This document shows, in pieces, positions 1-64,000 of a DNA stretch of 64,000 bases. The stretch comes from Halorubrum cibi (lineage in GTDB: Archaea > Halobacteriota > Halobacteria > Halobacteriales > Haloferacaceae). A model generated the notes under the pieces. The model saw only the letters and a list, made by a program, of their open reading frames with translations. It had not been told where the DNA came from and searched no databases. Location: NCBI RefSeq assembly GCF_900182635.1, contig NZ_FXTD01000001.1, forward strand, positions 62,001-126,000. Reading direction: 5' to 3'. Numbering within the stretch: the stretch's first letter is position 1; every line of letters begins with the position of its first letter. A program made the translations under genes and the position numbers.

Positions 1-692
1 AGTCGGCGGTTGCCCTCGTCGACCTCCCGTTCAGGGACGGGTACGTCTCGAGTATCATCTACGTCTCGCTGTACGTGAGCCTCGTCGCCGTGACTCTGAG
101 CACGCTGTTCAGCGTCCCGGTGGCGATCTTCCTGGGCTTCACCGACTTCCCCGGAAAGGGGCTCGTCAAGTCGGTGATCAACACCGGGATGGGATTTCCG
201 AGCGTGGTCGTCGGACTGATCGTGTTGTTCGCCGTCTCCAATCAGGGGCCGCTCGGGTCGCTGGAGCTGATATTCACGAAGGAGGCGATGATCATGTCGC
301 AGTTCGTGCTCGCGACGCCGCCGATCACCGCCATCAGCCTCGCGGCGATCACGGGCGTGGGCGACGACGTCCGCGACGCCGCACGCGCCCTCGGCGGAAC
401 CCGGATCGACGCGGCGCTCGTCGTCCTCAAGGAGGCGCGCTACGGGATCGCGACCGCGGTTCTGGCGGGGTTCGGCCGCGCCATCAGCGAGGTCGGCTCC
501 GTGCTCATCGTCGGCGGCAACATCACGAGCGCGGACGGGATCTCGAAGACCCGGACGCTGACGACCGCCATCCAGCTCGAGGCCCGACAGGGCCAGTACG
601 AGACGGCGATGGTACTCGGCGCGGTGCTGGTCGCGCTCGTGTTGACGGTCAACGCCGTCGTCGTCCGCTTCGGTGATCGGGGGGTGCGCTGA
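1..692 (+). CDS. tupB: Tungstate/molybdate-type ABC transporter permease (5' truncated by window edge)
   Basis: Inner-membrane permease of an oxyanion importer. The frame is open from base 3 at the window edge, so the N-terminus is missing. Several hydrophobic segments are visible, and the cytoplasmic coupling loop contains [20 protein letters not shown] followed by [11 protein letters not shown], which is characteristic of the TupB/WtpB branch rather than ModB. The stop codon overlaps the ATPase start by one base (TGATG), so the two are co-translated. The substrate-binding protein should lie just upstream, outside the window. A ModE-type regulator two genes downstream supports a tungstate or molybdate substrate; which of the two cannot be told from sequence. 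Confidence 0.88.
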
Positions 693-1456
693 TGCTCCGC
701 GCGACCGGCGTCGGCCACTCGTTCGGGAACGAGTGCGTGTTCGAGGACCTCTCGATCGACGTCGAGTCCGGCGAGGTCGTCGCGGTCATCGGGCCCTCCG
801 GCGTCGGGAAGACGACGCTGCTCCGGATGCTCGCGCTCTCTCGCGAGCCCGACGACGGCACCGTGACCTTCGACGGCACCGACGTGTGGAGCCTCGACGA
901 GGCGGAGCGGCTCGCCCTCCGGCGGCGCGTCGGAATGGTGTTTCAGGAGGCGAGCCTCTTCGACGCCCCGGTCGCCCGCAACGTCGAGTACGGGCTCCGG
1001 ATACGCCGGTCGTGGTCGGAACGGCTCCGGGACGAACTCCAGTCGATCGCGGGGTCGAACGGGACCGCCGCCGCCGTCAGCGACGCGCTCGACGTCGTCG
1101 GGATGGCGGGCAAGGCGGACCAGCACGCGGAGTCGCTCTCGGGCGGCGAGGCCCAGCGAGTCTCGTTCGCGCGCGCGATCGCCTACGACCCGGACGTCCT
1201 GCTGCTGGACGAACCCACGTCGGATCTCGACCCGCGGAACACCGCGGTCATCGAGGACGCGATCGACGAGGCGCGGGACCGGGGGATCGGCGTCGTCGTC
1301 GCGACCCACGACATGCACCAGGCCGAGCGGGTCGCGGACCGCGTCGCGGTGCTTCTCGACGGGGGGATCTCGGAGGTCGGCCCGACCGATCGGGTGTTCG
1401 AGGACCCGCGGGATCCGCGGACCCGACGGTTCATCGAGGGTGAACTGGTGTACTGA
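692..1456 (+). CDS. tupC: Tungstate/molybdate-type ABC transporter ATP-binding protein
   Basis: A 254-aa ATPase energising the upstream permease at the cytoplasmic face. It shows Walker A GPSGVGKTT (about residues 33-41), a Q-loop in GMVFQEAS, the signature LSGGEAQRVSFARAIA, Walker B VLLLDEPTSDLD and the switch His in ATHDMHQAE. At 254 aa it is about the size of a single ABC domain with no C-terminal TOBE domain; the TOBE-like domains are instead in the separate regulator at 2275. The start overlaps the permease stop by one base, giving an operon. TupC assignment rests on the permease type and the neighbourhood. Confidence 0.88.
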   Translation: MLRATGVGHSFGNECVFEDLSIDVESGEVVAVIGPSGVGKTTLLRMLALSREPDDGTVTFDGTDVWSLDEAERLALRRRVGMVFQEASLFDAPVARNVEYGLRIRRSWSERLRDELQSIAGSNGTAAAVSDALDVVGMAGKADQHAESLSGGEAQRVSFARAIAYDPDVLLLDEPTSDLDPRNTAVIEDAIDEARDRGIGVVVATHDMHQAERVADRVAVLLDGGISEVGPTDRVFEDPRDPRTRRFIEGELVY

Positions 1457-1565
1457 GGGGGCCGGTCGCGACGTCCGACACGAGCCACGGATACACCGAT
1501 CCGGTCTGAAAATTTCACTGGAACTCTCACAAAACCATTACCCGTGTCGGAGATGTTGTGATGTT

Positions 1566-2159
1566 ATGGGTGACTCAGATACCGGCGGTGAACGGCCGAC
1601 CGTGTTGGTCGTCGACGACGACCCGGAGATGGCCGACCTCTACGCGGAGCTGTTGGCCGAGGAGTACACGACCCGCACGGCATACTCGGGCGAGGAGGCG
1701 CTCGATCCGGACCACTTGGACGCGGACGTCTCGGTCGTACTGCTCGGCCGTCGGATGGAGGGGATCTCCGGGGACGAGGTATTGCGGACGATCCGGGCGC
1801 GTGGCATCGGCTGTCGCGTCGTCATGGTCACGGCGATCAAACCCGACACGGACGTCCTCGATCTCCCCTTCGACGACTACCTCGTCAAACCGGTCACGGG
1901 TGAGATACTCCGCGACGCTGTCTCGCGGATGATCGTCCGGAACTCGTGTGACGAGACGATCCGCGGGATCGTCGCGCTCGCCTCCAAGATGGCGACGCTC
2001 GAGGCCAAGATGACCCTCGAGGAACTGGAGTCGAGCGGCGTGTACGCCGCCCTCGATCGGGAGTTCCGCGACCTCCGGCGAGGCGTCGACATGGGTGACC
2101 CGAACGACGACGTGTACACGGAGTTCACCGCCAAGAAGGTCCAAACGCTCTTCGAGTGA
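1566..2159 (+). CDS. HalX-domain response regulator with degenerate receiver (phosphoacceptor Asp replaced by Gly)
   Basis: A 197-aa protein with an N-terminal receiver domain (about residues 12-125) and a C-terminal HalX domain (helical, about 130-195), a haloarchaeal response-regulator architecture without a DNA-binding domain. The acidic pocket is intact (VVDDDP, D17-D19), as are the switch Thr (T89 in MVTAI) and Lys (K108 in YLVKP). The residue normally phosphorylated is Gly61: the sequence reads VVLLGRRMEG where the family has an Asp. Codon 1746-1748 is GGC, one transition from GAC. No histidine kinase is adjacent. The ATG at 1566 is chosen over an upstream GTG in frame because a TATA-like stretch near 1532-1543 lies about 27 nt before it. 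Confidence 0.85.
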   Translation: MGDSDTGGERPTVLVVDDDPEMADLYAELLAEEYTTRTAYSGEEALDPDHLDADVSVVLLGRRMEGISGDEVLRTIRARGIGCRVVMVTAIKPDTDVLDLPFDDYLVKPVTGEILRDAVSRMIVRNSCDETIRGIVALASKMATLEAKMTLEELESSGVYAALDREFRDLRRGVDMGDPNDDVYTEFTAKKVQTLFE

Positions 2160-2160
2160 G

Positions 2161-2179
2161 CCGCGGTCGTCGACCGCGG
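2161..2179 (+). terminator. Perfect 8-bp hairpin after the HalX regulator
   Basis: CCGCGGTC-GTC-GACCGCGG begins one base after the stop codon. A second short hairpin (CCCGC-CTTC-GCGGG) lies within the next 30 bases. No clear T-tract follows, so it may be an RNA 3'-end stabiliser rather than a classic archaeal terminator. Confidence 0.4.
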
Positions 2180-2274
2180 CCACGAACGGGCCCCCGCCTT
2201 CGCGGGTCCGTCGTCGATCCGCACCCACCGGTCCGTCCGAGGAACTAACCGCCAGCCACGAGTAGCGTTCGCCG

Positions 2275-3021
2275 ATGGACGAAGCGACCGGCCGGGGGCG
2301 CGCGACGCTCGTCGAGGACGACGTCGAGTTCGACGGACGGGACGCCGCGCTGCTCCGCGCGATAGCGCGAACGGGGTCGGTCGCGCGGGCGTCGACCGAT
2401 CTCGGTCGCTCACGCGCACGAGCCCTCTCGCGGATCGAGACGCTCGAATCCGCCTTCGGCGACCTCGTGGAGCGTCACCGGGGCGGAAGCGGCGGCGGGG
2501 GGAGTCGACTGACCGATCGCGGGGGTCGGATCCTCGGGCGCTACGACCGGCTGTCGGCCGCGATCGAGGCGACCGCCGGCGTCCCCGAGACGGTCCTCGC
2601 GGGAACGGTCGAGACGGTCGACGGGGAACTGGCCGAGGTGGAGACGCCGATCGGGGCGGTGTGGGGCCTCCACGACGACCTCGCGGTCGACGACCGCGTT
2701 CAGGTTCGGATCGGCGCGGACGCCGTGACGGTCCGCGCGGCGGGGGACGACGGGGAGCCGACCGCGACGAGCGAGCGGAACCGCCGTCGCGGCCGGGTCG
2801 AGGGCGTCGACCGCGGGGAGACGGTCCACGCGGTCCGGATCCGCGTCGAGGGGGCCGACTGCGGCGAGGCGGTCCACGCCGTCCGGGCGCTTGTCACCGA
2901 CGAGAGCGCCGAACGGCTCGGGATCCGGTCGGGAACGGACGTGTGGATCTCTTGGAAGGCGACCGCGACGCGGCTGGTCGCGGGCGTCGACGCCGGCGAG
3001 CGAGACGCCGCCGACGGATGA
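2275..3021 (+). CDS. ModE-type transcriptional regulator with two TOBE-like domains
   Basis: A 248-aa putative regulator of molybdate/tungstate uptake. The N-terminal LysR-like winged helix (about residues 20-100) contains LLRAIARTGSVARASTDLG, as in ModE. Two TOBE-like ligand-binding segments follow: about 107-152 (GTVETVDGELAEVETPIG) and about 170-238 (GRVEGVDRGETVHAVRIRVE through VWISWKATATRLV). TOBE domains bind molybdate or tungstate in this family. It lies on the same strand as the tup-type transporter but is separated from it by the HalX regulator. Likely role: oxyanion-responsive repressor of the transporter, inferred from domains and neighbours. Confidence 0.82.
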   Translation: MDEATGRGRATLVEDDVEFDGRDAALLRAIARTGSVARASTDLGRSRARALSRIETLESAFGDLVERHRGGSGGGGSRLTDRGGRILGRYDRLSAAIEATAGVPETVLAGTVETVDGELAEVETPIGAVWGLHDDLAVDDRVQVRIGADAVTVRAAGDDGEPTATSERNRRRGRVEGVDRGETVHAVRIRVEGADCGEAVHAVRALVTDESAERLGIRSGTDVWISWKATATRLVAGVDAGERDAADG

Positions 3022-3133
3022 GCAGACACCGACGAGCGAACCGGCGCCGACTGGCGGGTCCACGCCGACCAGTGAGCCGACGCCGACGAGGCAACCCGGT
3101 ACGTTTACCCCGGTCGCCGGCCGCGGGTGGGAC

Positions 3134-3586
3134 ATGAGCCTCAAAGCCACCGTCGCCGCCCCGTTCAAGCGACACGCCGCGGATCGGCTGGGCGAGGGCG
3201 AGTTCGTCGTCGCGCTCTCGCTGGAGCGCGAGTGGTTCTCGCCGGACCAGGCGAAGCGGCTCGTCGACGTGGCCGTGGGGCGCGGGCTCGTCGACGAGGA
3301 GGACGGCGAGCTGGTCGCGCGATTCGATCCCGATGAGGTCGCCGTCCCGGAGGACTTCCGGCCCGACGAGGACGTGTTGCGCGAGCAGTCGACCTTCGAA
3401 ACCGCCCTCGACGCGGTCGTCGACGCCGGCGTCGAGAAGCAACGGGCAGTCGCCGGGATCAACGAGCGTCAGCGCGCGCTCGCGGTGACGATCGAGGCGG
3501 CCGCGGTCCTCTACGCGAAAGAGCAGGGGGCGCGCGTCGACCACCTCGTCGAGGACGTCCGCGCGGAGCTCGCGGAGGCGGAGTGA
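3134..3586 (+). CDS. DUF2240 family protein
   Basis: A 150-aa archaeal conserved protein of unknown function beginning MSLKATVAAPFKRHAADRL. It looks all-helical, with an acidic middle and a helical C-terminus, and no catalytic motif is seen. The ATG at 3134 matches the usual family start and follows a TATA-like GTACGTTTACC about 25-30 nt upstream. Its stop overlaps the ATG of the next gene (TGATG), so the two are co-translated. The upstream frame extension is low-complexity and not coding. Confidence 0.8.
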   Translation: MSLKATVAAPFKRHAADRLGEGEFVVALSLEREWFSPDQAKRLVDVAVGRGLVDEEDGELVARFDPDEVAVPEDFRPDEDVLREQSTFETALDAVVDAGVEKQRAVAGINERQRALAVTIEAAAVLYAKEQGARVDHLVEDVRAELAEAE

Positions 3587-4074
3587 TGGTCGCGGGCCGC
3601 CTGACCGACGGGGTCCGGATCGCCCAACTCTTCGCCTCCGAGGTGACCGGCGACCGCGGCCGCCTCCGAGAGGTCGACGTGACCGACGCCGATCCCGACG
3701 TCGAGCCGACCCCCGACGGCGCGCTGGCGTTTCGATTGGTCGAGGTCGACGCCGGCCGGGACGAGAACGACCGCGACGACGACCCGGGAGCGACCGGCGG
3801 CGACGAAACGGGGGCGACCGCCGGCGAAGACGACGGCGAGAAGCCGAGCGAAGGAGACGCCCTCGCGGACGTGTACGTCCAGCCGGACCGCGCCCGGATC
3901 GAGTTCCGTCGCGCGCCGGAGGCGGTCGCCGACGCCGCCGTCGAGGCGGGCCTGCGCGTCAGGCCGAAGGCGGTCCGCCCGCCGCGGACGCTGGTGTTCC
4001 TCGAGGACGGCACGGACGTGAAACGGGCGCTGCCGGCGTTGGAGACCGTCGTGGAAGGCGGCGATAACGCGTAG
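3586..4074 (+). CDS. Haloarchaeal conserved protein of unknown function, coupled to DUF2240
   Basis: A 162-aa soluble acidic protein with no function I recognise. An N-terminal part (GRLTDGVRIAQLFASEVTG) and a C-terminal part (ARIEFRRAPEAVADAAVEAG, ending VKRALPALETVVEGGDNA) look folded. They are separated by a very acidic, Gly-rich linker at about residues 50-90 that looks disordered. The ATG at 3586 overlaps the DUF2240 stop by one base; an in-frame GTG at 3583 is the alternative. Coupling suggests the two proteins work together. Confidence 0.7.
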   Translation: MVAGRLTDGVRIAQLFASEVTGDRGRLREVDVTDADPDVEPTPDGALAFRLVEVDAGRDENDRDDDPGATGGDETGATAGEDDGEKPSEGDALADVYVQPDRARIEFRRAPEAVADAAVEAGLRVRPKAVRPPRTLVFLEDGTDVKRALPALETVVEGGDNA

Positions 4075-4104
4075 TGTCGCGGAGGGGAGGCCCCCGCGCC
4101 GACC

Positions 4105-6051
4105 TCAGTCCGTCCCGCCGTCGCCCACCGCGACCGGCGTGGACTCCGGCGAGGACCGCTCGCTCGCCGTCGACGACCCCCCGACCTCGAACTTCCGGAG
4201 GAGCCCGCGGAGTCGCTCCGCCCGGTCGCTGAGCGTTCCGGCCTCGGCGGCGGCGGCCGTCATCGCGGAGAGTTGTTCGTCGGCCGCCGCGGAGGCGTCG
4301 TCCGTCTCGTCGGCGGTCGACCGACTGATACCAGCGACCTCCTCGACCATCGCCACCGCCTCCTCCGTGCTCGCCGCCTGATCGTCGGTCGCCTCGGCGA
4401 TCTCGGAGATCCCGTCGTCGGTCTCCTCCGCGTTCTCCGCCACCCGCGTGAACGCGTCGGCGGCGTCGCGGACGGCGTCGGCACCCGTCTCCATGTGCTC
4501 TTCCGCGGTCCGGACCTCGTCGACGGCCGCCTCGGTCCGGGCCTGCGTCCCCGCGATGAGTTCCTCGATGTCGCCCGCGGCCTCCTTCGTCTCCTCGGCC
4601 AGCTGTTTGACCTCGTCGGCGACGACCGCGAAGCCGTCACTCGATCCGGTTCCGGAGCCGCCGCCCGCTCGGGCGGCCTCGATGTTGGCGTTGAGTGCGA
4701 GCAGGTTCGTCTGGTCGGCGATGTCGCCGATCAGGTCGACGATGTCGCCGATGTCGGTCATCCGCTCGTCCAGGTCCCTGACCGTCTCCGCGGTCGAGTC
4801 GATCGCCTCCCGCGACTCTCGGACGCTCTCGATCGCCTCGTCGGCGGTCTCCTCTCCTTCGTCGGCGATCGACGCCGTCTGCCGAGCCGCGTCGGCGACC
4901 GTCTCGGTCGAGGCGGCGACCTCCTCGATCGCCGCGGAGAGGTCGCTCATCTCGCCGGAGACCTCCTCGAGCATCTCGCGTTGATCGTCCGCTCCCGAGG
5001 CGATCTCCGCGATGGATCGGCCCACGTCCTCGCTCAGTTCCTCGGCGGCCTCGACGCCGCTCATCGTCTCCTCGCTCGCCTCAGAGACCTCCTCGGCGAA
5101 CGACTGGACCTCCCGCACGGTGGACTCGAGGTCGTCTATCATCCCGTTGAAGGCGACGCCGATCCGCTCCATCGGCTCGCTCTCGCTCTCGGCGTCGAGC
5201 CGGACCGTGAGGTCGCCGTCGGCCGCCTTCGCCATGGTCGCGCGGTAGTCGTCCGCCTTCGTCTCGAGGTGTCGGTTGAGCCGTTCGACCTCCTCGCGGC
5301 GCTTCTCGGCCTCGGCTTTGGCCGCCTCGACGTCCTGTATCTCGGCTCGCTGCTCGGAGACGAGCTCGAGCTGACGTTGGGCCTCCTCGCGGGACTTCTC
5401 GATCGAGTACCAGTTGACCACGAGCGCGCCCGCGAGCGCCGTGACGAACACCGCGTGGATCCCGCCCCAGACGACGGGGTTCGCGATCGCGGCGGGGTGG
5501 TTGTACACCAGGCTCGCGTCGATCAGGCCGAACAGCCCGTGGCCGGCCGCGACGTACGCCATCCCGAGTCCGAAGGGGAGCCAGTCCTCGTACACTGCGA
5601 CCACCGCGATGAACACGAAGAAGTGGAAGTGCGCCTCGATGTACCCGCCCGAGAGCTTCACGAGCGCCATCGAGATGGTGAGCCCGCTGAACGTCGCGAG
5701 CACGGTCCGAGTTCGGCGGTCGAACCCCGACCACGTCGCGAGCAGCCCGGTCGCGGCGATGACCGCCAGCACCCCGACGAGCATCCACGTCGGCGTGTTC
5801 GGGATCTGCGCCCCGGTGAACGGTTCGGTACCCGAGTACACGCCCAACGCGACTAGAATCGGGATCTGCGCCGCGATCGCGATCTGGATGTTGCGGTGAC
5901 GCGGTCGCCACATCTCCTCGGGCATCGATGTCCCGTCCGGGACGTACCCGAGAACCTCTCTGATCCCGGCGAACGCCCCTGCGGTTCCCCCGCTCGCCCC
6001 GTTCGCTGGATCGCGGCCGCCCGACGGCGATCTGATCGCTGATTCAGTCAT
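4105..6051 (-). CDS. Membrane methyl-accepting taxis transducer, HtrVIII-like
   Basis: A 648-aa chemoreceptor. Residues about 54-215 form six membrane segments. The third and fourth are joined by SGGYIEAHFHFFVFIAVVAV (His141, His143), with His171, His185 and His199 nearby. Such a six-helix, His-rich sensor is reported for the oxygen transducer HtrVIII of Halobacterium, where haem binding was proposed. A HAMP-like region (about 265-320) and a long coiled coil with the signalling tip QTNLLALNANIEAARAG follow. The tip turn carries a Gly/Ser-rich stretch, GGSGTGSSD, about five residues longer than the usual four-residue turn. There are no cognate che genes in the window. Oxygen or redox sensing is inference. 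Confidence 0.85.
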   Translation of the reverse strand: MTESAIRSPSGGRDPANGASGGTAGAFAGIREVLGYVPDGTSMPEEMWRPRHRNIQIAIAAQIPILVALGVYSGTEPFTGAQIPNTPTWMLVGVLAVIAATGLLATWSGFDRRTRTVLATFSGLTISMALVKLSGGYIEAHFHFFVFIAVVAVYEDWLPFGLGMAYVAAGHGLFGLIDASLVYNHPAAIANPVVWGGIHAVFVTALAGALVVNWYSIEKSREEAQRQLELVSEQRAEIQDVEAAKAEAEKRREEVERLNRHLETKADDYRATMAKAADGDLTVRLDAESESEPMERIGVAFNGMIDDLESTVREVQSFAEEVSEASEETMSGVEAAEELSEDVGRSIAEIASGADDQREMLEEVSGEMSDLSAAIEEVAASTETVADAARQTASIADEGEETADEAIESVRESREAIDSTAETVRDLDERMTDIGDIVDLIGDIADQTNLLALNANIEAARAGGGSGTGSSDGFAVVADEVKQLAEETKEAAGDIEELIAGTQARTEAAVDEVRTAEEHMETGADAVRDAADAFTRVAENAEETDDGISEIAEATDDQAASTEEAVAMVEEVAGISRSTADETDDASAAADEQLSAMTAAAAEAGTLSDRAERLRGLLRKFEVGGSSTASERSSPESTPVAVGDGGTD

Positions 6052-6252
6052 GAACGTCGATCGTCGTACCGGATGAAATACTCTCGGCTCCGAATATTAT
6101 CACTGATACTTCCCCATCGGGAGCGACGGCTCCCGTACCGACAGTCGTCGGGGAACACGCCAATACCGCGACCGGCGGTCAATTTCGCTGGTTCATCGAC
6201 GAAGGTCGAACGCGACCGGGTTCGGCTCCGACGGGACCACGCGGGCGACGCC

Positions 6253-6259
6253 TTTTATA
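6253..6259 (+). promoter_or_regulatory. TATA box of nurA
   Basis: TTTTATA is centred 26 nt before the GTG at 6282, which fits a leaderless transcript and decides that start. The preceding 190 bases back to the divergent transducer gene contain its promoter as well and no further gene. Confidence 0.6.
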
Positions 6260-6281
6260 CGAATCCGGACCCAGTACGGGC

Positions 6282-7595
6282 GTGACCCTCGATCCGATCC
6301 ACGTCGAGAACATCGCGCGGCTCGCGTACGGGATCGCGGGCGACGTGGACACGACGGACCACGAGGACCTCGCGGGACGGGTGTGGAACGACTGGCTGAC
6401 CGGACTCCGGCGGGAGGGTCGAACCGTGATCGAGCCTGTCGCCGGCCACGAGCGCCGCCGAGCGCCCATCGACGACGTTGCGCTCGCAGATCGGCCCTTC
6501 GGGACGGTCCACGGGCTCGACTCCGGCACGATCAACCCGACGACGTTCAAGAACGGGCTCGTCGTCGACGTGGCGCACGCGGCGATGGCCGCGGAGCCGA
6601 CCGACCTCGACCTCCACCGCGACCGCACCATCGTCGCGACCGTCCACGCGGGCGACTCGACCGCCGACTTCGACGGGGCGTGGACGAGACGCGACGACGG
6701 CCACACCCGCCAGCGCGTGCTCCACGCGCCGCGGGTGAACCGGTACGCCGAGGGGGTCGTCCACGCGCTCGCGCTCTACCTCGCCGAGGGGACCCACGCG
6801 CTCGACCACGCCGACCGGGTCGAGGAGCTGCTCGTCCTCGACGGCCCGATCTACCCCAAGGAGCTGTTCACCTGGGGGGACCGCGACCCGGAGCTCGGCG
6901 AGCTCGCTCGGGAGGCGAAACCCCAGGCGGTCGTCGAGAAGTACGTCCGGCTCGTCGAGCGGTTCGTCGAGCGCGACGTGCCGCTCACCGGCTTCGTGAA
7001 GAACCCCTCGAGCCGGACGATCGTGCGGACGCTCTCCCGGAAGGGGTTCGAGTCCCCCTGGCCCGACGACACCGCGCTATTCACTCGGCTCCTGGAGCGG
7101 CGGGAGGGAGCGAACGGCGGCGACGGGAGCGGTGCGGACGGGACCGTCGCGAGTGGCGGACGCGACGACGATCGAAGAAGCGACGCCCGCCTCGACGACG
7201 ACCTCACGTTCACCACGTGGTTCCACAGCCGCGGCGGCGCGGACGGGACGATGGCGGCCGACGCCGACGCGCTCGGGATCGACCGCGAACTCGACCCCGA
7301 ACTGTACGAGCCGACGTTCATGGTGTTGTACGACCCGCGGACCGACGTGACCTACAAGCTTGAGGCCCCCTACGCGTTCACTCGCGACGCGGAGACGCGC
7401 GACCGGCTGACCCGGCAGGTGCTCGCGGACGTGGCGACGACGCGGGGGCCGCCCGCGGCGGTCGGGAAGGCGGACGCGCTCGCGCGGATCGACGCGACCG
7501 AGAAGGCCGCCCTGCGCCGGAAGTTCGAGGAGCGGTTCGACAGCGACCAGCAGGCGACCTACGACGACCACCGGTGGGGAAAGGACCGGTACTAG
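6282..7595 (+). CDS. nurA: NurA domain nuclease
   Basis: A 437-aa member of the NurA family, the 5'-3' nuclease that works with HerA and Mre11-Rad50 to resect DNA double-strand breaks. The catalytic motif I is seen as HGLDSGTINPTTF (Asp80), followed by VVDVAHAAM. A conserved C-terminal region includes YKLEAPYAF. An acidic low-complexity insertion lies at about residues 270-300. The gene stands alone, 45 kb from mre11-rad50 in this window, as usual in haloarchaea, and no herA is visible. The GTG start fits the TATA box spacing. Confidence 0.82.
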   Translation: MTLDPIHVENIARLAYGIAGDVDTTDHEDLAGRVWNDWLTGLRREGRTVIEPVAGHERRRAPIDDVALADRPFGTVHGLDSGTINPTTFKNGLVVDVAHAAMAAEPTDLDLHRDRTIVATVHAGDSTADFDGAWTRRDDGHTRQRVLHAPRVNRYAEGVVHALALYLAEGTHALDHADRVEELLVLDGPIYPKELFTWGDRDPELGELAREAKPQAVVEKYVRLVERFVERDVPLTGFVKNPSSRTIVRTLSRKGFESPWPDDTALFTRLLERREGANGGDGSGADGTVASGGRDDDRRSDARLDDDLTFTTWFHSRGGADGTMAADADALGIDRELDPELYEPTFMVLYDPRTDVTYKLEAPYAFTRDAETRDRLTRQVLADVATTRGPPAAVGKADALARIDATEKAALRRKFEERFDSDQQATYDDHRWGKDRY

Positions 7596-7668
7596 ACCGC
7601 TGATCCAGGCGGTCGGCGTGCCTCCGGGTGCTCACCGGAGCAGGGCGAGAGCAGAGCTCTCGCGTGAA

Positions 7669-7687
7669 GCCGGCGCGTAGCGCCGGC
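7669..7687. repeat. Hairpin also found inside the intergenic repeat at 29.3 kb
   Basis: GCCGGCGC-GTA-GCGCCGGC is a perfect 8-bp stem. The surrounding 23 nt (7668-7690) are identical to 29305-29327, which is part of repeat copy B. Just upstream, 7647-7662 holds another small inverted repeat (GAGAG..CTCTC). It sits between the convergent nurA and CPBP genes and could act as a bidirectional 3'-end structure. Confidence 0.6.
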
Positions 7688-7736
7688 GACGCCACCGCAC
7701 CGGGAGAGATCGTTCGCAGAACAGCCGAACTCGACC

Positions 7737-8465
7737 TCAGAGCGCGTTCGCGAGCAACACCGCGTAGATCGCGGCGTTGTACACGCCGTGGGCGAGTCCC
7801 GGAACCAGTACGTTCTCGGTCCGCTCGTAGAGGACGCCGAGCACGCACCCCAACACGACGACGACCCCGACGTACGCCCACTGCTCGGCGCGGGTCCCCT
7901 GGATCCCCGAGAGGTGAACCAGCCCGAAGAGCGCGCTCGCGATCAGGATCGCCGGGGCGGCGTCGAACGCCCGCCGGAGTCCGCCCTGAACGACCCCGCG
8001 GAACAGGATTTCCTCGACCGGGCCGACGACGAGAAGCGAGACGGCGACCATCGCGAGGTAGTAGCCGACCGGGTCGCCGGCGGGGACGACCGCCTGGTTC
8101 TGTCCGGTCGAGAGCCCGACCTGTCGGAGGGTGAAAAGCGCGCCGTACTGGAGCGCCAAGAGGGCGACCCCCGCGCCGACGACGATCCCGACCTCCCGGA
8201 GCGACGGCCGTGCGACCCGGAGGAGGTCCCGCTGGTCGGTGAACACGAGATAGCCGCCAACGGCGGCGAGGAAGCCCGCGAACTGGCCGAGCGTCCGGAG
8301 CAACTGCCACCCGTTTCCGCCGTCGGCGACGAGCCCGATCCGGACCGCGAGGTCCGCGACCGGCGTGGCGATCGCACTCGCGACGACGAGCGCGAACACG
8401 ATCGCGAAGGCCGCACTCGCGACGCGGACGACCCGGTCCAGCGCCGGGGGGAGGTTCTCCGTCAT
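7737..8465 (-). CDS. CPBP family intramembrane glutamic-type protease
   Basis: A 242-aa polytopic membrane protein with about seven to eight hydrophobic segments. It contains the three CPBP (Rce1/Abi) motifs in order: EEILFRG (catalytic Glu pair), FGLVHLSG and HGVYNAAIY. Family members cleave within membranes or act in bacteriocin immunity-like roles; the substrate here is unknown. The ATG at 8465 is chosen; the open frame upstream overlaps the pgi gene and is not coding. It lies 25 bp downstream of pgi on the same strand and may be transcribed with it. Confidence 0.83.
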   Translation of the reverse strand: MTENLPPALDRVVRVASAAFAIVFALVVASAIATPVADLAVRIGLVADGGNGWQLLRTLGQFAGFLAAVGGYLVFTDQRDLLRVARPSLREVGIVVGAGVALLALQYGALFTLRQVGLSTGQNQAVVPAGDPVGYYLAMVAVSLLVVGPVEEILFRGVVQGGLRRAFDAAPAILIASALFGLVHLSGIQGTRAEQWAYVGVVVVLGCVLGVLYERTENVLVPGLAHGVYNAAIYAVLLANAL

Positions 8466-8490
8466 CGCCGGAGGTACGCGACCCGCGGTG

Positions 8491-9777
8491 TTAGTCGATC
8501 CGGAACTCGCGTTTGTCGGCCACCGCCTCGGCCTCGGGGAAGTCGCCGCCGCCGAGCAGCCCGCGAGCCGCCTTCTTGCCCCACTCGACGGCCGGCTGCG
8601 TGAACGTCGAGACGCTCGCGAGCTCGCCGTAGAGCACGCAGGCCGCCTCCATCCCGAACAGGAGCTCGCCGAGCGCGCGCTCGTCGACCCGGTCGATCTC
8701 GACCCGAACGTTGGGGACGTCGGCGGCCGCGAGGCTCGCCTCGGTCGCCGCGAACTCCGCGTCCAGCAGGTCGCCGAGCGAAGAGCCGCCGAGGTAGGAG
8801 AGCCCCTCGAGATCGGTCTCGGGGATCGGCGCGTCGGCGCGCTCGGTCGGCCGGACGAGCGTGACGAGCTTGTCGGCCGGGCCGGCGCGGTAGAGCTGGA
8901 GCTGGGAGTGCTGGTCGGTCGCGCCGAGCGCGCGCGCCGGCGTCTGGCCGAGCCCGTCCTTCCCGAGGCTCTCGGCCCACAGCTGGGCGAACCACTCCGC
9001 GAACGTCTCCAGCGACTCCGAATAGGGCATGAACGCGTTGGTGAGCGCGCCGCGCTCCGCGAGCGCGTAGGTCGTCGCGCCGTAGGCGTACGCCGGCGAC
9101 TCGTAAAGCGACCCCGAGAGCGCATCCATCCCGTCTCGCCCGCCCGCGAGCACCGCCTCGACGTCGTGGCCCTGGAGCGCCGTGACCGCGAGCCCGACCG
9201 TCGAGAGGGCGGAGAAGCGACCGGGGACGCCCTCCGGCACGTCGAGCGCGGGGAGGTCGTGGGTCTCCGCGAGCTGCCGGAGGTTTCCCTCCTCGCCGGT
9301 CGTGACGAGCGTGCGCTCGGTCCAGTCGACGCCCGCGTCGTCCATCGCGTCGCGAACGACGAGGAAGTTCGCGAGCGTCTCCGCCGTGGTCCCCGATCGC
9401 GAGACCACGTTGACGACCGTGTCGGCGAGCGACAGGTCGGCGAGCAGCGCGTCGACGGCGTCGGGGTCGACGTTGTCGAGGAAGTGCGCGTCCACGTCGC
9501 TCTCGAGGGCGTCCGCGAGCGTCGCCGCGCCGAGCGCGCTCCCGCCGATGCCGACGGTCAGGACCGCCTCCGGCTCCCCGAACGGTTCGACCGCGGCGCG
9601 GATCGCCGCCGGATCGGCCGTCTCGGGCAAGTTCAGCGAGGCGTAGCCGAACTCGTCGTCGGCCATCCCGCGGGCGATCCGGTCGTGCGCGTCCGCGACG
9701 CGGTCGTCGAGTCTATCGAGGGTCTCCTCCGTGAGCCCCGGCCGGGTCTCCAGGGCGTTTCCGATGTCCACGTCCAT
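8491..9777 (-). CDS. pgi: Glucose-6-phosphate isomerase
   Basis: A 428-aa enzyme of the SIS-fold PGI superfamily that interconverts glucose-6-phosphate and fructose-6-phosphate in the cytoplasm, used in haloarchaea for gluconeogenesis and glycan synthesis. It shows VGIGGSALGA (phosphate-binding loop), VVSRSGTTAETLANF, a conserved Glu region in PGRFSALSTVG, and ATDQHSQLQLY with the C-terminal catalytic Lys in VEWGKKAARGLL. It is shorter than bacterial PGI (about 550 aa) but usual for haloarchaea. The start MDVDIGNAL at 9777 has a TATA-like CTTATG 27 nt upstream. Confidence 0.92.
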   Translation of the reverse strand: MDVDIGNALETRPGLTEETLDRLDDRVADAHDRIARGMADDEFGYASLNLPETADPAAIRAAVEPFGEPEAVLTVGIGGSALGAATLADALESDVDAHFLDNVDPDAVDALLADLSLADTVVNVVSRSGTTAETLANFLVVRDAMDDAGVDWTERTLVTTGEEGNLRQLAETHDLPALDVPEGVPGRFSALSTVGLAVTALQGHDVEAVLAGGRDGMDALSGSLYESPAYAYGATTYALAERGALTNAFMPYSESLETFAEWFAQLWAESLGKDGLGQTPARALGATDQHSQLQLYRAGPADKLVTLVRPTERADAPIPETDLEGLSYLGGSSLGDLLDAEFAATEASLAAADVPNVRVEIDRVDERALGELLFGMEAACVLYGELASVSTFTQPAVEWGKKAARGLLGGGDFPEAEAVADKREFRID

Positions 9778-9800
9778 ACGGGGGAGACAGCCCGGCGGGT

Positions 9801-9807
9801 CATAAGC
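9801..9807 (-). promoter_or_regulatory. TATA box of pgi
   Basis: GCTTATG on the minus strand is centred about 27 nt before the ATG at 9777, which fits a leaderless pgi mRNA and rules out the longer upstream frame. Confidence 0.45.
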
Positions 9808-9866
9808 GTGGGTCGTTGGCGCGGACGGTCGTTCGGAGACGTTGGCGCGAGATCGACACACCGCAC

Positions 9867-10970
9867 TCAATCCGCCGGGATCACGGACTCGCCGTCGGCG
9901 AGGGCGGGTCGGCCGAACCACCGGTCGAACGAGAGCGGTCCCGATCCCAGCGTGAAGACGGCCGACGCCAGCCCGAACAGCGCGACGTGGGCCAACACGG
10001 GATCGTCGGGGAGCCCGAACAGCGTGGTCGTGAAGAGGACGAACGAGACCGCGGCCGCGCCGCGGGTGAAAAAGCCCGCGATCAGCGCCAGACCGACCGC
10101 GATCTCGGTCACGCCCGCGCCGACGACCCAGAGGCCGGGGTCGACGGGGACGACCGCGGTCAGGTCGTACTTCTCGACGACGAGGAGGCCGCTCGCGGGG
10201 TCTGACAGCTTCTGGATCAACCCGAGGTAGACGAACGTGACGCCCATGCCGACCCGGAGCAGCGTCGGGACGTACTCGCGGAGCGGGGCCGTCGACTCGT
10301 CGAGGAACGCCTTCAGGTGGTGGATCGGATCGATCCGACCGTAGTAGGTGCCGGGCGTGCTCGCGACCTCCAAGAGCATGTCGTCCGCGCTCGGCCGGCC
10401 GCCGCCGAGGACGAGCAGCGCGAGGAGGACGGGGACGTACTCCATCGCGATGACGACGCCCGGATCGACGGCGAGGAGGACCCACGCGAAGGTCAGGAGG
10501 CCGACCGCGGAGACGATCCGGGTCGCGAGCCCGAAGAGGACACAGAAGCCGATCCCGATGAAGAGCACCCGGAGGACGGGGCTCGATGCGGGCTCGAACG
10601 TCAGCGTCGGCGCGAACAGGTATCCCTGGAAGCCGGCCCCCACGAGCGGGAGCCCGATCGAGAGCCGCAGCATCCACGGGACCAAGTCGCCGTACCCGAC
10701 GAGGGTCTCCCGGAGAACGACCACGTCGCGGATCGTCGGCCGCACCCACAGGTACGCCGCGATCCCGGTGACGACGGCGAGCCCGGAGCCGACGAACACC
10801 GCGGCGTTGAACGGGTCCGAGAGCACCTCGAGGAGGAACGCGACCGCGTCCACCGGATCGCCGGAGTCCTCGGTGACGTAGTCGACGTGCGCGCTGACGG
10901 GGCGGACGGCGACCGCGCTCAGGGCCGCGACCGCCGCGAGGAGGGCGACCGCGGTCGATCGGTTGGGCAT
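9867..10970 (-). CDS. DoxX-like membrane protein with signal peptide
   Basis: A 367-aa membrane protein of the DoxX/DoxD type. A Sec-type signal peptide covers about residues 1-27 (PNRSTAVALLAAVAALSAVA, cleavage near VSA-H). About eight hydrophobic segments follow. The C-terminal half (VPTLLRVGMGVTFVYLGLIQ, then VEKYDLTAVVP, then EIAVGLALIAGFFTRGAAAV) matches the four-helix DoxX pattern. Family members are linked to quinone or thiol redox chemistry, but no catalytic residue defines a reaction here. The ATG at 10970 is preferred to one at 10988 because it starts directly at the signal peptide. Confidence 0.72.
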   Translation of the reverse strand: MPNRSTAVALLAAVAALSAVAVRPVSAHVDYVTEDSGDPVDAVAFLLEVLSDPFNAAVFVGSGLAVVTGIAAYLWVRPTIRDVVVLRETLVGYGDLVPWMLRLSIGLPLVGAGFQGYLFAPTLTFEPASSPVLRVLFIGIGFCVLFGLATRIVSAVGLLTFAWVLLAVDPGVVIAMEYVPVLLALLVLGGGRPSADDMLLEVASTPGTYYGRIDPIHHLKAFLDESTAPLREYVPTLLRVGMGVTFVYLGLIQKLSDPASGLLVVEKYDLTAVVPVDPGLWVVGAGVTEIAVGLALIAGFFTRGAAAVSFVLFTTTLFGLPDDPVLAHVALFGLASAVFTLGSGPLSFDRWFGRPALADGESVIPAD

Positions 10971-11046
10971 GGGTCGCCTACGGCCCACAGCTACCTAAGG
11001 TGTGTGTCGGATCCCCGCCGCGAACGACCGCGAGGGTCGATCGAAG

Positions 11047-11538
11047 CTATTCGTCGGCGTCAGCGTCGACGTCGGACCCGTCGGCGTCGGACCCGTCACC
11101 CGCGCCGGAGTCGTCGTCGAAGACGTCGCGGTACACCCGGCCGAACGCGTTGCGTCGGAGAGTGCTCGCGGCCGCGTCGGGACCGTCCTGGAACGTCGTC
11201 GCGACCACGGTGTCGGCGAAGGGGACGGGGTGCCACGCGACCCGGTCGACGTGTTCGGAGCCGAGTTCGACGACGTCCTCGGCGTCGAACTCGCTCTCCG
11301 CGAGCCACTCGCGGTACTCCTCGCGTTCGGCGAGGTGGACGGCGAGCAGCTCGGCGAATGTCGCGTCGCGGGCGGTCTCGATCACCGCCGAGGTGACGCG
11401 CTCGCCGTACTCGTCGGCGTCGAACTCCATCGCCTTCGCCGTCTCCCGGACTATCACCCGCGCGGCCGGGCCGACCTCCTCGTAGCGCTCTCTCGCCTCC
11501 TCGCGCGTCGCCGGCGCGAACACGCCCCTCGTTTCCAT
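11047..11538 (-). CDS. Haloarchaeal conserved protein (DUF5809-like)
   Basis: A 163-aa acidic soluble protein starting METRGVFAPATREEARERY, which I recognise as a haloarchaea-only family (probably DUF5809). A helical core of about 125 residues ends in a Asp/Ser-rich tail (SGAGDGSDADGSDVDADADE) that looks disordered. No catalytic motif is seen. A TATA-like CCTTTTCC lies about 24 nt upstream. It sits alone, divergent from the small membrane protein at 11710. Function unknown. Confidence 0.72.
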   Translation of the reverse strand: METRGVFAPATREEARERYEEVGPAARVIVRETAKAMEFDADEYGERVTSAVIETARDATFAELLAVHLAEREEYREWLAESEFDAEDVVELGSEHVDRVAWHPVPFADTVVATTFQDGPDAAASTLRRNAFGRVYRDVFDDDSGAGDGSDADGSDVDADADE

Positions 11539-11709
11539 ACGAAGTCGTTGCCGGCGGAGGGAAAAGGGCGTTCGGTTGCCGACCGTTCACTCTCGCCGCT
11601 TTCCCGGTGGGTAACCGATTCCGCCGTCTCCGGGACGCGATCCTCCCGCGACCTCGTCCGATCCGGCGCGCACCGCTCTCTTTTGTCCGTGTGGACCCAC
11701 GGAACGGGT

Positions 11710-12045
11710 ATGAGCCGATCGGACCGATCGAGACGCCCGCGAAACCGGCGGGGCGAACTCGTCGATCCGGTCCCGTTCCTCGTGAGCGCGGGTCTCGCGT
11801 TCATGCTCGCCTTCTCGATCGGCCCGATCTACGGGCTCGCTTACGGCGCCCCGCTGGGGGCGTCGCTCGCGCTGTCGGGCCTCGCGTTCGCCGGGACAGC
11901 GGTCGTGGCGTACGTCCAGTTCATCAGGAACGCGCCCCCCGTCGACGCCGGTCCGCTCCCGATCGCACCCCGGGTCGAACGGCTGTTGTACGCCGGGATC
12001 GCGCTCGGTGTGGTTCTCGCGGGACTGACAGTGCCGCTGTTTTGA
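11710..12045 (+). CDS. Small haloarchaeal membrane protein
   Basis: A 111-aa protein with a basic N-terminus (SRSDRSRRPRNRRGELVDP) and three hydrophobic segments at about residues 22-44, 47-70 and 90-111. The C-terminus is inside the last helix. No family is recognised. The ATG at 11710 is the first plausible start; the longer frame upstream is antisense to the gene at 11047. It ends next to a 20-bp tandem repeat. Confidence 0.68.
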   Translation: MSRSDRSRRPRNRRGELVDPVPFLVSAGLAFMLAFSIGPIYGLAYGAPLGASLALSGLAFAGTAVVAYVQFIRNAPPVDAGPLPIAPRVERLLYAGIALGVVLAGLTVPLF

Positions 12046-12050
12046 CCGCT

Positions 12051-12105
12051 CCGAGCGGGATCGAAGGATTCCGAGCGGGATCGAAAGGTTCCAAGCGGGA
12101 TCGAT
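12051..12105. repeat. 20-bp tandem repeat, three copies
   Basis: Unit CCGAGCGGGATCGAAGGATT at 12051-12070, a near-identical copy at 12071-12090 and a partial third from 12091. It fills most of the 82-bp gap between two convergent genes. Confidence 0.8.
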
Positions 12106-12127
12106 CGAGATTCCGGTAGTCGATCGG

Positions 12128-13420
12128 TCAGGGCTCCCGGAGAACGACCTCCCCGCGGTCCTCGGTCGGGAACGGATCGGGTCCGTCGAGGGACTCGCTG
12201 GCCTCGACGCGGTCCCACTCCTCGTCGGTGACGAGCGCGTCGTCGAGCCGGTCGACGAGCTCCGCCTCGTCGAAGTCCGTTCCGATGACGACGTAGGCGG
12301 TCTCGCGATCGCCGTGGTCGTCGTGCCAGTCGAGTTCCGGGCGGTTCGACCGGAGCATGTCGCGTTCGACCGTCGGCCGACTCGCGATCCACGGGCCGGG
12401 TGCGGTCACGCGCACCGAGGGTCCCGCCTGTCCGACCTGCTGGCGGCGGTCGTTGCCCGCGATCCACAGCGTCCCCTTCGACCGGACGACGCCGTCGGGG
12501 AGGTCGCGAAGGGCCGCCGCGATCCGCGCCGGGTGAAACGGGCGGCGGCGGCGGTAGGTGAACGAGGTGACGCCGTACACCTCGTCCGGATGGCGGTGAG
12601 CGTGACCGTCGTCGTGGCCGGTCGGATCGCGGCTCGCATCGTCGCGGTCGTGCCCCTCGCTCCCACCGTCGTCTCCGCTCCCTTCGTCTCCGCTCCCTTC
12701 ATTTCCGGCATCCTCCAGCGCGCGCTTCCAGCCGGGAAGCGTCGATACCTCCCGCTCGTCGAACAGGTCGACGCCGAGCAGTCGGTCCGGGTCGACCGCG
12801 GAGAACTCGGTGCGGATCGTCGCCGCGTCCGGCTGGAGCGCGGCGACGAGCTCCTCGGCGCGGTCGAGCTCCGCGTCGGTACACAGGTCGGCCTTGTTGA
12901 GGAGGACGACGTTCGAGACCTCGACCTGTTCGACGAGGAGGTCCGAGAGCGGGCGACCCTCCGCGTCGGTGCCGCGGCGCTCGGGGGACTCGGCATCGGA
13001 GAAGGAGTCGAGGAACAGCCGGGCGTCGAGCACGGTGACGAGCGCGTCCACGCGGTAGCGTGCGGCCGCCCGCGACTCGGTCGTGAACAGCCGGGCCACC
13101 GGCGCGGGCTCGGAGATTCCCGACGACTCGACGACGAGGTGATCGAAGGAGCGCTCGTTCGCGAGCCGCACCACGGCGGTCTCGAGGTCGTCCTGTAGCT
13201 CACAGCAGATACAGCCGTTCGACAGCTCCGTGACCCCGTCGTCGACGTCGAGTTCGGACCCCTCCGCGATCAGCTCCGCGTCGACGTTCACGTCTCCCAT
13301 GTCGTTGACGAGCACGGCGATCTCGCGGTCTCCCGCGTTCGAAAGCAGGTGGTTCAGAAGGGTCGTCTTCCCCGCCCCGAGACTGCCCGACAGCACGGTC
13401 ACCGGGATCCGGTCGTTCAT
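12128..13420 (-). CDS. COG0523 (CobW/ZNG-type) metallochaperone GTPase
   Basis: A 430-aa G3E-family GTPase that loads metal into target proteins. It shows Walker A SGSLGAGKTT (residues 11-20), the metal-binding CxCC motif at Cys70, Cys72 and Cys73 (GCICCELQDD), Walker B-type LVVESSGIS and the guanine motif NKADL. A His/Asp-rich linker at about 255-285 (GHDDGHAHRHP) precedes the CobW C-terminal domain (YGVTSFTYRRRRPF). The His-rich linker suggests zinc, nickel or cobalt, but the metal and client cannot be fixed. The start MNDRIPVTVL at 13420 is chosen because it directly precedes the P-loop strand. Confidence 0.88.
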   Translation of the reverse strand: MNDRIPVTVLSGSLGAGKTTLLNHLLSNAGDREIAVLVNDMGDVNVDAELIAEGSELDVDDGVTELSNGCICCELQDDLETAVVRLANERSFDHLVVESSGISEPAPVARLFTTESRAAARYRVDALVTVLDARLFLDSFSDAESPERRGTDAEGRPLSDLLVEQVEVSNVVLLNKADLCTDAELDRAEELVAALQPDAATIRTEFSAVDPDRLLGVDLFDEREVSTLPGWKRALEDAGNEGSGDEGSGDDGGSEGHDRDDASRDPTGHDDGHAHRHPDEVYGVTSFTYRRRRPFHPARIAAALRDLPDGVVRSKGTLWIAGNDRRQQVGQAGPSVRVTAPGPWIASRPTVERDMLRSNRPELDWHDDHGDRETAYVVIGTDFDEAELVDRLDDALVTDEEWDRVEASESLDGPDPFPTEDRGEVVLREP

Positions 13421-13537
13421 GGGCGGAAATCGAGGCCGAACTCCCTTCAACTCCCCGGCACCGCACGCCCGCGAGCGATTCGGTCCCTCCCAGTAGAAGC
13501 CGATACGTTGATACGCCATCCGTACCGATAGCCGCGC

Positions 13538-13735
13538 ATGACCGGCCTCGTTCCCATCACCGGGATCGCTGCGATCGTCGCGACGGTATCGATGGTCTTC
13601 GCCATGTTGTACCTCGTCTGGCTCTCGATGGGCGACGGGACTCACGCCCCGAATCTGGACGACGACCGTCCGGCGTTCGCCGACCGGAACGACGAGGAGG
13701 AGCAGCCGGAAGTCACCGACGGCAGCTCGGTCTGA
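13538..13735 (+). CDS. Small single-span membrane protein
   Basis: A 65-aa protein with one membrane helix (residues about 5-32, PITGIAAIVATVSMVFAMLY) and an acidic cytoplasmic-type tail. It has an ATG start, haloarchaeal codon bias and a TATA-like GATACG region about 25-30 nt upstream. No family is recognised; it could be a small accessory subunit or an orphan. Confidence 0.6.
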   Translation: MTGLVPITGIAAIVATVSMVFAMLYLVWLSMGDGTHAPNLDDDRPAFADRNDEEEQPEVTDGSSV

Positions 13736-13826
13736 GGCTTCGATCCGCTCGAGAGACCCCGCTTTTCTCCGCGTGCCGGTTCGCGTCCGCGACAGGTTTA
13801 CGGCGCTCGCCCGGCCATGAACGACG

Positions 13827-14123
13827 ATGACAGTCGCAGACCGGATCGCGGCGTTCCGTGCCGCCCTCGAGGAGTGGTTCCGTGGCCTCTACCACGGGAT
13901 GTTCACCCACCCGGCCTACGAGAAGATCGAGAAGGAGGCCGAGGACGCCGAGGACGCCTTCATGCTGGCGTGTTTCCCCGACGCGTTCGGTATCCCCTCG
14001 CCCGTCTCGTACTACACCGCCGAGCTGTTGCCGTACCTCGAAAACGAGTTCGAGGCGTGGGAGCGCCGGCTGTGGGACCGTGAGAGCCTGATCGAGCGCA
14101 AGGGCCAGCAGTACCACTTCTGA
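13827..14123 (+). CDS. Small haloarchaeal protein coupled to the Get3/ArsA ATPase
   Basis: A 98-aa soluble protein with conserved-looking aromatic stretches (EEWFRGLYHGMFTHPAYEKI and SPVSYYTAELLPYLENEF). It appears helical and has no membrane segment. Its TGA overlaps the ATG of the downstream ATPase by one base (TGATG), so the two are translationally coupled. It may be an adaptor or regulator of the Get3-like protein; that is inference from position only. Confidence 0.75.
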   Translation: MTVADRIAAFRAALEEWFRGLYHGMFTHPAYEKIEKEAEDAEDAFMLACFPDAFGIPSPVSYYTAELLPYLENEFEAWERRLWDRESLIERKGQQYHF

Positions 14124-15094
14124 TGGACCGGTTCGTGTTCTTCGGCGGGAAGGGCGGCGTCGGCAAGACCACCGTCTCGTGTGCGTACGGGTACAAGTGT
14201 GCGAACGCGGGCCTGCGGACGCTCGTGGTCTCGACCGACCCCGCCCACTCGGTGTCGGACGTCTTCGACCAGCGGTTCGACGACGACCCGGCCTCGGTCG
14301 AGGGCATCGACGGGCTCGACGCGATGGAGATCGATCCGGACGACGAGGTCCAACGGCACCTCGACGAGATACGCGAGGGGCTCTCGGAGCAGGTCTCGGC
14401 CGCGATGGTCTCGGAGATCAACCGTCAACTGGAGATGTCCCACGGGACGCCCGGCGCGTACGAGGCGGCGCTCTTCGACGCGTTCGTCGGCGTGATGCGC
14501 GAGGAGAGCGATCCGTACGACCGCGTCGTCTTCGATACGGCTCCCACGGGCTCGACGCTCCGGCTCCTCGGTCTGCCGGAGTTCCTCGGCGACTGGATCG
14601 ACCGGCTGATGTACAAGCGCCGACAGTCGATCGACCTCTTCGAGAAGGCGGCGATCGGCGACATGGAAGCCAGACGCGTGATGGAGGGCGATCCGGTTTT
14701 AGCCCGGTTGGAGGACCGAAAGGAGTTCTTCGAGTACGCCGGGGAGGCCCTCCGCGAGGAGTCCGCCTTCTTCCTCGTGTTGAACCCAGACCAGCTGTCG
14801 GTCAACGAGACCGAGCGGGCGATCGGGGCGTTCGCCGAGCGCGATCTCGCGGTGCGCGGGCTCGTCGCGAACAAGCTGACCCCCGAACCCGACGACGACG
14901 AGGAGGGTCGCGGGGCCCGATACCTGCGCGACCGCGTCGCCACCGAACGCGAACGGATCGAGCAGGTCGAGGAGGGGTTCGACCCGCCGCTGCTCGCGGC
15001 CATCGAGTCGCGCACTCGCGAGGTCCGCGGGGATCTCCTCGCCGAGGTGGCCGCCGAGCTCGACGTCGATCCCGCGACACCCGAGCGCGCGTGA
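14123..15094 (+). CDS. Get3/ArsA family ATPase
   Basis: A 323-aa single-domain ArsA/Get3-type ATPase. It shows the deviant Walker A GGKGGVGKTT (residues 8-17) with the intermonomer Lys10, switch I DPAHSVSDVFDQ, switch II DTAPTGSTLRLL and an A-loop-like LNPDQLSVNETERAI. Archaeal homologues bind tail-anchored membrane proteins; the ArsA branch drives arsenite export. There is one domain here and no arsB or arsenite-binding Cys triad, so a Get3-type targeting or chaperone role is more likely. It is coupled to the small gene upstream. Confidence 0.85.
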   Translation: MDRFVFFGGKGGVGKTTVSCAYGYKCANAGLRTLVVSTDPAHSVSDVFDQRFDDDPASVEGIDGLDAMEIDPDDEVQRHLDEIREGLSEQVSAAMVSEINRQLEMSHGTPGAYEAALFDAFVGVMREESDPYDRVVFDTAPTGSTLRLLGLPEFLGDWIDRLMYKRRQSIDLFEKAAIGDMEARRVMEGDPVLARLEDRKEFFEYAGEALREESAFFLVLNPDQLSVNETERAIGAFAERDLAVRGLVANKLTPEPDDDEEGRGARYLRDRVATERERIEQVEEGFDPPLLAAIESRTREVRGDLLAEVAAELDVDPATPERA

Positions 15095-15256
15095 TTCAGA
15101 TCGACCTCCTTCATTTAGAATTAACTTATAATTAATCGGAATCAATTGTCGGTGCGGTCGTGGAACCCGATTACGCCGCCGCCGTCCCCGCAACTATCAG
15201 GGTTGATGGTAATATTTAACACGTCGTTCGAAAACGCGTAGCACGAGGCAGAACCT
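15095..15256 (+). promoter_or_regulatory. AT-rich upstream region of cstA
   Basis: No gene. The first half is strikingly AT-rich for this genome (TTAGAATTAACTTATAATTA at 15115-15134). AATATTTAA at 15211-15219 is a likely TATA box about 41 nt before the ATG, implying a leader of about 16 nt. The leader carries CACGAGGCAGAACC (15242-15255), including a GAGG Shine-Dalgarno-like core, and recurs in front of sufC. Confidence 0.5.
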
Positions 15257-17110
15257 ATGACAAGTGTAATCTGGATCGTAGCTGCCGTGTTGGCGACGTT
15301 CACCGTCGGGTACATGGGATACTCGCGGTACCTCTCGCGGTTCGTCGACCTCGACGACGACCGCGAGACGCCGGCACACAAATACGAGGACGGACAGGAG
15401 TACGTACCGGCCAAGAAGCCGGTGCTACTGGGGCATCACTTCTCGAGCATCGCGGGCGGCGCTCCCATCGTCGGCCCGATCACGGCTGGGGCCATCTGGG
15501 GGTGGGTCCCGGCGCTCCTGTGGGTCGCCATCGGCAACCCGCTGATGGGCGCGGTCCACGACTTCATCTCGCTTTCGGGGTCGATCCGCCACGAGGGGCG
15601 GTCGATCGGGTACATCGTCGGCCAGTACGTCGGCGATCGAGGGAAGGACCTTCTGTTGTGGTTCGCGTTCCTCACGATCATCCTCGTCGTGGCGGTGTTC
15701 GCGCTCGTCGTGGGCATCGTCTTCAACGCGTTCCCGGAGGTGACGACCGCGAGCTTCGTGTACGTGTTGCTCGCGCTCGGCTTCGGAGTGTACCTCTACC
15801 AGCTCAACGGCCCGTTCGTCCCGGGCACGGTGCTCTTCGTCGCCGGCGTCTTCGCCGGCATCTGGGTCGGCATCCAGTTCCCGTTCGCGCTGTTCGAGCT
15901 GGCCGGCGAGGCCAGCCACGACCCGGGGACGTTCGTGCTGTTCAGCGGAACCGGTTCGTGGGTTCCGGGTGCGGCCGCGCTCGGCGGCAACACCGCCGCG
16001 TGGGTCCCGGTGATCATGGTGTACGGAGCCATCGCGAGCGCGCTCCCGGTGTGGGTCCTGCTCCAGCCGCGTGACTACCTCTCGTCGTTCCTGCTGTACA
16101 CCGGCGTCGGCGGCGGGGTTCTCGCGATCATCGTCGGCACGCTGTTCGCGACGTCCTCCGTCCCGCTCGTCGTCGACTCGTCGATCGCCCCGTTCCAGGG
16201 CTTCTGGGGCGTTGAGGCCGCGGGGCTGTATCCGCTGTTCCCGCTGCTCTTCATCACCATCGCCTGCGGGACGATAAGCGGGTTCCACTCGCTCGTCTCC
16301 TCGGGGACGACCGCGAAACAGCTGAACAAGGAGAGCGACGCCCGGCTCATCGGCTACGGCGGCATGCTCGGCGAGGGGTTACTCGCCGCGCTGGCGCTGT
16401 CGACGCTCGCGGTCGCCGGGTTCGCCGGCGACGCGGCGGCCGGCGGGATCGGCGGCGCGCTCCCGAACTTCGCGACCGGCGGCGGCATCATCCTCACGAG
16501 CTTCGGGATCCCCCAGGCGGTCGGCTCCGTGTTCATGGCGCTCGTGCTCGTGAGCTTCCTCCTCACGTCCACCGACACGGCCGTTCGGCTCGGTCGCTAC
16601 ATGATGGAGGAGATCGTCGGCACGCCGAGCGGAACGACCGACACCGGCCTCTCGGGCGGCATCGGTTCGTTCGCCCGCGGGCGGTACACCAACCCGCTGA
16701 TCCAGATCGGATTCGGCTACCTCCTCGTGATCTCCGGGCAGTGGGCGACGCTGTGGGCACTGTTCGGCGGCGCGAACCAGCTGCTCGCCGCGCTGGCGCT
16801 CTTGACCGCGACCGTCTGGATCGCCAACTGGGACGACTCCAAACAGCTCGTCTCCACCGGCGTCCCGATGGCGGTTATGGTGACGATCACGGTGCTCGGG
16901 CTGCTCTGGTTGGCGCTGTTCCAGAACCTCTATCTCAACATCATCCAGGGCGGCGCCGGTACGATCGGCGCACAGGTGTCCTCGGGCGTCCAGATGATCC
17001 TCGCGTTCGTGCTCATCGGACTGGCGCTGTCGCTCGTCCGTCTCGGGTACGGTAACCTGAAATCGGTTCGGGGCGGGAGCCGATCCGCCGCCGAGCCGGG
17101 CGACGACTGA
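15257..17110 (+). CDS. cstA: CstA family carbon starvation / peptide transporter
   Basis: A 617-aa polytopic membrane protein with about 16 hydrophobic segments. Diagnostic CstA stretches are AHKYEDGQEYVPAKKPVLLG, GHHFSSIAGGAPIVGPITAG, GNPLMGAVHDFISLSGSIRH and SGFHSLVSSGTTAKQLNKES. Bacterial CstA and BtsT take up peptides or pyruvate during carbon starvation; the substrate here is unknown. Length is close to other archaeal members. It is probably monocistronic with its own AT-rich promoter. The ATG at 15257 is supported by a GAGG-containing leader and conserved start. Confidence 0.92.
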   Translation: MTSVIWIVAAVLATFTVGYMGYSRYLSRFVDLDDDRETPAHKYEDGQEYVPAKKPVLLGHHFSSIAGGAPIVGPITAGAIWGWVPALLWVAIGNPLMGAVHDFISLSGSIRHEGRSIGYIVGQYVGDRGKDLLLWFAFLTIILVVAVFALVVGIVFNAFPEVTTASFVYVLLALGFGVYLYQLNGPFVPGTVLFVAGVFAGIWVGIQFPFALFELAGEASHDPGTFVLFSGTGSWVPGAAALGGNTAAWVPVIMVYGAIASALPVWVLLQPRDYLSSFLLYTGVGGGVLAIIVGTLFATSSVPLVVDSSIAPFQGFWGVEAAGLYPLFPLLFITIACGTISGFHSLVSSGTTAKQLNKESDARLIGYGGMLGEGLLAALALSTLAVAGFAGDAAAGGIGGALPNFATGGGIILTSFGIPQAVGSVFMALVLVSFLLTSTDTAVRLGRYMMEEIVGTPSGTTDTGLSGGIGSFARGRYTNPLIQIGFGYLLVISGQWATLWALFGGANQLLAALALLTATVWIANWDDSKQLVSTGVPMAVMVTITVLGLLWLALFQNLYLNIIQGGAGTIGAQVSSGVQMILAFVLIGLALSLVRLGYGNLKSVRGGSRSAAEPGDD

Positions 17111-17190
17111 GCCGTCGCCGACCGAGCCGCGGACGATCGAACGTCCGCGACGGGCGACCGCTCGTGCGACCCGTTTTTTTGACCGAACCG

Positions 17191-17850
17191 CTACCGCCAG
17201 AAGCGCTTGGCGAACCGCGAAAGGAACCCCTCCTTCGGCGGCTCGACCGGCTCCCAGAGCCGGAAGGCGTCGGCGATGCCCGCCGCCTCGCTTGCGACCA
17301 TCGTCTCCGGCTCGGGCGCGACGACGATCAGATTCACCTCGTAGTGACCGTAGTAGCCGAACTTCAGAAGGGTCCGATCGCGAAACCCGTCGACGAACTC
17401 GACGACCTCCTCCGGAACCCGATCACTGACGAGGACGAAAGTGACGTCGGTGCCGTAGTGCTGTTCGTCTCCCTCGACGCGCTCGTCGACGACCGCGTGG
17501 CCGAGGTCGACGAGTCGCTCCAGCTCCCCGACGGTCGGAGTCGAGACGCGCCGGGCGAACAGGTACTCCTTCGTCTCGTGATCCGCGTAGCTCAACGCGG
17601 GGTGGAGGAACTGCTTCTGGTTTCGCATCCGCATCTCGGCGTACAGATCGAAGCGCTCGCCGTCGACGGCGTAGTCGGTCTCGAGGTCGTAGCTGTACAT
17701 CAGCCGGTCGGAGACCCGGTCGAGGTACTCGTCGTCGTAGTCGGGGACGCGCTCGCGGATCTCGGCCGGCAACTCCTCGTGGTCGTGACGCGGAGCGGTC
17801 CCCGGTTTCCCCCCGTCGTCCTCGCTGCCGCTCGAGTCGTGTCCGGCCAT
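17191..17850 (-). CDS. Haloarchaeal conserved protein of unknown function
   Basis: A 219-aa soluble acidic protein. A low-complexity N-terminus (about 1-30) precedes a region with PDYDDEYLDRVSDRLMYSYD and a mixed alpha/beta C-terminal half (LLKFGYYGHYEVNLIVVAPE). It ends in an amphipathic basic-aromatic tail, GFLSRFAKRFWR, that could touch a membrane. No function is recognised. The ATG at 17850 is chosen; an in-frame GTG at 17856 would overlap the stop of the cupin gene by 2 nt. It forms a tail-to-head pair with the cupin, and both face cstA convergently. Confidence 0.72.
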   Translation of the reverse strand: MAGHDSSGSEDDGGKPGTAPRHDHEELPAEIRERVPDYDDEYLDRVSDRLMYSYDLETDYAVDGERFDLYAEMRMRNQKQFLHPALSYADHETKEYLFARRVSTPTVGELERLVDLGHAVVDERVEGDEQHYGTDVTFVLVSDRVPEEVVEFVDGFRDRTLLKFGYYGHYEVNLIVVAPEPETMVASEAAGIADAFRLWEPVEPPKEGFLSRFAKRFWR

Positions 17851-17852
17851 CG

Positions 17853-18299
17853 TCACTCGTCTGTTCCGTCGTCGTCTGTTCCGTCGTCGTCGCTATCGGC
17901 GTCCCTGCTCGCCGGCGGACCGTCCGCCGTCGGATCGTACGCGACCGCGTCGCCGTCAACCGGCGGCGCGCCGATCGCGAGCAGTTCGACCGCCCCGTCG
18001 GCGTCCGCGGGGTTGTGCGCACGCTGTGGGCTTCCGGGGTCGACGGCGAACAGCTCGCCGGCGGCCACCTCGAAGGTGCGGTCGGGCGTCTCGACCGCGA
18101 GCGTGCCGGAGAGGACGTAGAAGGCCTCCTCCTGGGTCTCGTGGTAGTGGTACGCGAGCGGGACCTGCTCGCCGGGCTCGGCGCGGAAGCGGTTCAGCGC
18201 CACCTCCTCGAGCCCGGCGGGTTCCGTCAGCTTCCGGCACTCGCTGGGTCGATCCGGTTTCGGTTCGACCGACTCCGAGTCGACGACGCGGTATCCCAT
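17853..18299 (-). CDS. Cupin domain protein
   Basis: A 148-aa single-domain cupin. Motif 1 is seen as PLAYHYHETQEEAFYVLSG (His and Glu metal ligands) and motif 2 as GELFAVDPGSPQRAHNP. The last 30 residues are an Asp-rich tail (DADSDDDGTDDDGTDE) encoded by short GTC/GTT repeats. Cupins of this size bind small ligands or metals; no substrate can be named. The ATG at 18299 has a TATA box 26 nt upstream. The stop abuts the next gene's start region. Confidence 0.82.
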   Translation of the reverse strand: MGYRVVDSESVEPKPDRPSECRKLTEPAGLEEVALNRFRAEPGEQVPLAYHYHETQEEAFYVLSGTLAVETPDRTFEVAAGELFAVDPGSPQRAHNPADADGAVELLAIGAPPVDGDAVAYDPTADGPPASRDADSDDDGTDDDGTDE

Positions 18300-18321
18300 G
18301 CGTGGCCATACCAGACGCCCC

Positions 18322-18329
18322 ATAAAAAC
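18322..18329 (-). promoter_or_regulatory. TATA box of the cupin gene
   Basis: GTTTTTAT on the minus strand, centred 26 nt before the ATG at 18299, which predicts a leaderless transcript and excludes the longer upstream frame. Confidence 0.55.
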
Positions 18330-18400
18330 GCGTCGGGCGACGCGACGACTCCAGAACCGCCCGAAATCGGTCGTGCGCGCCTCGCGCACCGCCGACACGG

Positions 18401-18409
18401 TTTAGTAAA
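18401..18409 (+). promoter_or_regulatory. TATA-like box deciding the start at 18440
   Basis: TTTAGTAAA. A transcript start about 27 nt downstream (near 18432) would fall after the in-frame GTG at 18425, so the ATG at 18440 is preferred. Confidence 0.45.
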
Positions 18410-18439
18410 CTCGAACACACGATCGTGACAGACCGCGAC

Positions 18440-18679
18440 ATGACTGACGAAACGAACGCGAAACGGACCGAGGCGTGCGGCCGGTGTTCGATGTCGACCG
18501 TCGTCGACGCGGTCAACGGCGACGAGTCGCCCGAGGAGCGCGCCGAGCGCGACCCGTTCGCCGGCGAGCGGATCGAGGTCGACGAGTCCGCGATCCGTCG
18601 GGTGTCGCCCGCCGGATTCCTCGGCGACCTCAAATCGCGGATCGACGACGTCGCGCGGCGGATCGCCTACGGGAAGTAG
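18440..18679 (+). CDS. Small haloarchaeal protein with a CxxC pair
   Basis: A 79-aa acidic protein beginning MTDETNAKRTEACGRCSMST. It carries one CGRC motif near the N-terminus, a conserved-looking DESAIRRVSPAGFLGDLKSR and a basic helical end. A single CxxC could bind metal as a dimer or be redox-active. Function unknown. An alternative GTG start at 18425 would add five residues. Confidence 0.62.
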   Translation: MTDETNAKRTEACGRCSMSTVVDAVNGDESPEERAERDPFAGERIEVDESAIRRVSPAGFLGDLKSRIDDVARRIAYGK

Positions 18680-18765
18680 GAACCTCGCGCGCTTCGACAG
18701 CGACGGGAGCGTCGCCGTCGCGGAGTCGCACGTCCGACGTCGACGACGAGACGCCGACGGGGAGA

Positions 18766-18771
18766 CTTATA
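18766..18771 (+). promoter_or_regulatory. TATA box for the gene at 18801
   Basis: CTTATA centred about 33 nt before the ATG, giving a leader of only a few bases. Confidence 0.45.
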
Positions 18772-18800
18772 GTCGTCCGACACGTCCGTTTTCACGACCA

Positions 18801-19487
18801 ATGGAAGAGAGCATCTCCGGGTTCAAACAACGCGGGGACTGGGGAGACGTCGTCGAACACGGCGAGCGGATCACGCTCGCGCTCCGGGAGGCCGGCGCGG
18901 ACGGCGACGCGTTCCACGAGTTCGACGACTGGCGGCCGAAGACCCACGAGCGGATCGACGAGGACGTCTCGGAGAAGACCGCGAAGCAGGCGTCGGTGAG
19001 CGAGGGCAACGGCGAGAAGGCCGGCAAGACGCCGGGAGACGACCTCCAGACGGCCGGCGAGAAGCTCACGGAGTCCTACGAGAAGGTCGAGGCGGACGAC
19101 ACGGAGGGGGCGGTAGAGCGCTGGGGCGAGTCGATAAACCACGTCGCCCGCGCCGCCGACTCGGCGGGCCGGAAGGCGATCCGGAAGGTCGAGGACACGG
19201 TGTACCGGAAGGTGATGACGCAGATGGCCCCGTACTACTTCGACAACGAGCTCATCAGCGCCAACGTCACCGAGGTCGCTCGCGGCGACGACGGCGAGGC
19301 CTTCGAGTTCGAGGTGAACGTCAACGACGACGAGATGAAAGCCGAGGTGAGCGACATCCTCGCGGAGTACGAGTCGGAGATCGACCGCTGGCACGTCGAG
19401 ACCGAGAAGTGGACCGAGGACGTCGCGGCCGCGGAGGGCGTCGAGCCGCCCGAGGAGGAGGGCGGTCCCGAGTCGACGATGACCTGA
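18801..19487 (+). CDS. Haloarchaeal conserved protein (DUF5828-like)
   Basis: A 228-aa soluble, strongly acidic and mostly helical protein starting MEESISGFKQRGDWGDVVEH, which I recognise as a haloarchaea-restricted family (probably DUF5828). Features are a variable acidic linker at about 60-85, long charged helices at 85-135 (VEDTVYRKVMTQMAPYYFDN) and a beta-rich part at 150-180. No catalytic motif is seen. It has its own promoter. Function unknown. Confidence 0.75.
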   Translation: MEESISGFKQRGDWGDVVEHGERITLALREAGADGDAFHEFDDWRPKTHERIDEDVSEKTAKQASVSEGNGEKAGKTPGDDLQTAGEKLTESYEKVEADDTEGAVERWGESINHVARAADSAGRKAIRKVEDTVYRKVMTQMAPYYFDNELISANVTEVARGDDGEAFEFEVNVNDDEMKAEVSDILAEYESEIDRWHVETEKWTEDVAAAEGVEPPEEEGGPESTMT

Positions 19488-19520
19488 CCCGGGACGACCG
19501 GGGTCGACGCGGCACGGGAG

Positions 19521-19527
19521 CTTTATC
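19521..19527 (+). promoter_or_regulatory. TATA box for the gene at 19552
   Basis: CTTTATC centred 28 nt before the ATG; leaderless transcript expected. Confidence 0.5.
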
Positions 19528-19551
19528 CATCGACCCCCCGAAACCGCGTCC

Positions 19552-19791
19552 ATGACGCCTCCGCTCCGGATCGAGCCCGGGGAGCGCCCCGCCGACGAGA
19601 TCATCGCCGCGTTGCGGGAGGGACGGCGGGTCGTCCTCGACGTCGAGGTGGCCGGAGCCCCTCACGAGGTGGTGCTCCGGTACGACGGCGAGACGTTCCA
19701 CTGTGACACACCGACGAGCCTCCACCGACACACCGAGGAGGCGGAGATGCGCGCCTGTCTCGACCGCATGGGATACGCCGCCGAAGACTGA
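19552..19791 (+). CDS. Small haloarchaeal protein of unknown function
   Basis: A 79-aa protein with a compact alpha-beta pattern: PADEIIAALREGRRVVLDVE, then a strand pair (HEVVLRYDGETFHCD), then a C-terminal helix (TEEAEMRACLDRMGYA). Two Cys (about 50 and 70) are not in a recognised motif. Promoter and codon use support it as a real gene. No family name is known to me. Confidence 0.62.
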   Translation: MTPPLRIEPGERPADEIIAALREGRRVVLDVEVAGAPHEVVLRYDGETFHCDTPTSLHRHTEEAEMRACLDRMGYAAED

Positions 19792-19794
19792 CCC

Positions 19795-19800
19795 TTTAAT
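19795..19800 (+). promoter_or_regulatory. TATA box for the TrmB-like regulator
   Basis: TTTAAT, 3 nt after the preceding stop codon and 27 nt before the ATG at 19824. The two genes are therefore separately transcribed although only 32 bp apart. Confidence 0.55.
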
Positions 19801-19823
19801 CCCGTCGCGGACGACGCGTCTCC

Positions 19824-20198
19824 ATGGCCGAAGCAGAGATCGAGGACCTTGTCGGCGACGTCTCCCCGTCGTTCGAACACGTGCTCTCGTGCGTCTTCGG
19901 TGTTCGAGACCACGAGAGCCGGACGTACCTGACGCTCATCGAGTATCGAGGAAGCACCGTCGCCGAGCTCGCGGACGTGCTCGATCGCGACCGCTCGAAC
20001 GTGAACCGATCGCTGTCGACGCTCCGCGAGAAGGGACTCGTCGAGCGACGTCGCCGCCTATTGGACTCGGGCGGGTACGTGTATCAGTACACCGCGGTGC
20101 CCGTCCCCGAGGCGAAGCGGCTCCTCCACGACGCGCTCGACGAGTGGGTCGCCGGGGTCCACGAGTCGATCGACGCGTTCGACCCCGACGAGGCGTAG
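19824..20198 (+). CDS. TrmB/MarR-like winged-helix transcriptional regulator
   Basis: A 124-aa stand-alone winged helix. The helix-turn-helix is seen at about residues 38-75 (RGSTVAELADVLDRDRSNVN then RSLSTLREKGLVERRRR), with the wing at about 78-92 (LLDSGGYVYQYTAVPV) and a dimerisation-type C-terminal helix. It has the size and layout of haloarchaeal TrmB-family single-domain regulators. Its target is unknown; it lies between a small unknown gene and convergent purO. Confidence 0.8.
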   Translation: MAEAEIEDLVGDVSPSFEHVLSCVFGVRDHESRTYLTLIEYRGSTVAELADVLDRDRSNVNRSLSTLREKGLVERRRRLLDSGGYVYQYTAVPVPEAKRLLHDALDEWVAGVHESIDAFDPDEA

Positions 20199-20211
20199 GG
20201 AGCTCGGTCGG

Positions 20212-20802
20212 TCACTCTCCGTTGTCGAACGCCAGCGAGACGCCGTCGTCGTCAACGGTCGCGCCGGCGGCACACACGGGATGTTCGAAGTCGTCGTCGA
20301 GGACCTCGCTCGCGGCGGCGCCGGCGTCCGTTGCCTCCAGGTCGTAGGCGCCGGGTGCGTCCCGCTCGTAGGTCGCCACGAGCGTCGGCGACTCGACCGC
20401 CTCGACGAGCAGCGCGTCGCGCCGGACGGTGCCGATCGTCGCCGTCTCCGCTCCGATCACGCCGGCGACCCGCGGGGTGTCGTAGTCGTCCTTCTCGAAG
20501 TCGAGCGCGAGGAGCGGCGTCGCGAGCGCGTCGCGGGCGGGGTAGCCGAGTTCGAGCTTCTCGGCGATCGGGTCGACGTGTGAGCCGTTCCCGAGGACCG
20601 CCAGCGGCTCGCCGGTCGGCGTCGCCACCCGACGCGCGCAGTTGTACGAGACGTACGGGTTGTCCGTCTCGGGCGCGCCGGGCGTCGAGCCGACGGTCAG
20701 CGTTCCGTCCCGATCGACCACTCGTCGGTTCGGGAACGACCGCGAGGAGACTCGATACGCGCCGATGCCGGGGCCGACGACGACGAACCGTCCGATGTAC
20801 AT
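20212..20802 (-). CDS. purO: IMP cyclohydrolase, archaeal type
   Basis: A 196-aa enzyme for the last step of de novo purine synthesis, closing FAICAR to IMP. It has the archaeal PurO signature: start [40 protein letters not shown] and [13 protein letters not shown]. It replaces the bacterial PurH cyclohydrolase domain. Length is normal for the family. A TATA box (GTTTTAACC, 20826-20834 on the minus strand) lies 26-30 nt upstream, giving a leaderless mRNA. It converges with the TrmB-like gene. Confidence 0.93.
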
Positions 20803-20942
20803 ACACGGCCGTGGGTAATCGTCCGGTTAAAACACGTCGATCGATCCACGTCCGGCGACAGCCGCGGGTCGCTTGAGGGAACGAGCGGCGATCCGGCCCG
20901 AGTCGTGTGCGAGCGCGTGGCAGGGAGAACGCGACGCGCAAC

Positions 20943-20952
20943 GCTTACAAAC
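20943..20952 (+). promoter_or_regulatory. Promoter of tRNA-Gln
   Basis: GCTTACAAAC is a TATA-like box about 30 nt upstream of the tRNA 5' end. Confidence 0.4.
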
Positions 20953-20978
20953 ACGCGTGGAGTAGCGATGGTGCGCAC

Positions 20979-21051
20979 AGTCCATTGGGGTAGTGGCCAA
21001 TCCTGAAGCCTTCTGGGGGCTTCGACCCTGGTTCGAATCCAGGATGGACTA
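20979..21051 (+). tRNA. tRNA-Gln (CTG anticodon)
   Basis: 73 nt. The acceptor stem AGTCCAT/ATGGACT is fully paired with discriminator A and no encoded CCA. The anticodon stem AAGCC/GGCTT encloses loop TTCTGGG, so the anticodon is CTG, reading CAG. The T stem CCTGG/CCAGG encloses TTCGAAT. There is no intron. Confidence 0.93.
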
Positions 21052-21267
21052 TCCGCCTTCTCCGCAACCTCGCCGATTCCGCCTTCCCGACGTGTCGCGA
21101 TACCGCCGTTTCGCTTGTTTCTACTGGAATAGTTTGTCCGCGCAGTCTTGCGGTTTCCAATCGAAGTGAAGGGGTATGTGATGTCGTGACGGAAAGCCGT
21201 GGCTCCCGGACGCCGGGTCCGTGACGGGTCTTCGGGAGATCGTCGGATCGGCGAGGGCCCAGCGTCC

Positions 21268-21870
21268 TCACTTCTCGACGTCGAGCAGGGCGACGCGCTC
21301 GTGGACGACGTCGGCGAGGTCGCCGAGGGTCGCCGCGAGCTCGCGGTCGGTGACTCCGTAGTAGCCTCGGACCGCCTCGTCGTCGTACTCGCCGAGCGTC
21401 GGCTCCGGGCTCGCGGCGAGCAGTCCTTCGACGGACGCCACAGCCGCGTCGAGATCTGCCGGAGGACGGTCCGCGCCGGCGACGTCGCCGAAGTCGGCGA
21501 CCACGAGGGCGGCACGTCGCGCTCCCGGCGAAACGCCGAGGTCGAGCGCGCGGTCGATCTGCCGACGCCCCGCGGCGTACACCAGTATCTCGACCGCGGG
21601 GTCGCGCGCGACCGCCTCGCCGCGCGCGATGGAGCGGGCGGCGAGCCGCGTCGCGAGCCGGAGGTGTGCGGCGTCGACGACGCGGTCGGCGTCGAACGCC
21701 TGGACGACCGCACCCGTCTCCTCGCGGATCGCCTCGAGATCGGCCAGGAACGCGTCGAGATCGTCGACGGCGAGAACGCCCTCGACGAGGCGGGTCTCCG
21801 GGCGCGACGCGGGGTGGTTCGGCGTCGCCGTGCGGGCGGGAGGCTCGCCCGGCTCGGACGAGCCGGTCAT
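21268..21870 (-). CDS. cgi121: KEOPS complex subunit Cgi121
   Basis: A 200-aa subunit of KEOPS, which makes the t6A modification on ANN-decoding tRNAs; Cgi121 binds the tRNA CCA end in archaea. Recognisable parts are [40 protein letters not shown] and [21 protein letters not shown] Pro/Ala-rich N-terminal extension of about 25 residues is unlike the core. It overlaps the hel308 stop by 4 nt (ATGA), so it is translated from the helicase mRNA. The neighbouring tRNA-Gln is not a t6A substrate, so that adjacency need not be functional. Confidence 0.85.
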
Positions 21871-24344
21871 CGGAAGTCACCGAGGCTGGCCTGTCCCTCG
21901 TCGTCGCCGTCGCCGCTCCCGGCGGTCGCCGCCGCGGAGGCGGATCGGTCGGCGTCGATCCCGTCCATCGAGGGGTCCTCGCGCCCGGCGTGTTCGAGGA
22001 TCCGCTCCGCAGTCCGCTCGCGGCCGCGGAGCGCGCCGAGCACGACGGCCTTCTCCGCGTCCCGGAGGTCGGATCGAGTCTCGACGCCCGCCTCGTACAG
22101 CCGGCGCGCGCGCTTTCGCCCGACGTTGCGCACGCCCGCGAGGTCGAGGAGTTGCTCGCGGACGCCGTACTCGACCCGCTTTCTGGCCCGTCGGACCGCG
22201 AGGACCGCGTCGCCGTCGACGCCGTCCACGTCGGCCGCGAGCGTTTCGGCCGCTCGGAGCAGCCACTCCGCGGTGTCGACCTTCCCGCGGATGTCGCCGG
22301 GACCGACGCCGTAGCGCTCCGCGATCCGGTCCTCGTCGACCTCGTCGGCCCAGTCCTCCAAGAGACGGGCGGTCTTGAGCGCCGCGAGCCAGTCCTCGAA
22401 ACGGACGTCCTCGTACTCCGAGGGCACGTCGCCGAGGAACTCCGTCTCGCGCTCGTAACAGACCTCGGTGTACGTCTCGCGGTCCCCCGATTTGAGATAG
22501 AGCTCGTACATGTCCGGCGTCCGGCTCACCAGGTGATACAGCCCGAGCGGGGTGATATCGGTCCCGGAGTCGCCGGCGGCATCGTCGTCGCCGGCGTCGG
22601 TCCCGCCGGAGCCTCCGTCACTGCCGCCGACCCGGCTGTACGTCCCGAATCCGGGCTCCTCGCCGTCGTCCGCCGCGCCAGCCGCGTCGGCCGCGTCGGC
22701 GATCGACCGCTCGTACTTCCCGGTGGCCGCCCCCTCGTCCGCCTCGGCGGCCGCGCACGCGTTCCGGAGGCCGTCGATCATCGTCGCCGCGCTCATCGGG
22801 TCGAGGTAGAGCCGCGAGACGGTGTGGCCGATCCCGGTCGCCGAAAGCGACTCGCTTCCGCCCTCGCGGTCGCGCTCGAGGAAGCCGTTGACCGCGAGGT
22901 ACTCGAGGACGCTGTCCGTGACCGCGGCGAGCCGGCCCGCATCGTCGGTCTGGGTGGCGTACAGCGTGTTGTCGAGGAACTCGAGGAGGCCGCCGCGCGT
23001 CGAGGCGAACCCGGAGGCGACGGTCGCGAGCACGTGGGTCCGCAGCGCGGGTTCGGCGGCCAGCTTCGATCGGACGGGCTCGGCGTCCGCCCAGACGTAC
23101 CGGTCGAACAGCTCCTCTTTCGTGTCGGCGTCGCTCGCGAGCAACACCGCCTCGCCGTACGGATCGAGCCCGGGACGCCCGGCGCGGCCGCACATCTGGT
23201 GGACCTCGAGCACGTCGAGCGGCTTCATCCCGCCGAACTCGCCGTCGTAGCGCCGCCAGTCGCGGACGACGACCCTGCGCGCGGGGGTGTTTACCCCGGC
23301 CGCGAGCGTCGGGGTCGCGGAGACGCACTTGATCAGCCGGTCGCGGAACGCGTCCTCGATCAGGCTCCGGTGGTCGGCCGCGAGCCCGGCGTGGTGGAAG
23401 GCGGACCCCGATTCGACCGCGCCGGCGAGGTCCTCGGAGGTGTCGGTGTCGGAGACGCCGCGGATCTCCTCGGCCAGCTCGCGGAGCCGGTCGCGCTCGT
23501 CACCGGTGAGCCGCGGGCCGGTCACGTCCGCGAGCTTGCGGGCCGACGACTCGGCGTTCCGCCGGGAGTTGACGAACACGAGCGAGGAGCCGCCCTGTCC
23601 GTCCTCCTCCGTGTCGAGCGCGTCCGCGACGAGCCGGGCGGTCTGCTCCTCGCCGCGGTCGACCGGCACCTCCCGTTTGCTCCCGTCATCGAAGTCGATC
23701 GCGTTGCCGAAGTGGACGCCGACGCGGAGGTCGATCGGCCGCCACTCCGACTCGACGAGCTCGGCGTCGAGCCACTCGGCGATGACGTCGGCGTTGCCGA
23801 CGGTGGCCGACAGCGCCACGGTCTGGAGGCCGGAGTTCACCTTGCGGAGCTTCGCGAGGGTGACCTCCAGAGTCGGGCCGCGGCTCGCGTCGTCGACGAG
23901 GTGGACTTCGTCGCTCACGACGCAGGTCAGGTCGTCGATCCACGGCGCGCCGTTGCGGATCAGCGAGTCGACCTTCTCCGAGGTGGCGACGATGACGTCG
24001 CGGGTCGCCAGCCACTCGCCGTCGGAGTCGTAGTTGCCGGTGGAGACGCCCACCGTGACGCCGTGCTCCTCCCACCGCTCGAACTCCGCCTTCTTCTCGC
24101 TGGCGAGCGCGCGAAGCGGGACGATGTACAGCGCCTTGCCGCCGCGCTCGATCGCCGACAGCATGGCGAGTTCGGCGATCAGCGTCTTTCCGGAGGCGGT
24201 GGGGACGGCCGCCACGAGGCTCTCGCCGTCGAGGACGCCCGCCTCGACGGCGGCCTCCTGTGGCGGGTAGAGGTCGGCGACGCCCTCGGCCTCGAGCGCC
24301 TCGCCGACGCCCGCGGGGAGCCCGGAGAGGGCGGTCGGTTGCAT
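21867..24344 (-). CDS. hel308: ATP-dependent DNA helicase Hel308
   Basis: An 825-aa Ski2-like superfamily 2 helicase that unwinds stalled forks and restrains recombination. Motif [10 protein letters not shown] (Lys53), motif [10 protein letters not shown], motif [11 protein letters not shown], motif [15 protein letters not shown] and [11 protein letters not shown], and motif [12 protein letters not shown] are all present. A C-terminal helix-hairpin-helix ([20 protein letters not shown]) and a PCNA-binding-like end (QASLGDFR) follow. It is longer than non-halophilic Hel308 because of an acidic Gly/Ser/Asp insertion at about 515-570. The ATG at 24344 has a TATA box (GTTTAAAT, 24369-24376) 28 nt upstream. 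Confidence 0.93.
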
Positions 24345-24368
24345 TGACGTCCCTTGGTCGCCGACGCG

Positions 24369-24376
24369 ATTTAAAC
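24369..24376 (-). promoter_or_regulatory. TATA box of hel308-cgi121
   Basis: GTTTAAAT on the minus strand centred 28 nt before the ATG at 24344. It excludes the longer upstream frame, which would run into the intergenic repeat. Confidence 0.6.
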
Positions 24377-24430
24377 CGTCGGAACGGGGCGGAAGGGCCG
24401 GCGACGACGTTTCCCGAACACCCGGTTCGG

Positions 24431-24546
24431 CGCGCGTGAGACGAGGGGCGGAATCCCGAGGAACGCGCGCGAGGGAGCAGCGGCCGCGCCGCCGGAAACC
24501 CTCGGCAGCGCGGCCGCTGCGAGGTTGGGGAGGCGTGAGGTGCGGT
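24431..24546 (+). repeat. Modular intergenic repeat, copy A
   Basis: The 3' module is GGGGAGGCGTGAGGTGCGGT (24527-24546), identical to copies B and C. The 5' module GCGTGAG ... GAACGCGCGCGAGG is a diverged form of the B/C module. Between them lies a perfect 12-bp inverted repeat (GCAGCGGCCGCG / CGCGGCCGCTGC). It occupies the gap between hel308 and the gene at 24720 and is oriented against both. Confidence 0.8.
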
Positions 24547-24615
24547 CGCGGGGCGGGACGATCGCGCCCGCGACTCCCGTGGTACACCGCGTTGACTGCG
24601 GTATGCGACGCCGGA

Positions 24616-24660
24616 GTGCGATCCGCGGTGTCGAGTGCGATCCGTGGTGTCGAGTACGAC
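24616..24660. repeat. 19-bp tandem repeat
   Basis: GTGCGATCCGCGGTGTCGA at 24616-24634 is repeated with one change at 24635-24653, followed by a partial third copy. It lies in the 375-bp region between hel308 and the gene at 24720 that otherwise holds only repeat copy A and the hel308 promoter. Confidence 0.75.
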
Positions 24661-24719
24661 ACATCGCGCCGATCGCGATGCGCGCCGTCGACCGTCGCGA
24701 CGGCTCCCCGTTCGCGGAG

Positions 24720-24974
24720 CTACACCGCGTCGTCGAGGTCGTGTTCGGCGGCCATCCGCGACGCCTCCGCGGCGAACCGCTCGACCTCCTCGGCCGGCAC
24801 CTCGCCGAGCGCGTCCTCGTCGACGTCGCGTCCGGCGGTCACCCCGCCGCCCGTGACCAGCCGCTGTTCGGCCAGTTCTTTGGTGTGGACGCGCTCGCCG
24901 TCCTCGGTCGCGTACGTCAGCCGGACGAGTCCCTTCGAGTCGAACTGCCGGTCGACGAGCCAGACTGCGGTCAT
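24720..24974 (-). CDS. Small haloarchaeal protein of unknown function
   Basis: An 84-aa protein starting MTAVWLVDRQFDSKGLVRLT. A beta-rich first half (VRLTYATEDGERVHTKELAE) is followed by an acidic helical tail. It looks like a conserved haloarchaeal family, but I know no function. A TATA-like GTTTAAGG lies 30 nt upstream. Strand and codon bias support it. Confidence 0.68.
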   Translation of the reverse strand: MTAVWLVDRQFDSKGLVRLTYATEDGERVHTKELAEQRLVTGGGVTAGRDVDEDALGEVPAEEVERFAAEASRMAAEHDLDDAV

Positions 24975-25031
24975 CGTCGGAGCGTCGCCCGCGACGGCCT
25001 TAAACCGGCTGGTCGTCGACCCGCGACGCCG

Positions 25032-25811
25032 CTACCCCGGCTGGTCGACGAGTGTCGCCCGCTCCCGGTACGCCTCCAGTTCGGCGTCCGCCCACGCGAC
25101 CGCGTCCGCCGAGTCGTTCGTCACCAATCCGGTGACGTCGCCCGTTCCGCGGAACGTGATCCCCGCGTGGTCCCCCTCCGGCGTCTCCATCACCCACAGC
25201 GCGTACGGGAGCGACCCCGCGCTGCGGTACAGATCGAAGGAGTCGCGCGCGAGAAGCGTCGCCACGGGGGTGTCCGACAGCTCGGAGAGCGCCTCCACCA
25301 CCGCCGGCTCGGCGACGACCGACACGTCGAGCGGGTCGCGGTCGAGCTCGCGGTCGATGATGAACACGTCCGATTTGAGCACGGTCGGGGCCAACCCCCG
25401 CATCGCGGTCGCCCGCTCCAGGAGTCGGCTGCTCGCCGTCGACGCGCCGGAGGGTGCGTGTGGGTCAGCGACGTTCACGGTCGCGTCCTCGAGGAAGACC
25501 GACGGGAGCGTCGTCCCCTCGGGGAGATTGTTCAGAAGCCTGCTCGCCCGTTCGGCGGTCCGCGTCGTGGCCGCGTAGCGGTCGTACTCCGAGAGCGCGA
25601 CCCGGCCGGTGGCGGAAAGCGAGTAGGTGCCGTTGCGCGACTCGACGCAGTCCATCTCCGCCAGATCGTCGATCGCGCGATCGACGGTCGATCGCGAGCT
25701 CGACAGCCGCTCGACGAGCTCCGGCTTGCTCGCCGATGACTCTTCCAGCGTCCGGAACACGTCCGCGCGCTTGTGGAGCACGTCCCGGAGCGTACTTCTG
25801 TCCGATCCCAT
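25032..25811 (-). CDS. Winged-helix regulator with FilR1-like middle domain
   Basis: A 259-aa transcriptional regulator. The N-terminal winged helix (about residues 1-75) shows ASKPELVERLSSSRSTVDRA and IDDLAEMDCVESRNGTYSLS. The remaining part (VFIIDRELDRDPLDVSVVAE through GDHAGITFRGTGDVTGLVTN) resembles the FilR1-type ligand-binding domain of archaeal regulators (formerly DUF1724). The ligand and targets are unknown. The ATG at 25811, not the GTG at 25826, is chosen because TTTTTAAC (25833-25840) lies 26 nt upstream of it. Confidence 0.8.
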   Translation of the reverse strand: MGSDRSTLRDVLHKRADVFRTLEESSASKPELVERLSSSRSTVDRAIDDLAEMDCVESRNGTYSLSATGRVALSEYDRYAATTRTAERASRLLNNLPEGTTLPSVFLEDATVNVADPHAPSGASTASSRLLERATAMRGLAPTVLKSDVFIIDRELDRDPLDVSVVAEPAVVEALSELSDTPVATLLARDSFDLYRSAGSLPYALWVMETPEGDHAGITFRGTGDVTGLVTNDSADAVAWADAELEAYRERATLVDQPG

Positions 25812-25832
25812 GGGAGTAAACCACACGGTACG

Positions 25833-25840
25833 GTTAAAAA
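25833..25840 (-). promoter_or_regulatory. TATA box of the FilR1-like regulator
   Basis: TTTTTAAC on the minus strand, 26 nt before ATG 25811. The in-frame GTG at 25826 would be only about 11 nt from the box, too close to be the start. Confidence 0.6.
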
Positions 25841-26013
25841 CGGCCCGACCGAGAACGACGGAGGGCGTCGGCGTCAGCGGGCGTTTTTCCCCAGGGTCGG
25901 CACGGACATACCCTCACCGTCCGGGAGAAATCCCGAGGCGCGGGAACGAGCGTCGGACGTGCCAACGGGACGAACCCCGCCACCGCTTTGTACCCGCTTC
26001 GCGTAGCCCGGGT

Positions 26014-26256
26014 ATGCGCGTCGAGTTCGACCGGGACACCTGTATCGGGATGTACCAGTGTGTCGCCGAGTGGGACGGTTTCGAGAAGGACCTGAACGAT
26101 GGGAAGGCAGACCTCGTTGACGGCGAGGAGCGGGAGGAGGACCTGTTCGTCGTCGAAGTCCCCGACGGCGAGGAGTTGGACGCGAAGTTCGCGGCGCGGG
26201 CCTGTCCCGTCGATGCCATCGAAGTGTACGACGACGACGGCGAACAGGTGGCGTGA
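26014..26256 (+). CDS. Ferredoxin with three cluster cysteines
   Basis: An 80-aa ferredoxin. It has only three Cys: C10-IG-M13-YQ-C16 and C64-P, so Met13 stands where the second Cys of a [4Fe-4S] motif would be. This CxxMxxC...CP pattern suggests a [3Fe-4S] or a labile [4Fe-4S] cluster. A central acidic insertion (KADLVDGEEREEDLF) is typical of halophilic forms. It acts as a soluble electron carrier. It is convergent with the DR2241/CbiX pair 36 bp away, which may be a functional link. ATG 26014 is the only sensible start. Confidence 0.82.
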   Translation: MRVEFDRDTCIGMYQCVAEWDGFEKDLNDGKADLVDGEEREEDLFVVEVPDGEELDAKFAARACPVDAIEVYDDDGEQVA

Positions 26257-26292
26257 GGTGACCGTCGCGGGTCGAGTGACGCCTCCGAACCG

Positions 26293-27522
26293 CTATTCGC
26301 CGTTGTCCGGGTCGTCCGTGTCGGTCGGAACGCCCCCGAGGTTCCCCTCGTCGTCGAACAGCTTCGCGCGAAGGAACCGGGCGCGGTAGCGGTTCGCCCC
26401 TTCCTTCGTGTCCGCCTCGCGGATCTCGTCGATCCGGCCGTCCGCGACCGCGTCGATCATCTCCTCGAGCTGCTCCTTCTCGCTCGGCGTCAGATCGAAC
26501 TCGTAGGTTCGGGGCTGCTCGCTCTCTAAGCGCGTCCACTTGCGGGCCGCGCTCACGACGACCGAACACGGCTCCCGGCAGGGGAAGACCCCGTCGCCGC
26601 CGTCGACGTCGAGGTCGGTCTCGTCGTCGTACTCCCACTCTCGACGTTTGAGACACTGCGAGTCGTCACAGCAAGCCTCGGCGACCCAGTTCACGTGCTC
26701 GTGGCCCTCGCCGCGGTCCCACGTCTTGATCACGCCGTAGATGCCGGACTGCCGCTCCATCGTCTCGCGCCAGTGGCTCACGTCGAGTTCGCCCTCGCGC
26801 TCGCGGTGCCAGTTGGCGACCGTCGCGGGATATATCGTCTCGACGAGTTCGTAGACCTCCCTCGGCCCCAAGTCGGGGAAGACCCAGCCGCGACGCAGCG
26901 TGGGAGCGGTCTTGAGCGGCCGATACCGTCCCTTTCCGTCCAGTTTCACGATCTCGCGGGCGTCGAGCGGGTCGTCGCGGGCGGTCAGCTCCCCGCGGGG
27001 GGCGCCCGCGTCCGCCTCGTGGCGCACCTCGTACCGGCGCTCGCCGCGGTCGGTGACCGTGGCCGTGATCCGAAGTTGCCCCCACGCGCGCTCGATCCCC
27101 GCCGTGAGCGCGGCGTACCGCTCGGCGACCGTCGCGCCGTCGGCGTCCTCGATCCAGCGCAGGAACGCCCGTCGGGGGCCGAACTCGCCGACGACGCGCT
27201 CGAAGACGTACCAGTCGGTGACGGCAGCCGCCCGGTCGGCGAGCGCCGCGTGGAGGTCGCGCTCGCTCAGACCCGTTCGGGGGTCGTCGCCGGCGGGCTC
27301 GAGGACGTAGTGGGCGTCCGCGTCGGCGGCGCGGTCGTCGCCGGCGACGCCGACCGAGAACCCCTCGAACCGGATCCGCTCGTCGGGCGCGAGGCCGGCG
27401 AGCGCGTCGAGCACCGCGTCGAACGCGTCGCTCGGGAGGTCGATCTCGGGGACTGCAGGCTCGTCGTCGCTTTCGGCCGCCGCCACGGTCTCAGGGTCGC
27501 TCACGGACTCGGGGTCGCTCAC
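26293..27522 (-). CDS. DR2241 family protein with Fe-S-type Cys cluster
   Basis: A 409-aa protein of the family named after Deinococcus DR2241, in which this part is fused to a CbiX-type chelatase domain. Here the chelatase is the separate upstream gene. The C-terminal region has Cys284, Cys285, Cys290 (ACCDDSQC) and Cys315, Cys319 (PCREPC), a likely [4Fe-4S] site. The first 25 residues are an acidic tail. It begins 2 bp after the cbiX stop codon, so the two form an operon. It probably assists metal insertion or senses Fe-S status in sirohaem or cobalamin synthesis; this is inferred from the fusion and linkage. Confidence 0.8.
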   Translation of the reverse strand: MSDPESVSDPETVAAAESDDEPAVPEIDLPSDAFDAVLDALAGLAPDERIRFEGFSVGVAGDDRAADADAHYVLEPAGDDPRTGLSERDLHAALADRAAAVTDWYVFERVVGEFGPRRAFLRWIEDADGATVAERYAALTAGIERAWGQLRITATVTDRGERRYEVRHEADAGAPRGELTARDDPLDAREIVKLDGKGRYRPLKTAPTLRRGWVFPDLGPREVYELVETIYPATVANWHREREGELDVSHWRETMERQSGIYGVIKTWDRGEGHEHVNWVAEACCDDSQCLKRREWEYDDETDLDVDGGDGVFPCREPCSVVVSAARKWTRLESEQPRTYEFDLTPSEKEQLEEMIDAVADGRIDEIREADTKEGANRYRARFLRAKLFDDEGNLGGVPTDTDDPDNGE

Positions 27523-27524
27523 GG

Positions 27525-28394
27525 TCAGTCCCCCGCGGCGACGCGGGTCGTCTCACGCACGGCCGCGAGCGCGTCGCCGAGGTCCGCGCCGGCGTCGGCC
27601 GCGCGCTCCAAGATCACGTCGGCCATCAGCGGTTCGGTGCCCACCGCGCCCGCGTACCAGATCCGGATGTCGTCAACCGTCTCCGGCACGTCGTACCCCT
27701 CCGCGTGGTCCTCACAGAGTCCCACGTCCTCGGGGATGTCCTCCTGCGTGTGGTAGCCGTCGGCGATGAACAGCGGGACCAAGACGACGTCGTCGCTCTC
27801 GAAGAACTCGGGGAGGTCGTCGACCTCGGGGTCCTCGTCCATGTAGAGCGCCCGGACCTCGTCGAATCGGCCGCGCTCCGCGATCCGGTCGGCGTGGTAC
27901 TCGATCGCCTTCGCCGAGTTCTCGTTGCGCTCGGTCCCGTGGCCGACGACCGCCAGTCCGAACCCCTCGCCCACGTCGGGGTCGCCGGTGACCGACTCCG
28001 CGCGCCGCTCGATCACGTCGGTCATCGCGCGGTGGGTGCCGACCGGGCCGCAGTAGTGGACCTCGCGGTCGACGTCCGCGGCGACGAGCGTGGCCTGGTC
28101 GGCGGAGAGCCCGTCGGAGTCCCACTCGGAGACGTCCCAGCCCTCCAGCCGAAGCTCGCGGGGGATCACCTGTTCGGTGAAGTAGCCCTCCGAGACGAAA
28201 AGCGGGACGACGTACACCTCGTCGCCCTCGACGGTGCGGAGCACCTCTCGGAAGTGCGGTTCCTCCTTCCAGAAGCCGGTCTTCACCTCGTCGAACGCGC
28301 CGGACGCGCGGATCGTGTCGGCGTGCGCGTACGTCGGCGCGCTCGATTCCGGGTTGAGGTGGGAGCCGTGCGCGACGATGACGAGCGACTGCAT
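27525..28394 (-). CDS. cbiX: CbiX-type sirohydrochlorin chelatase, two-domain
   Basis: A 289-aa chelatase that inserts cobalt (cobalamin) or iron (sirohaem) into sirohydrochlorin. Two tandem CbiX halves are visible: VIVAHGSHLNPESS at the N-terminus and AVVGHGTERNENSAKAIEYH in the second half. Each is followed by a VPLF strand (VVPLFVSEGYF; LVPLFIADGYH) with likely metal-contacting His. Internal duplication makes it act as a pseudo-dimer. Whether it inserts Co or Fe cannot be told. It is the first gene of the pair with DR2241; a TATA-like CCTAAGAA lies about 26 nt upstream. Confidence 0.88.
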   Translation of the reverse strand: MQSLVIVAHGSHLNPESSAPTYAHADTIRASGAFDEVKTGFWKEEPHFREVLRTVEGDEVYVVPLFVSEGYFTEQVIPRELRLEGWDVSEWDSDGLSADQATLVAADVDREVHYCGPVGTHRAMTDVIERRAESVTGDPDVGEGFGLAVVGHGTERNENSAKAIEYHADRIAERGRFDEVRALYMDEDPEVDDLPEFFESDDVVLVPLFIADGYHTQEDIPEDVGLCEDHAEGYDVPETVDDIRIWYAGAVGTEPLMADVILERAADAGADLGDALAAVRETTRVAAGD

Positions 28395-28519
28395 ACCCGT
28401 TCTGGGGGCGCGCCGTTCTTAGGGACTTCGGAGGCTGCGAGGCGGTGAGAACGGGTCCAACGGAACGGCGACAGCACCCGACCGAAACCGCCATGCCGAC
28501 CGCGCGCACACGGGCGGGC

Positions 28520-29083
28520 ATGTCGCTGGCAGCCGACACCCGCGAGGCGGTCCGAGAGCACCCGTTCCTCCTCGACGCGCTCCGCGCGGGAGTCCTGAAC
28601 TACAGTGCGACCGCCGCGTGGCTCGTCGAGCGCGGCGGGCTCGACGGCGACGCCGACGCGGTCGCGACCGCGCTCCGCCGGTTCCGCGAGGACCTCCCGA
28701 CGTACGCGACCGCGGACCGGACCGCGAGCGTCACGATGCGGAGCGGCGTCGGGGTCGTGGGCGATGGAGCGCGGGAAGGCGACGATGCGAAGGAAGATGA
28801 CGGGACGGACCGCGACCCCCTCCTCCGGGTCGGCGGCGCGGCGGTCGTCCTCGAGGGGTCACACACCGCGCTGCTCGCGACCGGTGGGGTCGATTCCGCG
28901 GCGCTTTCGGCCGTGCTCCGCCGGCTCGACGCGGTCGACGTCGCAGTCGCGGCCGCGGGCGTCGCGGTCGCGGGAGGCGACGACGGCTCGCTCGTCGTGA
29001 TCGTGGACCGTCGCGACGGCGCGGGCGCACTGCGGGTCGTCGAGGACGCGCTGGCCGCGATCCCGGGGGTCGAAGGCGAATAG
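28520..29083 (+). CDS. Haloarchaeal conserved protein of unknown function
   Basis: A 187-aa protein starting MSLAADTREAVREHPFLLDA. The first 65 residues resemble a small helical DNA-binding-type fold (LRAGVLNYSATAAWLVERGG, then ATALRRFREDLP). An acidic low-complexity insert at about 75-95 separates it from a hydrophobic alpha-beta C-terminal half (GGAAVVLEGSHTALLATGGV) that could be an ACT-like regulatory fold. I know no function. Earlier Met codons at 28493 and further upstream exist, but the conserved-looking sequence starts at 28520. Confidence 0.68.
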   Translation: MSLAADTREAVREHPFLLDALRAGVLNYSATAAWLVERGGLDGDADAVATALRRFREDLPTYATADRTASVTMRSGVGVVGDGAREGDDAKEDDGTDRDPLLRVGGAAVVLEGSHTALLATGGVDSAALSAVLRRLDAVDVAVAAAGVAVAGGDDGSLVVIVDRRDGAGALRVVEDALAAIPGVEGE

Positions 29084-29121
29084 ACCGATCGAGAGGGAAA
29101 ATAGACCGATCGAGAGCGTGA
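29080..29121. repeat. 21-bp direct repeat at the end of the gene
   Basis: ATAGACCGATCGAGAG is the first 16 nt shared by two 21-bp units, at 29080-29100 and 29101-29121. The first copy contains the stop codon of the preceding gene. The 354-bp gap up to 29437 otherwise holds repeat copy B and the promoter of threonine ammonia-lyase; no gene is seen. Confidence 0.75.
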
Positions 29122-29214
29122 AGCGAGAAATGCGGTTGCGGTGAACCCTTCCGAAGCCTCGGTCGCGAGGCGCTACGCGTCTCCGGTCCCTCCCTGTTCG
29201 CGGGGACGCGTCGC

Positions 29215-29373
29215 ACCGCACCTCACGCCTCCCCAGCCTCGGCGCCCGCCCTCCGCTTCGCTCCGGTCGGTCGCCTCCAGCGAGGGACCTTCGGTCCCTC
29301 TGGCAGCCGGCGCGTAGCGCCGGCGACCTCGCGCGGTCGTTCGCGGCCCGGTGGGCCGCTCACGGCACGCGCC
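29215..29373 (-). repeat. Modular intergenic repeat, copy B
   Basis: Read on the minus strand: a 5' module CGTGAGCGGCC ... GGCCGCGAACG ... CGCGCGAGG near 29329-29364, then several hairpins (GCCGGCGC-TAC-GCGCCGGC near 29306-29324 and AGGGACC-GAA-GGTCCCT near 29284-29300), then the core identical to copies A and C (29215-29234). It is the longest copy, about 159 bp. It is antisense to both flanking genes. Confidence 0.8.
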
Positions 29374-29437
29374 GCCGCGAGGAGAACCCGGTTCCGCAAC
29401 CGGGTCCTTTTCGGTGCGGGGCGTAGATTCGCTCCGC

Positions 29438-30691
29438 ATGTCCAGAGTCACGATCGACGACGTCGAGGCCGCGGCGGCGCGGTTCGCCGACGCCGACATC
29501 GTCCAGCGCACCCCCGTCCAGCGGAGCCGGTCGCTCTCCGAGCGGTGCGGCGCGGAGGTCCGACTGAAGATGGAACACCTCCAGCGCACCGGCTCGTTCA
29601 AGCCGCGCGGCGCGTACAACGCGATCTCCCGGCTCGTGGAGTCGGACCCGTCGGCCGAGCGGGTCGTCGCCGCGAGCGCGGGAAACCACGCGCAGGGAGT
29701 CGCGCTCGCGGCAACCGCGGCGGGCCTCGACTCGACGATCGTGATGCCCGAGTCCGCCCCCGGCGCGAAGATCGAGGCCACGCGGTCGTACGGGGCCGAC
29801 GTGGTCCTCGAGGGGGCCGTCTTCGCCGAGGCGATGGCCCACGCGCGGACGCTCGTGGACGACCCCGCGACGCGGTTCGTCCACGCCTTCGACGACCCGG
29901 ACGTCGTCGCCGGACAGGGGACCATCGGGCTGGAGGTGCTCGAGCAGGCTCCCGACGTCGACACCGTGCTCGTCCCCGTCGGCGGCGGCGGGCTGGCGGG
30001 CGGGATCGCGACCGCGATAAAAGCCCGCGCGCCGGACGTGCGGGTCATTGGCGTCCAGACCGAGGGGGCCTCGACGCTCTCAGAGAGCCTCGCGGCCGGC
30101 GAACTAGTCATGCGCGAGGAGCCCGACACGATCGCCGACGGGATCGCCACCGGCGGGATGAGCGACCTCACCTTCGGCCTCCTCGAGGAGCACCTCGACG
30201 GCGTGGTGGTCGTCAGCGACGACGACGTGGCCGCCGCGATCCTGCTGCTCTTGGAGCGCGCGAAACAGATGGTCGAGGGCGCGGGCGCGACCGCCGCGGC
30301 CGCGCTCCTCGACGACGAACTCGTCTCGAAACTCGGGCTGGCCGACGAGACGGTCGTCCCGCTGCTTTGCGGCGGCAACATCGACATCACGTCGCTCCAG
30401 GAGGTGTTGACCCACGCGCTGGTCGAGCGCCACCAGCTGGTCGAACTCACCGTCCGCATCGACGACACGCCGGGGAAGATGGGCGAGATCGCGACGCTGA
30501 TCGGCGAGGAGCGCGCGAACATCCGCACCGTCCGCCACGAGCGGAGCCGCCCGGACCTCCCGGTCGGCGACGCCGACCTGGTCTTCGAGGTCGAGACGAA
30601 CGGTCCGGCTCACATGAAGCGGGTCGTCGAGGCGGTCCGCGAGGCGGGATACGGAGTTGCCTCCCGGACCGACGTCGGCTCCCGGCGGTAG
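29438..30691 (+). CDS. ilvA: Threonine ammonia-lyase (threonine dehydratase) with ACT domain
   Basis: A 417-aa fold-type II PLP enzyme converting threonine to 2-oxobutanoate, the first step to isoleucine or threonine breakdown. It shows the PLP Lys55 in TGSFKPRGAYNA, the ASAGNHAQGVALAA loop, and the phosphate-binding VPVGGGGLAGG. The C-terminal ACT-type regulatory domain lies at about 335-410 (VELTVRIDDTPGKMGEIATL). The single short regulatory domain resembles the TdcB-plus-ACT form common in archaea rather than biosynthetic IlvA with two ACT-like units. The ATG at 29438 has a TATA-like CCTTTTC about 29 nt upstream. Confidence 0.9.
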   Translation: MSRVTIDDVEAAAARFADADIVQRTPVQRSRSLSERCGAEVRLKMEHLQRTGSFKPRGAYNAISRLVESDPSAERVVAASAGNHAQGVALAATAAGLDSTIVMPESAPGAKIEATRSYGADVVLEGAVFAEAMAHARTLVDDPATRFVHAFDDPDVVAGQGTIGLEVLEQAPDVDTVLVPVGGGGLAGGIATAIKARAPDVRVIGVQTEGASTLSESLAAGELVMREEPDTIADGIATGGMSDLTFGLLEEHLDGVVVVSDDDVAAAILLLLERAKQMVEGAGATAAAALLDDELVSKLGLADETVVPLLCGGNIDITSLQEVLTHALVERHQLVELTVRIDDTPGKMGEIATLIGEERANIRTVRHERSRPDLPVGDADLVFEVETNGPAHMKRVVEAVREAGYGVASRTDVGSRR

Positions 30692-30710
30692 CGCGGCGGA
30701 TCGAGACCGC

Positions 30711-31589
30711 CTACTCGGGCGCGGCCCATCGGAGCGCGTCGGAACCGTGATCGAGAAGCGTCCCGAGGTGGTCGCCGCCAGCGGTCGTCAGCGTCCCTCC
30801 GCAGTCGTCCACGAACTCCTCCACCGACGGGAGGGGCGTGTTGTCGTCGCGGGTTCCGTGCCACGCGCGAATCGGGAGATCGAGGGATTCGGAATCGACT
30901 GATCCGGTCGCGAACGACCGGCTCTCGCGCTCGACCGCGCTCGCGCCGCCGCCGATCGCGCCGCCGAGGGCCTCGTGGAAATCCGCGGCGATCGCCCGCG
31001 CGACCGCCGGCGACACCGATCGGTCGGTGTACTGGGAGACGACCGCTTCCGGTCCCGATACCGACGCGACTGCGCCGAAGAGCGGAAAGAGAACTCGGAT
31101 CGCGTACGGGATCCGGGCGAGTCCGGCGAGGCCGGCGTCGCTCGGTGGAACGACCGTACTCACCAGCCCGAGCCGGGTCGCCCGGTCGCCCCCGGCGGCC
31201 GCGATCGCGAACGGGCCGCCCCCGGAGAACCCGAGCAGTCCGACGCGGTCGATCGACTCCGCACGGAGCACCGGTAGCAGGTCCTCGCGCCAGTCGTCCA
31301 GTCCCCAGCCGTCCGGCGGCGGCGACGAGCGCCCGTATCCGGGTCGATCGGGAGCCACGAGCCGGACTCCCGCGTCGACGGCGTCGTCCGCGAGCAGCGC
31401 CGCGAACAGCCGCGAGCCGGGCGTGCCGTGATGGAGGACGACGGGCGAGCCGTCCGGTGGACCGCAGACGGAGTAGGCGAGTTCGCGGCCGTCGGGGAGG
31501 TCGACCGCGTCGGTTCGGAGGCCCGGGTCCTCGTCGGCGGCGTCGGCGGCCTCGTCGGCGTCGGCGTCGGCTCCGGCGTGCTGGGCCAT
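30711..31589 (-). CDS. Alpha/beta hydrolase
   Basis: A 292-aa alpha/beta-fold hydrolase. The oxyanion-hole segment VVLHHGTPGSRLF, the nucleophile elbow LLGFSGGGPFAI (Ser), an acid in WHGTRDDNTPLP and the catalytic His in GGDHLGTL are in the expected order. An acidic N-terminal tail of about 28 residues is a halophilic trait. The substrate is unknown; epoxide hydrolase- or haloperoxidase-like folds share this layout. The start MAQHAGADAD at 31589 has a TATA-like GGTTATGAG about 29 nt upstream. Confidence 0.83.
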   Translation of the reverse strand: MAQHAGADADADEAADAADEDPGLRTDAVDLPDGRELAYSVCGPPDGSPVVLHHGTPGSRLFAALLADDAVDAGVRLVAPDRPGYGRSSPPPDGWGLDDWREDLLPVLRAESIDRVGLLGFSGGGPFAIAAAGGDRATRLGLVSTVVPPSDAGLAGLARIPYAIRVLFPLFGAVASVSGPEAVVSQYTDRSVSPAVARAIAADFHEALGGAIGGGASAVERESRSFATGSVDSESLDLPIRAWHGTRDDNTPLPSVEEFVDDCGGTLTTAGGDHLGTLLDHGSDALRWAAPE

Positions 31590-31706
31590 GGTGGATCGAC
31601 GTTTCGGTCGCGGTCTCATAACCCGTCGGATGACTCACACCCGCGTTGTAGCCTTCGGGGCGACGATCCGACGATTTCAAAGCCTCCGCGCGGGTACCGG
31701 CGCGTA

Positions 31707-33182
<1,476 letters not shown>

Positions 33183-33264
33183 TCTGCGAGGTGGACTCTG
33201 GGTTCCGCGGCGAGAAGGGATCGAGTCCGCCGTGCGGTGGCGCCGCCTCCGAGACGGTCACGCC

Positions 33265-34071
33265 CTACTCGAGGACGTGTTCGGTGTCGTACGATCCGAG
33301 CACGCGCACCCAGCCCTTGTCGGCGATCGCCTCGACGTCCTCGACCGCCTTCGCCATGTGGTCCTCGTAGAGCCCGGCGTCGACGTCGAAGTGGAAGAGG
33401 TAGTCGCCGAGGCGCTCGCCGCTGGGGCGCGACTCGATCCGCGAGAGGTTGAGGTTGCGGTCGGCGAAGGCCTCCAGGAGTTCGAGCAGCAGTCCGGGGT
33501 AGTTGGCGTTCGGGTAGACGATGAGCGTGGTCTTCCCGCCGGCGTCCGAGCGGGCGCTCTCCGGGCCGACCACGAGGAAGCGGGTCGCGTTCGAGGTGCG
33601 GTCCTGGATGTCCGCGGCGAGGATCTCGAGGTCGTCGCCGGCGTTGTCGGGGTGACCGATCCCGGCGACGCGGGCGTCCTCGCGGGCGCGCTCGACCCCG
33701 CGGGCGGTCGAGGCGACCGCTTCCAGCGCGGCGTCGGGGTGGTTCGCCTCGAGCCAGTTGCGACACTGCGCGAGCGCCTGCGAGTGGCTGGCGACGAGCT
33801 CGAACTCCGGCGACTGCGCGAGCAGCGCGTGGCGGATGGGGGTGACGACCTCGCGGGTGACGGCGACGTCGTGGTCGGCGAGCGCGTCGAGGCTCTCGGA
33901 GACCGACCCCTCGATGCTGTTCTCGATGGGGACGACCCCGCGCTCGAACTCGCCGCTCGCGACGGCGTCGACGATGGCGGTGACCGACTCGCGGAACGAC
34001 ACCTCGGCGGCGACGGCCCGCGCCGCGCGGTGGGAGTACGTCCCGGCGGGGCCCAGCGTGACTGCGTTCAT
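33265..34071 (-). CDS. pheA: Prephenate dehydratase
   Basis: A 268-aa enzyme converting prephenate to phenylpyruvate for phenylalanine synthesis. The dehydratase domain shows TLGPAGTYSHRAARAVAAEV, GVVPIENSIEGSVSESLDAL and the catalytic region DRTSNATRFLVVG (TRF motif). The C-terminal ACT domain (about 180-265) contains NLNLSRIESRPSGERLGDYL, the ESRP motif that binds phenylalanine for feedback inhibition. There is no fused chorismate mutase. A TATA-like GTTTTTCG (34095-34104) lies 28 nt upstream. Confidence 0.94.
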   Translation of the reverse strand: MNAVTLGPAGTYSHRAARAVAAEVSFRESVTAIVDAVASGEFERGVVPIENSIEGSVSESLDALADHDVAVTREVVTPIRHALLAQSPEFELVASHSQALAQCRNWLEANHPDAALEAVASTARGVERAREDARVAGIGHPDNAGDDLEILAADIQDRTSNATRFLVVGPESARSDAGGKTTLIVYPNANYPGLLLELLEAFADRNLNLSRIESRPSGERLGDYLFHFDVDAGLYEDHMAKAVEDVEAIADKGWVRVLGSYDTEHVLE

Positions 34072-34119
34072 CGCGTCGACGTAGGCGACGGGGTGCGAAA
34101 AACGTGGTGGGAGGGAACG

Positions 34120-35409
34120 CTACAGCAGCCCGGGGTCCTCGTCGTACCGCTGGAGCCACACGAACTCGCCGGTGTCGAACGCGAACGCGACCGCCCCGCC
34201 GTCGATCCAGCCGTCGACGACCGTCGACGAACGGACCTCGAGATCCCGCGTCCAGGCCCGGCCGCCGCCGGAGTCGTCCGCGGCGTCGCCCGTCGCATCG
34301 ACCGCGACCGCCTCGCCGTCCCGATCGACGAAGTACGCCCGCGCCGCGTCGACGACGAGCGAGCGGTGGCGGTCGCGACCGGGCGCGAGCCCGGCGCGCC
34401 ACAGCGGATCGCCGGCCTCCCGGTCGAGGACGCGAACCGCTCCCCGGTTCACGGCGGCGACTCGGTCGCCCGTCACCGTCGGCGGCGGGCCGTCGCCGCC
34501 GACCCCGGTCCGCCAGGCCTCCTCGCCGTCCGCGAGGTCGAGCGCGAGCAGGTCGTCGCCCTCGCGGAGCAGGACCTGGTCGCCGTCGACGACGAGGGTC
34601 GATCCGGCCCCGGACTCGCGACGCCACCGGCGGGAGCCGTCGGGGGCGAGCGCGACGAGCGCGTCGCCCGCCGCGACGACGACGCCGTCGGGACCCTCGT
34701 CGTCGGCACACCACAGCCCGCGGACGTCCCCGCCGACCTCGACCGTCCAGTCGACTTCTCCCTCGCGGGCGGCGATCACGAGCGGCCCGCTCGCGACGTA
34801 CGCGCCCAGTCCGTCGGCCGCGATCGGCTCGGACTCCCGGCGTTCGACCGGGTCCGTCCCCTTCGCCGGCTCCCCGAGCACGTCGGCGATCGACGCCTGC
34901 CAGTCGGGCGCGTCGACCCTCGAGAACTCGGGGTCGCCACCGTTCCAATCGTCCGGGTCGTCGACGCGGTCGGTGGCGGTGTCGTCGTCGGAACTCGCGT
35001 TCCCGTCGGTGTCGTCTCCGGCCCCGGACGGTTCGCCCGCCTCGTCGTCGGCAGCGGGCGTCACGGCGACGATGTCTCCGGTCGATTCGCGGAGGTACAC
35101 CCGCTCCGCGTCCGGACCGGCGGCCATTCCGACGCTCAACCCGTCGTGCCGGAACGTCCCGATCTCCTCGGCACCGCGGTCGATCACCTCGACGGCGGTT
35201 CGCTCGCCCTCGAAGGGCGAATCGCCCGACTCGGCGAAGGCGATCCGATCGCCGGCGATCGCGTGGGCGCTCCAATTGGACGCGAACACGCTCGAGCCGC
35301 CGGCGGACTCGACGTCGCGAACGTCACCGCCGCCGTAGGCGTACCCGCACCCCGCCAGGCTCGCCGCGGCTCCCGTCGCGACCGCGGCGAGCAATCGCCG
35401 TCGTTTCAT
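34120..35409 (-). CDS. Tat lipoprotein with PQQ-like beta-propeller
   Basis: A 429-aa secreted lipoprotein. The N-terminus MKRRRLLAAVATGAAASLAG followed by Cys is a twin-arginine signal with a lipobox (LAGC), the usual haloarchaeal export route. The body has repeated strands with ALAPDGSRRWRR, ALDLADGEEAWRTG and VLDREAGDPLWRAG, the pattern of PQQ/YncE-type propeller blades, interrupted by an Asp-rich insertion at about 125-160. It is probably a scaffold or binding protein on the outer face. The ATG at 35409 is chosen, 2 nt after the stop of the M48 gene; a GTG at 35415 would overlap it. Confidence 0.82.
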   Translation of the reverse strand: MKRRRLLAAVATGAAASLAGCGYAYGGGDVRDVESAGGSSVFASNWSAHAIAGDRIAFAESGDSPFEGERTAVEVIDRGAEEIGTFRHDGLSVGMAAGPDAERVYLRESTGDIVAVTPAADDEAGEPSGAGDDTDGNASSDDDTATDRVDDPDDWNGGDPEFSRVDAPDWQASIADVLGEPAKGTDPVERRESEPIAADGLGAYVASGPLVIAAREGEVDWTVEVGGDVRGLWCADDEGPDGVVVAAGDALVALAPDGSRRWRRESGAGSTLVVDGDQVLLREGDDLLALDLADGEEAWRTGVGGDGPPPTVTGDRVAAVNRGAVRVLDREAGDPLWRAGLAPGRDRHRSLVVDAARAYFVDRDGEAVAVDATGDAADDSGGGRAWTRDLEVRSSTVVDGWIDGGAVAFAFDTGEFVWLQRYDEDPGLL

Positions 35410-35411
35410 CG

Positions 35412-36431
35412 TCACTCGAGTTCCCCCGCCATCTCCCGGAGCCGGTCGATCCGGTCGGCCGTCGGCGGGTGCGTCGCCGGGAACACGTCCGTCGACACCA
35501 GCTCCGCGTCGGTGAACGCCCGTCCCTCGAGGGGCGCGACGTACAGCGCCTCGGCGCCGCCGTCGAGCGACCGGAGGTCCCGATCCGGCACGTCCGCCAT
35601 CCGGTCGTCGAGTTTCCGAAGCGCGCTCGCGAGCGCGGTCGGATCCCCCGTGATGGCCGCCGCCCCGCGATCCGCGGCGTGCTCGCGGTACCGCGAGAGC
35701 ACCCGGTGGATCAGCACGCTCGCCGCCCAGAACATCGCGGAGACCGCGAGCGTGACCACCGCGGTGACGAGCAGAACGAGGATCGCCTTCGCCGCGCCGT
35801 CGCCGCCGTCACCGTCACCGCCGCGACCCGCCGTTCGCGCCAGTCCGTAGAGGACGTACGCGGCCGCGACCGCGACGTAGTAGGTGACCGTCGGCAGCAG
35901 CCACGCCACGGTCATCACGGTGGCGTCGTCGTTGGCGAGGTGTGACACCTCGTGGGCGAGGACCGCCTCCAGCTCGCGCTCGTCGAGGGCGTCGAGCAGC
36001 CCCGTGGTGACGACGACGGACGCGCCGTGAGGTCCCTGAACGGCCATCGCGTTCGGCGCGTCGTTGTGCGCGACCGCGACGTCCGGCGGGTCGATATCGG
36101 CCGTCTGTGCCAGTCTCGTGACTCGCGCGTGGAGCTCCGGGTACTCGTCGGGGCCGACGCGCCGGGCTCCGACGCTGCCGAGCACGACGTCCGGACCCTT
36201 CCACGCCTGAAGCGCCAGCCCGCCGGCGACGACGACGACCGCGAACAGCGGGTCGACGTACACGCGGCCGTGGTAGGGGCCGCTCCCCTGCGACTCCAAG
36301 AGCGGGAGGAGGACCTGGTTCGTCACGAACACGAACGCGTAGATGAACGCGAACGGGAGGACGGCGACCAGCGCGCTGGCGACGAGCAGGCGTCGCCGGA
36401 GGCTGGGATCCTCGGGGAGGGCGGAGGGCAT
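35412..36431 (-). CDS. htpX: M48 family membrane metalloprotease (HtpX-like)
   Basis: A 339-aa zinc protease. There are two N-terminal membrane segments (about 14-40 and 58-75), the zinc motif in LEAVLAHEVSHLANDDATVM (HEVSH) with the third ligand Glu probably in REHAADRGAAAITG, and two further hydrophobic segments at 190-250. HtpX-type proteases degrade damaged membrane proteins. The lipoprotein gene starts 2 nt after the stop, so both are probably expressed together. A TATA box lies 28 nt upstream (36456-36463). Confidence 0.87.
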   Translation of the reverse strand: MPSALPEDPSLRRRLLVASALVAVLPFAFIYAFVFVTNQVLLPLLESQGSGPYHGRVYVDPLFAVVVVAGGLALQAWKGPDVVLGSVGARRVGPDEYPELHARVTRLAQTADIDPPDVAVAHNDAPNAMAVQGPHGASVVVTTGLLDALDERELEAVLAHEVSHLANDDATVMTVAWLLPTVTYYVAVAAAYVLYGLARTAGRGGDGDGGDGAAKAILVLLVTAVVTLAVSAMFWAASVLIHRVLSRYREHAADRGAAAITGDPTALASALRKLDDRMADVPDRDLRSLDGGAEALYVAPLEGRAFTDAELVSTDVFPATHPPTADRIDRLREMAGELE

Positions 36432-36455
36432 CGCTCCCGAATTGTGAGCGATCCG

Positions 36456-36463
36456 GTAAAAAT
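36456..36463 (-). promoter_or_regulatory. TATA box of the M48 protease operon
   Basis: ATTTTTAC on the minus strand, 28 nt before ATG 36431; it serves the protease and, by spacing, the lipoprotein. Confidence 0.55.
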
Positions 36464-36498
36464 CCCACGCGAGTCGACCGGAATTCGGATCGAGAACG

Positions 36499-37497
36499 CT
36501 ACGCGACCGGCGTCCGCTCGACGACGGTCCCGTTCACGGTCGGGTACTGCTCGACGATCTCGCCCTCCTCGAGGTCGCCGTCCTCGACCATCTCCTCTAA
36601 GAGCCACCAGGCGACCTCGACGTGATTCGTCTTGACGGTGTAGAACTCCTCGGGGACGCCGAGCGACTCGAACCGCTCGGGGGCGGCGAACGCCTTGCCG
36701 TAGACGAGCGTGCCGTCGTCGGTGACCTCGTCGAACTCGCGGCGGACGTTCCGGGCCATCCGCTTGAGCCGGTTGCGGTGTTGGGCGGCGTCTTTGAACA
36801 CCGACGTACAGAAGTACACCTTCTCGTGGCTCGCCATCTCCTCGACGATCGCGGCGTCCTTCGACCCCTCGACCGCGGACATGTGGCCCTCCTGTAGCTC
36901 GAAGCCCTCCTCTTGCATCCGGCGGTAGTTCCCGTCGCTCATCTCGAACTCGTTGACGTTACAGAACTCGGCTGCGCCCTCGTCTAAGAACTCGAGGAAC
37001 TCCGGCTCCGCGCGAATTCCGGGGATCTCGAAGGCGGGCGTGAGGCCCTCCTCGCGGGCGATATACAGTATCTCCTCCCACTCCGTGCCGTGCATGTCGC
37101 CCCACAGTTCGAGGGGCGGGTGAAAGCGGATCTCGTCGAGGCCGGCCTCGCTCAGCCGGCGCATGTTCTCGCGGCCGCCCGGGATCCCGGTGTACAGGTG
37201 AGTGTGGTGGTCCTCGCCGAACTCGTCTTTGAGCAGTTCGAGGTAGCGAGTCGTCTTCGCCATCGCCTCCTGGGGCTCGCCGCCCGTGATCGAGGTGCCG
37301 AGCGCGCTCATGCGCTTGGCCTCCTCGATCACGTCTTCGTCGGATTCCACCTTCCGCTCGTTGGCGTACACGTCGGTGACGTTCTTCCGGTTCTCCCCGA
37401 GGGGGCAGTAGAAACAGTCCCGCTGGTCACAGTAGCCGTAGACGAAGAGCACCATCTTGCCGCCCTTGGCGCACTGTTCACAGCCCTTGGAGATCAT
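36499..37497 (-). CDS. Radical SAM protein, COG2108-like, with CX4CX2C cluster
   Basis: A 332-aa radical SAM protein related to pyruvate formate-lyase activating enzymes. The cluster motif is C23-DQRD-C28-FY-C31, four residues rather than three between the first two Cys. An extra CxxC pair (Cys6, Cys9) precedes it. The SAM-binding GGE motif is present in SITGGEPQ and a barrel-type layout follows. It has the archaeal COG2108 start GCEQCAKGGKMVLFVYGYC. Substrate unknown. It stands alone, divergent from the DUF6517 gene. Confidence 0.83.
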   Translation of the reverse strand: MISKGCEQCAKGGKMVLFVYGYCDQRDCFYCPLGENRKNVTDVYANERKVESDEDVIEEAKRMSALGTSITGGEPQEAMAKTTRYLELLKDEFGEDHHTHLYTGIPGGRENMRRLSEAGLDEIRFHPPLELWGDMHGTEWEEILYIAREEGLTPAFEIPGIRAEPEFLEFLDEGAAEFCNVNEFEMSDGNYRRMQEEGFELQEGHMSAVEGSKDAAIVEEMASHEKVYFCTSVFKDAAQHRNRLKRMARNVRREFDEVTDDGTLVYGKAFAAPERFESLGVPEEFYTVKTNHVEVAWWLLEEMVEDGDLEEGEIVEQYPTVNGTVVERTPVA

Positions 37498-37632
37498 CTA
37501 CGGCCCGATACTCGCTCCGGCGTGAAAAAGCGTCCGAAGCGTTCTCGCGGGCGTGAGCCGTCCGCACGGCGGTACGGGTGCCCGCCGATCGCGAACACAA
37601 AGTATGTACCGCCGCTCGTCCGGAGGGGAGGT

Positions 37633-38367
37633 ATGGAACACGACGCGATCGCCTCGGAGGGGACCGACCGGGACGCCGTCGACGACGGGACTGGCCGGGA
37701 CGACCGCGGGACCACCAGACGTCGGGCGCTCGCGGTCGCCGGGTCGCTCGGTATCGCCGGTCTCGCCGGCTGTACCGCGCTCGACGTCGTCACCGGCGGC
37801 GACCCCGTCGAGTTCGCCGCGGAGGCCGCGACGGTCTCGGACGCCGCGCTCGAGGAGACGGGCTACGAGTCACAGGGCGTCACCGACGACGTGATCACGC
37901 GGGAGTTCGAGGTGGCCGGCCAGACCCGACAGGTCGAGGTCACGAACCGGATCGCGGAGTACGACCGCGGCGTCGACGTCCTCGGCCAGCGCTTCCGCGG
38001 CGCGGTGTTCGCGGCGCTCTCGACCCCGAAAGTCGAGGTCCTCGGGCGGACGTTCAACCCCGTCGCCGAGATGGACACCGACGAGCTGGCGACGATGCTC
38101 CAGGACCGCTACGAGGGAATGAGCGACGTCGAGCGCGTCTCGGAGTACGCGACCGACGTGGTCGGATCGGAGACGACGGTCGTGGAGTACGAGGCCGAAT
38201 CGGAGGTCGCCGACGCCGGAGTCACCGTCGATCTGACGCTCCACGTCACGGAGCCGATCGAGGTCGGCGAGGACTTCGTGGTCTGTCTCGGCGGGTATCC
38301 GACGGCCATCAGCGACGGCGACAACGTCCGGCGGCTGTTGAACGGCGTCGAACATCCCGGGGAGTAA
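37633..38367 (+). CDS. Tat lipoprotein, DUF6517-like
   Basis: A 244-aa exported lipoprotein. After an acidic N-terminal extension of about 27 residues comes TRRRALAVAGSLGIAGLAG followed by Cys, a Tat signal with lipobox. The mature part is beta-rich with VEFAAEAATVSDAALEETGY and FRGAVFAALSTPKVEVLGRT, which I recognise as a haloarchaeal family (probably DUF6517). Function unknown. The ATG at 37633 follows a TATA-like AAGTATG about 30 nt upstream; the unusually long N-terminal stretch ahead of the RR motif is of note. Confidence 0.78.
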   Translation: MEHDAIASEGTDRDAVDDGTGRDDRGTTRRRALAVAGSLGIAGLAGCTALDVVTGGDPVEFAAEAATVSDAALEETGYESQGVTDDVITREFEVAGQTRQVEVTNRIAEYDRGVDVLGQRFRGAVFAALSTPKVEVLGRTFNPVAEMDTDELATMLQDRYEGMSDVERVSEYATDVVGSETTVVEYEAESEVADAGVTVDLTLHVTEPIEVGEDFVVCLGGYPTAISDGDNVRRLLNGVEHPGE

Positions 38368-38738
38368 GGGGTCGGCGGGAGAGGGAGAGAGATCCCGTCG
38401 TATCCGCTCTTTCGGACCTCGGACAGCGCGACCGAGCCGACCATTAGAGCGTCCTTGTTGAGATGTTTGTGAGAATGAGAGTAACTGTCGGAGTATATCC
38501 AAGCGCGAACCGAATGTCGGTTGGGGTCAGGGAGAGCCTCTGACATTCCGGAACTGACCCACGTTCCGGACTGGCCTCCCAGCCCTCTAGTACGCGTCTG
38601 GTACGAAACGTTGGGAGCATTCAGTACGCCAACTACATTGATCACGGGAAGGTCAGGATCTCTCACCTGCTGGGAGTCTCATCGGAGTCGGGGCCGCGAG
38701 CCGAAAGCATATGCCGACCCCTCGCATACCCCCGGTGA
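38368..38738. other. 371-bp region without a recognised gene, lower GC
   Basis: No convincing frame. The stretch 38440-38690 is clearly less GC-rich than its surroundings and lacks the local codon bias in any frame. It holds short structures: GTCAG..CTGAC at 38527-38545 and a TTCCGGA direct repeat at 38548 and 38572. GCATATGC at 38708-38715 is the TATA box of the DUF373 gene. It may be a decayed element or an untranslated RNA. Confidence 0.5.
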
Positions 38739-39848
38739 ATGCTGCTCGTCCTCTGTGTCGACCTCGACGACGACCTCGGCCGAAAGACGGGGATCCCTAC
38801 CCCCGTGATCGGCGACGACGACGTCACCGAGGCCGCGGTCGCGCTCGCCACCGCCGACCCGGAGGACTCCGACGTGAACGTGCTGTTCCAGGGCGTGACC
38901 GTCCACGACGAGCTGGCCGCCGAGGGCGAGGCGGTCGAGGTCGCGGCCGTCACCGGCGTCGACGGCCCGGACGTGAAGGCCAACCGCGCGGTCGGCGCGG
39001 AGGTCGACCGCGTCCTCGCGGAGCTGTCGACCGGCGAGGACGTCTCGGCCATCGTGATCACCGACGGCGCACAGGACGAGTCGGTGCTCCCCGTGATCCG
39101 CTCGCGGATGCGGATCGACGGCGTCCGCCGCGTCGTCGTTCGACAGGCACAGGACCTCGAGTCGCTGTACTACACGATCAAGCAGGTGCTCGCGGACCCC
39201 GAGACCCGCGGCACCATCCTCGTGCCGCTCGGAATTCTCCTCCTCATCTACCCGCTCGTCGTCCTCGCCAACCTCTTCGACGTCGAGGGCGCGGCCGTGC
39301 TCGGACTGATCTCCGGCGGCGTCGGCCTCTACTCGCTGTTCCGCGGGCTGGGGTTGGAGGAGACCGTCGACGGCGCGGCCGACTCCGTCCGGAACGTGCT
39401 CTACGCCGGGCGCGTGACGCTCATCACGTACGTCGTCGCGCTCGCGTTGATCCTCGTGGGCGGGGTCCAGGGCACCGAGACCGTCGAGGCCGTCGGCGGC
39501 GTCACTGCCGGACCCCTTCCGCCGAGCGCGACGCTCACGGCATTCGTCCACGGCTTCGTCCAGTGGCTCGCGGTCGCCGGGGTGACCTCCAGTCTCGGAC
39601 AGATCACCGACGAGTACCTCGCCGGCCGCTTCCGGTGGCGGTACCTCAACGCGCCGTTCTACGTCGTCGCCATCGCGGTCGTGCTGTACGCGGTCTCGGG
39701 GTTCTTCCTCCCGCCGGCTCCGGGCGTGACGTCCCTGGCGCTCGCGGACCTGGCGATGGCGCTCGCGGCCGGGACGCTGCTCGGCGTGTTGAGTACGCTC
39801 ATGTTCGCTATCGCGGAGTCTCAGGTCCCGTCCGGCGACCCGGCGTGA
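38739..39848 (+). CDS. DUF373 family membrane protein
   Basis: A 369-aa archaeal protein. The cytoplasmic N-terminal domain (about 1-145) begins LLVLCVDLDDDLGRKTGIPT and contains VNVLFQGVTVHDELAAEGEA and ITDGAQDESVLPVIRSRM. About six to seven hydrophobic segments follow from residue 155 to 365. The Asp-rich start of strand 1 resembles metal- or phosphate-binding sites, but no function is established. Length and layout are normal for the family. A TATA box lies 28 nt upstream, so the transcript is leaderless. Confidence 0.87.
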   Translation: MLLVLCVDLDDDLGRKTGIPTPVIGDDDVTEAAVALATADPEDSDVNVLFQGVTVHDELAAEGEAVEVAAVTGVDGPDVKANRAVGAEVDRVLAELSTGEDVSAIVITDGAQDESVLPVIRSRMRIDGVRRVVVRQAQDLESLYYTIKQVLADPETRGTILVPLGILLLIYPLVVLANLFDVEGAAVLGLISGGVGLYSLFRGLGLEETVDGAADSVRNVLYAGRVTLITYVVALALILVGGVQGTETVEAVGGVTAGPLPPSATLTAFVHGFVQWLAVAGVTSSLGQITDEYLAGRFRWRYLNAPFYVVAIAVVLYAVSGFFLPPAPGVTSLALADLAMALAAGTLLGVLSTLMFAIAESQVPSGDPA

Positions 39849-39869
39849 AAGAACGGGCGGCCGGCGGAC

Positions 39870-40847
39870 TCACCGCGGTGTCCACTGTTCGCAGGGCTCC
39901 ATGGCCTCCATGACCTCGTCGTAGTGACCGCAGTAGGGTCGCATCCCGTCGTCGGTCTTGACGTAATCGAACTCCGCACAGTTCCCGCAGTACGTGTCCC
40001 CCGGACCCTCGCGTGCGGTCGCGTCCGTTGTCGACCGGCCTCCCGAGCCGTCCGATCCGTTCCGTCTGCTCGGCCCGTCAGGCGCGGCCGGCGTCCTCGG
40101 TTCCGTCGGCGCGTCGAGCGGCGAGGAGATGTCGGTCGTCGAGCTTCCCCCGTCGCTGCGGCCCGACGGCGTCGGCGAGGAAACGTCGAGTGAACCGGCC
40201 GTCTGACTGGACCCGACGTCCCCGGAAGCCGCCGACTCCGACCGGTTCGTCTGCGTCTCGACGTCTCCGTTCGGCGTCCCGCCGAGGAGGCCGACGCCGC
40301 CGCCGAGCCCTCGAACTTGGTCGCGTTCGACCTCGATGACCTTCGTTTCTCCCTTGTGGGTCACCTCCATCGTCACCGTTCCTCCCGGGTCGTTACGGGT
40401 CTTGAAGTTCGCGACGCCGACGAAGACGCACCACATCGTCGTCGCGGCCCCGAGGAAGTAGACGCCGGCGGTCGGGAGCGTGAGATCCACGAGTTCCGGG
40501 CGCGGCCCGCCGACCCAGTGGTTCGGGTACGCCTGCGAGAACAGCGCGACGCCGAGCGACATGATCGCCGCGCCCACGACCGCCGCCGCACGGGTGCGCC
40601 GGTCGGCCGGCAGGACCGTCATCACGCCGAGCGTGACGAGCGGGACGCCGAATCCGCCGAGGATCCCGCCGAGGCGTCTCGCCGCGCCGGAGGTGTACCC
40701 GCTCGGAACGAGCACCTCGGCGGCCACGAGGATCCCGGCGACGAGGAGCAGCGTCCCGCCGACGAACAGTCCCGCACCGAGCGACAGCCGCCGCGGGTCG
40801 ACCTCGGAGCGTCCCTTCCCCCCGTACGCCTCCGAGAGACTGGTCAT
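39870..40847 (-). CDS. Haloarchaeal membrane protein with C-terminal Cys-rich motif
   Basis: A 325-aa protein with four membrane helices at about 22-145 (including FVGGTLLLVAGILVAAEVLV). A short cytoplasmic beta segment follows (TVTMEVTHKGETKVIEVERD), then a long Ser/Gly/Asp/Thr disordered linker (about 185-280). The C-terminal motif is YCGNCAEFDYV ... PYCGHYDEVMEAMEPCEQW, a probable zinc-binding knuckle. It is a haloarchaeal family (possibly DUF7139) of unknown function. It ends 21 bp from the convergent DUF373 gene. Confidence 0.72.
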   Translation of the reverse strand: MTSLSEAYGGKGRSEVDPRRLSLGAGLFVGGTLLLVAGILVAAEVLVPSGYTSGAARRLGGILGGFGVPLVTLGVMTVLPADRRTRAAAVVGAAIMSLGVALFSQAYPNHWVGGPRPELVDLTLPTAGVYFLGAATTMWCVFVGVANFKTRNDPGGTVTMEVTHKGETKVIEVERDQVRGLGGGVGLLGGTPNGDVETQTNRSESAASGDVGSSQTAGSLDVSSPTPSGRSDGGSSTTDISSPLDAPTEPRTPAAPDGPSRRNGSDGSGGRSTTDATAREGPGDTYCGNCAEFDYVKTDDGMRPYCGHYDEVMEAMEPCEQWTPR

Positions 40848-40910
40848 ACGCCCCCTTCGTCGGCCACCCTGAAAACAGTACGTCAGACGCTCACGCGATC
40901 GGGGGCGCTC

Positions 40911-40981
40911 ACCCGACGGGACCGATCGCCGACCGACGGGGCCGATCGCCGACCGACGACGGTCGTCATCGCCCGTCGGTC
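40911..40981. repeat. 20-bp tandem repeat and 10-bp hairpin downstream of the acyl-CoA synthetase operon
   Basis: ACCGATCGCCGACCGACGGG (40921-40940) is repeated at 40941-40960 with three changes at its ends. GACCGACGGG (40931-40940) also pairs perfectly with CCCGTCGGTC (40972-40981). The position just past the stop of the leftward operon suits a terminator or 3'-end stabiliser. Confidence 0.65.
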
Positions 40982-41017
40982 GTCACCGATCGCCGGCGGT
41001 CGACCGCGCCCGCTCGA

Positions 41018-42079
41018 TCAGACGAGCGCGTCGACGTCGGCGTGGGCCTCGAGGAGTTCCGCCATCCGCTCGACGGTGCGGGCGTCGCGGGTCCGGCCGC
41101 CGCTGATGACGGCCTCGACGCGGTCGATCGCGGTGGCGGTGTCGGTGTTCACGGCGAGCACGGCGGTGCCGGCCTCGGCGGCCCGCCCGAGCACCGCGCT
41201 CGAGGGGCGGTGGCCGCCGGTGAGCACGAGACACTTCACGCCCGAGGCGTCGAGGGCGGCGGCCTGGACGTCGGCGCGGTCGCCGCCCGTGATCACCGCG
41301 GCGTCGCGGGCGCGCCGGAAGTGCCGGAGCGCCTCGTCGCCGCCCATCGCGCCGACGAGGAACCGCTCGACGAACGCGTCGGTGGAGCCGTCGGTCAGCA
41401 GCTCCGCGCCGAGCTCGTCGGCGAGGTCGGCGACGGTGACGCCGGCGAGTTCCTTCTCGTGTGGGAGCGCCCCGAAGACGGGGATACCGCGCGATTCGAG
41501 GAAGGGGATCCCGTCGTGATCGAGCGAGTCGAAGGCGGCGTCCCCGACCTTGTTGAAGACGACGCCGGCGAGCCGGTCGCCGAACGCGTCGGCGGCGGCG
41601 AGCACCGCGTCGAGGTCGCCGGGCGTCTCGTAGTCGGCCACGAGCACGACGCGCGCGTCGAGCAGTTCGGCCACGTCCACGTCCGTGAGGTCGACGACGC
41701 CGCCCGTGGTCCAGTCGCCGCCGCCCTCGACGAAGACGTGGTCGCGGTTGGCGGCGAGCCCGTCGAACTCCTCGCGGATCCGCTCGCGGAGCGCCCCGGG
41801 GTCCTCCGTGCCGCGGACCGCACCCTCGATGAACGTCGGCGAGTAGACGACGGGCTCCATCTGGTGTATCTCCGCGTCCAATCCGAGCACCTCGCGGGCG
41901 AGCATCGGGTCCCGGTCGAGCGTCTTGCCGACGTTCGACTGGAGCCGCGTCCCCTTCGGTTTCATGTAGCCGACGCTCCGGTCGCGGTCGGCCGCGAGCC
42001 GCGCGAGCGCGACGGTGATCGCAGTCTTTCCGGCTCCCTCTCCGGTGGCGGTGACGAGTGTGGTGGTTGTGTCTGTCAT
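41018..42079 (-). CDS. Phosphotransacetylase-like regulatory protein (BioD-type + DRTGG domains)
   Basis: A 353-aa protein matching the N-terminal part of bacterial phosphotransacetylase but lacking the catalytic Pta domain. Residues 1-215 are a dethiobiotin synthetase-type P-loop domain (TLVTATGEGAGKTAITVALA, VFVEGGGDWTTGG). Residues about 235-345 are a DRTGG domain (HFRRARDAAVITGGDRADVQ, CLVLTGGHRPSSAVL). It overlaps the ADP-forming acyl-CoA synthetase stop by 4 nt (ATGA), so the two are coupled. A role in sensing or regulating acetyl-CoA/acetate conversion is inferred. Confidence 0.83.
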   Translation of the reverse strand: MTDTTTTLVTATGEGAGKTAITVALARLAADRDRSVGYMKPKGTRLQSNVGKTLDRDPMLAREVLGLDAEIHQMEPVVYSPTFIEGAVRGTEDPGALRERIREEFDGLAANRDHVFVEGGGDWTTGGVVDLTDVDVAELLDARVVLVADYETPGDLDAVLAAADAFGDRLAGVVFNKVGDAAFDSLDHDGIPFLESRGIPVFGALPHEKELAGVTVADLADELGAELLTDGSTDAFVERFLVGAMGGDEALRHFRRARDAAVITGGDRADVQAAALDASGVKCLVLTGGHRPSSAVLGRAAEAGTAVLAVNTDTATAIDRVEAVISGGRTRDARTVERMAELLEAHADVDALV

Positions 42080-44241
42080 TGGTGGGGTTCCTCGGTGTGG
42101 GGTCTCTCGGGGTCGGCGTCGGGGCCCTCGAGGTCGAGCTCCTCGGGGTCGACGGTGAGTCGGACGTCGACGGCGGCGGCGTTCGCGTCGCCGTCGGCGT
42201 CGGGCAGTGCGACGAGCGGGTTGATGTCGAGTTCCAAGATCGCGGGGAAGTCGGTGACGAGCTGTGAGAGCCGGCCGATCGTCTCGATCACGGCGTCGAG
42301 ATCAACCGGGTCGCGGCCGCGAGCGCCGCGCAGCAGCGGCGCCGACTGGATCTCCTCGGTCATCTCGCGGGCCTCCGGCTCGGAGACGGGCGCGACGCGG
42401 AAGGCGGTGTCCTCCATCACCTCCACGAAGATCCCGCCGAGACCGAACATCACGAGCGGGCCGAACTGCGGGTCGCGGTTCATCCCGACGATGGTCTCGA
42501 CGCCGTCCTCCAAGTCGACCATCTCCTGTACTTGGACCCCGAGGATCGTCGCGTCCGGCTGGTAGTTCCGCGCCCGGGTGATCAGGTCCTCGTAGGTGTC
42601 CGCGACGTCAGCGTCGGCGACGCCGACCGCGACGCCGCCGATGTCGGACTTATGTAGGATGTCGGGCGAGACGATCTTCATGACGACGTCGCCGTCGATC
42701 TCGGCGGCGACCTCGCTCGCGCGCTCGGGCGAGTCGACGATCTCCCCGGCGGGCGTGGCGATCCCGTAGGCGTCGAGCAGCTCCATCGCCTCAACGCCGA
42801 GACGGTTGTCCTCGCGGTCGCGGACCGTCGCGAGCACCTCGCGAGCGCGCTCGCGGTCGACGTCGAACGACATCGGGTCGGCGTACTCGCGTTCCCTGAT
42901 GTCGCGGTACTCCGCGAGCGTCGCGAGGCTCTCGATCCCGCGGGCGGGGTCGAAGTAACAGGGGATCCCGGCCGCCTGGAGCTTCCGTTTCGGCTCGCGG
43001 GTCCGGTCGCCGCCCATCAGGCAGGCGGCCACCGGCGCGTCGGTGTCCGCGACGGTCTCTCGAACCGCCTCGCCCAACTCATCGAACTCGAGGGTCGCGG
43101 TCGGGGCGGCCAACACGAGCGCGGCCCCCACGTTGTCGTCGGCGATGACGGTCTCGAGCGCCTCGCGGAAGCGGTCGACGTCGGCGTCGCCGATCACGTC
43201 GACGGGGTTGTGGACGTTCGCCTCCTCGGGCATCGACTCGCGGAGCGCCGCGGTGGTCTCGCCCGTGAACGAGGCCAACTCGAGGCCGGCGTCGCCGACC
43301 GCGTCGGTCGCCATCACGCCCGGCCCGCCGGCGTTGGTCACGATCGCGACGCTGTCGGTTTCGGGCAGCGGCTGGCTGCCGAGGATGCCGGCGGCGTCGA
43401 ACAGCTCGTCGACCGACTCCGCGCGGATGACGCCGGCCTGGTCGAGGCCCGCCTCGTAGGCCTTCTCCGAGCCGGCGAGCGTGCCCGTGTGTGAGGACGC
43501 CGCTCTCGCGCCCGCGCTCGTCCGGCCGGACTTCACGGCCACTATCGGGGTCTCCGCGGCGGTCTCGCGGGCGGTCTCGATGAACTCGCGGCCGTCCTCG
43601 ATCCCCTCGAGGTAGCCGATGATCACGTCCGTGTCCTCGTCGTCGCCCCAGTGGTCGACGAAGTCGGTCTCGTCGAGGACGGCCTTGTTCCCGAGCGAGA
43701 CCACGTCCTTGAAGCCGACGCCGTTGTCGTTGGCCCAGTCGAGGACCGCGGTGACGAACGCACCCGATTGGCTCATGAACGAGAGCCCGCCCGGCAGGGC
43801 GTTCTCCGGCCCGAACGTGGCGTTCATCCCCGACGGCGTCGACATGATCCCGAGGCTGTTCGGGCCGACGAGGTTCAACTCGTACTCGTCGGCAAGCTCG
43901 GCGAGGCGACGCTCGCGGTCGGCGCCGTCCTCGCCCGTCTCGCCGAACCCCGCGGTGATCACGACGACGTTCCGCACCCCCGCCTCGCCGCACGCCTCGA
44001 TGGCGTCCAACACGATCGAGGGCGGGACGACGATCACCGCGACGTCGGCCTCGGCCTCGTCGACCGCGTCGACGCAGGGCGTCCCGAGCACCTCGTCGTA
44101 GTTCGGATTGACGGGGACCGTCTCGCCGTCGAAGTCCGCGAGCAGGTTCGACGTGACGGCGCGGCCGACAGCGCCCTCGCGAGCCGTCGCGCCGACGACC
44201 GCGACCCGATCCGGGTCGAACAGTTCGTTGAGCGTACCCAT
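42076..44241 (-). CDS. acd: Acetate/acyl-CoA ligase (ADP-forming), fused alpha-beta
   Basis: A 721-aa fused enzyme making ATP from acyl-CoA, ADP and phosphate, the archaeal route of acetate formation. The alpha part (about 1-455) has a CoA-binding Rossmann start (LFDPDRVAVVGATAREGAVG) and the phospho-His loop ASSHTGTLAGSEKAYEAG. The beta part (about 470-715) is ATP-grasp-like (LLDAYGIATPAGEIVDSPER, GDVVMKIVSPDILHKSDIGG, and a C-terminal LELDINPLVALPDADGDA). The acyl specificity cannot be read. The ATG at 44241 is preferred to GTG 44250 because a TATA box lies 28 nt before it. Confidence 0.9.
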   Translation of the reverse strand: MGTLNELFDPDRVAVVGATAREGAVGRAVTSNLLADFDGETVPVNPNYDEVLGTPCVDAVDEAEADVAVIVVPPSIVLDAIEACGEAGVRNVVVITAGFGETGEDGADRERRLAELADEYELNLVGPNSLGIMSTPSGMNATFGPENALPGGLSFMSQSGAFVTAVLDWANDNGVGFKDVVSLGNKAVLDETDFVDHWGDDEDTDVIIGYLEGIEDGREFIETARETAAETPIVAVKSGRTSAGARAASSHTGTLAGSEKAYEAGLDQAGVIRAESVDELFDAAGILGSQPLPETDSVAIVTNAGGPGVMATDAVGDAGLELASFTGETTAALRESMPEEANVHNPVDVIGDADVDRFREALETVIADDNVGAALVLAAPTATLEFDELGEAVRETVADTDAPVAACLMGGDRTREPKRKLQAAGIPCYFDPARGIESLATLAEYRDIREREYADPMSFDVDRERAREVLATVRDREDNRLGVEAMELLDAYGIATPAGEIVDSPERASEVAAEIDGDVVMKIVSPDILHKSDIGGVAVGVADADVADTYEDLITRARNYQPDATILGVQVQEMVDLEDGVETIVGMNRDPQFGPLVMFGLGGIFVEVMEDTAFRVAPVSEPEAREMTEEIQSAPLLRGARGRDPVDLDAVIETIGRLSQLVTDFPAILELDINPLVALPDADGDANAAAVDVRLTVDPEELDLEGPDADPERPHTEEPHQ

Positions 44242-44264
44242 CGGCTTCACCTACGCGGACGGTC

Positions 44265-44272
44265 GGTTTAAC
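44265..44272 (-). promoter_or_regulatory. TATA box of the acyl-CoA synthetase operon
   Basis: GGTTAAAC on the minus strand, 28 nt before ATG 44241 and only about 19 nt before the alternative GTG. Confidence 0.55.
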
Positions 44273-44341
44273 CCCGGTGGCCGTTCCCCGCGTCGTGAAA
44301 TCCGCTCCACAGATCGGTCGGGTGTCGTTCGCGGATCGACG

Positions 44342-45793
44342 TCACTCGGGGGCGATCCCGTCCCGCCGCCCGCGTTCGATCCGGAGTCGGTTCACGGGGT
44401 CTGCCGGCTCGGACGTCGCCTCGCCGCGGGCGCTCGGCACGGTGAGGGTGACGACGTTCCCGTTCCGATGGGTATCGAACGCGAGCTCGCCGCCGGACCG
44501 TTCGGCGATCCAGTAGACGAGCCACAGTCCCATCCCGACCGTGTGTCTGAGCCGATCCATCTCCCACTCGTCGGTGATGACACGCCGCTGTTCGACCGGG
44601 ATGGGCGGACAGGTGTCCCTGACCGCGATCTCGACGTGGTCCTCGTCGTCGGTGACTTCGATGTGAACCGTCGGCGGCGACTCGGCGTGTTCGACGGCGT
44701 TCTCGACGAGCTCGCCGATCGCGTGGCCGAGTTCGGGGATCGCGAGCGCGGTCGCTTCCGACGCACACGAGACGTCGAACTCGGCGTTCGGGTCGCGAGT
44801 TCGCACCCGGCCGATCGCCTCGGACACGATCGGTTCGACCGGAGTCGGACGCGGAGAGCCGTCCTCGCCGAGGAGGTCGATCACATCGCGCTGCTTCTCC
44901 GCGGTCTCGAGGAGGTCCCCGGCGACGCGCCGGACCGTCTCCGCGTCGGCCGCGAGTTCGTCGCTCGTCCGATCGGCGATCCGTTCGGCGATCCCGGAAA
45001 CGACGTTCATGTCGTTCCGGATGGTGTGACGCAACAGGTTGTCCATCACCGTGAGCTGGCGGTTTCGCCGGTACTCGTCGGTGACGTCGCGAGCGAATCC
45101 GGACACCGCGATCACCTCCTCGTCGTCGTCGAAGACCGGCTCGCCGGGAACGCGGAGCCACCTCATCTCCCCGTCGGACGGTTCGATCCGATAGTCGATG
45201 CGAGTCGTCTCGCCGGCCGAGAGCCGCGCCATCGCGCGCTCGACGCGCGGACGATCGTCGGCGTGGACGACTTCGAGAAACCGACGTGGGTCCGCTCGAA
45301 GCTCCCCGACGGTGAGTTCGAAGACCTCCTCGACGGACTCGTTGACGAAGAGTAGCTCCGACCAGTCGGCGTCGAACATCCAGAGGACGTCCGGAGACTT
45401 CGAGACGATCGTCTCCAGACGCCGCCTCGACTCGACTTCCTCGGTCACGTCGCGTGCGCGCAGGACGTTGCCCTCGACGCCGGTCTCCTCGGGCGGAAAC
45501 AGTTCGCTCCGAACCCAGATCCAGTCGCCGTCGGCGGTCCGGCACCGGTACTCGAAGGGCTCGTTCGGGACCGATCCGTCCGCGACGGCGCGTTCGAAGA
45601 TCGCTCGGATCCGAGGGCCGTCGTCGGGGTGAACGAGCGCGAACGCGTCCCGACCGACGAGCTCGCTCGGCTCGAACCCGAGAACGCCCTCGATCGCCGC
45701 GTTGAGGTACCGGAAGGACCCTCGGTCGTCCACCACGACGACTGCCTCGTTCGTGAGGTCGAGAAGGGCCGCGGCGTCCGGTGCCTCGGTCAT
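44342..45793 (-). CDS. PAS-domain sensor histidine kinase, cytoplasmic
   Basis: A 483-aa kinase. Two PAS domains: about 8-130 (LLDLTNEAVVVVDDRGSFRY) and about 132-255 (VSKSPDVLWMFDADWSELLF). The DHp helix has the phospho-His in LRHTIRNDMNVVSGIAERIA; the catalytic domain shows GELVENAVEHAE (N box) and GMGLWLVYWIAERSGG (G box). There is no membrane segment, so it senses a cytoplasmic signal. No response regulator is adjacent, as is common for haloarchaeal PAS kinases. The ATG at 45793 has a TATA box (GTTATATGT, 45817-45825) 28 nt upstream. Confidence 0.88.
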   Translation of the reverse strand: MTEAPDAAALLDLTNEAVVVVDDRGSFRYLNAAIEGVLGFEPSELVGRDAFALVHPDDGPRIRAIFERAVADGSVPNEPFEYRCRTADGDWIWVRSELFPPEETGVEGNVLRARDVTEEVESRRRLETIVSKSPDVLWMFDADWSELLFVNESVEEVFELTVGELRADPRRFLEVVHADDRPRVERAMARLSAGETTRIDYRIEPSDGEMRWLRVPGEPVFDDDEEVIAVSGFARDVTDEYRRNRQLTVMDNLLRHTIRNDMNVVSGIAERIADRTSDELAADAETVRRVAGDLLETAEKQRDVIDLLGEDGSPRPTPVEPIVSEAIGRVRTRDPNAEFDVSCASEATALAIPELGHAIGELVENAVEHAESPPTVHIEVTDDEDHVEIAVRDTCPPIPVEQRRVITDEWEMDRLRHTVGMGLWLVYWIAERSGGELAFDTHRNGNVVTLTVPSARGEATSEPADPVNRLRIERGRRDGIAPE

Positions 45794-45816
45794 ACGCGAA
45801 CCCTCTCGGAACGGGA

Positions 45817-45825
45817 CATATAACG
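45817..45825 (-). promoter_or_regulatory. TATA box of the PAS histidine kinase
   Basis: GTTATATGT on the minus strand, 28 nt before ATG 45793, fixing a leaderless start. Confidence 0.55.
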
Positions 45826-45892
45826 ATAGCCGTCCGGTTATCACGATCGAAAAGCACGGTTCGAACGACGGTCGCGGCCGTTCCCGACCGGT

Positions 45893-46282
45893 TCAGTCCG
45901 CGGAGACGCCGGGAGCGTCGAAGGTCGCGACGGGCGCGTCGGGTTCCTCGGATTCGACCGTCAGTCGGACGCCGGCGTCGGTGAGTTCGACGGTGGCGTC
46001 GGTGACGCCTCGCGAGTACTCGGCCGCGTGGTCGCCGCTGGGGTCGAACCGGACCCCCTCGGCGAGAAGCGGGGTCTCGCTCAGCCGCTCGACCTTTCGG
46101 TACGCCGTCGAGAGGGCGATGTCACAGTCGTCCGCGATCTCGTTCGTGGTCATCGGCTCGTCGACCGCGGCGAGGATGCGCCGACAGTCGGGGTCCGAGA
46201 GCGCGCCGAACGCGGTGTCCAGGTCGTCGTCCGCCTCCGTCAGCGTCGTCGGTCCGCCCACACGGGACGTGTCTCGTTTCAT
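45893..46282 (-). CDS. ArsR/HTH-type small transcriptional regulator
   Basis: A 129-aa protein. An ArsR-like winged helix at about residues 20-75 shows LDTAFGALSDPDCRRILAAV and MTTNEIADDCDIALSTAYRK. A beta-rich end (YSRGVTDATVELTDAGVRLT) follows. The layout is typical of haloarchaeal regulators paired with HTH-10 proteins. It is transcribed divergently from the HTH-10 gene at 46449. The ATG at 46282 is chosen; the upstream extension runs through the shared promoter. Confidence 0.8.
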   Translation of the reverse strand: MKRDTSRVGGPTTLTEADDDLDTAFGALSDPDCRRILAAVDEPMTTNEIADDCDIALSTAYRKVERLSETPLLAEGVRFDPSGDHAAEYSRGVTDATVELTDAGVRLTVESEEPDAPVATFDAPGVSAD

Positions 46283-46448
46283 GTTCGTTGATCGGGGCTC
46301 CGTCCCCCCGAACCCCGTCCCTGTATATAGGGGGTGTTTTATAAGCGACCGAGGGATCGCCGGGCAACCAAGGGGGTACGTTCCTCCCCCGAGCGACGGC
46401 GACGGGCGGGCCGTCAAGGTTTTGTCCGGCGGCGGGGAGAAACGAACG
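46283..46448. promoter_or_regulatory. Shared divergent promoter region
   Basis: 166 bp between two regulator genes. For the leftward gene a TATA (GTATAT) sits inside a palindrome, CCCT-GTATAT-AGGG (46319-46332). A second TATA-like TTTTATAAG lies at 46337-46345. A GGGGG...CCCCC inverted repeat is at 46372-46390. AGGTTTTGT (46418-46426) is about 28 nt before ATG 46449. The palindromes are candidate operators. Confidence 0.5.
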
Positions 46449-47186
46449 ATGGGAGCCGGTATCAGGGCGGAGGTCTCGCTGCCGACGTCGTCGCCGTCGC
46501 CGTTCGACGGCGTTCTCGACGGGTCGACCCCGATCTACAGCGTGGCACGGAGCCGGCTCGTCCCCGAGTCGACGGGTACGGACGAGACGGCCGAGGGAAG
46601 CGACGGGACGGCCGACGCCGCGGATCCCGCCGCCACCGCCGCCACCGACGCCGTCGACGCCGCCGCCGCCGTCGACACCGTCGTGATCGAGTTCCTCGCG
46701 GACGCCGACCTCGAGGTCCCGGAGGGCGTCGAGACGGTGTTCGATTACGGCCGGAAGGCAGCCTACCGGTTCGAGGTGCCGTGTGCGGACGAGTCGCCGT
46801 TCTCGGTGCTCGACCGCCACGGCGTCCCGGCGACGGAGACGGTCGTCCGCGACGGTCGGCTCCTCGTGACGTTTCACGCGTCCGACCTGCCGACGCTGCG
46901 GACGGTCCTGGAGGAGCTCCAGGAGTCGTGTGCGGACATGCAGGTGTTGCGGCTGTTACAGTCGTCGTCGACGCCCGAGGAGAGCGATCTGGTCACCTTC
47001 GACCGAAGCGAGCTGACGGAACGACAGCGCGAGGTCCTCTCGGCGGCCCACGACGCCGGTTACTTCGACCACCCGAAGGGCGCGAACGCCGGCGAGGTCG
47101 CCGCGGGTCTCGGCATCGATCGATCGACGTTCAGCGAGCACATCGCGGCCGCCCAACGGAAGATCCTCGCGACCGTGCTCGACTGA
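46449..47186 (+). CDS. HTH-10 (bacterio-opsin activator-type) transcriptional regulator
   Basis: A 245-aa protein. The C-terminal HTH-10 domain (about 185-240) shows LTERQREVLSAAHDAGYFDH, the AGEVAAGLGIDRSTFSEHIA recognition helix and AAQRKIL. The N-terminal ligand-type domain (VVIEFLADADLEVPEGVETV through RTVLEELQESC) is interrupted by an Ala/Asp/Thr-rich insertion at about 45-80. Family members such as Bat activate stress or light-responsive genes; the target here is unknown. It may regulate itself and the divergent ArsR-like gene. Confidence 0.83.
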   Translation: MGAGIRAEVSLPTSSPSPFDGVLDGSTPIYSVARSRLVPESTGTDETAEGSDGTADAADPAATAATDAVDAAAAVDTVVIEFLADADLEVPEGVETVFDYGRKAAYRFEVPCADESPFSVLDRHGVPATETVVRDGRLLVTFHASDLPTLRTVLEELQESCADMQVLRLLQSSSTPEESDLVTFDRSELTERQREVLSAAHDAGYFDHPKGANAGEVAAGLGIDRSTFSEHIAAAQRKILATVLD

Positions 47187-47273
47187 TCGCACGGAGGGCG
47201 TACGACCGATCGAATTCCGACGGCGTGGGAACTCGATGATCGTTTGATAGGGAATGTCGTCCTACCTCCATTC

Positions 47274-47426
47274 ATGACGACGTCCACACACACGTTCGCC
47301 TGCCCGGAGTGTCGCCGCTCGTTCGAGGTGGACGACGCGATGCGGGAGGCGCTGCTCGAGGTCGGCTGTGTCGTCTGCGGGGCGCCCGTCGTCGACGCCG
47401 ACCTCACCGCGCCGACCGTGGAGTGA
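47274..47426 (+). CDS. Small zinc-ribbon protein, paralogue 1
   Basis: A 50-aa protein with two CxxC pairs: TFACPECRRSFEVDDAMREA and VGCVVCGAP, a compact zinc ribbon. It is a paralogue of the 45-aa gene at 48927 on the other strand, sharing CPxC, the EVxDxMRE segment and LEVGCxVC. Haloarchaeal zinc-ribbon families of this kind (possibly DUF7560) have no known function. The ATG at 47274 is supported by the conserved spacing to the first CxxC. Confidence 0.75.
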   Translation: MTTSTHTFACPECRRSFEVDDAMREALLEVGCVVCGAPVVDADLTAPTVE

Positions 47427-47508
47427 CGCGCTCGCTCGCTCCCACCGCCGACTCCTTCGGTCGCTTTCGCTCCCGTCAGCCGGTTTCGCGTCGCCCAGTC
47501 TCGTGTGG

Positions 47509-47514
47509 TTTATG
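47509..47514 (+). promoter_or_regulatory. TATA box for the flavin-binding protein gene
   Basis: TTTATG, 27 nt before ATG 47539; leaderless. Confidence 0.5.
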
Positions 47515-47538
47515 CCCCCGTGTGTAGAGACGTTGCGT

Positions 47539-47991
47539 ATGACGACGAAGCGCGAGGCCGAGATGTCCGCGTCCGCGATCGACGCGTTCCTCGCCCGCCA
47601 CGAGACCGGCGTGCTCTCGCTCGCCCGCGACGACGCCCCGTACGCGATTCCGATCTCCTATGGCTACGACGAGGACACTCGCGAGGCGTTCTTACGGCTG
47701 GTTTCGACGGTCGACAGCGAGAAACGCGAGTTCCTCGGATCCGACCCCGACGCGCGGATCGTAGTGTACGAGGAGGCGGACGGCACCTACACCAGCGTCG
47801 TCGCCATCGGCACCCTCGAACGAGTCGACCCCGCGACGCTCACTCCCGAGCGGATCGCCCAGTACGGCGAGACTCGTCGGCCGCTCTTCGAGGTCTGGGC
47901 CGACGACAAGCCCGACCTCGACATCCAGCTCTACCGGCTCGCTCCCGACCGGCTGACCGGACGGGAGATCGTCGTCGACCGCGACGAGTAA
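47539..47991 (+). CDS. Pyridoxamine 5'-phosphate oxidase-fold flavoprotein
   Basis: A 150-aa split-barrel protein. ETGVLSLARDDAPYAIPISY is the diagnostic strand pattern, followed by FLRLVSTVDSEKREFLGSDP (flavin-phosphate contact) and ARIVVYEEADGTYTSVVAIG. Members bind FMN or F420 and reduce small molecules, or bind haem. Only one barrel is present, so it should dimerise. Its substrate cannot be named. It has its own promoter. Confidence 0.83.
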   Translation: MTTKREAEMSASAIDAFLARHETGVLSLARDDAPYAIPISYGYDEDTREAFLRLVSTVDSEKREFLGSDPDARIVVYEEADGTYTSVVAIGTLERVDPATLTPERIAQYGETRRPLFEVWADDKPDLDIQLYRLAPDRLTGREIVVDRDE

Positions 47992-48033
47992 GCCGCGATT
48001 TCCCCCGCCTCCTCCCGACCCTTCCGCCCTCGT

Positions 48034-48831
48034 TCACTCCGCCCGTCGCCGTCGTTCGAGCTCCTCGATCAGCGTCACCACGTCCGAGACCGCCGCGTCG
48101 ACGAGCGCCGCCCCCTTCTCCGCCGTCGCGACCGTCGGGTCGCCGACGTTGCCCGCGGGGGTGATGGACGCCATCTCCTCGGCGGTGAACGCCCAGCCGA
48201 CCCGGTTCTCGCCGAGCGCGTCGTAGTCCGTGAGCGGGAGCGACTCCGCGGGCGGGTCGACCGCGGTCGCGGCGTCCATGTCGACGAGTTCCGGGAACAG
48301 TTCGAGCGCGATGCTCGTCTCGAACTCCGAGGCGTGAAACGAGACCTCGCCCGTCCGGACCTCCTCGGCGACGTCGGCGAACAGCTCCACGAGCGGGACG
48401 TGGAACGCCTCCACGTCGCTCTCGGTCCGGAGACGACGGACCACGACCTCCAGTTCGGGGTCCTGAGCGAGGTAGTGGCCGTTGACGAGCAGGACGTGTT
48501 CGATCCCCCAGTCGGCCGCCGAGTCGCAGACGTCGAAGACGTACCGCTGGAACGTCTCCGTCGACACCGTGACCGTCCCTGGCTTGAACGTGTGGTGCGG
48601 GGTGACGCCGTACGGGACCGGCGGAGCGAGAAGCGCCGAGACGCGCTCGGCGACCATCTCGCCGATCGCCTCGGGCATGAAGACGTCGACGCCGAGCGGC
48701 AGGTGGTGGCCGTGCTGTTCGACGCTGCCGACCGGAAGCAACAGCGTGCGGGTCCGCTCGAGCGCGGACTCGACCTCGCGCCACGTCAGCTCGTCGAGCC
48801 GGCTCGTCTCGAGACCGGGGGAGTCGTCCAT
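48034..48831 (-). CDS. Creatininase family amidohydrolase
   Basis: A 265-aa metal-dependent hydrolase. Metal ligands are seen in LPVGSVEQHGHHLPLGVDVF, in LVNGHYLAQDPE and in SFHASEFETSIALELFP (Glu and His). Archaeal relatives include ArfB of flavin/F420 synthesis (FAPy deformylase) as well as creatininase proper, so the reaction is undecided. Length is normal. The flavin-binding neighbour, convergent with it, makes an ArfB-like link worth testing but does not prove it. Confidence 0.8.
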   Translation of the reverse strand: MDDSPGLETSRLDELTWREVESALERTRTLLLPVGSVEQHGHHLPLGVDVFMPEAIGEMVAERVSALLAPPVPYGVTPHHTFKPGTVTVSTETFQRYVFDVCDSAADWGIEHVLLVNGHYLAQDPELEVVVRRLRTESDVEAFHVPLVELFADVAEEVRTGEVSFHASEFETSIALELFPELVDMDAATAVDPPAESLPLTDYDALGENRVGWAFTAEEMASITPAGNVGDPTVATAEKGAALVDAAVSDVVTLIEELERRRRAE

Positions 48832-48926
48832 GCGACCGCTTCGCGCGCGCTCGAGAAAAAGCCGGACGGAGAGCGGAGGGACGCGGACGGGATGAGCGGT
48901 CGGCGAGCGAGTCCGACGACCCGAGG

Positions 48927-49064
48927 CTACGCCTCGGCGAAGTCGTCGTCGCTCACGGCGGTCGTACAGACCGGACAGCCGACCTCGAGGATGGTCTCGC
49001 GCATCTCGTCGTTCACCTCGATGGTCTGGTTACAGCCCGGACACGAGAACTCTGCGGTCGTCAC
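48927..49064 (-). CDS. Small zinc-ribbon protein, paralogue 2
   Basis: A 45-aa gene read on the minus strand with a GTG start. The two pairs CPGC and CPVC sit in EFSCPGCNQTIEVNDEMRET and EVGCPVCTTAVSDDD. It ends TAG at 48927. It aligns with the protein at 47274 over nearly its whole length. TTTATAT lies about 38 nt upstream (49098-49106), allowing a short leader. It is too small for usual gene callers but clearly a real zinc ribbon. Confidence 0.78.
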   Translation of the reverse strand: MTTAEFSCPGCNQTIEVNDEMRETILEVGCPVCTTAVSDDDFAEA

Positions 49065-49140
49065 GATGGTCCCTCGTTGGTCGAAAAATGGCGGCGGGCG
49101 ATATAAACCACCGGCTTTCGGTCGGGGCGGCGGTCTCGCG

Positions 49141-50358
49141 CTATGCGAACGCGAGCGAATCGTCGGCGTCGGTCTCGTCGGTCTCCTGGAGCTTCTCGTA
49201 GGCCTCGAGGAAGTCCTCGAGCGTGACCTGCGTCCGGTCGTCGCGGATCGCGAACATCCCGGCCTCGGTACAGATCGCCTTGATGTCCGCGCCGGAGGCG
49301 TCCTCGACCATGCCGGCGAGTTCGGTGAAGTCGATCCCGTCGGCGAGGTTCATCTTGCGGGTGTGGATCTGGAAGATGATCTCCCGGCCCGCGGTGTCGG
49401 GTTTGGGCACCTCGATGAGCCGGTCGAAGCGACCGGGCCGGAGGATGGCGGGATCGAGCATGTCGAAGCGGTTGGTGGCGGCGATGATCCGGACCTCGCC
49501 GCGCTCGTCGAAGCCGTCCATCTCGCTGAGTAGCTGCATCATCGTCCGCTGGACCTCGGCGTCGCCGCTCGTCTTCGAGTCCGTCCGTTTGGAGGCGATC
49601 GCGTCGATCTCGTCGATGAAGAGGACGGCGGGCTGGTTCTCGCGGGCGACCTCGAAGAGGTCGCGGACGAGCTTCGCGCCCTCGCCGATGAACTTGTGGA
49701 CGAGCTCGGAGCCGGCCATCTTGATGAACGTCGCGTCCGTCTCGTTGGCGACCGCCTTCGCCAGCATCGTCTTGCCCGTCCCCGGCGGGCCGTACAGCAG
49801 AACGCCGCTCGGGGGCGTGATACCGACGTCCTCGAACATCCCCGGGCGCTCGAGCGGCATCTCGACGGTCTCGCGGACCTCCTGCATCTGCTCTTCGAGA
49901 CCGCCGATGTCGTTGTAGGTGACGTCGGGAGAGTGTTCGACCTGCATGACGCGGGCGCGGACGTCCGTCTCCTTCTCGAGCTTCTTGACGACGGACAGCG
50001 AGTTATTGACCGCGACCCGGTCGTCGGGGTCGATCCGCTCGCGCATCTCGTCGGTTATCTCCGTCAGCGCCTCCTGGTTGTTGCCGTGCTGTTTGATGAC
50101 CGCGCCGTCCTCCGTGAGTTCCTGGACGGTCGCCACGAACAGCGGCGACTGCTTGAGCTTCTTGTTCTCGTGGGTGAGCCGCTCGAGCTTCTGTTGGTAC
50201 TTGTTGTTCTCGGCGTTGGCGTCGAGGAGTTTGTCGCGCATCTCCTCGTTCTGCGTCTCGAGGACCTCCAGCCGATCCTGGAGGGTCTCGATCTTCTCCT
50301 GTCTCGACGCCGATCCCTCGTCGTAGGGCATGTCGACGTCGTCGACGGTGTCACTCAT
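49141..50358 (-). CDS. pan: Proteasome-activating nucleotidase PAN
   Basis: A 405-aa AAA+ ATPase that unfolds and feeds substrates to the 20S proteasome. An N-terminal coiled coil (about 15-75) and an OB domain (about 75-140) precede the AAA module with Walker A GPPGTGKT (190-197), Walker B LFIDEID and sensor/Arg-finger region ATNRFDMLDPAILRPGRFDR. The aromatic-hydrophobic pore motif is FIG (VHKFIGEGAK). The C-terminus is SLAFA, where the gate-opening HbYX tail has Phe rather than Tyr. The ATG at 50358 is chosen since the upstream frame is AT-rich promoter; a TATA (CTCTTATCC) lies 27 nt upstream. Confidence 0.94.
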   Translation of the reverse strand: MSDTVDDVDMPYDEGSASRQEKIETLQDRLEVLETQNEEMRDKLLDANAENNKYQQKLERLTHENKKLKQSPLFVATVQELTEDGAVIKQHGNNQEALTEITDEMRERIDPDDRVAVNNSLSVVKKLEKETDVRARVMQVEHSPDVTYNDIGGLEEQMQEVRETVEMPLERPGMFEDVGITPPSGVLLYGPPGTGKTMLAKAVANETDATFIKMAGSELVHKFIGEGAKLVRDLFEVARENQPAVLFIDEIDAIASKRTDSKTSGDAEVQRTMMQLLSEMDGFDERGEVRIIAATNRFDMLDPAILRPGRFDRLIEVPKPDTAGREIIFQIHTRKMNLADGIDFTELAGMVEDASGADIKAICTEAGMFAIRDDRTQVTLEDFLEAYEKLQETDETDADDSLAFA

Positions 50359-50497
50359 TGGCTGTAATAAAGCGTTTCGCGGATAAGAGGCTTCGGGTGG
50401 GGGCACTCGAGACCCGTCGAACGGCAAAATAATTCTTAATAGTAATAAAATAGGATAGTAAATATTATCTAACGGCATGAAGTACTGACGACCACGC
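50359..50497. promoter_or_regulatory. Divergent promoter region of pan, very AT-rich
   Basis: The block 50425-50471 is about 80% A+T (AATAATTCTTAATAGTAATA and more) in a genome near 70% GC. It probably carries the TATA/BRE of the rightward winged-helix gene; TCTTATCC near 50385 serves pan. No gene is seen. Confidence 0.55.
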
Positions 50498-50761
50498 ATG
50501 AGCACCACGGAAGCCGTCGCCGCCGACGAGGACGCCCCGGACCGCTGGGAGGCCGTTCGCGACCTGCCGCCGAGCGCGAAGCTCGTCGCGAAAGTCCTCG
50601 ATTACAACGACACGTTGACTCAGAGCCAGCTCGCCGAGGAGACGCTGCTCCCCCCGCGAACCGTCCGGTACGCCCTCTCTCGGCTCGAGGAGGAGGACGT
50701 GATCGACTCTCGCTTCTCCTTCACCGACGCCCGCAAGCGGCTGTACTCGCTGGCGGTGTGA
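50498..50761 (+). CDS. Small winged-helix regulator divergent from pan
   Basis: An 87-aa stand-alone MarR/TrmB-like winged helix: PPSAKLVAKVLDYNDTLTQS, QLAEETLLPPRTVRYALSRL and EEEDVIDSRFSFTDARKRLY, covering the helix-turn-helix and the wing. It has an acidic N-terminal tail of about 20 residues. It shares an AT-rich intergenic region with pan, so it is a candidate regulator of the proteasome ATPase; that is positional inference only. Confidence 0.8.
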   Translation: MSTTEAVAADEDAPDRWEAVRDLPPSAKLVAKVLDYNDTLTQSQLAEETLLPPRTVRYALSRLEEEDVIDSRFSFTDARKRLYSLAV

Positions 50762-50917
50762 GTTCCGGTCCGTCGGCCGCTATCGCCTGGAGTTCTCGCC
50801 GTTTCCGTCCGAATCCCTCGCCGCCGTTCGAAGCTCTCGCCGTCCCCGTCCGGAGTCCTTCACGCTCCGCCCGCGACCCTCCGAGGGTCTAAATCAGATG
50901 CCGACCCAGCCGCCGCC

Positions 50918-51259
50918 ATGGTCTCGACGGACGACGTGAAACGAGCGCTCGCCGCGCTCGCGACTCGGACGGACACCGCGACCCGACCCTATGCGGCGGT
51001 GATCGACGAGGCCGACGCCGCCCGCTCGGACCTCCGCCGGGCGGCCGGGTTCGTCGAGGCCGTCGGGCTCGACCGGCTCGCGGAGGCGGTGGCGGAGGCG
51101 GACCGCGACGGCGACGCCGACCTCGCCGCTCGCGGGCGAGAGTCGCTCGAGGCGTACCGTCGGTACCGGGCCGTCGCCTCGGGGTCCGAGAAGCGATCCG
51201 ACCCACCCGGCAGCCCCGGAACCCCTAAACCCGACACGGGCCAACCGTCGAGCCGATGA
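50918..51259 (+). CDS. Small helical protein coupled to mre11-rad50
   Basis: A 113-aa protein. The first 88 residues look like a helical bundle (TDDVKRALAALATRTDTATR, then YAAVIDEADAARSDLRRAAG, then FVEAVGLDRLAEAVAEADRD). The last 25 residues are Pro/Ser/Lys-rich and disordered. Its stop overlaps the mre11 ATG by 4 nt (ATGA), and mre11 overlaps rad50 in the same way, so it is the first gene of a coupled trio. No family is recognised. A role with Mre11-Rad50 is inferred from coupling. Confidence 0.72.
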   Translation: MVSTDDVKRALAALATRTDTATRPYAAVIDEADAARSDLRRAAGFVEAVGLDRLAEAVAEADRDGDADLAARGRESLEAYRRYRAVASGSEKRSDPPGSPGTPKPDTGQPSSR

Positions 51260-52644
51260 CACGGGTGATCCACACCGGCGACACCCACGTCGGGTACCAG
51301 CAGTACCACTCGCCGGTCAGACGCCAGGACTTCCTCGACGCGTTCGGGGCCGTCGTCGACGACGCGGTCGACGACGACGTCGACGCCGTCGTCCACGCGG
51401 GCGACCTCTTCCACGACCGGCGACCCGAGCTCCCCGACCTCATGGGGACGATCGCCGTCCTCCGGCGGCTCGCGGACGCCGGGATCCCCTTCCTCGCCGT
51501 CGTGGGCAACCACGAGTCGACCCGCGGGGGCCAGTGGGTCGACCTCTTCGAGCGGCTGGGGCTCGCGACCCGGCTCGGCGACGCGCCGACCGTCGTCGGC
51601 GACGTCGCCTTCTATGGGCTCGATCACGTCCCCGTCTCCCGCCGCGACGACCTCGAGTACGCGTTCGAGCCGCACGACGCCGACTACGCGGCGCTCGTCG
51701 CACACGGGCTCTTCGAGCCGTTCGCACACGCCGACTGGGACACGGAGACCGTCCTCGCCGAGAGCGACGTGGACTTCGACGCGATGCTCCTCGGCGACAA
51801 CCACACCCCCGATCGCGCCGAGGTCGCGGGGACGTGGGTCACCTATCCGGGATCGACCGAGCGCGCGAGCGCGAGCGAGCGCGAGGGACGCGGTTACAAC
51901 CTCGTGACCTTCGACGAGACGGCCGTCGGCGGCGACGACCGCGTGGAGATCCGTCGCCGCGCGCTCGACACTCGGGAGTTCGTCTTCGTACCGGTCGAAC
52001 TCGGACCCGAGGAGGGCGAGGCACGGGTCCGCGAGCGGGTCCGCGAACACGATCTCGCGGACGCCGTCGTGCTCGTCGAGATAACCGGCGAGGGCGACCC
52101 GGTCACCCCGGCCGCGATCGAGGAGTTCGCGGACGCCGAGGGCGCGCTCGTCGCGCGCGTCACCGACCGGCGGACGGTGGAGACCGACGAGGAGTTCGAC
52201 GTGAGCTTCGCCGACCCCGAGGCGGCCGTCCGCGAGCGGATCGAGGAGATGGGGCTCTCGGCGGCCGGGCTCGACGTCGACGACGCGGTCCGGTCCGACT
52301 CGATCGCCGACGCCAACGTCCGCGAGACCGTGAAGGGCCGCGTCGAGGAGCGGCTCGACGACCCCGCCGCGTTCGTCGCCGCGAACGACGGGAAAGGCGA
52401 GGGCGACGCGGAACCCGACGACCCCGAGAAGGCGTCGGAAGGCGGCGAATCGACCGATATCGACGACGCGGGCGGTGAGGACGGCGCGGACGGTGAGGAG
52501 TCGACCGAGGATGACGCGATCGACGACGAGCGGCCGATCGGGGACGACGCGCTCGACGACGAGAGCTCGACCGACGACGAAAACGAGCGATCCGACCGGT
52601 CCACGCCGGCGGACGGGCAGGTCTCAATGGAGGACTACCTGTGA
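51256..52644 (+). CDS. mre11: DNA double-strand break repair protein Mre11
   Basis: A 462-aa Mn-dependent nuclease of the Mre11-Rad50 complex. Phosphoesterase motifs: [29 protein letters not shown] and LLGDNHTPD, followed by a capping domain. A long Asp/Glu-rich low-complexity region at about 375-450 precedes the C-terminus QVSMEDYL, which resembles a PCNA-interacting peptide. It is coupled to genes on both sides by 4-nt overlaps. Confidence 0.92.
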
Positions 52645-55334
52645 GGTTCGACCGGATCCGGCTCTCGAACTTCAAGCCGTACGGCGACGCCGACCTCCGG
52701 CTCTCGGAGGGAGTCACCGTCATCCACGGGATCAACGGCAGCGGCAAGTCGTCGCTGCTCGAGGCCTGCTTCTTCGCGCTGTACGGCTCCAAGGCGCTCG
52801 AGGGGACCCTCGAGGACGTGATCACGAACGGCGAGGAAGAGACGGAGATCGACCTCTGGTTCACCCACGACGGGACCTCCTATCACGTCGAGCGACGGCT
52901 CCGCCGGTACGACGACCGCGTCGATCACGACTGCGCCCTCGAGACCACCGCCGGCGGCGACGTGACGCGCGACGGCGCGACGGCGGTGAGGCGGTTCGTC
53001 ACCGAACTGCTCAGGATGGACGCCGACGCGTTCGTAAACTGCGCGTACGTCCGGCAGGGCGAGGTGAACGCGCTCATCAACGCCACGCCGAGCCAGCGGC
53101 AGGACGTGATCGACGACCTCCTCCAGCTGGGCAAACTCGAGGAGTACCGTGAGCGCGCGGGCGACGCCCGCCTGGGCGTGGAGGACGTGTTGAACGCGAA
53201 ACGGGCAGTCCTCGAGGAGAAGGAGGCGCGGATCGATCGGAAGGAGGACGAGAACCTCCACGAGCGGCTCAACGGGCTCGAGAGCGACCTCGCCGAGGTG
53301 ACCGACGAGATCGAGCGTTACGAGGCCCAGCGCGATCGCGCGAAGGAGACGCGTGCGGAGGCGGCCGAGGCGCTTTCGGCCCACGAGGAGAAGCGAGCCG
53401 AGCTCGCGGCGGTCGAGGAGGACGTCGAATCGATCGAGACGGCGATCCGGGAGACGGAGCGCGAACGCGAGGGGCATCGGGAGGCGATCCGCGAGACCCG
53501 CGAGCGGATCGAGGAGGTCGAATCAGCGATCGACGACCGGCTCGACGCGGCCGGGCTCGAGGTCGCGACCGGCGACGCGATAGCGGAGCGCCGAGCGGAA
53601 CTCGACGACCGGGAGGCGGAGGTCCGGGAGGAACTCGACGATCGACGGGTGAACGCCGAGGCGTTCCGCAACCAGGCGACGAACCTCGCAACGAAGGCGG
53701 ACGACCTCGCGGAGCGCGCCGCCGAGCTCGAGGAGGAGGCCGACGACCTCGCCGAGGCGGCCGACGCTGCCGAACGGGAGGCCGACGAGCGGGAGGCCTC
53801 GATCGAGGAGCTTCGCGAGGAGGCCGAGACGCTCCGCGATCGGTTCGAGACGGCCGACGTCGACGTCGATCGAGACGACGCGGCGGAGCGGCGCGAGACG
53901 CTTCGGGAGCGACGCGGCGAGGTCCGCGAGCGGATCGCGGAGCTGTCCGCGGAGTTGAAGAACGCCCGCGAGCGCGTCGCGGAGGCCGAGGAGCTGCTCG
54001 CCGCCGGCAAGTGCCCCGAATGCGGTCAGCCGGTCGAGGACTCCCCGCACGCGACGGGGATCGAGGCGGACCGCGAGCGAGTCACGGAACTCGAAGCGGA
54101 TCTGGCGTCCGCTCGCGAGCGTGCGAGCGACCTCGACGACCGGCTCGAGGAAGCCTCCGCGCTCGCCGACGCCGCCGAGCGACTCTCGGAGATCGACGAG
54201 ACGATCGCGATGCTCGAGGAACGAGTCGCCGAGAAGCGCGAGGCGGCGACTGAGAAGCGCGAGGCGGCGACCGAGAAGCGCGAGGCGGCGACCGAGAAAC
54301 GCCGGGAGGCCGAGTCGACGCGGGAGGTCGCCGAGGAGAAACGCGAGGAAGCGACGGAGACCGGAGAGCGGATCGAGGAGTCGGAGGACGCGCTCGACCG
54401 CGTCGCGGACGCTCGCGAGTCGATCGACGAAGTCGAGGAGCGGCTCGCGGAGATCGACGAGCTGGAGGCGGAGATCGAGCGCCGGCGCGAGAAGCGCGCG
54501 GATCTGGAGGCCGTGAACGACGAGCGGCGCGACCGACTCGCGGACAAACGCGCCCGGCGCGACGAACTTCGCGAGGTCGTCGACGAGGAGGCAGTCGAGG
54601 CGGCGAAGAAACGGAAGGAGGACGCCGAGGACTATCTCGAGAAGGTCGTCGAGGAACTCGACGGACTCGACGACCGGCGGACCGAACTCCAGAACGCGAT
54701 CGGTGGGGTACGCGGCGAGATAGAGGCGCTGGAGGATCTCCGCGAGGAGCGCGAGGCGCTCGCCGAGACGGTCGGGGCGCTCGAGTCGCTTCACGAGGAG
54801 ACGACGGAGCTGGAGGCGACGTACGGCGACCTCCGGGCGGAGCTCCGCCAGCGCAACGTCCGGGAGCTCGAGCGCACGCTCAACGAGACGTTCGAGCTGG
54901 TGTACGGCAACGACGCCTACTCGCACATCGAGCTCGACGGCGAGTACGCGCTCACGGTCTACCAGAAGGACGGGGAGGCGCTCGACCCCGAGCAGCTCTC
55001 CGGCGGCGAGCGGGCGCTTTTCAACCTCTCGCTGCGCTGTGCGATCTACCGGCTGCTCGCGGAGGGGATAGAGGGGGCCGCACCGACCCCCCCGCTCATC
55101 CTCGATGAGCCGACCGTCTTCCTCGATTCAGGACACGTCTCCCGGCTCGTCGACCTCGTCGAGGAGATGCGCGGGTTCGGCGTGAAACAGATCGTGATCG
55201 TGAGCCACGACGACGAGCTGGTCGGGGCCGCGGACGAGCTCGTGACCGTCGAGAAGGACCCGCGGACGAACCGGTCGACGGTCACCCGGGAGGACGCCGC
55301 CGGGATCGACGTCGCGTCGCTCGCGGACGACTGA
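52641..55334 (+). CDS. rad50: DNA double-strand break repair ATPase Rad50
   Basis: An 897-aa SMC-like ATPase. Walker [21 protein letters not shown] near residue 37, a long antiparallel coiled coil, the zinc hook [15 protein letters not shown] near the middle (CPEC), the signature [14 protein letters not shown] and Walker [13 protein letters not shown]. The second coiled-coil arm contains three perfect KREAATE-type heptads. The GTG start at 52641 overlaps the mre11 stop by 4 nt (GTGA), so no other start is likely. Length is normal for archaeal Rad50. Confidence 0.94.
54231..54310 (+). repeat. 21-bp in-frame tandem repeat in rad50
   Basis: GAGAAGCGCGAGGCGGCGAC (first 20 nt) repeats at 54231, 54252 and 54273, with a degenerate fourth unit at 54294. 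Each unit is exactly seven codons, so copy-number change would keep the coiled-coil heptad phase. Confidence 0.85.
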
Positions 55335-55390
55335 GCTCGTCGGGTACCGGTTTTCGGGTATCCCGGTTCCCATACGTCCGCGGTGGCGCG

Positions 55391-55503
55391 CGCCCGTGAG
55401 CGGCCGGTGGCCGCGAACGGCTCGCGCGAGGGAGGTCGAAGGCGGCCCGCCGACGTATCCGGCGGGTCGCCGAGGCCGAGGCTGGGGAGGCGTGAGGTGC
55501 GGT
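55391..55503 (+). repeat. Modular intergenic repeat, copy C
   Basis: 5' module CGTGAGCGGCC-GGT-GGCCGCGAACG followed by CTCGCGCGAGG (55395-55431), a central stem CCCGCCG-ACGTATC-CGGCGGG, then the core GGGGAGGCGTGAGGTGCGGT at 55484-55503. It lies between the convergent ends of rad50 and the gene at 55550. The bases just after it (55503-55535) hold a small GGTCAGCGGTCGG-type tandem repeat. No gene is seen in the 215-bp gap. Confidence 0.8.
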
Positions 55504-55549
55504 CAGCGGTCGGTGGTCAGCGGTCGGCGGTCGACGATCGATCGACTTC

Positions 55550-56008
55550 CTACGACTCGTCGTCCACGGTCTCCGCGCTCTCCACGTCCCCGCGCAGCAG
55601 TCGCACCGCCGCCTCGGCAGTCGGCGTCGTCGCGTACCCTCGGCGGCCGCCGACGTCGACCTCCTCGATCAGTTCGGCGACGCGGAACTCCGCGAGCCGG
55701 CCGTGGAGGTCGGACTCGCACATGTCGTAGGCGTCCATGACTTCGACGACCGACAGCGGTCCGCGGTCGACGAGGTCGATCAGGAGCCCGAGCGCCCGGT
55801 CGTCGGGAGTCGCCCGGATCGTCCGCCGGACGGGCTCCGGAACACCCGCCGCGGCGGTCGCGAGCGACGACTCCCCCTCGACCGCCTCGAGGTCGGCGTT
55901 CTCGACGTACCGCTCCTCGCCCGTCTCCGGGTCGCGGACCCGGCTCGACTCCCCGGACCGTTTCACGAGGAGGTACGTGTCGCCGTCCGCGTCTCGAACC
56001 GTTCGCAT
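55550..56008 (-). CDS. Haloarchaeal conserved protein with winged-helix-like part (DUF7346-like)
   Basis: A 152-aa protein. The N-terminus is a beta-rich segment (MRTVRDADGDTYLLVKRSGE, VRDPETGEERYVENADLE) that recalls a small chromatin- or RNA-binding fold. The C-terminal part (LLIDLVDRGPLSVVEVMDAY, DLHGRLAEFRVAELIEEVDV, GRRGYATTPTAEAAV) reads as a winged helix. It is a haloarchaeal family; the DUF number is tentative. Function is unknown but DNA binding is plausible. ATG 56008 gives the conserved start. Confidence 0.75.
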   Translation of the reverse strand: MRTVRDADGDTYLLVKRSGESSRVRDPETGEERYVENADLEAVEGESSLATAAAGVPEPVRRTIRATPDDRALGLLIDLVDRGPLSVVEVMDAYDMCESDLHGRLAEFRVAELIEEVDVGGRRGYATTPTAEAAVRLLRGDVESAETVDDES

Positions 56009-56034
56009 GGATCGGAGAAGGGAGACTGGACGGA

Positions 56035-56517
56035 TTACGGTTCCGGGGCGGGGCGGTCGGCGTCGGCGTCGTCAGGATCGTCCGCCACGTCCCCGTCGTC
56101 GTCGAAATCGGCCGTTTCGCCGTCGCCGTCGGTGACGCGTTCGGGTTCGGCGGCGGCCGCGTCCCCGACCTCGTCGTCCCCCCGCGACCGATCCCACGAC
56201 CGATACGTCTGGTAGGTGCGGACTCCGGCGAGAAGCCCCCCGACGGTCAGGCCGATCCCGATCCGGCTCCACCCCTCGAAGAACCAGACGAGCGGGCCGA
56301 GGCTGACGAAAAGCACCGCGACGTTCGCATAGATCACGGCGACGACGAACGCGCGGAGGGTGCCGCCGTCGACGTCGCCGGCGGCCGAGAAGTCCCCGTC
56401 GTCGTCGAACGACTTGACCGAGGGTGCCTTCGGGATCTCCGGCGTCATCTCGCGCTCGGCGTCGGAGCTCTCCCCGAAGGAGACCTCGCCCTCGTCGTCC
56501 TCGTCGAAGGGAAACAC
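56035..56517 (-). CDS. Small haloarchaeal membrane protein with acidic ends
   Basis: A 160-aa protein with two adjacent membrane helices (about 60-82, AFVVAVIYANVAVLFVSLGP, and 86-108). Both tails are rich in Asp and Glu, and the N-terminus reads FPFDEDDEGEVSFGESSD. The GTG at 56517 is preferred because the acidic N-terminus is in frame and a TATA-like CCCTTTGA lies about 25 nt upstream. An internal ATG at 56451 would give a shorter form. No function is known. Confidence 0.68.
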   Translation of the reverse strand: MFPFDEDDEGEVSFGESSDAEREMTPEIPKAPSVKSFDDDGDFSAAGDVDGGTLRAFVVAVIYANVAVLFVSLGPLVWFFEGWSRIGIGLTVGGLLAGVRTYQTYRSWDRSRGDDEVGDAAAAEPERVTDGDGETADFDDDGDVADDPDDADADRPAPEP

Positions 56518-56599
56518 GTCCGCCGGTACGGTACGGCGGGTCAAAGGGGTTGTGTCCGGCGGTCGCGGAGGATGACGGTCGGACGCGCCGAAACGCGAT

Positions 56600-56773
56600 T
56601 CAGGCCGCGTCGGCGAGCCGGACCGTTCGGCTGGCCTCGACCCACGCGAGCGGGTTCTCCGCCTCGAAGAGCACCACGTTGCCGTCGTCCTCGTACACCT
56701 CCACCTCGGCGTCGGCCGCGTCGTGGTCGCCCGAGCGGTGCGTCCCGTCGTCCCGAAGCGGGTTCGAGGGCAT
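56600..56773 (-). CDS. Small haloarchaeal protein (DUF7331-like)
   Basis: A 57-aa protein whose C-terminal half reads VEVYEDDGNVVLFEAENPLA and WVEASRTVRLADAA, a pattern I recognise from a small haloarchaeal family (probably DUF7331). The fold looks like a short beta hairpin. Function unknown. The start ATG 56773 has a strong TATA box 26 nt upstream. The much longer frame on this strand is antisense to polB and is not coding. Confidence 0.75.
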   Translation of the reverse strand: MPSNPLRDDGTHRSGDHDAADAEVEVYEDDGNVVLFEAENPLAWVEASRTVRLADAA

Positions 56774-56796
56774 GGACCGTGGTAAGTCATTACATG

Positions 56797-56802
56797 ATAT
56801 AT
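56797..56802 (-). promoter_or_regulatory. TATA box of the DUF7331-like gene
   Basis: ATATAT on the minus strand, centred 26 nt before ATG 56773, within an AT-rich island (56786-56808). Confidence 0.6.
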
Positions 56803-56935
56803 GCTTTTCCGTGGGGGTGAGTGTCACCGGTCGGGGTTGCCACCGCTCGTGATAACCGCCGCTCGAGCACGACCGGCGAGCGACGGGTCCGGGAACGAAC
56901 GCCGGTCTTTTAGCCGGGTGCGCCGAACGGAGCCT

Positions 56936-59731
56936 ATGACTCAGTCGGGGCTCACGGACTTCTCGTCGCCCGCCGGTACGGAGGCCGACGGCGACGACAG
57001 CGCCCGCGACGACCTCGCCGCCGAGGAGGCGAGAGTCGTCGCGGGCGGCGGACACGGACGCGTCAGCGACGTCGTCGACGTCGACGAGGCGAAGTTCCCG
57101 GAATCGACCGGAACCGTCGATCTGATGATCACCCAGATCGACTACGCCGTCGAGGGGTACGGCAGCGACGAGTACCCCGTCGTTCACGTCTTCGGCCGGC
57201 GGCCGGCGGAACACGTCGACGGGGACGCGGACCACGACGTGGTCGAACACCTCCGCGTGCTCGGCGTCGAGCCGTACTTCTACGTCCCGACCGCCGAACT
57301 CGATCGCGATCCCGTCGAGGCGTACGACGTGGTGATCGGCACCCGCGAGGAGGGGCCGGACGGCGAGCCCTACGAGAGCATCCGCGGCGAGCCGCTCACC
57401 CGGATCGTCGCCCGAACTCCCCGCGACGTGGGGAACATCCGCGACGACTTCGAGACCACCTTCGAGGCGGACATCCTCTTTCCGAACCGCTTCCTGATCG
57501 ACAACGGGCTCAACGGCGGCCTCCGCGTCGAGGAGCGCCGGCTCGACGACGGAGAGGGGACGATCCAGGTCCACGAGGGGATGTTGGAACCCGCCGACGT
57601 CGACGCCGAGATGCGGGTGAACACCTTCGACATCGAGGTCGACGACCGCCGCGGGTTCCCCGAGGACGGCGAGGAGCCGATCATCTGTCTCACCAGCCAC
57701 GACTCCTACGACGACGAGTACGTCGTCTGGCTGTACGACGCGCCCGAAGCGGAGGTGCCGCCGCCGGAGGATCTGCCCGACTACGAGGGGATCGTCGAGG
57801 ACGGGCAGATCGATTTCGAGGTCCGCGTCTTCGAGGAGGAGGCCGCGATGCTCGACGCGTTCGTGGACTACATCGACGAGACGGACGCGGATCTCATGAC
57901 CGGGTGGAACTTCGAGGACTTCGACGCCCCCTATCTGCTCGACCGCATGGAGGTGCTCGACGAACGGGACGACGTCGAGGTGGACCTCTCGCCCGACCGG
58001 CTCTCCCGGATCGGCGAGGTGTGGCGCTCGGGCTGGGGCGGCCCCGACGTCAAGGGTCGCGTCGTCTTCGACCTCCTGTACGCCTACAAGCGCACGATGT
58101 TCACGGAGCTGGAGTCGTACCGGCTCGACGCGGTGGGAGAACGCGAGCTCGGCGTCGGCAAGGAGCGGTACGCCGGCGACATCGGCGACCTCTGGGAGCA
58201 GGACCCCGAGCGCCTGCTCGAGTACAGCATCCGCGACGTGGAACTCTGCGTCGAGATCGACCGGGCGCAGGACGTGATCGCCTTCTGGGACGACGCCCGG
58301 AAGATCGTCGGCTGTAAACTGGAGGACGCGACGACGCCGGGCGACGCGGTCGACATGTACGTGCTCCACATGGCGTTCGGTAACTTCGCGCTCCCCTCGA
58401 AGGGCCAACAGGAGGCCGAGGAGTTCGAGGGCGGTGCGGTGTTCGACCCCATCTCCGGCGTCCGCGAGATGGTGAGCGTGCTCGACCTGAAGAGCCTCTA
58501 CCCCATGTCGATGGTGACGATCAACGCCTCGCCGGAGACGAAGGTCGATCCCGACGAGTACGACGGCGAGACGTATCGGACCCCCACGGGCGTCCACTTC
58601 CGGAAGGAACCGGACGGCATCATCCGGGAGATGGTGAACGAACTGCTCGACGAGCGCGAGGAGAAGAAGGCGCTCCGGAACGAACACGATCCGGGAACCG
58701 AGGCGTACGAGCAGTACGACCGCCAGCAGGGAGCTGTCAAAGTTCTGATGAATTCGCTGTACGGCGTTTTCGGATGGGATCGGTTCCGCCTGTACGACCG
58801 CGAGATGAGCGCGGGCGTCACCTCGACCAACCGCGAGGTGATCGACTTCACCGCCGGCGTGACCGAAGAACTCGACAGAAAAGTCACATATGGTGACACC
58901 GATTCTGTTATGCTTTCTCTTGGTGATCTATCGAAAGAAAGGGCGATCGAGACCTCCTTCGACATCCAGGAACACATCAACGACCGCTACGACGACTTCG
59001 CGCGCGAGGAGTTGAACGCCGAGTTCCACCGCTTCGAGATCGAGTTCGAGAAGCTCTACCGGCGGTTCTTCCAGGCGGGCAAGAAGAAGCGGTACGCGGG
59101 CCACATCGTCTGGAAGGAGGGGAAGGACGTCGACGACATCGACATCACGGGCTTCGAATACAAGCGCTCGGACATCGCGGGTATCACGAAGGAGGTCCAA
59201 CAGCACGTCATCGAGACCATCGTCACCGGCGACGACATCGACGAGGACCTCGAGGCGATCACGACGTACCTCTCGGAGGTCATCGACGACTTCCTCGCGG
59301 GGAACGTCGACGTCGAGGAGGTCGGGATCCCCGGCGGGATCGGCAAGCGGCTCGACGCCTACGAGACGCCGACCGCCCAGGTCCGGGGCGCACAGTACGC
59401 CAACGAGCTTTTGGGGACGAACTTCGGGAGAGGCTCGAAACCCAAACGGCTCTACTTGCGGAAGGTCCACCCCGACTTCTGGGAGCGGATGGAGTCCGAG
59501 GAGGGACTCGACCCCCAACGCAACGGGCTCTACGGCGAGTTCAAGCGTGACCCGGACGTGATCTGCTTCGAGTACGCCGACCAGATTCCCGAGGAGTTCG
59601 AGGTCGACTGGGAGAAGATGCTCGAGAAGACGCTGAAAGGTCCCATCGAGCGAGTCATCGAGGCGCTCGGGACCTCCTGGGAGGAGGTCAAGACCGGCCA
59701 GGAGCAGACCGGCCTCGGCTCGTTCATGTGA
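56936..59731 (+). CDS. polB: Family B DNA polymerase
   Basis: A 931-aa replicative/repair polymerase with 3'-5' proofreading. Exo I TFDIEVDD (Asp232, Glu234), Exo II NFEDFDAPYL and Exo III YSIRDVELC; polymerase motif A VLDLKSLYPMSM, motif B KVLMNSLYGVFGWD (Asn606) and motif C TYGDTDSV (Asp654, Asp656). No intein interrupts motifs A, B or C. The N-terminus (QSGLTDF) and the C-terminus (QTGLGSFM) both resemble PCNA-binding peptides. Two short patches around motifs B and C have AT-rich codons unlike the rest. The ATG at 56936 follows a TATA-like TCTTTTAGC about 29 nt upstream. Confidence 0.95.
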   Translation: MTQSGLTDFSSPAGTEADGDDSARDDLAAEEARVVAGGGHGRVSDVVDVDEAKFPESTGTVDLMITQIDYAVEGYGSDEYPVVHVFGRRPAEHVDGDADHDVVEHLRVLGVEPYFYVPTAELDRDPVEAYDVVIGTREEGPDGEPYESIRGEPLTRIVARTPRDVGNIRDDFETTFEADILFPNRFLIDNGLNGGLRVEERRLDDGEGTIQVHEGMLEPADVDAEMRVNTFDIEVDDRRGFPEDGEEPIICLTSHDSYDDEYVVWLYDAPEAEVPPPEDLPDYEGIVEDGQIDFEVRVFEEEAAMLDAFVDYIDETDADLMTGWNFEDFDAPYLLDRMEVLDERDDVEVDLSPDRLSRIGEVWRSGWGGPDVKGRVVFDLLYAYKRTMFTELESYRLDAVGERELGVGKERYAGDIGDLWEQDPERLLEYSIRDVELCVEIDRAQDVIAFWDDARKIVGCKLEDATTPGDAVDMYVLHMAFGNFALPSKGQQEAEEFEGGAVFDPISGVREMVSVLDLKSLYPMSMVTINASPETKVDPDEYDGETYRTPTGVHFRKEPDGIIREMVNELLDEREEKKALRNEHDPGTEAYEQYDRQQGAVKVLMNSLYGVFGWDRFRLYDREMSAGVTSTNREVIDFTAGVTEELDRKVTYGDTDSVMLSLGDLSKERAIETSFDIQEHINDRYDDFAREELNAEFHRFEIEFEKLYRRFFQAGKKKRYAGHIVWKEGKDVDDIDITGFEYKRSDIAGITKEVQQHVIETIVTGDDIDEDLEAITTYLSEVIDDFLAGNVDVEEVGIPGGIGKRLDAYETPTAQVRGAQYANELLGTNFGRGSKPKRLYLRKVHPDFWERMESEEGLDPQRNGLYGEFKRDPDVICFEYADQIPEEFEVDWEKMLEKTLKGPIERVIEALGTSWEEVKTGQEQTGLGSFM
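58728..58790 (+). other. AT-rich codon patch at polB motif B (intein site)
   Basis: The codons around Asn606-Ser607 read GGA GCT GTC AAA GTT CTG ATG, then AAT TCG CTG TAC GGC GTT, then GGA TGG GAT, with many A/T third positions in a gene that otherwise prefers G/C. No insertion is present. Confidence 0.75.
58864..58943 (+). other. AT-rich codon patch at polB motif C (intein site)
   Basis: About 18 of 27 codons here end in A or T, including rare AGA, CTA and TCT. The patch spans EELDRKVTYGDTDSVMLSLG and SKER, with the classic intein site within YGDTDS (Tyr652-Ser657). The 70 bp between the two patches have normal GC-rich codons. Confidence 0.8.
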
Positions 59732-59734
59732 TCT

Positions 59735-59854
59735 GTCGAATCTACGTTTTCGTTCCTGAAAATATTCTTCTCTAATTCGTGATTTTCGGCGGGATATCCG
59801 TAACTATTAACCTCCGGAACCCCCACGTTACACCCACGAGGCAGAACCCTACAT
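59735..59854 (+). promoter_or_regulatory. Promoter and leader of the suf operon
   Basis: AT-rich stretch (59745-59780) then ACTATTAACC near 59803-59812 as a probable TATA box, about 47 nt before the ATG. The leader contains CACGAGGCAGAACC (59835-59848), identical over 14 nt to the leader of cstA, including a GAGG core. No gene is seen. Confidence 0.5.
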
Positions 59855-60769
59855 ATGGCAACTCTCGAGATAAGCGACCTACGCGTGCGGGTGGCCGAAG
59901 AGGGCGGAGAACGGATCCTTCGAGGCGTCGACCTCGAAGTCGAGTCCGGGGAGATCCACGCACTGATGGGTCCGAACGGCTCGGGGAAGTCGACGCTGGC
60001 GAAGGTCATCGCCGGTCATCCCGCCTACGAGGTCACCGACGGGAGCGTCGCGCTCCACCTCGACGAGGCCGACGTGGAGGACATCGACGCCGACCTCGAC
60101 GACGAGGACTACCACTGGGAGCTGCTCGAACTCGAGCCCAACGAGCGCGCCGCGCTCGGCATCTTCCTCGGGTTCCAGTACCCCGCGGAGATCGAGGGCG
60201 TCACGATGACGAACTTCCTCCGGCAGGCGCTAAACGCGAAGGCGGACGAGCGCGAGGAGCTGTTCGAGGAGGAAGACGAGGAGGAGGCCGACGCCGACGA
60301 CGCGGGCTACGACACCTCCCCGATGGAGGGTCCCGCCGACGACGGCGAGATCGGCGTCGCCGAGTTCCAGGAGATCCTCTCGGAGAAGATGGAGCTTCTC
60401 GACATGGACGAGAAGTTCATGCGGCGGTACCTCAACGCCGGCTTCTCCGGCGGCGAGAAGAAGCAGAACGAGGTGCTTCAGGCCGCGATGTTGGAGCCCG
60501 CGATCGCCGTGCTCGACGAGATCGACTCCGGGCTCGACATCGACCGCCTCCAGGACGTCTCGAAGGGGATCAACGCGCTCCGCGACGAGCAGGGGACGGG
60601 CATCCTCCAGATCACCCACTACCAGCGCATCCTCGACTACGTCGAGCCCGACCACGTCCACGTAATGCTCGACGGCGAGGTCGCCAAGAGCGGCGGGCCG
60701 GAGCTCGCCGAGAAGCTCGAGGACGAGGGGTACGACTGGGTCCGCGAGGACGTCTACGGAGCGGCGTAA
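59855..60769 (+). CDS. sufC: Fe-S cluster assembly ATPase SufC
   Basis: A 304-aa ABC-type ATPase of the SufBCD scaffold that builds Fe-S clusters. Walker [18 protein letters not shown], the Q-loop [20 protein letters not shown], the SufC signature [20 protein letters not shown] and Walker [15 protein letters not shown]. Compared with bacterial SufC (about 250 aa), it carries an acidic insertion at about 125-160 ([14 protein letters not shown]). The operon order is C-B-D, 52 bp then 1 bp apart. Confidence 0.95.
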
Positions 60770-60821
60770 CCGATCGTGGTTATACACCAACGATATACAA
60801 CCAGAGGCGTAACCAACTGAT

Positions 60822-62249
60822 ATGAGTTCACAAGATCACCTAAAAGAGACCGACACCGAGGCCCGCTTCGAGTTCAAGAAGGAGGAGAAGTCCGCCTTCA
60901 AAAGCGAGAAGGGCCTCACCGAGGAGACGGTCCGCGTCATCTCGGAGGACAAGGACGAACCGGAGTGGATGCTGGAGCGCCGCCTGCGCGCGCTCGAGCA
61001 GTTCCAGGCGATGCCGATGCCGACCGACTGGCCCGAGGCACCCGATCTCTCGGAGGTCGACATCGACCAGATCGTCCCGTACATCCGCCCCGACATAGAC
61101 GTCCGCGGCGGCGTCGACGACTGGACGGACCTCCCCGACGAGATCAAGGACACCTTCGACAAGCTGGGCATCCCGGAGGCCGAGAAGAACGCGCTCTCCG
61201 GCGTCGGCGCGCAGTACGAGTCGGAGATCGTCTACCAGAACATGCAGGAGCGGTGGGAGGAGAAGGGCGTCGTCTTCTGTGACATGGACAAGGCGGTCCA
61301 GGAGCACGAGGAGCTCGTCAAGGAGTACTTCATGACGAAGGCCGTCCCGCCGAGCGACAACAAGTTCGCGGCGCTTCACGGCGCGATCTGGTCGGGCGGG
61401 TCGTTCGTGTACGTCCCCGAGGACACCACGGTCGAGATGCCGATCCAGGCGTACTTCCGGATGAACTCCGAGGGGATGGGCCAGTTCGAGCACACGCTCA
61501 TCATCGCCGAGGAGGGGTCGGAAGTCCACTACATCGAGGGCTGTTCCGCGCCCAAGTACTCCGCGTTCAACCTCCACTCCGGCGGCGTGGAGGTGTTCGT
61601 CGGCGAGGACGCTCACGTCCAGTACTCGACCGTCCAGAACTGGTCGAAGAACACGTACAACCTGAACACCAAGCGCGCCATCGCCGAGAAGGGCGGGCGC
61701 ATGGAGTGGATCTCGGGGTCGATGGGGTCGAAGGCGACGATGCTGTACCCCTCGACGATCCTGAAGGGCCGCGGCGCGTCCGACAACCACATCACCATCG
61801 CCTTCGCGGGCGAGGGCCAGGACATCGACACCGGCGCGAAGGTGTACCACAACGCGCCCGAGACCAAATCGACCATCGAGTCGAAGTCGATCTCGAAGGA
61901 CGGCGGCCGCACCAACTACCGCGGGCTCGTCCACATCGCCGACGGTGCCGAGAACTCCTCGACGGCCGTCGAGTGCGACGCGCTGATGTTCGACAACGAG
62001 TCGACGTCGGACACGATGCCGTACATGGAGATCAACGAGTCGAAGGTCGACGTCGCCCACGAGGCGACCGTCGGGAAGATCGGCGACGAGGACATCTTCT
62101 ACCTCCAGTCGCGCGGTCTCGACGACGACGACGCCAAACAGATGATCGTCTCGGGGTTCATCGAGCCGATCACGGAGGAGCTGCCGATCGAGTACGCCGT
62201 CGAGCTGAACCGGCTCGTCGAGCTTGAGATGGAGGGTTCGCTCGGATAA
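60822..62249 (+). CDS. sufB: Fe-S cluster scaffold SufB
   Basis: A 475-aa scaffold subunit of SufBCD. Conserved segments are EPEWMLERRLRALEQFQAMP, PSDNKFAALHGAIWSGGSFV, YIEGCSAPKYSAFNLHSGGV (the cluster-related Cys in EGCSAP), and ALMFDNESTSDTMPYMEINE with the late-conserved VAHEATVGKIGDEDIFYLQS. It is longer than SufD and has the EGCSAP loop, which separates the two paralogues. The mainly beta-helix fold is expected. ATG 60822 lies in a 52-bp gap after sufC that contains an AT-rich TATATAC stretch. Confidence 0.95.
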   Translation: MSSQDHLKETDTEARFEFKKEEKSAFKSEKGLTEETVRVISEDKDEPEWMLERRLRALEQFQAMPMPTDWPEAPDLSEVDIDQIVPYIRPDIDVRGGVDDWTDLPDEIKDTFDKLGIPEAEKNALSGVGAQYESEIVYQNMQERWEEKGVVFCDMDKAVQEHEELVKEYFMTKAVPPSDNKFAALHGAIWSGGSFVYVPEDTTVEMPIQAYFRMNSEGMGQFEHTLIIAEEGSEVHYIEGCSAPKYSAFNLHSGGVEVFVGEDAHVQYSTVQNWSKNTYNLNTKRAIAEKGGRMEWISGSMGSKATMLYPSTILKGRGASDNHITIAFAGEGQDIDTGAKVYHNAPETKSTIESKSISKDGGRTNYRGLVHIADGAENSSTAVECDALMFDNESTSDTMPYMEINESKVDVAHEATVGKIGDEDIFYLQSRGLDDDDAKQMIVSGFIEPITEELPIEYAVELNRLVELEMEGSLG

Positions 62250-62250
62250 C

Positions 62251-63477
62251 ATGAGCACGAAAGCAATCGAGAGCCTCTCGGAGGACACGGTACGACACAT
62301 TGCGGAGGAACGCGACGAGCCCGAGTGGCTCCTGGAAACCCGTCTGAACGCGCTCGAGGCGCTGGAGACGGCCGAGCTGCCCGACGTCATCCAGACGCCC
62401 GGCCGACGTTGGACGGATCTGGAGGCGCTGGACTTCGAGGCGCTCGTCGACCCACTGAACCAGTCGGACGCGACGGAGCGGACCGCCGGCGACGACGAGG
62501 TCGTCGTCGCGCCGTTCACGGAGGCGTTCGCCGAGCACGGGGACGTCCTCGAGGAGCACTTCGGAAGCGTGCTCGACCCCGAGCACAACTACCTGACGGC
62601 GCTGTCGGTTGCGCTTTTCACCACCGGCACGTTCGTCTACGTCCCCGAGGGAGTCGACGTCGAGGACGTGAAGATCCGCGCGGAGATGAACTCCCGCTCG
62701 CTGTTCAGCCAGACGCTCGTCGTCGCCGAGGAGTCGTCGTCGGTGACGATCCTCGAGTCGATCGAGTCGGGGAGCGAGGCCGCCGCCTCGGACATCGAGG
62801 GCGACCGGTACTTCTCGAACCTCGTCGAGGTCGTCGGCGGCGAGAACGCCGACGTCCAGTTCGGATCGCTCCAGAACCTCGACGACGACACCTACACCTA
62901 CTCGCTGAAACGCGGGGTCACGGACACGTACGCCACGATCGACTGGATCGAGAGCAACTTCGGCTCGAAGCTCACCCGCTCCGACGTCGAGACCGAGCTG
63001 AACGGCGACGGCTCCGAGAGCCAGATCGTCGGGACGTTCTTCGGCAGCGAGGACCAGCACTTCGACGTTAACGCCCGCGTCTGGCACCAGGCCGAACACA
63101 CCACGGCCGACCTCGTCACGCGCGGCGTGCTCGACGACGTGGCGCGCTCGGTCTACGAGGGCGTCCAGGACGTCGGCCGTGACGCGTGGAACACCTCCAG
63201 TTACCAGCGCGAGAACACGCTCATGCTGTCGGACGACGCCGAGGCCGACGCGTCGCCGAAGCTGATCATCCACAACCACGACACGGAGGCGTCACACTCC
63301 GCGACCGTGGGACAGGTCGACGCCGAGGACCTCTTCTACCTGGAGAGTCGCTCCATCGACCCGAAGACGGCTCGGAACATGCTCGTCGAGGGCTTCTTCG
63401 TTCCCGTCTTAGAGGAGATCGCGGTCGACGAGTTCCGCGAGGACGTCGAGGAGCTCGTCATCGAGCGGCTCCAGTAG
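62251..63477 (+). CDS. sufD: Fe-S cluster assembly protein SufD
   Basis: A 408-aa SufB paralogue and partner. It keeps EPEWLLETRLNALEALETAE at the N-terminus and the C-terminal KLIIHNHDTEASHSATVGQV and DAEDLFYLESRSIDPKTARN typical of SufD, including the His of SHSATVG that supports cluster assembly. It lacks the EGCSAP loop of SufB. It starts one base after the sufB stop codon (TAACATG), so the two are co-translated. The in-frame upstream ATG lies inside sufB and is rejected. Confidence 0.94.
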   Translation: MSTKAIESLSEDTVRHIAEERDEPEWLLETRLNALEALETAELPDVIQTPGRRWTDLEALDFEALVDPLNQSDATERTAGDDEVVVAPFTEAFAEHGDVLEEHFGSVLDPEHNYLTALSVALFTTGTFVYVPEGVDVEDVKIRAEMNSRSLFSQTLVVAEESSSVTILESIESGSEAAASDIEGDRYFSNLVEVVGGENADVQFGSLQNLDDDTYTYSLKRGVTDTYATIDWIESNFGSKLTRSDVETELNGDGSESQIVGTFFGSEDQHFDVNARVWHQAEHTTADLVTRGVLDDVARSVYEGVQDVGRDAWNTSSYQRENTLMLSDDAEADASPKLIIHNHDTEASHSATVGQVDAEDLFYLESRSIDPKTARNMLVEGFFVPVLEEIAVDEFREDVEELVIERLQ

Positions 63478-63540
63478 CGGGTCGCTCGCAGCAAAGACTC
63501 ACGGGGATTCGATTTTTCGCGACCGCCTCCGGGAACGCCG

Positions 63541-64000
63541 TTAGTATCCCTCCTCGTCGGCGACGCGGTTCACGGCCGAGACGACGGTCTCGCCGATCGT
63601 CTCGATGTCGCCGTCGCCGACCGTGAGCGGCGGCGCGAGCATGAGGTGGTCGCCGGCCTGCCCGTCGACGCTGCCGCCGCCGGGATACGTGTACACGCCG
63701 TTCGCGAGCGCGGCGTCGTAGATCCGGTCGGCGACGTCGGCGTCGGGGTCGAACGGGGCCTTCGTCTCCCGGTCGGCGACGAACTCGACGCCGACCTGGA
63801 GACCGACTCGTCGGATCTCGCCGACGATCGGGTGTTCGGCGAGCGGTTCCAGAGTCTCCTCGAGCCGCCGCCCGCGCCGCCGAACCGCCGCGAACAGGTC
63901 CTCGGTGTAACGGTCGAGGACGCGGTCTGCCACCGCCGCCGAGATCGGGTTGCCGCTGTAGGTGTGACCGTGCTGGAAGGGGTGGTCGTGCTCCTCGAGC
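63541..64000 (-). CDS. Class III aminotransferase, C-terminal part (truncated by window edge)
   Basis: About 153 codons of a PLP-dependent class III aminotransferase whose start lies beyond the window. The visible part begins EHDHPFQHGHTYSGNPISAA, the conserved segment after the PLP Lys, and includes GEIRRVGLQVGVEFVADRET and a C-terminal small domain (GDHLMLAPPLTVGDGDIETI). The Gly- and His-rich loop favours an omega-amino acid or diaminopelargonate-type enzyme, but the substrate cannot be fixed. It converges with sufD. Confidence 0.87.
   Translation of the reverse strand, partial: LEEHDHPFQHGHTYSGNPISAAVADRVLDRYTEDLFAAVRRRGRRLEETLEPLAEHPIVGEIRRVGLQVGVEFVADRETKAPFDPDADVADRIYDAALANGVYTYPGGGSVDGQAGDHLMLAPPLTVGDGDIETIGETVVSAVNRVADEEGY

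Follow-up and report, generated by a model that had tools for sequence, protein, structure and literature searches.

A modular family of structured, probably RNA-like, intergenic repeats in haloarchaea

A 20-nt sequence present three times in the analysed stretch of Halorubrum cibi DNA (64,000 nucleotides, hereafter the window) was found to belong to a directional, modular element that lies between genes and folds into several hairpins. Our best explanation, to which we give a probability of about 0.5, is a non-coding intergenic haloarchaeal family in which selection acts on the single-stranded fold of the plus strand, most probably in RNA form, at gene ends. The element was found in every Halorubrum genome scanned and recurred in distant haloarchaeal genera. 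Its helices, including unusual mismatch-rich ones, were kept by paired substitutions, and hundreds of natural variants make the structure solvable by comparison. It also marks some rearrangement breakpoints. To our knowledge, few high-copy structured repeat families have been described for archaea.

Anatomy of the element

The exact 20-mer occurred at 24527-24546 (+), 29215-29234 (-), and 55484-55503 (+), the places given in an earlier sequence-only reading of this DNA. No other site with up to 3 mismatches was present in the window, and 100 shuffles gave no match. The flanks of all three copies showed GAGGCT or GAGGTT directly before the 20-mer and, on the 5' side of the same strand, a hairpin ending in CGCGAGG, both as that reading had described. 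The CGTGAG...GAACG form it assigned to this hairpin was present but merely represented one allele of hairpin 1 in the family; the GA/GA internal loop of hairpin 1 and the linker GAGGGA were constant, whereas the paired bases varied. Its picture of two conserved ends around a variable middle was refined in that the middle is a second hairpin. The distance from the CGCGAGG end to the core was about 53 nt in copies 1 and 3 and about 94 nt in copy 2; the latter carries a 51-nt double-hairpin insert. All three window copies were short forms of the element, with the following features.

24430-24546 (+), copy 1, 5' domain, flanked by minus-strand genes at 21867-24344 and 24720-24974
24430-24470 (+), copy 1 hairpin 1, from sequence
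24471-24476 (+), copy 1 linker GAGGGA, from sequence
24477-24520 (+), copy 1 hairpin 2, from sequence and comparison with the ortholog in genome G019
24521-24546 (+), copy 1 core, GAGGTT plus the 20-mer, exact match
29215-29370 (-), copy 2, 5' domain, between plus-strand genes 28520-29083 and 29438-30691
29331-29370 (-), copy 2 hairpin 1, from sequence
29276-29326 (-), copy 2, double-hairpin module of 51 nt that follows GAGG as an insertion, without counterpart in the orthologous copy in L113
29241-29275 (-), copy 2 hairpin 2, from sequence and ortholog comparison
29215-29240 (-), copy 2 core, GAGGCT plus the 20-mer, exact match
29139-29166 (-), approximate, copy 2 likely 3'-tail remnant GGCTTCGGAAGGGTTCACCGC (family form GGCTTTGGnGGTGTTCACCGC), from sequence
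55382-55503 (+), copy 3, complete 5' domain, downstream of a rad50-like gene (52641-55334, +), with a convergent gene on its other side (55550-56008, -); from sequence, the orthologous site being occupied in many species
55388-55427 (+), copy 3 hairpin 1, GCGCG-C-CCGT-GA-GCGGCC-ggt-GGCCGC-GA-ACGG-CT-CGCGC, from sequence, arm co-variation, and fold
55428-55433 (+), copy 3 linker GAGGGA, invariant alignment columns
55434-55477 (+), copy 3 hairpin 2, from sequence and arm co-variation
55478-55503 (+), copy 3 invariant core GAGGCTGGGGAGGCGTGAGGTGCGGT, which includes the reported 20-mer, from exact match and alignment

Reading copies across the genome gave the order hairpin 1, GAGGGA, hairpin 2, core GAGGYTGGGGAGGCGTGAGG, and often a 3' domain, with the GAGGGA linker and the core as the invariant parts, purine-rich and single-stranded. 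The element starts near GGTGGC or GGTCGGC. Hairpin 1 consists of a lower stem, a C or CY bulge, a short stem, the GA/GA internal loop, and an upper stem, often capped by a C-GNA-G loop. In many copies the 3' part comprises a G/T-rich spacer followed by a large hairpin closed by AAAGGGGCAG...CTGGGGCTTTGG, in which G-tracts face each other, and then a tail near GTGTTCACCGC that is tandemly repeated in some copies. Wherever tail and 3'-domain motifs lay near a core, they were on its strand. About a quarter of the copies in the window's genome (G000) belonged to a long form, distinguished by additional conserved sequence at its outer ends, and these ends co-occurred (20 copies with both, 53 with neither, 8 with one only). 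Element size ranged from about 120 to over 400 nt.

Further units were seen in and around the elements. The tail unit GGCTGGGGCTTTGGnGGTGTTC or its relatives stood in two or three tandem units downstream in L190, L001, L060, L206, and L187. The double-hairpin module of copy 2 (GCCGGCGGC..GCCGGCTGCCAGAG..CTCGCTG) was also present in L010, L014, L053, L061, L065, L067, and others, and is a separate unit with several insertion positions within elements; comparison of L010 with L018 showed it between two GTCGC sequences, perhaps a 5-nt duplication. Another repeat, CCACCTTTTTcatcgtcgggt...CCGTCGGTGAACCGCTCGCTTCGCTCGCGGATGCTCACTACAG, abutted the long form upstream of L016, L028, L048, L053, L058, L065, and L067; part of it occurred alone, and the GTGAACCGC motif was also found far from any core on contig C1 of G000. 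Long G/T-rich runs of short period, such as GTGCGGCGGTGCGG, followed some cores (downstream of the core in L022; L093). In other genera (Haloparvum, Halorussus, Halosimplex) the 3' domain had a conserved apex, CCTATC-stem-GGGCnGTGnGGAGAG-stem-GATATGTCG (L187, L200, L206, L224).

Copy number, turnover, and gene context

The genome of the window contained 81 places within 3 mismatches of the 20-mer, as against none for a reversed-pattern control. By their context, about 75-80 of these are genuine copies; a few 3-mismatch matches (for example L036-, L071, and L072) appear to reflect chance or decay. Confinement of the core to three places, which the sequence-only reading had set against its own proposal, was excluded by these roughly 80 copies. 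The search of relatives that it had recommended gave 6-125 copies in each of 22 of 22 genomes of the same genus, and most related species held dozens to over 100. A stricter two-module pattern, scanned across the order, matched all 32 same-genus genomes and in total 78 of 392 genomes from 16 of 95 genera, with up to 165 copies; the control gave 0 in all 392. The distribution over genera was patchy. Matches included many Halorubrum species, Haloparvum sedimenti, Halorussus ruber, Halorussus salinisoli, Halosimplex pelagicum, and Halobellus captivus, and the architecture could be read likewise in those contigs of other genera. Forward and reverse copies were similar in number in most genomes; an apparent strand bias along half of the chromosome of G019 was an artefact of how the listing was divided and was discarded.

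Presence at individual sites differed between species, so slow spread or loss is real, and the element-free orthologous sites that had been proposed as a check do exist. Downstream of the rad50-like gene, the element stood at the same place and in the same orientation in many species and was absent in others. At this site in four close species, the element was 92-94% identical and coding DNA 88-94%, and identity in the adjacent spacer was mostly at chance (0.21-0.38, with one pair at 0.62). Comparison of G000 with G019 over stretches of 446 and 400 kb revealed seven shared sites and four clean G019-only sites. Core identity at the shared sites was 0.81-1.00 in six of the seven, and hairpins were sometimes replaced as blocks; the G019 ortholog of window copy 1 kept core and hairpin 1 and showed paired changes in hairpin 2. 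This pattern fits per-site selection, gene conversion between copies, or both, and such conversion could leave a signal that resembles purifying selection. Breaks in collinearity between G000 and G019 coincided with three G000 copies (contig C1 near 54051, 117483, which is window position 55484, and 156546), suggesting recombination between copies of the element.

No copy overlapped a called gene under a simple codon model, and no known annotated family was found for the element; these results bear on the other outcome set against the proposal, that the core belonged to a coding gene or a known element. Convergent gene pairs were enriched and divergent pairs depleted among element sites (101 convergent, 121 tandem, and 32 divergent, where all gene pairs divide about 21/58/21%; chi-square p about 1e-12). 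An antisense bias in tandem contexts of G000 (26 antisense to 10 sense) was dropped, since the wider set gave 64 antisense and 57 sense.

Selected folding and its competing explanations

Each hairpin arm paired far better with its own partner than with the arms of other copies (-30.1 versus -21.3, -24.1 versus -12.8, and -29.8 versus -20.3 kcal/mol for hairpins 1 to 3; z -28 to -36), which indicates that sequences vary and pairing is kept. In genomes of other genera, hairpin 2 often read GAG-X-A-Y-CGC ... GAG-X'-A-Y'-CGC, with three purine mismatches (A.G, A.A, and G.A) between the X/Y pairs. X:Y' and Y:X' were Watson-Crick in 96 of 98 positions of the hairpin 2 helix (shuffle maximum 50), and the same motif in the 3' domain gave 169 of 176 (shuffle maximum 149); these counts take the copies as independent, kinship being ignored, although the effect is large and distinct alleles are many. 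Compensatory co-variation of helices, by which structured non-coding RNAs are recognised, was therefore found in this family. An RNAalifold consensus on a MAFFT alignment was poor because the stems differ in length. It also suggested that the 5' end pairs with the core over a long range; this pairing lacked clear co-variation and competed with the base of hairpin 1, so we do not claim it.

The plus strand had the lower folding free energy in 268 of 271 copies (for the window copy, fold z -2.46 on the plus and -1.03 on the minus strand). GNA triloops were found on the plus strand in 157 of 277 cases and the mirror type in 15, and isolated non-Watson-Crick pairs were G.T in 80 and A.C in 48 cases (p 0.006, with copies again taken as independent). 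Plus-strand stability, GNA triloops, and the G.T excess together indicate that it is the plus strand that functions, in single-stranded form. In DNA, too, C(GNA)G triloops and sheared GA pairs are very stable, so these features suit RNA and single-stranded DNA alike; on general grounds we infer RNA. The earlier suggestion of a structured RNA family was thereby strongly supported as to structure, through co-variation in three hairpins and strand-specific features, and RNA is its probable form.

As an RNA, the element would be transcribed either from a promoter of its own or through read-through of its 5' neighbour, and the transcript would fold into a multi-hairpin structure and be bound by protein. 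It may then serve a REP- or BOX-like function where genes end, in 3'-end protection, termination, or insulation. On this view, duplication, conversion, and loss turn the copies over slowly, and whole hairpins are exchanged among them. About 38% of copies have a 5' neighbour oriented away from them, so read-through alone cannot yield the sense transcript and a 3'-UTR role alone cannot explain all copies. No conserved promoter was found upstream of the copies, where TATA-like sequences were infrequent and not positioned. A more ambitious form of the RNA reading, which we put forward tentatively, is that of large structured RNAs forming an undescribed archaeal class. As many as about 165 loci in a genome, diverged but each under constraint, would encode them; they would form ribonucleoproteins and perhaps spread selfishly, as RNA-like elements that need no known transposase or reverse transcriptase.

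The main alternative to an RNA-like repeat is that the folded single strand is DNA: a non-autonomous mobile element whose structure would be recognised by a trans-acting recombinase or transposase. The strand bias and the GNA/GA motifs suit it too, as do the multicopy, intergenic, and patchy occurrence, the element-free sites, the apparently recent full-length duplicates L010 and L018, and the long subtype, whose outer ends co-occur and are weakly similar in inverted orientation and whose 5' boundary is sharp. Against it, no Y1 transposase (IS200/IS605, RAYT) was detected in the copy-rich genomes G000, G019, G104, and G204, and no reverse transcriptase (PF00078) in 14 genomes, which removes the two best-known mobility routes; the latter result also speaks against a group II intron or retroelement RNA in those genomes. 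Viral contigs and plasmid and phage collections gave no match, and the element was retained at orthologous sites whose flanks were gone. Terminal inverted repeats were not visible in the common form, the weak end symmetry being limited to the long subtype, and the check for target-site duplications that had been proposed gave no clean one, the G019-only sites having flanks too diverged for one to be read. The idea of a mobile miniature element thus held as to multiple copies and variable site presence, but classical MITE-type mobility went without support. We regard mobile DNA as rather unlikely.

A chromosomal DNA site (for a nucleoid protein, a topoisomerase, or recombination), kept uniform in a polyploid archaeon by gene conversion and with folding as a secondary property, appears improbable. 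The three copies at collinearity breaks, the block replacement of hairpins between orthologs with the core unchanged, and the REP-like preference for gene ends accord with such a site; however, compensating changes in non-canonical helices and strand-specific loops are unexpected for a duplex binding site, and the balanced forward and reverse counts exclude a simple polar signal. Chance similarity or a protein-coding gene fragment can practically be dismissed: chance hairpins are common in high G+C sequence, as the shuffle energies reflect, but control matches were zero in G000 and in the 392-genome scan, shuffle matches were zero, no called gene was overlapped, and copy number alone refutes coincidence, which the sequence-only reading had also disfavoured.

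Comparison with known families

The Rfam 15 covariance models gave no match, with weak similarities to C4, CC1840, and P11 far below their gathering scores. Literature matches to the core sequence were unrelated, and the literature covered, which left subscription papers and preprints outside its scope, held no description, in line with the earlier reading, which named no described family. The elements thus probably constitute an undescribed family of structured RNA-like repeats.

The haloarchaeal RNAs associated with IS200/IS605 (RF02656 and RF02657, PMC12558985) are likewise structured RNAs linked to repeated elements; our element differs in having no Rfam match and no adjacent transposase gene identified, its neighbours being unannotated. 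With the MITEs of bacteria and archaea (PMC10969869) it shares short, non-coding, dispersed copies and site polymorphism between species, but it shows no clear terminal inverted repeats in its common form and no target-site duplication, and its interior is structurally constrained. REP elements and BIMEs (PMC3733652) are, like it, extragenic palindromes in many copies that are depleted from divergent promoter regions, and our element was extragenic and favoured gene 3' ends. REPs are single palindromes of 20-40 bp in GTAG and CGTC families (PMC3733652), whereas the present element folds into several hairpins over a length of about 120 to more than 400 nt, lacks a constant tag, with CGTC at the start of some copies only, and has no Y1 transposase in G000; it is thus REP-like in kind, yet fails the tests of size, tag, and Y1. 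The BOX elements of Streptococcus pneumoniae (PMC3049150) also resemble it: they are intergenic, numerous, species-restricted, and slow to turn over, with extensive secondary structure, and many intergenic copies built from modular internal units were found here as well. BOX elements are expressed (PMC3049150), and ours is known from sequence alone. The likeness is one of kind, not homology, and no sequence relation is claimed: the present element is archaeal, spans several haloarchaeal genera, and combines a larger invariant single-stranded core with non-canonical co-varying helices.
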